Below, in pieces: positions 1 through 33,513 of a DNA stretch of 33,513 nucleotides. The stretch's first letter is position 1, and the number at the start of each line of letters is the position of its first letter. The notes under the pieces were generated by a model. That model did not search any database. It had not been told where the DNA came from and saw only the letters and a program-made list of their open reading frames with translations. The translations under genes were made by a program, and so were the position numbers. The DNA is from an uncultured Hyphomicrobiales bacterium (lineage in GTDB: Bacteria > Pseudomonadota > Alphaproteobacteria > Rhizobiales > Xanthobacteraceae). Location: the NCBI GenBank assembly GCA_903892675.1, contig CAITJJ010000208.1, forward strand, positions 1-33,513, read 5' to 3'.

Positions 1-27
1 GCCGGCGCCGCGCCCGCCAAGAAGTAA
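1..27 (+). CDS. rplY: C-terminal tail of an upstream gene, probably 50S ribosomal protein L25 (Ctc form)
   Basis: In-frame AGAAPAKK-stop at the window edge; rplY-pth-ychF is a common alphaproteobacterial gene order. Only 8 codons are visible. Confidence 0.5.
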   Translation, partial: AGAAPAKK

Positions 28-79
28 CGTCCGGCGTCTTTCGCCAAACGTCCTTCGACGCAAGCGTGAACCTGATAAT

Positions 80-112
80 GCCCGTCCCGGAATTTTCCGG
101 GGCGGGTTTTTC
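80..112 (+). terminator. Rho-independent terminator
   Basis: CCCGTCCCGG-aatttt-CCGGGGCGGG stem followed by TTTTT. Confidence 0.8.
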
Positions 113-177
113 TCAAAGACAAGTCATGAGGCGGCAACGCCGGTAAAGCCCAAAAGGCGGCAACGCCGTTTAAAAAC

Positions 178-780
178 ATGCTGCTTTTCGTCGGCCTCGG
201 CAATCCAGGTCCGCGCTACGTCGGCAACCGCCACAATATCGGTTTCATGGCGGTGCAGGCGATCGCGCGCAGCCACAACATCGCGCCGTGGCGCAAACGC
301 TTTCAGGGCGTGTCGGTGGAAGGCACGGTCGGCGGCGACCGGGTGATGCTGCTATTGCCGGGAACATTCATGAACGAGTCCGGCCGCGCCGTGGCCGAGG
401 CTTTGAGTTTCTACAAGCTCGGCGTCGGTGACATCGTGGTGTTTCACGACGAGCTTGAACTGCCGGCGGGCAAAGTGCGGGTCAAGACCGGCGGCGGCAA
501 TGCCGGCCATAACGGCCTGCGCTCGATCTCGGCGCATGTCGGCAACGAATACCGGCGCGTGCGGCTTGGCATCGGCCATCCCGGCGACAAGAAACTGGTC
601 GAGAACTACGTGTTGCAGGATTTCGCCAAGAGCGAGTGGGCTTGGGTCGAGGCATTGTGCGACGTCGTCGCCGACAATGCCGGGCTGTTGACCGCGGGCA
701 AGGATTCGACGTTTCAGAACAAGATTCATCTGAGCATGGACGCCAAAGGATTCGGCGGCGACGCGGCAGACGACAGTTAA
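178..780 (+). CDS. pth: Peptidyl-tRNA hydrolase
   Basis: [63 protein letters not shown] motifs. Confidence 0.97.
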
Positions 781-792
781 GGACAAGGCGCC

Positions 793-1899
793 ATGGGTTT
801 CAAATGCGGTATCGTCGGTCTGCCGAATGTCGGCAAATCGACCCTGTTCAACGCGCTGACGCAGACGGCGCAGGCGCAGGCGGCGAATTATCCGTTCTGC
901 ACGATTGAGCCGAATGTCGGCGAGATCGCGGTGCCGGATCCGCGCCTTGAGAAACTCTGCGCCATCGCCAAGTCCGAGCAGATCATTCCGACCCGCATTA
1001 CTTTCGTCGATATCGCCGGCCTGGTGCGCGGCGCGTCCAAAGGCGAAGGCCTCGGCAATCAGTTTCTCGCAACCATCCGCGAGGTCGACGCCATCGTCCA
1101 TGTCGTGCGCTGCTTCGTCGATACCGACATCACGCATGTCGAAGGCAAGATCGACCCGATCGCCGACATCGAGATCATCGAGACCGAGCTGATGCTGGCC
1201 GATCTCGACTCCCTGGAAAAGCGCGTCGACAATCTCGAAAAGAAGGCCAAGGGCTCGGGCGAGGACGCCAAGCTGGCCAAGGAAATGCTCGATCTGGTCA
1301 AGCGCTCGCTGGCGCTGTTGCAGGATGGCAAGCCGGCGCGTCTGGTCGAGCGCAAGGCCGACGAGGAGAAGCTGTTCCATTCGCTTGGGCTCTTGACCTC
1401 GGCGCCGGTGCTGTACGCCTGCAATGTCGAGGAAGCGTCGGCCGCCATCGGCAACGATTTCTCCCGCAAGGTCGAAGCGCGGGCCAAGGCAGAAGGCGCG
1501 GTCGCGGTGGTGATTTCCGCCAAGATCGAATCCGAGATCGCGGCGCTGCCCGAGAGTGAACGCGCCGATTATCTGGAAGCGGTCGGCTTGAAGGAAACCG
1601 GGCTCGACCAGCTGGTGCAGGCCGGCTACGCGCTGTTGCATCTGGTGACCTATTTCACCGTTGGCCCCAAGGAAACGCGCGCCTGGACCATCATCCAGGG
1701 CACCAAGGCCCCGGCCGCGGCCGGCGTGATCCATTCGGATTTCGAGAAGGGTTTCATCCGCTCCGAAACGATCGCCTATGACGACTACATCCGCTTCAGC
1801 GGCGAAGTCGGCTCTAAGGAGCACGGCAAGATGCGGCTGGAAGGCAAGGAATATGTGGTCGCCGACGGCGACGTGCTGCATTTCCGCTTTGCCAACTAA
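793..1899 (+). CDS. ychF: Redox-regulated ATPase / Obg-family GTPase YchF
   Basis: MGFKCGIVGLPNVGKSTLFNALT, FVDIAGLVRGASKGEGLGNQFLATIREVDAIVHVVRCF, C-terminal TGS domain. Confidence 0.97.
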   Translation: MGFKCGIVGLPNVGKSTLFNALTQTAQAQAANYPFCTIEPNVGEIAVPDPRLEKLCAIAKSEQIIPTRITFVDIAGLVRGASKGEGLGNQFLATIREVDAIVHVVRCFVDTDITHVEGKIDPIADIEIIETELMLADLDSLEKRVDNLEKKAKGSGEDAKLAKEMLDLVKRSLALLQDGKPARLVERKADEEKLFHSLGLLTSAPVLYACNVEEASAAIGNDFSRKVEARAKAEGAVAVVISAKIESEIAALPESERADYLEAVGLKETGLDQLVQAGYALLHLVTYFTVGPKETRAWTIIQGTKAPAAAGVIHSDFEKGFIRSETIAYDDYIRFSGEVGSKEHGKMRLEGKEYVVADGDVLHFRFAN

Positions 1900-1940
1900 A
1901 TTCGCGCATCGGCCCTGCGTGCGGCGACGATGACAGGCAT

Positions 1941-2444
1941 GTGACAAGCTCCGCGTTGCGCGGTAAAAGCGTCGCCGTGCCGCAACAGAAACTCCATTGG
2001 GAAGACTTCGAGCCGGGCGCGGTCGCCGTTTATGGGCCGCGGCTGGTGACGCGCGAGGAAATCGTCGCCTTCGCCGCCGAGTTCGATCCGCAGCCGATGC
2101 ATCTCGACGAGACAGCGGCGAGCGCCACGCTGCTCGGAGGCCTGGGCGCCTCTGGGTGGCATGCGTGCAGCCTGCTGATGCGCCTGATCGCCGATGGCTT
2201 CGTCCTCAATTCGTCGTCGATGGGCGCGCCCGGCGTCGACGAGGTGAACTGGCTCAAGCCGTTGCGACCCGGCGCGCGTATCCGTCTGCGGGCGACCGTG
2301 CTGGAGACGCGCGCCTCCAATAGCAAGCCCGCGGTCGGCCTGGTCAAATTCAAATTCGAGATGATCGACGAGGCCGATGCCGTCATCATGAGGCAGGTCA
2401 ATACGTTGATGATGGGCCGCCGCGCGCCGGGCGGGACACCATGA
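1941..2444 (+). CDS. MaoC-like (R)-specific enoyl-CoA hydratase family protein
   Basis: GTG start; hot-dog fold pattern FAAEFDPQPMHLDE...GLGASGWHACSLLMRL; overlaps the next gene by ATGA. Confidence 0.8.
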   Translation: MTSSALRGKSVAVPQQKLHWEDFEPGAVAVYGPRLVTREEIVAFAAEFDPQPMHLDETAASATLLGGLGASGWHACSLLMRLIADGFVLNSSSMGAPGVDEVNWLKPLRPGARIRLRATVLETRASNSKPAVGLVKFKFEMIDEADAVIMRQVNTLMMGRRAPGGTP

Positions 2445-2923
2445 AATTCTTCGACGACATCAGGATCGGCGATGTGGTCATGACCGGCCGGCACACCTTC
2501 ACCGCGGGCGAAATCAAGTCGTTTGCAACGCGCTTCGATCCGCAGCTTTTTCATGTCGATGAAGAGGAAGCGGCGCGTTCGCATTTCGGCGCGCTGTGCG
2601 CCTCCGGCTGGCATACCGCGTCGGCGTGGATGCGGCTGATGGTCGACTATCGCCGCGCCGAAAACGACGCGGCGCGCGCGCGCGGCGAAGGCGTCGCTGC
2701 CAGCGGGCCGGCGCTCGGCTTCCGCGATCTGAAATGGCTAAAGCCGGTCTATGCCGGCGACGCCATCGATTACAAAAGCGAAGTCCTGGAAGTGCGGGCG
2801 TCCAACAGCCGCCCCGGTTTCGGCCTGGTGACGGTCCTGACCAGCGGCGCCAATCAGAACGGCGCGCCGGTGATCTCGTTTGTCAGCACCACCTTCGTCG
2901 CGCGCCGCCAGGAGAAGCCGTGA
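2441..2923 (+). CDS. MaoC-like dehydratase family protein (second copy)
   Basis: FATRFDPQLFHVDEEEAARSHFGALCASGWHTASAWMRL; paralogous to the preceding ORF. Confidence 0.8.
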   Translation: MKFFDDIRIGDVVMTGRHTFTAGEIKSFATRFDPQLFHVDEEEAARSHFGALCASGWHTASAWMRLMVDYRRAENDAARARGEGVAASGPALGFRDLKWLKPVYAGDAIDYKSEVLEVRASNSRPGFGLVTVLTSGANQNGAPVISFVSTTFVARRQEKP

Positions 2924-4119
2924 GCACCGCGACCGGCATCGCCGACGATCCGCAACGAAAGCACCAGGAAAGGCGCGCCATCGGCGTCGCCTGCGGCGCG
3001 CATGCGCTGCACGATGGCTATACCGACCTCATTTATGTGATGCTGCCGATCTGGCAGAGCGAGTTCGGTCTCGGCTATGCTGCGCTCGGCGCCATGAAAT
3101 CTGTCTTCTCCGGCGCGCTATCGGTCTTTCAGATACCCTCGGGCTTTCTCGCCGAGCGATATGGTACGCCGCTGGTGCTGGCGCTCGGCACCGCGCTGGC
3201 CGGCGTCGGCTATATTCTCGCCGGCTTCAGCCACGGCTTCCCGCTTCTGGTCGGCGCCTTGCTGGTCGGCGGCTTGGGCGCCAGCACGCAGCATCCTCTG
3301 GCGTCGTCCTTGATTGCGCATGCCTTCTCCGGCAAGCGCTCACTCAAGGCGCTCGGCACCTATAACTTCGCCGGCGACATCGGCAAGATGGTGGTGCCGG
3401 TCGCCGCCTCGTTGCTGTTTCTCATTCTGCCATGGCGCGAGGCGGTGGCCTTGCTCGGCGGCATTGGCATTCTGGCGGCGGTTGCCATTTATATCCTCAT
3501 CCCCCGCTTTCGCGATCAGCCGGCCGCACCGGAGAAAAAGAATAGTGTTGCCGGTGGCGCGCGGGCGGTGCGCCGCTATGACTTTTCGCTGCTGCTGTCG
3601 GTCGGCGTCATCGACAGCGCGACGCGCATGGCGTTTTTGACTTTTCTGCCTTTCGTGCTGACCGCGAAAGGCGCCGGCATCCAGACCATCGGCGTGGCGC
3701 TGACGCTGGTATTCGCCGGCGGCGCCGTCGGCAAACTGGTCTGCGCCTTCATCGGCGCACGCATCGGCGCGGTGGCGACCGTGTGGCTGACCGAGACGAT
3801 CACCGCGGTCGCTATCGTCGCGATTCTGCCGCTGTCGCTTCAAGGCGCGATGGTGCTGTTGCCGATCGTCGGCATCGCCCTCAACGGCACGTCGTCGGTG
3901 CTGTACGGTTCGGTGCCCGAACTGGTCGCGCCGGAAAAGCGCCAGCGCGCCTTCGGCATTTTCTACACCGGCACGATCGGCGCCGGCGCGGTGTCGCCAT
4001 TTCTGTACGGATTGCTCGGCGATGCCGTCGGCATCAACACGGCGTTGCTGGTCGTCGCCGCCGCTGTGTTGCTGACGTTGCCGATTACCTTGGTGCTGCG
4101 GCCGGCGCTGCGCGCGTGA
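2920..4119 (+). CDS. MFS transporter
   Basis: GTG start overlapping the previous stop; multiple hydrophobic helices; HALHDGYTDLIYVMLPIWQSEFGLGYAALG and later TM segments typical of fosmidomycin-resistance-like MFS proteins. Confidence 0.85.
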   Translation: MSTATGIADDPQRKHQERRAIGVACGAHALHDGYTDLIYVMLPIWQSEFGLGYAALGAMKSVFSGALSVFQIPSGFLAERYGTPLVLALGTALAGVGYILAGFSHGFPLLVGALLVGGLGASTQHPLASSLIAHAFSGKRSLKALGTYNFAGDIGKMVVPVAASLLFLILPWREAVALLGGIGILAAVAIYILIPRFRDQPAAPEKKNSVAGGARAVRRYDFSLLLSVGVIDSATRMAFLTFLPFVLTAKGAGIQTIGVALTLVFAGGAVGKLVCAFIGARIGAVATVWLTETITAVAIVAILPLSLQGAMVLLPIVGIALNGTSSVLYGSVPELVAPEKRQRAFGIFYTGTIGAGAVSPFLYGLLGDAVGINTALLVVAAAVLLTLPITLVLRPALRA

Positions 4120-4160
4120 TCCCGAAAAGTGGGCACAGGTTTTCGGATAAGATCACGCGC
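4112..4160. repeat. Palindromic intergenic repeat (Rhizobiales REP-like), overlapping the MFS stop codon
   Basis: GCGCGTGATC-CCGAAAA-gtgggcacagg-TTTTCGG-ataa-GATCACGCGC inverted repeat. Confidence 0.8.
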
Positions 4161-4187
4161 GAACAATAAAGCACCTGACGGTTTGAC

Positions 4188-4577
4188 TTACGGCCTGATT
4201 TTCACCTTGACCTGCCTGACCAGCGCCGCCGGCAGCACATCGAGATAGGGCCCGAGCAGGAAGGCTTCGCCGGAGCCGTCGCCATACATGCGGTTATGCG
4301 CATCGATCATCGCCCGCACCGGCCGCGCGCAGGCCGTAATTGAATCGACGATCAGGTCGTTGATATCGACCGCGCGGATGTCATTGCTGTAGCGGCGATC
4401 GGCCGACACCTTGCGCACGATGCAGTCGGTGGCGCGCAGCACCAGCGGCAAGAGCGCGGATTCTTTCTGGCGTACCGATATTTGCGCCCAGGCCGGCGCG
4501 CCTGTCGGCATCGGCATCTGAGTATCAAGCGAGACATTCAACACAAGCGACAACCCCAACAGGGATGTGACGATCAT
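4188..4577 (-). CDS. Hypothetical exported protein
   Basis: Complete ORF with hydrophobic N-terminus MIVTSLLGLSLVLNVSL; no recognised domain. Confidence 0.6.
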   Translation of the reverse strand: MIVTSLLGLSLVLNVSLDTQMPMPTGAPAWAQISVRQKESALLPLVLRATDCIVRKVSADRRYSNDIRAVDINDLIVDSITACARPVRAMIDAHNRMYGDGSGEAFLLGPYLDVLPAALVRQVKVKIRP

Positions 4578-4912
4578 TGTGGGACCCGCGAATCAGAGAC
4601 ACCTCTTTGGTAACGCAGCGCCTCTCGGCCCGCAGTAAATAGTTTGAACGCGCCAACGAAATGCACCGCTAACCGGTTTGGCCGGCGGCGCTGCGCTGGC
4701 GCCACGTTGGCAAGGGTCGCGGCGTCGGCGGTGGAGGGCTTATCGCACATCATGCGCGGGCGGTGGCCGCCGCAGGTCCCGGTTGATTATTTTCTTGGCA
4801 CCCGTGTTCCGGCGACGCCAGGGAAGGGCGCGGTGTGGCGGCAAAGCCGCGTCGTCCCGGATTTTCGCGTCTTGCAATGGTTTACCTTTTCGCCGGCGGG
4901 ATGCTTTGCGCG

Positions 4913-4996
4913 GCTCCACTAGTGGAGCGGATTTGACGTTCGCTACCCGTTTGCCGCGCATATCTTATGCGAACGTCAAATCCAAAGCTCCACTAG
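4913..4996. repeat. Palindromic repeat element A
   Basis: CTAGTGGAGC|GGATTTGACGTTCGC (4919-4943) versus GCGAACGTCAAATCC|AAA|GCTCCACTAG (4969-4996), loop about 25 nt. Confidence 0.85.
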
Positions 4997-5009
4997 CAAC
5001 AATAACTTA

Positions 5010-5085
5010 CTAGTGGTCCTTTGATTCTAACATTCGCAAAAGTGGCTCCGCGGACGGGATGCGAATGTTAGAATCGGACCACTAG
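5010..5085. repeat. Palindromic repeat element B, diverged relative of element A
   Basis: CTAGTGGTCC|TTT|GATTCTAACATTCGC (5010-5037) versus GCGAATGTTAGAATC|GGACCACTAG (5061-5085). Confidence 0.85.
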
Positions 5086-5139
5086 CGCTGGATTTTCCGG
5101 GCTTAAAGGGCCATATTAGGCTCCGAGGAGTTTCTTCTG

Positions 5140-5412
5140 ATGTCGATGATCAACTACCGGGCGCCGTCCGAACTGTTTCCGAGCCGCAGCCGCAAGTCCC
5201 GCCGTCCCATAGGTTACAAGCGTTTTCCGACCGCGGCGGAAGCAATCCGCTTTGCGATAGAGGAATTGCCGCCGGAATTGCTGCTCGGGGCCTATCTGGA
5301 AGTCGAGGAAAAGCGCTTCGACGGTAACGGCATCCGACAGCTTTATGACAGCGCCGACTATCCGCTCCCCCGCAAGGCGGTGAAGCCGGACAAGGCCGTC
5401 GCCGCCAACTAA
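5140..5412 (+). CDS. Conserved hypothetical protein, 90 aa
   Basis: [66 protein letters not shown]-like RBS upstream. Confidence 0.75.
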
Positions 5413-5559
5413 TTCCCCATTTTGCCTATTATTTTCGTGATCGCCGGCACAGCCTGAAAACTGTGGAACCGCCATGCTTTGGCCGCGTTTACCCGGTGAT
5501 AACGACGCCTTCGCTAAAGCGCATTTAGCGCAATGTCATTTAAATAGTCTGGACCCACG

Positions 5560-5718
5560 ATGGCCGATAGAAATGCACTTGGAATGATCGGCCTGTTGTT
5601 CGGCGCGACCACATTGTTCGTCATGATGATGGGCGCCGTCGTGGTCGCGGACCACCTGTCCGGCAAATTGCATCTCGACGACGGGCTTGCCGTGGCGCAG
5701 CCCTTGACGGAGCGCTGA
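5560..5718 (+). CDS. Small membrane protein, 52 aa (not in the supplied ORF track)
   Basis: Read directly: MADRNALGMIGLLFGATTLFVMMMGAVVVADHLSGKLHLDDGLAVAQPLTER-stop; one TM segment. Confidence 0.65.
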   Translation: MADRNALGMIGLLFGATTLFVMMMGAVVVADHLSGKLHLDDGLAVAQPLTER

Positions 5719-5832
5719 GCGCCCATTCTTCCCTGGTGGCTTGCTGCCTCACGTCGCCACATTTCCGCGAAATTTACGCAACTTCCGCGCCTCCCGGCCG
5801 TTGTCATCCAACAACAGTCCGTGGAGGCTCCC

Positions 5833-6630
5833 GTGAAATCATCAAATCTCAATCTCCTGTCGGCAACGGCATTGGCCGTGATCCTTGCCGCGCCGTTGAC
5901 GTTTGGCATTGCGCAAGCGGCTGAAGGCGCAAAGAACGCCATCGACACGACCGCCGGCGGCGAAAAGATTCCGACAACGGAACAAGCGCGCGCCGCCAAA
6001 CTCATGCCGGACGACCCGAACCCGGTTCCGGGGCAGGCCCTGGTCCCGGCCACGAGCGACGGCAAGGGTGACAAACCGGCGACGTCATCGGGCGACGGCG
6101 ATCCGACAACGAAGACCGGCGGCCAGGCGGCGGTCGGCGGCGCAATGTCACCGGGCGCCTCCGCAGGCGGCGCCAACACGTCCACTCCGGGCGGGGCTTC
6201 CGGTTCCTCCGGCACAGGCGGAGTTTCGGCGGAAACAACAGGCGCGCGTCCGGCCAGCGCACCGGCGGACAGCCGTCCCGGTCCCATCGGCGCGACCGGT
6301 CAGACCATGCCGTCGAAATTTTCACAACGAAACGACATTCTCGACCGCGTCCCGATCATGGCGATGCCGATGGCGCTGACGCTACCGCAGCGGCAGCGTA
6401 TCTATCAGTCGGTCATGGCCGACACGGCGCAGCAGCCGAGGGCGGATGCCCAAGCGTTAGCGCCGGCAACCATCCTGTCCACCGAACAGGCGCTCAATGA
6501 AACGCAGGCCTTGCCGGAAAGCCTCAATGATATCGATCTACTCAAGGGGCTGCGCTACATCAAGGCCAAGGACAAGGTGCTGTTGGTGTGGCCGGCGACA
6601 CGCATCGTGGTCGACGCGATCACGCTGTAA
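5833..6630 (+). CDS. Exported protein, DUF1236-like C-terminus
   Basis: GTG start; signal peptide VKSSNLNLLSATALAVILAAPLTFGIAQAAEG; Gly/Thr/Pro-rich linker; C-terminal DKVLLVWPATRIVVDAITL. Confidence 0.65.
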   Translation: MKSSNLNLLSATALAVILAAPLTFGIAQAAEGAKNAIDTTAGGEKIPTTEQARAAKLMPDDPNPVPGQALVPATSDGKGDKPATSSGDGDPTTKTGGQAAVGGAMSPGASAGGANTSTPGGASGSSGTGGVSAETTGARPASAPADSRPGPIGATGQTMPSKFSQRNDILDRVPIMAMPMALTLPQRQRIYQSVMADTAQQPRADAQALAPATILSTEQALNETQALPESLNDIDLLKGLRYIKAKDKVLLVWPATRIVVDAITL

Positions 6631-6653
6631 GCGCTGGACAAAGAAAACGCCTG

Positions 6654-6684
6654 ACGCCATCGCCGCAATCCGGCGATGGCGTTT
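6654..6684 (+). terminator. Rho-independent terminator
   Basis: ACGCCATCGCCG-caatc-CGGCGATGGCGTTT. Confidence 0.65.
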
Positions 6685-6693
6685 CGCGTTAAT

Positions 6694-6791
6694 AGCGTTT
6701 TCGAGCGAAGTGGGTACCGGTTCGCGTGAAGAAAACGCGTCAAAGCAAGAGCTAGAGCCCCGGCTTTGATCCTATCAAAGCCGGAAAGGCT
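6694..6791. repeat. Rhizobiales intergenic repeat with two hairpins
   Basis: AGCGTTTTC...gaagtgggtaccggttcgcgtgaa...GAAAACGC followed by GAGCCCCGGCTTTGAT-cct-ATCAAAGCCGGaaaGGCTC. Confidence 0.75.
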
Positions 6792-6800
6792 CGTGCTTGC

Positions 6801-7346
6801 TCAGCCGGCGGAGCGTTGCGCCGGATTGGATTTTGTCGCCTGTTTGGGCGGCTCGCCCTTCCATTGCGTCAAGCTGTCGGCGATCACGGTCATCGCCGTC
6901 ATTGCCGCGTGGCTCAGGCTTGCGTAACCGGCGACCTCGCGGCTCACCCGGTCACCTTCGTCGCGCAACATGTCGCGCACGCTCTGCAGTTCGAGAATGA
7001 CGCGGTCGATTTCCTCCATCGAAGCGCCCGAGACGCGCCGGATCAACGTATTGAGATTGTCGGCCACCGGATCGCCGGCGGTTTCCACATCGGCTCTTGG
7101 CCGGCGCAGCGCGGTGACGTCACGACGGACGAATTCGCGGATTTCGCCTTCAAAGGCATTGGCCGCGGCCTGATCGATGTCGCCGAGCCTTTCGGGCACG
7201 ATGCGTTCGCCGGGAAATCGCTCCGGCGTCGGTCTATCCGCCGCGCGCCGATCCGGAGCATATTTTTCCGGGCCGAATTTATCGGCAACGGATTTATCCG
7301 GCACAATTCTATCCGCTCCAAACCGATCGGGTCTGATGGCCGTCAT
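6801..7346 (-). CDS. Hypothetical protein with ten N-terminal charged pentapeptide repeats
   Basis: Likely start MTAIR followed by PDRFG ADRIV PDKSV ADKFG PEKYA PDRRA ADRPT PERFP GERIV PERLG; helical C-terminal part. Confidence 0.65.
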   Translation of the reverse strand: MTAIRPDRFGADRIVPDKSVADKFGPEKYAPDRRAADRPTPERFPGERIVPERLGDIDQAAANAFEGEIREFVRRDVTALRRPRADVETAGDPVADNLNTLIRRVSGASMEEIDRVILELQSVRDMLRDEGDRVSREVAGYASLSHAAMTAMTVIADSLTQWKGEPPKQATKSNPAQRSAG

Positions 7347-7495
7347 GGTCAACTCCTGCACGGGCGCAAAGTCGATTGCGCTGACGCCCCCCGGCGGCAA
7401 CGATTGCCGCATGCGAGTAGGGCGGCGATGGGGCCGGCGCGGGGCCGGGGCAGGGCAGCTTCGCGGCGGGATTTTTGCGCGCAGCGGCGCGTCGA

Positions 7496-8425
7496 TCACC
7501 AGGTCAGCTTGAAACGGGCGGTGACGCTCTTGTTCTCGTTGACGCGGCCGACATCGGTCACCGCGGTGGTGACGCCGAGGGGGCCATAAATTTTTTGCTC
7601 GGCGCTGAGTGTGTTGTGCGTGACCGGATCGGTGCTGGTCGAGTTCAGACCGGCGCCGAGTGTCGTGCCGGTCGGCAGAATGCTGAATTTGGCGAAATTT
7701 TCATTGCCCCACACCCGTGGCACCGCCGCTGCCGTTGGCTCGCTCGGCGGCGCGACGCGCAGGGGAATATCGGTTGCCGCCGCTTGCGGTTGCCCCAGGC
7801 TTTCGGTCACCGAATAGCGGCTCTGCACGCTGACGGAGAATTTGTCGCCGACCGGCAGCGATCGCTTGAACGTGGTGCCGACGCGGCCCTGCTCGTTATT
7901 CGGATCGACGCGCGCGTCGATGGTGGCGAAATTCGGCAGGCCGACCGAGGCCCAGGCGGCCCCACCGCGTTCGTTACGGGTGACGCCCAGCGGGTTCTTA
8001 GGATCATGACCGTAGGGCATATCGGCGGCGTAGCCGATATCGGCGCCGACATTGGCATCCCATTCGCTCGCCAGCGGTTTCTTGACGACGACCGTGCCGG
8101 AGCCATCCGGCCGGTTGGTGCGTGACAGGTCGAGACCTTTGGTGCCGGCCAGCGCCGGCAGGCGCAGCGGCCGCGCCGGCGCGTTCAGATAGCTGGCGGG
8201 ATCGGCGGCGAGGGCCTTGTCGATTATCGAATTGTCTTCGGCCGAGAGTCCGGGCGCTTGCCCATCGTCGGCGATCGTCGGCCGCAAGTCCGGGGCAGGA
8301 CTACTCGCGTCCGGTGAAACGAACACGGATTCAGGGGCGTCCTGCGCCACCGTGGCGACCGGCAGCGCAGCGCAAAACCCGATAAACGCTATAGCGATGC
8401 GCCTCTCCTTCAACCCGATCGGCAT
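7496..8425 (-). CDS. Hypothetical exported, probably outer-membrane-associated protein
   Basis: Signal peptide MPIGLKERRIAIAFIGFCAALPVATVAQDAP; beta-rich C-terminus ending in KSVTARFKLTW (aromatic-terminal, porin-like). Confidence 0.6.
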   Translation of the reverse strand: MPIGLKERRIAIAFIGFCAALPVATVAQDAPESVFVSPDASSPAPDLRPTIADDGQAPGLSAEDNSIIDKALAADPASYLNAPARPLRLPALAGTKGLDLSRTNRPDGSGTVVVKKPLASEWDANVGADIGYAADMPYGHDPKNPLGVTRNERGGAAWASVGLPNFATIDARVDPNNEQGRVGTTFKRSLPVGDKFSVSVQSRYSVTESLGQPQAAATDIPLRVAPPSEPTAAAVPRVWGNENFAKFSILPTGTTLGAGLNSTSTDPVTHNTLSAEQKIYGPLGVTTAVTDVGRVNENKSVTARFKLTW

Positions 8426-8652
8426 TCCATGACCCCACCGTTCGCAAGGCCGGTTTGTCCCATGCAACTTGGGCAAAGGTGTGGAGCCGCTATGGCTGGA
8501 AATGAACCGGCAATCCCGGCGCGCTTTGTCCGGCACGACGTAAACCGAAGGAGAACAGCATGGCCGCAATACTTGTCCTAAACTGGACAGCGCTGCGAAG
8601 AAACTGCCCGACGAACGCCAGATCGGCGCGCGCATCGAGCAGCAGGTCGTCG

Positions 8653-8775
8653 CTATTTCTTGCCGGGTGAGCCCGAGGACTGCGAGGCTTTGTAGGCGGA
8701 CATTTGCTTCGGTTTGTCCTTGTCGGCCTTCGGTTTCTTCTTTTCCTTCGGCACCCGCATCTGACCCTTTGCCAT
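8653..8775 (-). CDS. Small Lys-rich protein, 40 aa
   Basis: MAKGQMRVPKEKKKPKADKDKPKQMSAYKASQSSGSPGKK-stop; shorter start chosen inside the 89-aa track ORF. Confidence 0.55.
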   Translation of the reverse strand: MAKGQMRVPKEKKKPKADKDKPKQMSAYKASQSSGSPGKK

Positions 8776-9040
8776 GACGACCCCCTGATTTTGGCTGGCG
8801 CATGATGTCAGCCGGAAACGGCCGAGAATCATGACGGTGGTGAACCGCCGAATGGTGGTACGGCGAGAGGCCTTCGGCAAGAGGGGGCTACCGGTCCCCC
8901 GGGTCGCCATGCACAGGCGCAATCTTTCGCCGCGGCGCGCGGGAACTTTCGGGTTCCATCAGCCGTTAGTGGCGTGCCCGCGTCCGAATGATCGCCTGGA
9001 TTCACCAAGGCGGCCGGAGGCCGGCACAGGGAGCTGGGAC

Positions 9041-9424
9041 ATGCGCTATTGGATCATGGGTGCGGCGGCCATCGGGCTGCTGGCGGTCGGGACGGCGGGA
9101 ACGGTCAATACGGCGCATGCCGCCACTGCAGCGGCGGCATCGGATGGCATGCGGCCGGCGATCATGCTGGCGCAGGCTGAGACGAAGAAGCCCGAGACGA
9201 CCACGCAGAAGGTCAAACGCGAGGTCAAGGAAGAAACGGCCGAAGTGAAGAAGAAAGTCAAACGCGCCTGGAAAAAATTGACCGGTTATAAATTCGATGT
9301 GGCCTGTCCGGCCTTGCTGCCGCTGAGCCATTCGACCTGCACCGAGACCGGCAAAAATCGCGCCGACGCGAAGGCCAGGTGCCAGGCGCAGTCGCCTTTG
9401 TGCAGCGTTTCCGACGCCAAATAA
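9041..9424 (+). CDS. Hypothetical exported protein
   Basis: MRYWIMGAAAIGLLAVGTAGTVNTAHAA signal peptide; KKVKRAWKKLTG; Cys-containing C-terminus. Confidence 0.7.
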   Translation: MRYWIMGAAAIGLLAVGTAGTVNTAHAATAAAASDGMRPAIMLAQAETKKPETTTQKVKREVKEETAEVKKKVKRAWKKLTGYKFDVACPALLPLSHSTCTETGKNRADAKARCQAQSPLCSVSDAK

Positions 9425-9455
9425 TTGGCTGACCGGATTTAACGGTTACGATAGG

Positions 9456-9481
9456 GGGCCTGGGCCATACGGCTCAGGCCC
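9456..9481. terminator. Hairpin between convergent genes
   Basis: GGGCCTGGGCC-atac-GGCTCAGGCCC; no strong T-tract. Confidence 0.45.
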
Positions 9482-9511
9482 TCGCCGGTTTCTGGCTTCT
9501 GGCATCTGGCT

Positions 9512-9850
9512 TTAGGTCTTAGGCGCCTGCGCCGTCTTCAGTTTTTCATCGATACATTTGTTGACGACGTCGGCGCGCTTGTCGAGATTGGCATCGGCCG
9601 GGCCTTTCTCGGTTTTCATCCAGCATTCCATGGCGGCGCGCGAACGGGTCATTGGCGGCTCGGGCGGCGTGGCCGGTTCGGCCTTCTTGTCGCTGGAGGT
9701 CACGAGATCCGAGAGCGGCGAACTGCCATCGGTCTGGCAGCCGCCCAGCAACACCGCGGCGCTCACCACAATCATCAGCATGCGCGTCGTGCGGCGCTTC
9801 GAACCGTCTGCCGGTTGAGGGGCCGTGGTCGGGACGGGGGCGTATCGCAT
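9512..9850 (-). CDS. Hypothetical lipoprotein
   Basis: MRYAPVPTTAPQPADGSKRRTTRMLMIVVSAAVLLGGCQTDGSS: lipobox LGGC. Confidence 0.65.
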   Translation of the reverse strand: MRYAPVPTTAPQPADGSKRRTTRMLMIVVSAAVLLGGCQTDGSSPLSDLVTSSDKKAEPATPPEPPMTRSRAAMECWMKTEKGPADANLDKRADVVNKCIDEKLKTAQAPKT

Positions 9851-9996
9851 CGTCGTATTCCCAGGCGGTTCGGGTGACGCCGGCTTGATTCGCACGGTGC
9901 CACAGTGTCGCTGAAATGGCCCTGTCCCGGCAACTCCCGGATATCCGCGCCTTGCCTTAACCCCATTCTAACCGGGACCGGCGTTTCATTCCTGCC

Positions 9997-11174
9997 ATGC
10001 GCCGCCCGCTGCCGGACCTGACGATCACGCTCGCGCGCAGTTTCATCGCTGTCGCGGCGGCGATCTATTTGTTCGATCTCTGGCAGCAAACCCGCGACCA
10101 TCTGACCAATGGCGCGCTGCGGCCGTTCGGCGACGACTTCATCAATTACTGGTCGGGCGCTTATCTCGCCTGGCACGGCCGCGCCGCCGAGATCTACGAT
10201 CCGGTCGCGTTTCACCTTTTCCAGGAAAGCGTCGCCGGCGCCCCGATCCAGGGCTATCATTACAGCTATCCGCCGGTGCTTTTGCTGCTGACCGCGCCGC
10301 TTGCATTCGTGCCCTACATTCCCGGTCTAGCGCTTTGGCTTGCTAGCGGCTGGTATGCCTTCTACCGCGCCGTGCGCCTGGCCATGCCGGGACGCGGCGC
10401 GCTGCTATTGGCCTGAGCGCGCCGGCCGTTTTCATCAACGCGGTCGGCGGGCAGAACGGCACCTGGACCGCGGCCCTGTTCGGCTTTGGCCTGGGCCTGA
10501 TCGAGAAGCGGCCGGCGCTGGCGGGTGGTCTCCTCGGACTGTTGATCTACAAGCCGCAATTCGGCCTGCTGGTGCCGGTCGCCCTGCTGGCCGGCCGGCA
10601 CTGGCGCGCCTTTTTGTTTGCCGGACTTTCGGCCGGCGCCCTGATTTCGATCAGCATGGCCTGGCATGGTCCGGGGCTCTGGACCGACTATCTGCGCAAT
10701 CTCGGCGTCCTGCGCCAGATCGTCCTGGAGGACGGCACCGGCGTCTGGCATCGCTTCGTCTCTGTATTTGTTGCCGCCCGCAGGCTCGGCGCGCCGGTCG
10801 AGGCCGCTTACGCGATCCAGGCGCTCACGGCTGCGATTGCGCTGATCGCTGTCGCACTGGTGTGGTGGCGCAATGAAGCACCGCTGGGCGTGAAGAACGC
10901 GGTCCTGCTCAGCGCCACCTGTCTGGCGACGCCTTATTTGCAGGACTACGATCTGGTCTTCGGCGCACTGATCGTGGTCTGGCTCTGGCAGGCGCCGGCC
11001 CCTCGTTTCGAGCGAACCTTGCCGGTTGCCGCCGGTTTGCTGCTGATCCTGCCTCTGCTGGCGGCGGCATTGGCCAATATGACCGGCTTGTGTCTCGGGC
11101 CCCTGTTTATCGCGCCAATTTTCTTCCTCGCGGCGCGGATCGGTTTGCAGAAGAATCTGCACCAGACCGTGTGA
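9997..11174 (+). pseudogene. Frameshifted GT87 / DUF2029-type integral membrane glycosyltransferase
   Basis: First part 9997-10416 (FGDDFINYWSGAYLAWHGRAAEIYDP...GYHYSYPPVLLLLTAPLA) continues in another frame from about 10413 (LSAPAVFINAVGGQNGTWTAALFGFGLGLIEKRPALAGGLLGLLIYKPQFGLL) to 11174; one missing C at about 10413 would join them. Confidence 0.75.
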
Positions 11175-11226
11175 CTTTTGCCCCCGGCCTGTTCTAGATT
11201 GCCGCCTCGTTGCACCGGGGGCCGCC

Positions 11227-11622
11227 ATGCCGAACTACACGTGGGATCATGTCCATCTGCGCACGCCGGATCCGGAAGCGACCGCGCAATGGTTCGAGCG
11301 CATGCTGGGCGCCGAGGTGATCCGCAGCACCCAGCAGGGAGCGCCGCGCATCGACCTCAAGCTCGGCGGCGCCAATATTTTTCTGGCCCCGGTGAAGTCC
11401 GGCGACGGCGTCAATGCGCCGCCGGTGACGCCCTATCAGGGCCTCGATCATTTCGGACTGACGGTGTCCGGCATCGACGCGGTCGCCGCCGATCTCAAGG
11501 CCAAAGGTGTCGCGTTCACCATGGAACCGACCGTTCCGCGGCCGGGCGTTAAGATCTGCTTCCTGCGCGGTCCGCAGGGTATCTCGATCGAACTGCTCGA
11601 CCGCGATCCGAAATATTCCTGA
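11227..11622 (+). CDS. VOC / glyoxalase-like domain protein
   Basis: WDHVHLRTPDPEATAQWFERMLGAEV...GLDHFGLTVSGIDAVAADLKAKGVAF...FLRGPQGISIELLDRD. Confidence 0.88.
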   Translation: MPNYTWDHVHLRTPDPEATAQWFERMLGAEVIRSTQQGAPRIDLKLGGANIFLAPVKSGDGVNAPPVTPYQGLDHFGLTVSGIDAVAADLKAKGVAFTMEPTVPRPGVKICFLRGPQGISIELLDRDPKYS

Positions 11623-11701
11623 CCGGGAAATCGTCATCGTTGTTTGCTGTCGCCGCCGCTTAAATCCGCCCGCAGGGGCCTTTAGTTGAAAGGGCAGTCG
11701 A

Positions 11702-12112
11702 ATGCGGGTTTGGGAAGTGGCGACCGGCGCGGCCGTTGTATTGCTGTCGCAAGCCGTGGCGCCGATCTCGGTTCCGGCCGCCGCCGATGCCCGCCTTGAG
11801 CGCAGTCTGCGCATGCTGGCGCCGGCCGAGCGGCTTGAACAGTTGTGCGACTACACCGCGATGGCCAGCATTCGCAAGGACGCCGGCAATTTCCGCCCCG
11901 AGCGCGCGGTCGCCAATGCCGGCGCCGAGGTCAAGGTGAAGAACGATACGATCGTGGCGAACGCCGGCGCGTTTCGCAGCCGCGGCAAATGGTACGGCAT
12001 GGCCTACACCTGCTCGGCGACGCCCGATCATATGCAGGTCTTGTCGTTCCAGTACACGATCGGCGGCGAAATTCCCGAAGCGAAATGGGCGACCTACGGC
12101 CTCTTCGATTGA
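11702..12112 (+). CDS. DUF930-like exported protein
   Basis: LERSLRMLAPAERLEQLCDYTAMASIRKDAGNFRPERAVANAG...KWYGMAYTCSATPDHMQVLSFQYTIG. Confidence 0.65.
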   Translation: MRVWEVATGAAVVLLSQAVAPISVPAAADARLERSLRMLAPAERLEQLCDYTAMASIRKDAGNFRPERAVANAGAEVKVKNDTIVANAGAFRSRGKWYGMAYTCSATPDHMQVLSFQYTIGGEIPEAKWATYGLFD

Positions 12113-12118
12113 CCGGCT

Positions 12119-12838
12119 TCAAGGCCGCGGCGGCGTGGCCTCCGCCCGCATCAGCGCCGCCACGGCCCCGACAATGACCGGCACGGCGAGGCACCAGAAT
12201 CCGGCCAGCCAGTAGAGCAACGCCGCGGCGGCGCAACCGGCGGCGAAATATAGAATGCTGAAAGCCAGTCTGCCCAACCGCGCTCGGATCACTGCCGCAT
12301 TCTCCGGATCGCCGCCGCTCAGCAGATCGACGGCGTCGATCGTGGCCTGCGTGGTCGAACCGGTCATCAAGGTTGTCGGCGGCAGACTTGCCAGATGCAC
12401 GCGCTGCACGGCGTTCTGCAATGCCATGGCGGCGATGCCGGCAAAGCCCGTGAGCAAGGCTGCCAGCGTGTCGGGGTCCTCGAACGGGCCGAATATAACG
12501 GCAAGCAGAAAGAAGGCCGCCAGCAGGGTTACCTCGGCGGACAGCAGAATGCGCAGCACCGGTTTTTCGCGTTTACGCAAGGCGGCACCGGCCAGGCGCG
12601 CCAGCGCGATGACAGCGATGAAGACCGGCAAAGCCAATATTTTACTGATGATGCCGTGGCTGCCGAGCACGAGCGCCGCGCCGAGCGTCACGAAATTGCC
12701 GGTGACATGCGCGGTAAACAGGCCATGCAATCCGAGGAAGCCCGCGGTGTCGACGAAGCCGCCGTTGAACGACAGCAGGCCGGCTATGACCGCAGGGCTG
12801 GCGAGTTTTCGCATCGCTTGACGCTCCCACTGGCGCAT
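12119..12838 (-). CDS. DUF1275 (YoaK-like) membrane protein
   Basis: AGLLSFNGGFVDTAGFLGLHGLFTAHVTGNFVTLGAAL...GIAAMALQNAVQRVHLASLPPTTLMTGSTTQ. Confidence 0.88.
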   Translation of the reverse strand: MRQWERQAMRKLASPAVIAGLLSFNGGFVDTAGFLGLHGLFTAHVTGNFVTLGAALVLGSHGIISKILALPVFIAVIALARLAGAALRKREKPVLRILLSAEVTLLAAFFLLAVIFGPFEDPDTLAALLTGFAGIAAMALQNAVQRVHLASLPPTTLMTGSTTQATIDAVDLLSGGDPENAAVIRARLGRLAFSILYFAAGCAAAALLYWLAGFWCLAVPVIVGAVAALMRAEATPPRP

Positions 12839-12864
12839 CGGTCAGTCAGCCGCGTCGGACGCCC

Positions 12865-13110
12865 CTAGATCTTGTCCTTGACCGAGGTGTCGGGGCGATC
12901 GCTGCCGCGCGCGGTCTCGGTGTGCCAGCGGCCTTTTTCATCCTCGAACTGGATTTCCTCGGTGTGCCCGGGAACCCGCTGCTCGGCGGCGGCGCGCTGC
13001 GCGGCTTTCAGCGCCGCCGCGTGCGACGGAAAAGGTTCGGAGAAAACGCCATCGACCTTGTACGCCCAGCCGCCGTCGTGCTCGACAATTTCATAAGTAA
13101 CCTTGGACAT
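12865..13110 (-). CDS. DUF2188-like small protein
   Basis: YEIVEHDGGWAYKVDGVFSEPFPSHAAALKAAQRAAAEQ. Confidence 0.65.
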   Translation of the reverse strand: MSKVTYEIVEHDGGWAYKVDGVFSEPFPSHAAALKAAQRAAAEQRVPGHTEEIQFEDEKGRWHTETARGSDRPDTSVKDKI

Positions 13111-13205
13111 AGGTTGCCTCTCGGATTGGTCTGAAATCTCAAGGCTTCAACGTAGCGGGCCATCGGTTGGTTGCACAGGCCAAATCGGCCGGTATCCGGG
13201 GGCGG

Positions 13206-13481
13206 TCAAGCACGGCGCCGCAAGGCGCGGATCAAATTGACCGCGAAGCCGATGGCTGCGCCAGGCAAAGCAGACGCGATAACGGCGGCGGCTAGCCCCA
13301 TTTCACAGCCGCCGGAGTCGCCGGGCGTGCCGCAGACCTTGTTGAAAGAATTCAGGATCAGCACCAGGACGAAAACGGCAATCGGCGCGGCGATAAGTCC
13401 GAGCAAGGCGCCGAGCAGGGCCTTGCCGAAAATCTGCCAGCCCGACAATCGCGCCGGTCTCGGTTGAGGTGTCAGGGTCAT
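13206..13481 (-). CDS. Hypothetical small membrane protein
   Basis: Two hydrophobic segments in a 91-aa ORF. Confidence 0.55.
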   Translation of the reverse strand: MTLTPQPRPARLSGWQIFGKALLGALLGLIAAPIAVFVLVLILNSFNKVCGTPGDSGGCEMGLAAAVIASALPGAAIGFAVNLIRALRRRA

Positions 13482-13488
13482 GATCCGA

Positions 13489-14040
13489 CTATAGCCCGCG
13501 CTCGCGCTTCATCCGATCGATGAATTCGGTGACATCGGGGGGCAGCTTGCGCAGGCCTTCCTGTCCCGCCGCCGATAAAATCGGCCGCAGTCTGGAGCCG
13601 GTGAGGAATGCCGGCTCGCGTCCCGGTGGGATGATGCGCTCGAACACCAGCACCATGACGATTGCAAGCAGCACGACGCGGATGGCGCCGAGAAAGGCGC
13701 CGGCGGCGCGATCCGGCGCGCTGATACGCTGGCCCGACATCTCGCCGATGGCGTGGCGCATCAACGCGGCGAGGACAAAACCGACGACCAGAAATATGAC
13801 AAAGCCGGTCAGCGATGACTGCGCCGGCGGCAATTTGAATTGCTCGGTCAGGATCGGCGTGACAATCGGCGTGACTGCGACCGCGACCGGCGCGGCGATG
13901 ACATAGCCGAAGATGGTGGCGAGGGCCCGCAGCAGGCCGGAACGAAAGCCGGAAATAATGGCGACCGCGAGAAAAAGATAGACCGCGCCGTCGAACAGAT
14001 TGACCGGCAGGTCGGCATTGAGAAGCGCGTTCATTGGCAA
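13489..14040 (-). CDS. CvpA family protein
   Basis: NLFDGAVYLFLAVAIISGFRSGLLRALATIFGYVIA...PDRAAGAFLGAIRVVLLAIVMVLVF. Confidence 0.8.
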   Translation of the reverse strand: MPMNALLNADLPVNLFDGAVYLFLAVAIISGFRSGLLRALATIFGYVIAAPVAVAVTPIVTPILTEQFKLPPAQSSLTGFVIFLVVGFVLAALMRHAIGEMSGQRISAPDRAAGAFLGAIRVVLLAIVMVLVFERIIPPGREPAFLTGSRLRPILSAAGQEGLRKLPPDVTEFIDRMKRERGL

Positions 14041-14125
14041 AGCCCAGTGTGATTATCGCGAGAGTAGGCGCTTTGTTCGGATTCGGCTACGCTCTGCGCA
14101 ACCAATATCGAGGGAGACAAAAGCC

Positions 14126-14620
14126 ATGGCCTTCAGCGTCACCAGCAACAGTTTCAAGGATGGCGACTATCTCGGCCGCGACTTCATCCTGTCGGCGGAT
14201 TTCGGTTTCGGTTGCGCCGGCGGCAACACCTCGCCGCATCTGGCATGGTCCGGCGCGCCGGCCGGCACCAAGAGCTTCGCCGTCACCTGCTACGACCCCG
14301 ACGCGCCGACCGGCTCCGGCTTCTGGCACTGGCTGGTGGTGAATATTCCCGCCGATGTGACCGAACTCAAGCTCGGCGCCGGCAGCGCCGGCGGCACGCT
14401 GCCGAAGGGTGCGCTGATGACTCGCACCGATTTCGGCAAGCCCGGCTATGGCGGGCCGTGTTCGCCGGAAGGCGACCACCCGCATCGCTATTTTTTCACG
14501 GTGTTCGCGGTCGGCGACACGCTCGACGTCGGTGCCGATACCTCGGCCGCCGTGGTCGGCTTCAACCTGCATTTCAAGACCCTGGCCAAGGCCGCGATCA
14601 TGGGCCTGTTCAAGCGGTAA
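14126..14620 (+). CDS. YbhB/YbcL family Raf kinase inhibitor-like (PEBP) protein
   Basis: GNTSPHLAWSGAPAGTKSFAVTCYDPDAPTGSGFWHWLVVNIPADVTEL...GYGGPCSPEGDHPHRYFFTVFAV. Confidence 0.93.
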   Translation: MAFSVTSNSFKDGDYLGRDFILSADFGFGCAGGNTSPHLAWSGAPAGTKSFAVTCYDPDAPTGSGFWHWLVVNIPADVTELKLGAGSAGGTLPKGALMTRTDFGKPGYGGPCSPEGDHPHRYFFTVFAVGDTLDVGADTSAAVVGFNLHFKTLAKAAIMGLFKR

Positions 14621-14789
14621 GCGGACCGCCCGGGTCTTGACGCAAATCATGGAACTTTTTTGGGCGCTGCGTATTGTTCCGTTGCGATTCCACCCGCGGC
14701 CTCCGGCACCGTTTGAACCTTCAGACGGATGCCGCGCTGCTTGCTGGCCGAGCCCGTTATACGGCAGGCCGGTTGCCAGGAGATTTTCC

Positions 14790-15230
14790 ATGCGTCTTTC
14801 CAAAGGTTTACGTGCCGGCCTCGTCGCGCTCACCGCTCTTGTCGGGATCAGCGCCTCCACCGCCGCGATGGCCGATAGCGGCAAAGTCCACATCCGTATC
14901 GTCAAGGCGGGCTTCGTACTCGGTGGCTCGGGCGGCAGCGGCACGCTGACGTTCCACGGCCGGCAGTATCCGCTGTCGATCGGCGGCATCAGCTACGGCT
15001 TCACCTTCGGCGCCTCGGAAACCAACTTCTACGGCACCGTGAGCAACATCCGCCGTGCGTCCGATGTGGCCGGTGTCTATGGCCAGGCCGGCGCCGGCGC
15101 GGCGGTCGGCCGCGGCGCGCAGGCCGTCGTGCTGACCAACCAGAACGGCGCGGTGCTGACTTTGTCGGGCCGCCAGCGCGGCGTGATCGTCAGCGCCGAC
15201 CTCAGCGGTCTTGCGCTGTCGATGCGCTAA
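14790..15230 (+). CDS. Hypothetical exported protein
   Basis: MRLSKGLRAGLVALTALVGISASTAAMADSGK signal peptide; Gly-rich beta-type protein. Confidence 0.7.
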   Translation: MRLSKGLRAGLVALTALVGISASTAAMADSGKVHIRIVKAGFVLGGSGGSGTLTFHGRQYPLSIGGISYGFTFGASETNFYGTVSNIRRASDVAGVYGQAGAGAAVGRGAQAVVLTNQNGAVLTLSGRQRGVIVSADLSGLALSMR

Positions 15231-15247
15231 TCTGAAAGCCGGCGCCG

Positions 15248-16183
15248 TCACGGCGACGCCGACACTTTCAGAATATCGATCAACTTGCGGTCGCGCCATT
15301 TCTGCAAATCGGAAATGGTGCGGCCGTTTGCTTCTTGCGCGACGCCATCGACGATAATCCTGGAGACGTCGGCGATCCTGGGATTGCCAAGATCGTCGAT
15401 CCAGCCCTGCACCGCCGGGCCGATATGCGCCATGAAATGCGCCATGCCGCCTTCGCCGCCGGCCAGATGAAACGTCAAGTGCGGGCCCATTAGCGCCCAG
15501 CGCAGGCCAGGCCCATAAGCGATCGCCGCGTCGGCATCGGCGACCGACACCACGCCATCGGCGACCAGATGCACCGCCTCGCGCCATAACGCTGCCTGCA
15601 GGCGATTGGCGACATGGCCGCGCACTTCCTTTTTGATATGGATCGGATGCTTGCCGAGCGCGCGATAGAATTCCATCGCGGCGGCAATTGATTGCGGCGA
15701 TGTCTTGTCGCCGCCGACAACCTCGACCAGCGGAATGAGATGCGGCGGGTTGAAGGGATGGCCGATGACGCAGCGCTCCGGATGTTTGCATTTGACCGTG
15801 ACGCGCGAGATCAGCAGGCCGGACGAACTCGAGGCAATCACCACCTCGCTCGGCAGCGCGGCGTCAAGCGCGGCGAATAGTTCGATTTTCAGATCCTCGC
15901 GTTCCGGACCGCTTTCCTGCACGAAGGAGACGCCCTTGCAGGCCTCTGCCGGAGACGCGTGAAACGAAAAGCGCGCGGGCGCGGCACCGGGCACGACCAG
16001 GCCGAGCGCCTGCAAGGCCGGCCAGGCATTGTCGATGAAGCGGCGGGCGAAGGCTTCGCCATTGGGCGACGGATCGCTGGCCTGGACATCATGGCCGCGC
16101 GCGAGAAAGAGGGCGGCCCAACTGGCGCCGATGGTGCCGGCGCCGATGACGGCGATGCGTTGCGACATTGTCGGTTTCGACAT
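15248..16183 (-). CDS. 3-hydroxyacyl-CoA dehydrogenase NAD-binding family protein
   Basis: IAVIGAGTIGASWAALFLARGHDVQASDP Rossmann motif; SSSSGLLISRVTVKCKHPERCVIGHPFNPPHLIPLVEVV. Confidence 0.88.
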   Translation of the reverse strand: MSKPTMSQRIAVIGAGTIGASWAALFLARGHDVQASDPSPNGEAFARRFIDNAWPALQALGLVVPGAAPARFSFHASPAEACKGVSFVQESGPEREDLKIELFAALDAALPSEVVIASSSSGLLISRVTVKCKHPERCVIGHPFNPPHLIPLVEVVGGDKTSPQSIAAAMEFYRALGKHPIHIKKEVRGHVANRLQAALWREAVHLVADGVVSVADADAAIAYGPGLRWALMGPHLTFHLAGGEGGMAHFMAHIGPAVQGWIDDLGNPRIADVSRIIVDGVAQEANGRTISDLQKWRDRKLIDILKVSASP

Positions 16184-16261
16184 GGGGCGACTCGTTCGGT
16201 GTGAGGGAAACCCGGGTGGGCGATGGTACGGGGTATTTCGATTGTAGAGGAGGGCTTCTTC

Positions 16262-16403
16262 TTACTCTCCCCCTTGTGGGGAGGATCGACTGCTTGAGCG
16301 ATCAGCGAAAGCAGTCGGGGTGGGGTTTTATTGTTCGGTCTTCAGCAGACCCCACCCCGGCTCACTTCGTTCGCCGACCCTCCCCACAAGGGGGAGGGAT
16401 TAG
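16262..16403. repeat. Intergenic inverted repeat (CTCCCCCTTGTGGGGAGG family)
   Basis: CTCTCCCCCTTGTGGGGAGG near 16265-16284 paired with CCTCCCCACAAGGGGGAGG near 16379-16397; inner GGGGTGGGGT / ACCCCACCCC arms. Confidence 0.75.
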
Positions 16404-16482
16404 AAGGCAAGCAGTCGTGGTTCATCGCCCGTATTCTTTAGCGGCCCCGGGCAGGCCGTCGTCCAAGTTCGCCTTCCTTCAT

Positions 16483-16569
16483 CGCCCTCGACAAAACGAG
16501 GGCGCGCGGAACGCCGGGGTCACAACAACCCCGCAGCCTCGTGTGATTTTTGAGTAGTATTCACACGAG
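16483..16569. other. Three consecutive perfect hairpins, candidate structured noncoding element
   Basis: CGCCCTCG-acaaaa-CGAGGGCG (16483-16504); CGGGGT-cacaaca-ACCCCG (16515-16533); CTCGTGTGA-14nt-TCACACGAG (16538-16569). Confidence 0.55.
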
Positions 16570-16583
16570 CAAGTCACCACGCA

Positions 16584-16618
16584 GTTGCCGGTTGCCGGTT
16601 GCCGGTTGCCGGTTGCCC
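16584..16618. repeat. Heptamer tandem repeat (GTTGCCG)x4 plus one degenerate copy
   Basis: gttgccg gttgccg gttgccg gttgccg gttgccc. Confidence 0.9.
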
Positions 16619-17043
16619 GGCGCTCCGCGTGCGCTGTTTATATGTTTACTCCGCTTGGCCCCCGGTGGACTGACCTTTTCAGGCTTCCTCTTGCTTTAGG
16701 ACATGCCTATCCATCGCTGCGGGGTTTCCGTGTGCCTCATGCCGCGTCTCTGGCTCCGGCGGGTGGTATTCCGGCTTTTGCATTAGACGACGCGCGCGAA
16801 GGCGCGATTCCGCCCCGGTGAAGGCGGCTGGCGCATCGGGACCAAGCGGCTTGGACCGCTGACGGGTTTGTTGCGCCGAATCTCCGACACCCCCGCCAGC
16901 CACCGCTCCCGGCCCCAGCATCTGACGACGCTGATCAAACGCCCCTCGTCGATGGGGCGGGATGTTGCGTATATAGTCCTAGATTAGGATTGATGTCGAG
17001 GGGCAGCAGTCCGCGATTTTCCGGGGCATCGGGCGGCCCCGCC

Positions 17044-17214
17044 CTATTTTAGCTGCGTGGAAATCGAGGTGAATTTGGTGTTCAGCTTGGTGCCAAGGCC
17101 GTTAATGACGGCGATGATGGCGACGGCAATGCCGGCGGAGATGAGCCCGTATTCTATGGCGGTGGCGCCGGACTCGCATTTGAGAAAACGCAGGACAAGT
17201 GAAGCCTGAAGCAC
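17044..17214 (-). CDS. Flp/Fap-type pilin, 56 aa (not in ORF track)
   Basis: Read from the reverse complement: VLQASLVLRFLKCESGATAIEYGLISAGIAVAIIAVINGLGTKLNTKFTSISTQLK-stop; GATAIEYGLI is the Flp processing-site motif. Confidence 0.85.
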   Translation of the reverse strand: MLQASLVLRFLKCESGATAIEYGLISAGIAVAIIAVINGLGTKLNTKFTSISTQLK

Positions 17215-17474
17215 GCGGAATACTCCTACGGCGCCGCATAGGCGCGTTGTCGGGTCCTTCTGGAAAATGGGAAAATGCAGCGACCTTCTATCGCGAACAC
17301 AAAAGTCTAGCCGAACCGCATTACGGCAATGGAAAAATATCTGGTCAATGGCAGGTTAAAACGCGGACTTGCTTGCGGTTAAGCGGACAAGGAACGAGCC
17401 GAACGGGAACTACGGCGCGGCCCGGCCGTTGATGACGGAACCGCGCATTGGCGCGCCGACAGGAGGTTTATCCA

Positions 17475-17660
17475 ATGGGTCTCGAATACATTTTCGCCCT
17501 GGTCATTCTCGCCCTCGATATCTGGGCGATCATCCAGATTTTGAAAAGCGCCAACAGCGGCGGCACCAAGGTGTTCTGGGTGCTGATCATCATCTGTCTG
17601 CCGGTGCTCGGGCTTCTCGCCTGGCTGATCGCGGGGCGGCGGAATGCGCCGGCGCTGTAG
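17475..17660 (+). CDS. PLDc_N-type small membrane protein
   Basis: MGLEYIFALVILALDIWAIIQILKSANSGGTKVFWVLIIICLPVLGLLAWLIAGRR; AGGAGG RBS. Confidence 0.8.
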   Translation: MGLEYIFALVILALDIWAIIQILKSANSGGTKVFWVLIIICLPVLGLLAWLIAGRRNAPAL

Positions 17661-17666
17661 GCGCGG

Positions 17667-18422
17667 TCAGCCCGCCGTCATCCCCTTGGCGACGATGACC
17701 GCTTTCGCCTCCGGCGATTTCAGATAATCGATCAGCGCCTTTGCAGCAGCGGCATTGCCGCTCGCTGCGGCGATGCTCGCCGTGAACACCAGGTCCTGCT
17801 GCAAATCGCCGGGGAACGGCCCGGCGATATCGACGCCCGGTGCGGTCAGCACATTGGTGAGGAAGATGCCGAGATCGGCTTCGCCCTTGGCGACCATCGG
17901 CGCAATCGCCGACGGCGTCGCCGCGACCTTGGTCTTCGCCTTCATCGCCTCGGCGATGCCGAGGCGGTCGAACACTTTCAGAATGTAGGCGCCGACCGCG
18001 CTTTCCGGCAGAAAGGCGATGGACGGCGCTTTCAGCAGCGCCTCCTTGAACGCGGCCGGCGTGCCGATATCGGGCTTGGCCGCGCCGGCTTTCACGGCGA
18101 CACTGTAGCCGACGCGGGCAATGTCGATGGTCGGACCGGCGACAAATTTGGCTTTGGCGTCGGCATTCTTGAACACATCGACCGGCACGACGGCGACATC
18201 GAAGGGCTCGGACGTTGCCTGCTTGATCAGGTTCGGCGTCGAGTCGAACTGAATGGTGAGCTTGTGGCCGGAGGCGCGTTCGAACTGCGGCGCCAGCGCA
18301 TTGAGCGGGCCGGTCAGCGATCCGCCGGCGAGAACTTTAAGCTCGGCGGCGTGCAGCGCGGCGCCGGGCGCCAGCGCCATAGCGAGACCGAACAGCGACG
18401 CGGCGATTGAGGTGGAGTTCAT
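17667..18422 (-). CDS. Substrate-binding protein, ModA-like (extracellular solute-binding)
   Basis: Signal peptide; LKVLAGGSLTGPLNALAPQFERASGHKLTIQFDSTPNLIKQATSEPFDVAVVPVDV; no ABC permease/ATPase gene adjacent in the window. Confidence 0.75.
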   Translation of the reverse strand: MNSTSIAASLFGLAMALAPGAALHAAELKVLAGGSLTGPLNALAPQFERASGHKLTIQFDSTPNLIKQATSEPFDVAVVPVDVFKNADAKAKFVAGPTIDIARVGYSVAVKAGAAKPDIGTPAAFKEALLKAPSIAFLPESAVGAYILKVFDRLGIAEAMKAKTKVAATPSAIAPMVAKGEADLGIFLTNVLTAPGVDIAGPFPGDLQQDLVFTASIAAASGNAAAAKALIDYLKSPEAKAVIVAKGMTAG

Positions 18423-18600
18423 GATCGTTTCCCCGGGCGGCTTTGCGCTTGTGTGACGGCTGCGCAAGCTTCGCCGAGGGCGAGCCTAGGCGGGATTGAA
18501 GCCCTGCTCAATCGGGGTGCGTGATTTGCGCTTAAGGCCATCGCTTAATGCCAGGCGCCGCGATAGTATCCGCGCCAACGAAATAAACCGGGGGGACACC

Positions 18601-19110
18601 ATGACGCCGACCAGAATCGCCGCTGCCTTTTTTGCCTTTGCCTTGTCGATCGGCGCCGCCGCCGCGCAGCCGTCAAAGCCGCTCAGGGAGCAGATCGTCG
18701 GCACCTGGAATTTCATCGTCGCTGAGGTGAAGGCGCCCGACGGCACAAAATCGTTTCCGTTCGGCGAGACGCCCAAGGGCATTATCATTTTCACGGCCGA
18801 CGGGCGCTTCGCCCAGATTCATGTCGCCAGCGACGTGCCGAAGATCGCCTCGAACAACCGGCTGACCGGCACGGCGGAGGAATATGCCGCGATCATGAAA
18901 CGCAGCATCTCCGTGTTCGGCACCTATGCGGTGGACGAGGACAAGAAGACGGTGACCTTCAATATCGTCTCGGCGACTTATCCCAACTGGGAAGGCGAGG
19001 CGCAGGTCCGCACCATCGACAAATTGACGGAGGATGAATTCGTCAACACCAATCCGAACGTGGCGGGCGGGCGCGGCTCGGCGTCGAACCTGTACAAGCG
19101 GGTGAAATAA
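18601..19110 (+). CDS. Lipocalin-like domain exported protein
   Basis: Signal peptide; LREQIVGTWNFIVAEVKAPDGTKSFPFGETPKGIIIFTADGRFAQIHV. Confidence 0.75.
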   Translation: MTPTRIAAAFFAFALSIGAAAAQPSKPLREQIVGTWNFIVAEVKAPDGTKSFPFGETPKGIIIFTADGRFAQIHVASDVPKIASNNRLTGTAEEYAAIMKRSISVFGTYAVDEDKKTVTFNIVSATYPNWEGEAQVRTIDKLTEDEFVNTNPNVAGGRGSASNLYKRVK

Positions 19111-19118
19111 ACCCGGGG

Positions 19119-19156
19119 CGCGACGGGCCTGCGCGAAGGCGCGGGACCCGTCCCCC
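19119..19156 (+). terminator. Probable terminator hairpin
   Basis: GACGGGcCTGCGC-gaag-GCGCgGGaCCCGTC imperfect stem after the lipocalin-like gene. Confidence 0.4.
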
Positions 19157-19163
19157 GAGCGCG

Positions 19164-19361
19164 CTATTTCTTGAAGGCGTCGCGCTGCTTGATCAGCCGG
19201 TCCAACTCATCCTGCTGCTCGGCGATGCGGTTCGCCGCGCGTTCCTCGTCGGCGGCGCCGGAATAGGCGGCCGCCTGTTCGGTCAGCTGGCGGATGTTGT
19301 CGCGTGCGATGGCGATGCGGTCTTCGAGATCGGGCAGCGATATCGACGTGTCTTTGGGCAT
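19164..19361 (-). CDS. Hypothetical coiled-coil small protein, 65 aa
   Basis: MPKDTSISLPDLEDRIAIARDNIRQLTEQAAAYSGAADEERAANRIAEQQDELDRLIKQRDAFKK. Confidence 0.7.
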   Translation of the reverse strand: MPKDTSISLPDLEDRIAIARDNIRQLTEQAAAYSGAADEERAANRIAEQQDELDRLIKQRDAFKK

Positions 19362-19515
19362 GGTGGTCCTCGGCGTTGAGTAGGCCTATAGCATAGACCA
19401 TACGCGGCCGGGACATCGCGCCTTTTGACACAGGTCATGGCCGCGCCGCGAAAACTGCGGTGCGGCAACCGGCGGGCAACCGCCGGTGCGCTGCGGGAAC
19501 CGACGTCGCGTGACC

Positions 19516-19629
19516 TCAGGCGACGCGGGCGACGTAAGGCACGAAGCGCGGCGCGCGGCTCGATGCCTCCTCGCGGCGCATGGCGGCGCGCAACATTTCC
19601 AGATGAACCAGGAATAATTCTGCAAGCAT
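19516..19629 (-). CDS. Small protein, 37 aa (not in ORF track)
   Basis: Read from the reverse complement: MLAELFLVHLEMLRAAMRREEASSRAPRFVPYVARVA-stop, preceded by a GGGAGCGGCTCC segment. Confidence 0.5.
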   Translation of the reverse strand: MLAELFLVHLEMLRAAMRREEASSRAPRFVPYVARVA

Positions 19630-19845
19630 GGAGCCGCTCCCTTGTTGTCGCTCTGCGACGGTTCACCCGTCGCGGGCCTTGCATCAAGAATAGCGAGGGT
19701 GGCTTGTTATTCCGTTATCGGGACAGGCGTTGCGCGCGAAAAGCGCGCCGCCGCGGCTGTCATAATGTAACACGCTTAAGGGATTCGATACAGAGCGGCA
19801 CGCGGCGCCGTCGTAAATTCGCGACGCGCTCTATTCGCCGCGCCG

Positions 19846-20142
19846 CTATTTCAACGCCAGCACCACCGGCCCGGACACTGCGTCGGTGACGCCCAGGCCG
19901 CCGCCCAGGTCTTCCAGCGTGTCGCGGAACGAATTGAGCGTCGCGATCATGGCCGGCCGCGCCTGAACAAGCGACTCCACGCCGTCCCATTCGGCGATGA
20001 TGCAGTAGCGCTGCTCGCCGGTCTTGACGATGTTGATGTGGCGCAGGCCAGGCCACTCGGCATGGACGTTTTTGTGGGCGTCGAGGAACTCCTGCTCGCG
20101 GCCTTGCTTGACCTTGAAGCGCACGGCGTTGAAGGCGGTCAT
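19846..20142 (-). CDS. Antibiotic biosynthesis monooxygenase-like / Dabb-type small protein
   Basis: MTAFNAVRFKVKQGREQEFLDAHKNVHAEWPGLRHINIVKTGEQRYCIIAEWDGVESLVQARPAMIATL. Confidence 0.65.
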   Translation of the reverse strand: MTAFNAVRFKVKQGREQEFLDAHKNVHAEWPGLRHINIVKTGEQRYCIIAEWDGVESLVQARPAMIATLNSFRDTLEDLGGGLGVTDAVSGPVVLALK

Positions 20143-20221
20143 GTCCGGCTCCCGTGGGTTTGCTGTGATCCTGCCTAGTATCCCAAGCCGCGCCGGCCGC
20201 TGCAATCGGAATGCGGGCGCG

Positions 20222-20605
20222 TCAGCGGGCAGGGACGGCGGCAACGCACTCGATCTCGATCAGCATTTTCGGATCGGGCAACTGCGCGATGACGCAGGTG
20301 GTGCGCGCCGGATAAGGCGGTGGGCCGAAGGCGTCGGCATAGAGCGCGTTCATTGGCGCGACATCGGCCGCGCGCGTTAGCAATACGTTGACCTTGACGA
20401 GATGCGCGGTGTCGGTGCCGGCCTCGGCGAGGATGCGCTTGATGGTGGCGGCGACAAAGCCGAACTGCGTGGCGAAATCATCCGACAGTTTGCCGTCGCC
20501 GTCGAAGCCCGGAATGCCGGAGACGAACAACAGATCGCCGACCCGCGTGGCGTAGGACAGCGGTGGGGCTTTGATGGCGGGGGGTGGAGGGAAGTGGGTG
20601 ATCAT
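20222..20605 (-). CDS. RidA/YjgF/YER057c family protein
   Basis: PLSYATRVGDLLFVSGIPGFDGDGKLSDDFATQFGFVAATIKRILAEAGTDTAHLVKVNVLLT...YPARTTCVIAQLPDPKMLIEIECVA. Confidence 0.92.
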   Translation of the reverse strand: MITHFPPPPAIKAPPLSYATRVGDLLFVSGIPGFDGDGKLSDDFATQFGFVAATIKRILAEAGTDTAHLVKVNVLLTRAADVAPMNALYADAFGPPPYPARTTCVIAQLPDPKMLIEIECVAAVPAR

Positions 20606-20819
20606 AGGGGGATTGCTCCGGGGCGGACGGCAGGGTGGGCGAAGCGAGGCGATCCCAGCATAACCTATCGCGGCGCTGTGATTGGATCGGTCGGCTTTAA
20701 GCGCGTTCGACGCCTTGCCGCCATCACTCCTGTAACCCCATGATCTTTAATAGGAATAAAAGCTTGACTGCGAAGTCGTTGCATGATAGGAATATATACT
20801 ATTTCTCAATGGAGCGGCC

Positions 20820-21704
20820 ATGATTTCGCGGGATGATTACGAGGAAGTCCTTCAGATGCGGCGTGACCTCGACGCTTTGCGCGCCGACCTGATACGCACG
20901 GTAAGGGCCTATTATGCGCGCAAATACAGCCCCGATCAGCCGCGCGTGCCGGCGGGCAGCCGTGAAGGCGGGCAATGGACAGGTGGAGAGGGCGGCGGCG
21001 GCGGCATCAACGACTCGCGGGTTATTTCGGACGCCACGCCGGACAATGACTGGAAGCCCGGTGCACAATATGCGGCCGGTCCGCGCGGCCCCAAGGATAG
21101 ATTGCCGCTGCACGTACCCGTTCCCAGCGCCGGAGATGGAGTGAGTTCGACTTACCGGGCCGGTCAGGTGACCATCGTCAACGAAGCCCAGACTGGGTTA
21201 TCGACAGTCGACGCACGCACGGAATCGCTCAAGGCGCTCTTAGAGCAGGTTGTTAACGCAAGAGCCGAGGGTTCCGGATCGCAATACGGCACGGCGATAC
21301 ATACGGATTTTGCGAATGCGGTGAGATCCGAAAATTTGCCTGGTATCGGGAGGAAAGGCGTCGAGCAGACTTTTGGGCCTGACCCCGACAATCCAGACGT
21401 CCCCTACGGAACGAAGGACAGTGTTCGAACAGACGTTGTCCTGCGCAACAATATTGGAGATGTCATTGCAATCTATGATGTAAAAACCGGCTCGGCATAT
21501 TTAGGTCCAAAGCGGGTCCAAGAACTGCGCGAAAAGACGGGCGCATCGCCCCTTGTCCCGATAATCGAAATGCATATTCAGCGCGGCCTGTCGCTCAAAG
21601 CGAAAACCGGACAAGGACATTATGTCTGGACCATCACGTTGCGCCTGTGGAATCCATGGCTTCGAGGCATTGTGGGTCAGGGGGCAGGCGAAGGCGTTCT
21701 CTGA
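20820..21704 (+). CDS. Putative toxin with C-terminal PD-(D/E)XK-like nuclease motif
   Basis: N-terminal DQPRVPAGSREGGQWTGG linker motif; C-terminal SVRTDVVLRNNIGDVIAIYDVKTGSAYL (D...D-x-K). Confidence 0.55.
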   Translation: MISRDDYEEVLQMRRDLDALRADLIRTVRAYYARKYSPDQPRVPAGSREGGQWTGGEGGGGGINDSRVISDATPDNDWKPGAQYAAGPRGPKDRLPLHVPVPSAGDGVSSTYRAGQVTIVNEAQTGLSTVDARTESLKALLEQVVNARAEGSGSQYGTAIHTDFANAVRSENLPGIGRKGVEQTFGPDPDNPDVPYGTKDSVRTDVVLRNNIGDVIAIYDVKTGSAYLGPKRVQELREKTGASPLVPIIEMHIQRGLSLKAKTGQGHYVWTITLRLWNPWLRGIVGQGAGEGVL

Positions 21705-22305
21705 CGCCTTCGATGAGGACGAGAACCTCGGAGCGAAACTTAGGCGGATCGTCGAGGAATGTTGCCAAAGCGGCGCCATTCGACTGCAGCCTTCTTCTCC
21801 ATTCGAGGTTCTCGGTCGGCCAATGCGCCAGCCGATCGAATGACTGTCGCGCTGCGGGCATATCGCCGGCAAGCGCGGCGGCGACCGCGGCATGATAGAC
21901 CGGCGCGCCTTCGCGTAAGGGGTGGCTAATGAGATAGCGGTGAATCGCGCCTATCGATTTGAATTGTTCGCGGAGCGCGATAACCTCCTGCGCGGCCCGC
22001 TCGGCCATGCGCTCGATCAGCGGCGTAAATTGCCCAACACTTTCGAACGAGATGAAGTCGGCATCATCGACGCGATGCCCGACATCGAAACTCCAGCTCT
22101 TTTTCGGGTACCAGAACCACATCGCACCGACGTTGAGATAGCTTCCCTTCGACCAGCCGCTCGGCTGGAATTCGATGGAGATGGCCCAGAAGCGTTGATC
22201 GGAATACCAGAACCGGGATTGGCCCTTGCGAACGCAGCCAAGCGGCGTCAACGCGGCCTTCGCCGCCGCTGCGATGAGCTTGCCGTGTTCGTTTTGCTTG
22301 GCCAT
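21634..22305 (-). CDS. DUF4304-like protein, candidate immunity protein
   Basis: MAKQNEHGKLIAAAAKAALTPLGCVRKGQSRFWYSDQRFWAISIEFQPSGWSKGSYLNVGAMWFWYPKKSWSFDVG; convergent with and overlapping the 3' end of the preceding ORF by about 71 nt. Confidence 0.55.
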   Translation of the reverse strand: MAKQNEHGKLIAAAAKAALTPLGCVRKGQSRFWYSDQRFWAISIEFQPSGWSKGSYLNVGAMWFWYPKKSWSFDVGHRVDDADFISFESVGQFTPLIERMAERAAQEVIALREQFKSIGAIHRYLISHPLREGAPVYHAAVAAALAGDMPAARQSFDRLAHWPTENLEWRRRLQSNGAALATFLDDPPKFRSEVLVLIEGVRERLRLPPDPQCLEAMDSTGAT

Positions 22306-22480
22306 CCCCGCGCCCACATACCGGCATGACTCTAGCACGGACGCACGGAAGACGGACTAGCGGGCAAATTTTCCGTCGAAACCCGGAATGCCGGAGACGA
22401 AGAGAAGATCGCCGACGCGCGTGGCGTAGGAGAGGGGTGGGCTTTGATGTTCGGGGGCGGTGGGAAGTGGGTGATCATGG
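22276..22480 (-). repeat. Duplicated junction unit 1: RidA 5' fragment, spacer, and 5' end of the DUF4304-like gene
   Basis: Shares long stretches with 22933-23135, including cggaatgccggagacgaa, cgcgtggcgtagga and gatgttcgggggcgg. Confidence 0.85.
22369..22478 (-). pseudogene. Truncated and frameshifted RidA N-terminal fragment
   Basis: Reverse complement MITHFPPPPNIKA then a 1-nt deletion relative to the intact gene; later ...RVGDLLFVSGIPGFDGKFAR-stop. Confidence 0.8.
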
Positions 22481-22732
22481 GGGGCCTTTTGATTGGGGCA
22501 GCGGCGTGTGGCCCGCATGAAGCGAAGCGGAATGCGGGACCGTTAGTGGGCGACTGACCCGGATTTCGCGGAGCCGGCTTTCATTCCGTTCTCCTGGTAG
22601 GTAATGTACATCACGCACGTGATCGGGCAGAATACGAAGTACTAAAACGCGACGTCGGTCTGCACGTGCGCCGCGTTATTCGGATGACACGATTGGGCGG
22701 TTAACCTCCGCCCGTCCAAACAGGAGCTTGTT

Positions 22733-22903
22733 ATGTTTCTGAGCGCGCCAACCAAACCCGTTTTCATTGTATCGCTTGTGCTGGCCATTTTCGCGGTGCT
22801 GGTGTTCTTGCGGGTGGTGCCGTTTACCGCCGTGCCGGTGTTCTGGATCATGACCGCCGCTTACGTGGTCTTGCTCATTGGCAATCTTTTCAAGAAGGTG
22901 TGA
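22733..22903 (+). CDS. Small membrane protein, 56 aa (not in ORF track)
   Basis: AGGAG RBS; MFLSAPTKPVFIVSLVLAIFAVLVFLRVVPFTAVPVFWIMTAAYVVLLIGNLFKKV-stop; two TM helices. Confidence 0.8.
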   Translation: MFLSAPTKPVFIVSLVLAIFAVLVFLRVVPFTAVPVFWIMTAAYVVLLIGNLFKKV

Positions 22904-22932
22904 GGCGCGGCCGGCGTCGCAGGCCGGGTTTC

Positions 22933-23135
22933 GAGCTTGCCGTGGTCGTTTTGTTTGGCCATCCCGGCGCCCGCGTGCCGAAGCCATCCTAGCACGGACG
23001 CGCGGAGGGCGGACTAGCCGGCTTGCCTGTCAACGCCCGGAATGCCGGAGACGAACAGGAGATCTCCAACGCGCGTGGCGTAGGACAGCGGCGGGGCTTT
23101 GATGTTCGGGGGCGGAGGGAAGTGGGTGATCATGG
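22933..23135 (-). repeat. Duplicated junction unit 2
   Basis: Counterpart of 22276-22480; contains MAKQNDHGKL start codons (22963 leftward) and a RidA N-terminal fragment. Confidence 0.85.
23014..23133 (-). pseudogene. Truncated RidA N-terminal fragment (in frame, about 39 codons)
   Basis: MITHFPPPPNIKAPPLSYATRVGDLLFVSGIPGVDRQAG-stop, colinear with the RidA N-terminus at 20605. Confidence 0.8.
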
Positions 23136-23240
23136 TGGGCTGTGACATAAATTGAAACAAGGGAGAAATCGCCGTTGTCATTTGATCAGCAGGCGGAATT
23201 CGTAAATAGGCTGCTTCCGCTTCACTAGTCGTCATGCCGC

Positions 23241-23843
23241 CTAAACAATGCTGCCTTTCTTCGCAATCCAAACCTTAATAATATTTACAAAGTCATTGTA
23301 AAGAATGCGACGCGTTGTAATTCCTGACTCTATGCATATGCGAGGGAATTGTCGCAAAAGCCTTTTGTAATCCTGGGTGATCGGAACGTCGCCGGGTAGC
23401 AGCGTGTGAGAATTGAATTGAGCCAACCAGTTTCTAACGACCAGAATTACCTCTTCAAAACTATTCTGGTGAATTTGAATGTCTTGGCCCGCAATATCGG
23501 ATGTTCGTTGATAACGGTAGGATACAGCGTCCAATACTAGGCAGGTTTTTGATGAGTGGGATCGGCCACCAAATTTCTTTGCTCCGACGAAAATTCCTAA
23601 TTCAAAAGGCATGTTAAATCGTGGCAATCCGCTGCTTAATTGCGTCCTCGAAATGTCATGTATTGCATGACTACACGAACCCATAATATCCATAATCTTG
23701 TCGAGGCGATTTTGGCTCCCATCCGCAACTTCTAGTGAGCAACGTGGCTCAAATCCACAATACACCAGCGTGAAGACGATGGCCCTGAATTTTCTCTGAT
23801 ATTGTGCGTCAAACGGGCAATTAATAAATACTGCGCTCGCCAT
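23241..23843 (-). CDS. TIR / nucleoside-deoxyribosyltransferase-like accessory protein, candidate defence effector
   Basis: ASAVFINCPFDAQYQRKFRAIVFTLVYCGFEPRCSLE...RLDKIMDIMGSCSHAIHDISR...LPRFNMPFELGIFVGAKKFGG; NMPFELG resembles the acidic-residue motif of that fold; low GC. Confidence 0.5.
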   Translation of the reverse strand: MASAVFINCPFDAQYQRKFRAIVFTLVYCGFEPRCSLEVADGSQNRLDKIMDIMGSCSHAIHDISRTQLSSGLPRFNMPFELGIFVGAKKFGGRSHSSKTCLVLDAVSYRYQRTSDIAGQDIQIHQNSFEEVILVVRNWLAQFNSHTLLPGDVPITQDYKRLLRQFPRICIESGITTRRILYNDFVNIIKVWIAKKGSIV

Positions 23844-23853
23844 GTCTCACCGA

Positions 23854-24178
23854 TTAAATGGCTTTAAATATCCTCTCAGGGGAGATCGTTCCGCGCTTTG
23901 GCTTTAGAGAGAATTTTCGAACAGTCTTTGCCTGCTTGGGGTGGTCCAGCTTGAATTTTGAAATTAGCTGACCATTCACTTTGCTCGTGACTACGAAATA
24001 GGTTCCCTGATTGCTCTTAACCACATCGTAATTGCGAGTTTTTCTTGTGGCTTCCGCGGCCCGGCCGACGACGTTGGATGTCTTTGCCTTCTTAAAGCCC
24101 GACTTGGCTGTTTTCCATTTGCTATTGGGCACGACTAAGTAGCTGCCGTGACTAGAGACTTTTTTTTACCTTCTTCAT
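23854..24178 (-). CDS. Small basic protein (possibly DUF2188-like); apparent true start upstream, separated by a homopolymer frameshift
   Basis: Track ORF 23854-24132; in-frame coding-like sequence KVSSHGSYLVV continues upstream to an 8-T run (24160-24167), beyond which lies ATGAAGAAGGTA (24178). Confidence 0.5.
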
Positions 24179-24230
24179 TTGGAGGCTCCGAATCCAATCT
24201 ATTGGACATGATACACGGAAAAGTGGCGTC

Positions 24231-26386
<2,156 letters not shown>

Positions 26387-26398
26387 CTGATGGGGAGG

Positions 26399-28294
26399 TT
26401 AGGATGATGCGGCGCGCTTGGCAAGGGCGGGGCGCCCGTCCGCATAGGCCGCCCAGGGTTTGTGGCGACGCGGGGGGAAGGCGAGTTCGAAGCCGCTTCC
26501 CGTCAGCGACAGGTTGGGATTGTAGTAGGGATCGTTGGCGAGAAGCGCCCCCCAGTGGCGCGCCATAAAAGCGTCGGCGGCGGCCATCGCCGCTGCGCCC
26601 GGCGCCTCGATGGCCGCCTCGCGTGAGCGATGGTCATGGCTGAGAACCGCTTGCGGCATCCAGACGTTGCGTTTGCCCTTTGCCGCAAGCCTGAGACAGA
26701 AATCGATGTTCGCGTGCGCGGCGCCAAGCTCACGCGCGTTCATGCCGCCCACGTCTTCGAACAGCTTGCGCCGCACGACGAGGCAGGCTTCCGACAGTGC
26801 GGAAACATTCGAGCACAGGACGGCGCGGCCGTAATAGCCTGGTTCGCGCTCGCGCCAGTTCCTGAACGCCGGCGCCGCGACGCCGTTCAATCCGAGAACG
26901 AGGCCCGCGCCGCGAAGCTTGTCTCGCTCGTGCAAAAGCTTGGGGCCGATCACGCCGTTCTCTTCATCAACGGCGAGCGCAACCAGTTGCGTAAGCCAGT
27001 CTATGCCCCGCGGCTCGGTATCCGGATCGACAATCGCGAGAATGTCGCCGCGCGCTTGCGCCGCGCCCGCGTTGACGAGCGCGGGCCATCGGGCGTCGGC
27101 GCTTTCGACGACGCCGACGCACGCATCCGCTTCAAACCCGCGCAAAGTCTCGCGCGTCGCCTTGTCGAGCGTTGAAGGAACGCTCACGATAATTTGGAGA
27201 GGCGCGTAATCCGTCCGCCACAGCAGGCCCTGAAGGCAGGCGCGCAGGCGCGCGGGGGCGGGGCGCGCGGGAACGATCGCCGTCACCAGCGGCGTGGGAT
27301 CGGGCGGTAGTCGTCGCGCTTCCTCCCAGGAGGGGGAGGTTTCACATTGCAATATGCGCGCGTTGACGCCGCGCGTCGCGAGATAATCGGCCTTGGCGCG
27401 TCGCGCCGCGCGAATGCAGCGATCAAGCTGCGTGTTTGAAAACGAGCGGTTCCCTTTGCTCTGCCGCCAGTGATAGAGGACAGAGGAAATGTGATGGATT
27501 TTCGAAGCACTTGTGGCGGCCGCGGCGCGCAATGCAAGATCATAATCCTGACTGCCCTCGAAGCCCGCGCGAAAGCCTCCGATCGTCTCGATGAGCGCCC
27601 GCCGGTAGACGCCAAAATGCGAGACCATATTGTGGCCAAGGAACAATTCCGGGTTCCAGTCGGTCTTGAAATAGGGCTCGAATCGGATTCCATCGTCGGA
27701 AATCTTGTCCTCATCCGAATAGACGAGGTCGGCGTCGGGAAATTGATCGATCAGAGCGGCGACTTCGTAAAGCGCGTGCGCGGGCAGAAGGTCGTCGTGA
27801 TCCATCAGGGCGACGAATTCGCCGGTCGCGAGTTTGAGCGCGGAATTGCTGGCCAGGGCGATGTTGCCGTTCGTATCCCGACGCATGAAGCGGACGCGTT
27901 TGTCGAGCGCCGCGTATTCGACGAGCAGCCGCGTTACGTTGGGCGAGGGCGAGGCGTCGTCGGCGACGCAGAGTTCCCAATTGTCATAGAGCTGCGCGCG
28001 AATGGAGCCGATAGCCTCGCGCAGCAAGCGTTCCGGCGTCTCGTAAGTCGGCATTACGATCGAGATCAGCGGGCGGCGCTGAAAACTCTCGATATGCGCG
28101 CCGATAGCGGCGCGGTCACTGTCCGACAAGGTGTCGTAGCGTTGCGTCCAGTAGCGATAGGCGGGGCCGCGCATCGCCGGCAGGCGCGACATGATCGTCG
28201 GCAATCGGGCGATGCGCGGCGGTCGCGACGCGGGGCTGACGGGCGTCGCGCTGGCGGCGGTCGTGGATGTCGTGGGTTTGTTTGCGTCGCGCAC
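26399..28294 (-). CDS. Glycosyltransferase family 2 protein, two GT-A-like domains
   Basis: PLISIVMPTYETPERLLREAIGSIRAQLYDNWELCVADDASPS...FVALMDHDDLLPAHALYEV...VYSDEDKIS; second domain PLVTAIVPARPAPARLRACLQGLLWRTDYAPLQIIVS...ILAIVDPDTEP. Confidence 0.88.
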   Translation of the reverse strand: MRDANKPTTSTTAASATPVSPASRPPRIARLPTIMSRLPAMRGPAYRYWTQRYDTLSDSDRAAIGAHIESFQRRPLISIVMPTYETPERLLREAIGSIRAQLYDNWELCVADDASPSPNVTRLLVEYAALDKRVRFMRRDTNGNIALASNSALKLATGEFVALMDHDDLLPAHALYEVAALIDQFPDADLVYSDEDKISDDGIRFEPYFKTDWNPELFLGHNMVSHFGVYRRALIETIGGFRAGFEGSQDYDLALRAAAATSASKIHHISSVLYHWRQSKGNRSFSNTQLDRCIRAARRAKADYLATRGVNARILQCETSPSWEEARRLPPDPTPLVTAIVPARPAPARLRACLQGLLWRTDYAPLQIIVSVPSTLDKATRETLRGFEADACVGVVESADARWPALVNAGAAQARGDILAIVDPDTEPRGIDWLTQLVALAVDEENGVIGPKLLHERDKLRGAGLVLGLNGVAAPAFRNWREREPGYYGRAVLCSNVSALSEACLVVRRKLFEDVGGMNARELGAAHANIDFCLRLAAKGKRNVWMPQAVLSHDHRSREAAIEAPGAAAMAAADAFMARHWGALLANDPYYNPNLSLTGSGFELAFPPRRHKPWAAYADGRPALAKRAASS

Positions 28295-28295
28295 G

Positions 28296-28496
28296 TTACC
28301 GTCCGGCGCCGAACAATCGCGCAATTCCTTTGCGGCGCGGCGGGGGAAGGTCGGCCGCCTGCGCCGCCATCTCGCGCCAGGACGCGGTGATTTCATCCTT
28401 GTTGTCGCAAGGCGCCATGCCGCGCCTGACCGCGTCGGCGACGTCGGGATTGGAGAGGTAATAGTGTTCGTCAAAGTCCCTGGATGCGTCGGTCAT
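28296..28496 (-). CDS. Small protein immediately upstream of the GT2 gene (DxxYYLxNPDV module)
   Basis: MTDASRDFDEHYYLSNPDVADAVRRGMAPCDNKDEITASWREMAAQAADLPPPRRKGIARLFGAGR-stop. Confidence 0.6.
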   Translation of the reverse strand: MTDASRDFDEHYYLSNPDVADAVRRGMAPCDNKDEITASWREMAAQAADLPPPRRKGIARLFGAGR

Positions 28497-28589
28497 GGAA
28501 CTTTTCCGATCCGGAATCCGCCCGATTTCGTCAGTGGAACCCACCGACCGATATCCGTCGTGCTCTTAGAAGAGTTGTCGTATTTTGGC

Positions 28590-28710
28590 AACGATGTTGC
28601 CGCACCGGCACCGTCCTGCCCTCGCTGCCGAAATGGTTGGAGGACTATAACCATGTTCGCCCGCGCTGGGGTTTGCGAAATCATTTGGCGCGTCAACGCC
28701 GTCGCGCGTT
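28590..28710 (+). mobile_element. Possible degraded IS transposase C-terminal fragment
   Basis: LPSLPKWLEDYNHVRPRWGLRNH resembles the integrase-core end (W..DYN..RPH..L) of IS3/IS481-type transposases. Confidence 0.3.
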
Positions 28711-28860
28711 CGCGCTTACCAACAGCGTGTCAAGGAACGTCGCCTTCGCGTCTATTGGGATTGGGTGGGGTGCCCCTCTTACTTCGCTCCATCGATCAAG
28801 ATGTCTTGAAGCTGGGACAGTGGGGTTGGCAAAGTCGTTTTTGGTATTTAATCAACTGGC

Positions 28861-29769
28861 ATGAAAGCTTTGCTAACGGGCGCGAGCGGAGTCCTCGGTC
28901 GCCACTGTCTTACGGCTCTGCTGTCTTGCGGACACACTCCGATTGCGGTGAGTCGCACCCGACCTCGGGACGCCCCCGATATCGAATGGCTGGAACGTGA
29001 TTTGCTTGTGGCGGGGGAGCCCCGGCGATTGGCGCGCGAGGCTCGAGCGGACGTGGCGCTGCATCTCGCATGGACCGCGCAACCCGGCTATTTTTGGACC
29101 GATCAGGCGAATAACGCTTGGATTGCCGCGTCGATTGAACTGGCGCGCGAGACGTTCGAGGCCGGTGCACGGCGGTTTTGCGGGGTGGGAACGTGTTTCG
29201 AGTATGAGTGGCCGGAAAACAGCGATTGCCACGAAGCAACAACGCCGCTTGGCGGCCACACGCTCTACGACCGCGCCAAGAGCGCCTGCTTTCGGGCGAT
29301 CGCGGAGATCGCCGGGCACGATGGACCCAGCCTTAGCTGGGCTCGATTGTTTTATCTTTATGGCCCTGGGGAGCACCCCGACCGTCTAGTGGCAAGTGTC
29401 GCACGCGCCCTGGTCGCCGGTAAGCCCGCCAATTGTTCGCATGGTTACGCTTTGCGCGACTACATGGACGCGCGCGATGCCGGCGCGGCGCTCGCGGCGC
29501 TGGCCACAAGCGACGTGAGCGGTGCGGTGAACATTGCCAGCGGCGAACGAACCAAGATCGCCGATTTAGCCAGCGAACTCGGTCGTCTTGCTGGCCGCCC
29601 GGACCTCGTTCGTCTAGGCACCCTGCCGGATCGCCCGGACGATCCACCACGCATTACCGCCGATATCCGACGCATGACGGAGGAGGTCGGGTTTCGACCA
29701 CGCCGATTGCGTCAGGGACTCGCGGATGTGCTCGATTATTGGCGCAAGCAGGAAATTATCGCCCCGTGA
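28861..29769 (+). CDS. NAD-dependent epimerase/dehydratase (SDR) family protein
   Basis: MKALLTGASGVLGRHCL (TGxxGxxG), YDRAK (YxxxK), ARLFYLYGPGEHPDRL. Confidence 0.9.
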   Translation: MKALLTGASGVLGRHCLTALLSCGHTPIAVSRTRPRDAPDIEWLERDLLVAGEPRRLAREARADVALHLAWTAQPGYFWTDQANNAWIAASIELARETFEAGARRFCGVGTCFEYEWPENSDCHEATTPLGGHTLYDRAKSACFRAIAEIAGHDGPSLSWARLFYLYGPGEHPDRLVASVARALVAGKPANCSHGYALRDYMDARDAGAALAALATSDVSGAVNIASGERTKIADLASELGRLAGRPDLVRLGTLPDRPDDPPRITADIRRMTEEVGFRPRRLRQGLADVLDYWRKQEIIAP

Positions 29770-30051
29770 CGCTAGTCGTCCTGCGTGCTCTCAAATCCGA
29801 CGCCATCGGCTTGGCGCCACGCTTCGCAGCGGCTAAGAAAGACCGCGTTGATGGCGCTTGGGCGCGTCTCCTTTTAGGCGGGAGGTGTGAGTTGGGTCGG
29901 TCGGGAATGATTTTATTCAATGTCTTTTTCGTCAAGGGGTCGCGTTCGAGGAAACCTCGGGGTCTGAATTGAACTCCGGCGCTTGTCAGTCACCAAACCT
30001 GGGGCATCGAATGGACCATCGAAAACGATCGGATCTTGGCGGAGATATCAA

Positions 30052-30825
30052 TTGCAGACAGTGATATTGGCCGGGGGCATGGGGACGCGCATATCGGAAG
30101 AATCCCATTTGCGGCCGAAGCCTCTGATCGAGATTGCCGGGCGTCCAATTCTTTGGCATATAATGAAGCTCTACGCCCATCACGGTGTCAACGATTTCAT
30201 CGTGTGCCTGGGCTACCGCGGCTATATGATCAAGGAGTATTTCGCCAATTATTTCCTGCACCATTCCGATGTGACCATTGACGCGCGCGAGAACCGGACC
30301 GTTTATCATCAAAGCAACGCGGACCCCTGGCGCGTAACGCTTGTGGATACCGGCGAGAACACGCAAACTGGTGGCCGTCTGAAGCGCGTTGCGCATTACC
30401 TAAATAGCGGTGAGAGCTTTTGTTTCACCTATGGCGATGGAGTTTCGAACGTGGATATTACTGCGCTCGTGGCCTTTCACAAAGCGCACGGGAGGAAGGC
30501 GACTCTGACAGCTGTCGTTCCACCGGCCCGCTTTGGCGCGCTTTCCCTCGCTGGAGATAGGGTCGAGAAATTTGTCGAGAAACCGCGCACCGGCGATGGA
30601 TTGATAAATGGCGGATTTTTCGTGCTTGAGCGCGACGTTATCGGGCGCATCAAGGGCGACAACACGTCCTGGGAGGCAGAGCCGGTGGAAAGCTTGGCGC
30701 GCGATGGCGAATTGATGGCATTTCGCCACGAAGGTTTCTGGCAATCGATGGACACTTTGCGCGACAAGCAAACGCTCGAAGCCCTGTGGACCGGGGGCGC
30801 CGCGCCGTGGAAGGTCTGGGCGTGA
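30052..30825 (+). CDS. rfbF: Glucose-1-phosphate cytidylyltransferase
   Basis: QTVILAGGMGTRISEESHLRPKPLIEIAGRPILWHIMKLYAHHGVNDFIVCLGYRGYMIKEYF...VEKPRTGDGLINGGFFVL; TTG start with GGAG RBS proposed (track start 29983). Confidence 0.92.
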   Translation: MQTVILAGGMGTRISEESHLRPKPLIEIAGRPILWHIMKLYAHHGVNDFIVCLGYRGYMIKEYFANYFLHHSDVTIDARENRTVYHQSNADPWRVTLVDTGENTQTGGRLKRVAHYLNSGESFCFTYGDGVSNVDITALVAFHKAHGRKATLTAVVPPARFGALSLAGDRVEKFVEKPRTGDGLINGGFFVLERDVIGRIKGDNTSWEAEPVESLARDGELMAFRHEGFWQSMDTLRDKQTLEALWTGGAAPWKVWA

Positions 30826-31874
30826 GGCGACCGGATCCCGCATTCTGGCGCGGTCGCCGCGTGCTGTTAACGGGTCACTCGGGATTTAAAGGTGGCTGGG
30901 CGGCGCATTACCTAGCGCATCTGGGAGCGAACATATTCGGGCTCGCGCTGTCGCCTGACACCGAACCCAATCTTTATTCCGTCTCGCGAGTCAACGAGAT
31001 CGTCACCGGCGGGATAGGCGATATACGCGACGCAGCCGATGTCGCCGTCGCGGTCGCCTCAAAGCCTCAAATTGTGCTGCACATGGCGGCGCAGCCGTTG
31101 GTGCGTCGATCGGTGCGCGCGCCGATAGAGACATTTGACGTCAATACCATGGGGACTGCTCGTCTTCTCGACGCTCTGCGGGTGGTGGATGGACTTGAAG
31201 CCGTCCTCGTCGTGACGACAGACAAAGTTTATGAAAATCTCGAGCATGGACACCCATTTCGCGAGAATGATTCGCTCGGAGGCCGAGACCCCTATTCCGC
31301 GTCGAAGGTCTGTGCCGAAATTGTAGTAGCTTCCTACGCACGCACCTATTTCGATGCGCGCGGCGTTCCACTGGCAACGGCGCGCGGCGGCAATGTTATC
31401 GGCGGGGGTGATTTTTCGGAAGACCGGATCGTGCCAGATGTTTTTCGCGCTCATGTCGCGGGCGAGCAGCTTGTGCTGCGAGATCCAGATGCGACGCGTC
31501 CCTGGCAGCATGCGCTCGATTGCGTCACCGGCTATCTGGTTTACGCCGAGGCGCTGGCCAAGGGCGAGAATCCGCCGCACGCGCTCAATTTTGGCCCGGT
31601 ATCGGGTGCCTCGCTTCCGGTTTCGGCCCTGGTCGATGAAATGCAAAAGGCTCTCGGCGCCGTGCGCGGTTGGCGACTGGCCGATGGGCCTCGCCCGCGC
31701 GAAATGAAACTGCTGGCGCTCGACACGGCGGCGGCGCGTGCCCATCTGGGTTTTGACGACCGACTTTCGGATACGGCTGCGATCAAGGAAACCGCGCGCT
31801 GGTATGCGGATTTCGCCAGCGGCAAGGACATGCGCACGGCAACCGCGCGGGCCATCGAGGACTATCTCAAGTGA
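30822..31874 (+). CDS. rfbG: CDP-glucose 4,6-dehydratase
   Basis: PAFWRGRRVLLTGHSGFKGGWAAHYLAHLGANIFGLALSPDTEPNLY...VLHMAAQPLVRRSVRAPIETFDVNTMGTARLLDALR...DPYSASKVCAEIV; GTGA overlap with rfbF. Confidence 0.95.
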   Translation: MRRPDPAFWRGRRVLLTGHSGFKGGWAAHYLAHLGANIFGLALSPDTEPNLYSVSRVNEIVTGGIGDIRDAADVAVAVASKPQIVLHMAAQPLVRRSVRAPIETFDVNTMGTARLLDALRVVDGLEAVLVVTTDKVYENLEHGHPFRENDSLGGRDPYSASKVCAEIVVASYARTYFDARGVPLATARGGNVIGGGDFSEDRIVPDVFRAHVAGEQLVLRDPDATRPWQHALDCVTGYLVYAEALAKGENPPHALNFGPVSGASLPVSALVDEMQKALGAVRGWRLADGPRPREMKLLALDTAAARAHLGFDDRLSDTAAIKETARWYADFASGKDMRTATARAIEDYLK

Positions 31875-33112
31875 CCGACACAACACCCCGTTGCCGTTTC
31901 TGCGACGCTCTCCTGCGTCATGTCTTCATCGACCTTGGTCTTTCTCCCTTGGCCAATCGCAATCTGCGCGCGGATGAGGTCGCGACCGAAAAAAAATATC
32001 CGTTGATTGTGCGAGTCTGCGAAACCTGCCTGCTAGTTCAGGCGGATGAATACGCGGCGCCGGACGAGATATTTAGCGACTACGATTATCTTTCCTCTAC
32101 ATCAAGCGGCTGGATGGCGCATGCGCGCGCATATTGCTCCGCCATGGCCAAGCGATTTCGCCTGGGCGCGGATTCCATTGTCGTCGAAATTGCTAGTAAC
32201 GATGGCTATCTCTTGCACAACTTTGTCGAAATGGGCGTTCCTGTGCTAGGCGTCGAGCCCGCCCGCAACGTCGCTGACATTGCCATTGCTGCCGGCGTGC
32301 CAACAGAGGCGGTATTTTTTGGCGTGGAGACCGCGCGGGAAATCGCAGAGCGGGGACGCAAGGCTGACTTAATGGTCGCCAACAATGTGCTTGCGCATGC
32401 TCCGAACACGCGCGATTTCGTTGGCGGCTTCGCCGAACTACTTGCGCCTGAAGGGGTCGCGACCTTTGAATTCCCGCATGTGATGAACCTGATCGATCAG
32501 GTTCAATTCGATACTATCTACCACGAGCATTTCTTCTATCTGTCGCTTTATGCGGTCGAAAAAATCATGGCATCGCAAGGCCTGCGCGTGTTCGATGTCG
32601 ATGAGTTGCCGACCCACGGCGGCTCGCTGCGGCTTTTTGTGTGCCACGACGCAGCGGCCCACCCGCCGACGCCAGCGTTGGATCGTTTGCGCGCGTGCGA
32701 ACGCGCCAAAAGACTCGACACGGTCGACGGCTATCTCGGCTTTGAGACGAGAGCCGCCAAAGTAAAAGCTGACTTTCTGGCGTTTCTTGCGCGCGCAGAG
32801 GGCGAGGGCAAGGTGGTCGCAGGCTACGGCGCTGCCGCCAAAGGCAGTACCTTTCTCAACTATTGCGGCGTCGGCGCGCCGCGCCTCGTTGAAATTTACG
32901 ATCGTAGCGCCACCAAGCAGGGCAAATTGGCGCCGGGAAGCCACATTCCGATCTATGATCCCGCGTGCGCGCGGAAAACCAAGCCGGACTATGTCGTAAT
33001 CCTGCCGTGGAACATTGCGGACGAAGTGCGCGAGAGCCTTGCCTACATTTCGGAATGGGGTGGAAAATTTGTCACGGCGGTTCCCGAGCCACGTATTTAT
33101 GAAGCGGACTGA
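31871..33112 (+). CDS. SAM-dependent sugar C-methyltransferase (Zn-binding N-terminus)
   Basis: CRFCDALLRHVFIDLGLSPLANRNL...VCETCLLVQ (two CxxC pairs), VVEIASNDGYLL SAM motif, C-terminal GYGAAAKGSTFLNYCG; GTGA overlap with rfbG. Confidence 0.9.
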   Translation: MTDTTPRCRFCDALLRHVFIDLGLSPLANRNLRADEVATEKKYPLIVRVCETCLLVQADEYAAPDEIFSDYDYLSSTSSGWMAHARAYCSAMAKRFRLGADSIVVEIASNDGYLLHNFVEMGVPVLGVEPARNVADIAIAAGVPTEAVFFGVETAREIAERGRKADLMVANNVLAHAPNTRDFVGGFAELLAPEGVATFEFPHVMNLIDQVQFDTIYHEHFFYLSLYAVEKIMASQGLRVFDVDELPTHGGSLRLFVCHDAAAHPPTPALDRLRACERAKRLDTVDGYLGFETRAAKVKADFLAFLARAEGEGKVVAGYGAAAKGSTFLNYCGVGAPRLVEIYDRSATKQGKLAPGSHIPIYDPACARKTKPDYVVILPWNIADEVRESLAYISEWGGKFVTAVPEPRIYEAD

Positions 33113-33137
33113 CCGATTATGAAGTGGACTGACCGAT
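33098..33137. repeat. 20-nt tandem duplication with one mismatch
   Basis: tatgaagCggactgaccgat / tatgaagTggactgaccgat. Confidence 0.95.
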
Positions 33138-33513
33138 GCGCTTTCATCGGCGTTCCCCATGGCCACTGGAAAACGACAACCTTCGTCGCCGGGCTTCGTC
33201 TGACGGGCATGGTCGCGTCGATGGCGCTCGATGGACCGATCAACGGCGTCTCGTTCCAGGCCTATGTCGATCAGGTCCTGGTTCCGGAATCGCGGCCCGG
33301 CGACATTGGGATCATGGACAATCTTGGCGGCCGCAAAGGCGCTGGCGCGCGCAACGCGATCGAAGCGGTTGAGGCCGGCCTCCTTTATCTTCCGCCCCAC
33401 AGCTCCGACTTCAATCCGATCGAGAACGCCTTCTCGAAGTTCAAGGCGCTCCTGCGCAAGGCGGCCAAGCGAACAGTCGAAGGATTGCGGAACACGATCG
33501 GCGCGTTGCTGCC
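33119..33513 (+). mobile_element. 5'-truncated IS630-family transposase (runs off the window)
   Basis: VPHGHWKTTTFVAGLRLTGMVASMALDGPINGVSFQAYVDQVLVPESRPGDIGIMDNLGGRKGAG...LLYLPPHSSDFNPIENAFSKFKALLRKAA. Confidence 0.88.

What the first reader, a model, noticed from the sequence alone, without database searches (positions are those of the whole stretch)
23241..24178. Low-GC two-gene operon with a TIR/deoxyribosyltransferase-like protein
The genes are separated by only 10 nt on the minus strand, sit between RidA fragments and thiC, and are visibly AT-richer than the surroundings (23641-23700 is 24/60 G+C). The downstream product has FINCPFD...Y, CSHAIHDISR and RFNMPFELGIFVGAK motifs. I read these as a TIR/NDT-like (NAD- or nucleotide-cleaving) fold, a common type of abortive-infection effector. 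The small basic partner (weakly DUF2188-like) could be a regulator or sensor. The defence role is inference.
Basis: partly seen in the sequence, partly recalled or inferred. Interest (0 to 1): 0.7.

Follow-up and report, generated by a model that had tools for sequence, protein, structure and literature searches.

The report
Divergent TIR-like effector with tag-bearing partner
Two small neighbouring genes encode a distant relative of bacterial immune enzymes that typically destroy the cell fuel NAD+, plus a small companion protein; across hundreds of bacteria this enzyme family, which no library searched here has named, usually sits beside a companion carrying the same short conserved peptide joined to varying sensor-like parts, which suggests a mix-and-match anti-virus switch.

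Summary
The two genes are real. The 200-aa protein (23241-23843, minus) belongs to a widespread family with no model above cut-off in Pfam, NCBIfam, PADLOC or PHROGs. AlphaFold2 gives a confident alpha/beta fold (pLDDT 92, pTM 0.90) matching SPARTA TIR domains, NDTs and DNPH1. Profile comparison places it nearest the CAP12/Pycsar TIR domain, with E81 of NMPFELG, invariant in 85 members, on the TIR catalytic-glutamate position. So the TIR/NDT reading holds, more exactly CAP12-like TIR; NADase activity is inferred. The family is patchy (0 of 43 congeners, 7 of 385 genomes in the class) and lies on plasmids, one Tn7-like element and viral contigs. New here: 89 of 112 loci have an adjacent small gene carrying a conserved ~28-aa tag (74), DUF2188 (23) or both. 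The tag occurs alone or fused to DUF2188, a GIY-YIG-like domain, a CD-NTase, probably a sigma factor and, away from the effector, a ThsB TIR. The window's partner ends in a shortened, weak match to it. Best explanation: a TIR-type immune effector coupled by a tag peptide to exchangeable sensors. Defence-island enrichment and tag docking were not shown.

The parts
23241..23843 (-). TIR-like effector gene (200 aa): TIR core to about residue 143 plus a C-terminal extension with two long helices (152-172, 182-198)
23595..23615 (-). NMPFELG motif; E81 codon at 23601-23603, invariant in 85/85 members, aligned with the catalytic-position Glu of CAP12-type TIR
23846..23851 (-). Shine-Dalgarno-like GGTGAG before the effector ATG
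   Evidence: read
23854..24132 (-). partner ORF (GTG start, 92 aa, basic), 10 nt upstream of the effector
23857..23901 (-). C-terminal PKRGTISPERIFKAI of the partner: shortened match to the conserved partner tag (6.2-7.2 bits in models not trained on it; 9 of 13,873 distant ORFs score as high)
24133..24178 (-). upstream leader: ATG at 24178 with GGAG, eight-A run at 24160-24167, out of frame with the partner ORF
23029..23139 (-). truncated RidA 5' copy that borders the cassette on its downstream side (87% identical to 20501-20611)
24231..26228 (-). thiC, bordering housekeeping gene (present in 42 of 44 genomes of the genus)

Best explanation
The two genes are an accessory immune (abortive-infection type) module. 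The downstream gene encodes a divergent TIR enzyme of the CAP12/Pycsar-TIR kind that, when activated, hydrolyses NAD+ or a related nucleotide through E81. The upstream gene encodes its small partner. Across the family the partner has two functional parts: a short tag peptide that most likely docks on the effector or keeps it in check, and a variable part (basic tail, DUF2188, GIY-YIG-like domain, CD-NTase, probably a sigma factor and others) that senses or relays the trigger. In this genome the partner is of the short basic type. Shown: the ORFs, family, predicted fold, conserved Glu, co-occurrence of tag and effector, modular fusions, patchy distribution. Inferred: NADase activity, docking, sensing, phage defence.
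For: TIR-type fold: AF2 pLDDT 92 and pTM 0.90; Foldseek top hits include SPARTA TIR-APAZ, NDT, DNPH1, TIR-STING and a viral CAP12-TIR protein; 36 of 85 members weakly match Pfam CAP12-PCTIR_TIR, best 8e-4; hhalign 54.6%, E 1.2e-4, against at most 1.2% for NDT, TIR_2, DUF4062 and reversed controls, while the accepted CAP12 versus TIR_2 relation scores 32.4%; E81, N77, R75, D63, N8, C9 and P10 invariant in 85/85. Partner: 89 of 112 loci carry a tag and/or DUF2188 gene directly adjacent; 74 of 248 adjacent ORFs against 13 of 19,513 others pass the tag threshold (the final model was trained on adjacent ORFs). In 21 whole genomes of about 117 Mb, 32 of 40 tag hits lie within about 500 nt of an effector copy or remnant. 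Tag fusions: CD-NTase (DncV-like 3e-10; solved cGAMP synthase 9woo 2e-67) as a two-gene unit with the effector; ThsB TIR (7e-23) beside AbiU2 and HsdS; DUF2188; GIY-YIG-like; sigma-70 (weaker tag). A distant member overlaps a double-TIR gene behind an Mrr-type nuclease gene. Mobility: plasmids, Tn7-like cargo near AbiEi/AbiEii, a copy 3 nt before a restriction endonuclease gene; absent from 43 congeners, 7 of 385 genomes in the class.
Against: No activity is tested. Defence enrichment was not shown: PADLOC family matches were 88 (near), 81 (far) and 173 (random stretches of related genomes), a crude and redundant count. The window's own tag match is short and not found by a whole-genome search of its own genome. 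The CD-NTase and sigma-factor fusions are single cases, and L075 did not pass the tag threshold. AF2 of a natural partner-effector read-through gave low confidence at the tag (pLDDT 41-76), so docking is unsupported. About a fifth of loci have no recognised partner.
Confidence: 0.5

Rival explanations
1. Classical toxin-antitoxin pair: the basic partner is an antitoxin that binds and blocks a NAD- or nucleotide-cleaving toxin; the module stabilises replicons rather than sensing phage.
For: Tight two-gene order with a short basic first gene and gaps or overlaps of a few nt; presence on plasmids; degraded effector copies in several genomes.
Against: The partner is swapped for whole enzymes (CD-NTase, unknown 597-aa protein) and lies downstream in Poribacteria; antitoxins are seldom so variable around a constant peptide.
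Confidence: 0.22
2. A signalling or metabolic nucleotide enzyme of the NDT/DNPH1 type (base exchange or nucleotide sanitation) rather than an immune NADase.
For: Foldseek hits to NDT and DNPH1 nearly as good as TIR.
Against: Profile comparison with NDT finds nothing while CAP12-TIR is found; patchy, mobile distribution is unlike housekeeping metabolism.
Confidence: 0.13
3. A catalytically inactive TIR-like nucleotide-binding sensor whose partner (DUF2188, GIY-YIG-like, CD-NTase, basic tail) is the effector arm.
For: The varied fused modules include enzymes (CD-NTase) that could act by themselves.
Against: E81 and surrounding residues are invariant in 85/85, as expected for an active site; most partners are short non-enzymatic peptides.
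Confidence: 0.1

Closest known systems
CAP12/Pycsar effector TIR domain (PF10137; TIR-STING, Cap12, PycTIR)
   Same: predicted fold; hhalign 54.6%, E 1.2e-4; Glu of RFNMPFELG on the Glu of RQNVILELG
   Different: below Pfam's cut-off; no STING, SAVED or cyclic-nucleotide-binding domain, but a C-terminal helical extension and a separate tag-bearing partner; invariant N-terminal FxNCPFD-type motif
SPARTA TIR-APAZ
   Same: best structural hit in the PDB (TMq 0.56, E 1.4e-4)
   Different: no APAZ domain, no short pAgo gene next to it; about 14% identity
DUF4062 / Swarozyc TIR-like NADases (PMC13174449)
   Same: another TIR-like family outside classical Pfam TIR models with a conserved Glu
   Different: hhalign 1.2%; different size and domain partners
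Effector-associated domains (EADs) of Kaur et al. 2020 (PMC7159879) and the 2021 follow-up (PMC8195603)
   Same: principle: a small non-catalytic module couples constant effectors to exchangeable sensors or signalling proteins
   Different: here a peptide of about 28 residues, so far on the partner only, with no second copy seen on the effector; the EADs are small domains thought to pair homotypically
DUF2188 (PF09954)
   Same: partner in one well-supported clade of the family (13 of 13 rows, 100/96 support)
   Different: no function known; the window's partner does not match it significantly

Membership tests
TIR-fold superfamily, CAP12/Pycsar type (PF10137) | TIR fold | tested here: met
   AF2 model and Foldseek; NDT and DNPH1 folds score similarly
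TIR-fold superfamily, CAP12/Pycsar type (PF10137) | score above Pfam gathering cut-off | tested here: not met
   12.3 bits against 24.7 for the window protein; best member E 8e-4
TIR-fold superfamily, CAP12/Pycsar type (PF10137) | catalytic glutamate in the NxxFELG-type motif | tested here: met
   E81 aligned and invariant
TIR-fold superfamily, CAP12/Pycsar type (PF10137) | NADase activity | not testable with these tools
   needs enzyme assay
TIR-fold superfamily, CAP12/Pycsar type (PF10137) | fused STING, SAVED or cyclic-nucleotide-binding sensor | tested here: not met
   200-210 aa proteins with only a helical extension
Nucleoside 2-deoxyribosyltransferase (PF05014) | sequence profile similarity | tested here: not met
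   hhalign probability 0.25% with a three-row NDT alignment; no Pfam match
Known defence system component (PADLOC 2.0.0) | matches a curated model | tested here: not met
Known defence system component (PADLOC 2.0.0) | enrichment next to defence genes | tested here: inconclusive
   single striking cases
CBASS (type I-like) | CD-NTase next to the effector | tested here: not met
   not in the window; met in one related locus, L011
DUF2188 partner | PF09954 match in the window partner | tested here: not met
Tag-bearing partner (defined here) | 28-aa tag in a gene adjacent to the effector | tested here: inconclusive
   window: 6.2-7.2 bits over 15 residues, reached by 9 of 13,873 background ORFs; strong in many relatives

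The most novel reading that the evidence does not exclude
The ~28-residue tag is a portable recruitment peptide: bacteria attach it to different sensors or regulators (CD-NTase, sigma factor, DUF2188, GIY-YIG-like, even a ThsB TIR) so that one constant CAP12-like TIR effector, and occasionally other effectors such as HEPN RNases, can be wired to many triggers. It would be a short-peptide counterpart of the EAD adaptor principle.
Probability: 0.35. Interest if true: 0.78.

Novelty: new variant of a known kind. Interest (0 to 1): 0.62.

Why it matters
A widespread effector family with at least hundreds of members in many phyla is missing from the four family libraries searched. Its partner shows one constant peptide joined to very different modules, which makes a testable proposal of how bacteria could re-wire one toxic TIR enzyme to many infection signals. 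It also gives DUF2188, a domain without known function, a specific context.

Tried and rejected
Family libraries on the single protein: nothing above cut-off. DUF2188 in the window's partner: rejected, 2-4 bits. NDT membership: rejected by profile comparison. PF10137 in 58 genomes of the class: none found. Defence-neighbourhood count with PADLOC: near 88, far 81, random 173 family matches; no enrichment, and the statistic is poor because one protein matches many models. Empty site beside thiC in congeners: not resolved; RidA is not next to thiC within 1.5 kb in the loci compared, so the flanking order itself is not conserved. Docking by AF2 on a natural in-frame read-through of partner and effector (L040, stop codon read as Gly): tag not ordered. 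A first such alignment with partner-only rows was discarded because those rows were misaligned. Tag search in the window's own genome: window tag not recovered at E 10. Phage records: no relatives. Paper searches for DUF2188 with relevant context or for the NMPFELG motif: nothing relevant.

Full report
Observation. Both ORFs are present as described: 23241-23843 and 23854-24132 on the minus strand, 10 nt apart, 44-46% G+C in a 60-66% G+C neighbourhood, between thiC and truncated copies of the RidA 5' end. Slippage, a true frameshift or an assembly error are all possible; otherwise the GTG at 24132, without a visible ribosome site, is the start.

Family. No library names the 200-aa protein. In an even sample of the class 7 of 385 genomes have it. 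In the tree rows of different phyla are mixed, and the copies in the same taxonomic family as the window's genome (L002-L004) fall in the DUF2188-linked clade, away from the window's copy, which sits on a long, weakly placed branch. This is the pattern of an accessory, horizontally moved gene.

Fold and active site. With 85 relatives AlphaFold2 gives pLDDT 92 and pTM 0.90. Foldseek's best PDB hits are SPARTA TIR-APAZ chains, with a cyanobacterial response regulator in between, then NDT, TIR-STING and DNPH1; the best viral model is a CAP12-TIR protein. Profile comparison separates the options: CAP12-TIR 54.6% (E 1.2e-4), DUF4062 1.2%, NDT 0.25%, TIR_2 0.2%, reversed CAP12 0.4%; the accepted CAP12-TIR_2 relation gives 32.4% with the same alignments. 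The alignment runs from VFINCPFD to RFNMPFELGIFVG and puts E81 on the Glu of RQNVILELG. E81, R75, N77, M78, D63, R46, N8, C9, P10 and S115 are invariant in 85 of 85. That CAP12-type Glu is catalytic is established knowledge of TIR NADases, not tested here.

Partner. In most loci a small gene is adjacent. An iterated profile finds a conserved peptide, consensus RTIKxPPKRGxxxxxxIxxAVxxVxxxR. Of 112 loci, 74 have an adjacent ORF with this tag, 23 one with DUF2188, 8 both, 89 at least one; at the same threshold 13 of 19,513 non-adjacent ORFs pass (the final model was trained on adjacent ORFs, so the figure is optimistic). The tag is usually near the C-terminus of an upstream gene; in Poribacteria it is near the N-terminus of a downstream gene. 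Over 21 genomes 40 tag hits have E <= 1e-3; by their coordinates 32 lie within about 500 nt of an effector or effector remnant (the model contains tags from some of these genomes).

Modularity. The tag is fused to DUF2188, to a GIY-YIG-like domain (L050, L054, L069, L079), to a CD-NTase (L011: DncV-like NTase 3e-10, solved cGAMP synthase 2e-67) forming a two-gene unit with the effector, and to an unknown protein of about 600 aa (L005, L033; a shorter 418-aa version in L015). L075 has a weaker tag-like stretch before a sigma-70 protein. Of the eight tags without effector, one is fused to a ThsB TIR beside HsdS and AbiU2, one lies next to a HEPN RNase and a ParA-like ATPase with an Eco57I-type enzyme nearby, one between an Eco57I-type enzyme and a DprA-like gene, one near another Eco57I-type enzyme and one near a NACHT NTPase. 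A sixth lies beside a ParA-like ATPase. These genomes are rich in defence genes, so this is suggestive only. A distant family member overlaps a double-TIR gene that follows an Mrr-type nuclease gene.

The window's partner. Its last 15 residues PKRGTISPERIFKAI match the tag core, at 6.2 bits in a model that did not include it; 9 of 13,873 distant ORFs do as well. Position and gene order make it likely the same element, shortened, but the match alone is weak, and a search of its own genome did not recover it. DUF2188 similarity is not significant.

Context. Plasmid copies have a small gene directly upstream; one is cargo of a Tn7-like element near AbiEi/AbiEii and a RES-domain gene, one precedes a restriction endonuclease gene by 3 nt. 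A general enrichment test with PADLOC was negative or uninformative.

Mechanism. Most likely a TIR-type effector with a cognate partner that controls it, the tag being the constant contact and the rest of the partner the variable input. A read-through AF2 model did not show ordered docking, so this step is inference from co-occurrence. The nearest published principle is the EAD adaptor system (PMC7159879, PMC8195603); another recent TIR-like family outside classical models is DUF4062/Swarozyc (PMC13174449). I found no paper describing this family, but the held library omits most subscription journals.

Noticed in passing
window 20222-20605, 22375-22485, 23029-23139, 22276-22365, 22933-23022: The 5' end of RidA is present three times (one intact gene, two truncated copies at 70% and 87%), together with a 90-bp repeat: a stretch of repeated partial duplications next to the cassette.
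   Followed up: partly
window 24160-24178: ATG with GGAG is separated from the partner frame by an eight-A run; possible slippage, frameshift or assembly error.
   Followed up: partly
window 12865-13110: 81-aa ORF on the minus strand that reads like a DUF2188 protein (MSKVTYEIVEHDGGWAYKVDG...), unrelated in position to the cassette.
   Followed up: no
L011:9917-11902: Two-gene unit of the TIR-like effector and a tag-CD-NTase fusion in a Poribacteria MAG, CBASS-like without other genes.
   Followed up: partly
L242:3166-3774: Tag fused to a ThsB-type TIR beside HEPN_AbiU2 and type I RM specificity genes; a DUF4062 protein lies about 3 kb away.
   Followed up: partly
L169:240-3334: Operon of Mrr-type nuclease, protein with PCTIR plus TIR_2 domains, and a distant member of this family.
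   Followed up: partly
L005:10609-12402, L033:10605-12410, L015:10605-11861: Tag-bearing proteins of 597, 601 and 418 aa; the two that were scanned (L005, L015) have no Pfam match, and L005 no PDB match either.
   Followed up: no
L067, L072, L085 partners: Several partners carry repeats resembling SAAGSALSQ and others a GRxAxTGRFV motif before the tag.
   Followed up: no
G000:C190:1-1161: A second, partial thiC (71% identical) lies on another contig of the same genome assembly.
   Followed up: no
L131:11971-12605: In Sphingomonas sp. NIC1 the effector gene is split into two ORFs, while a close relative on another Sphingomonas plasmid is intact.
   Followed up: no
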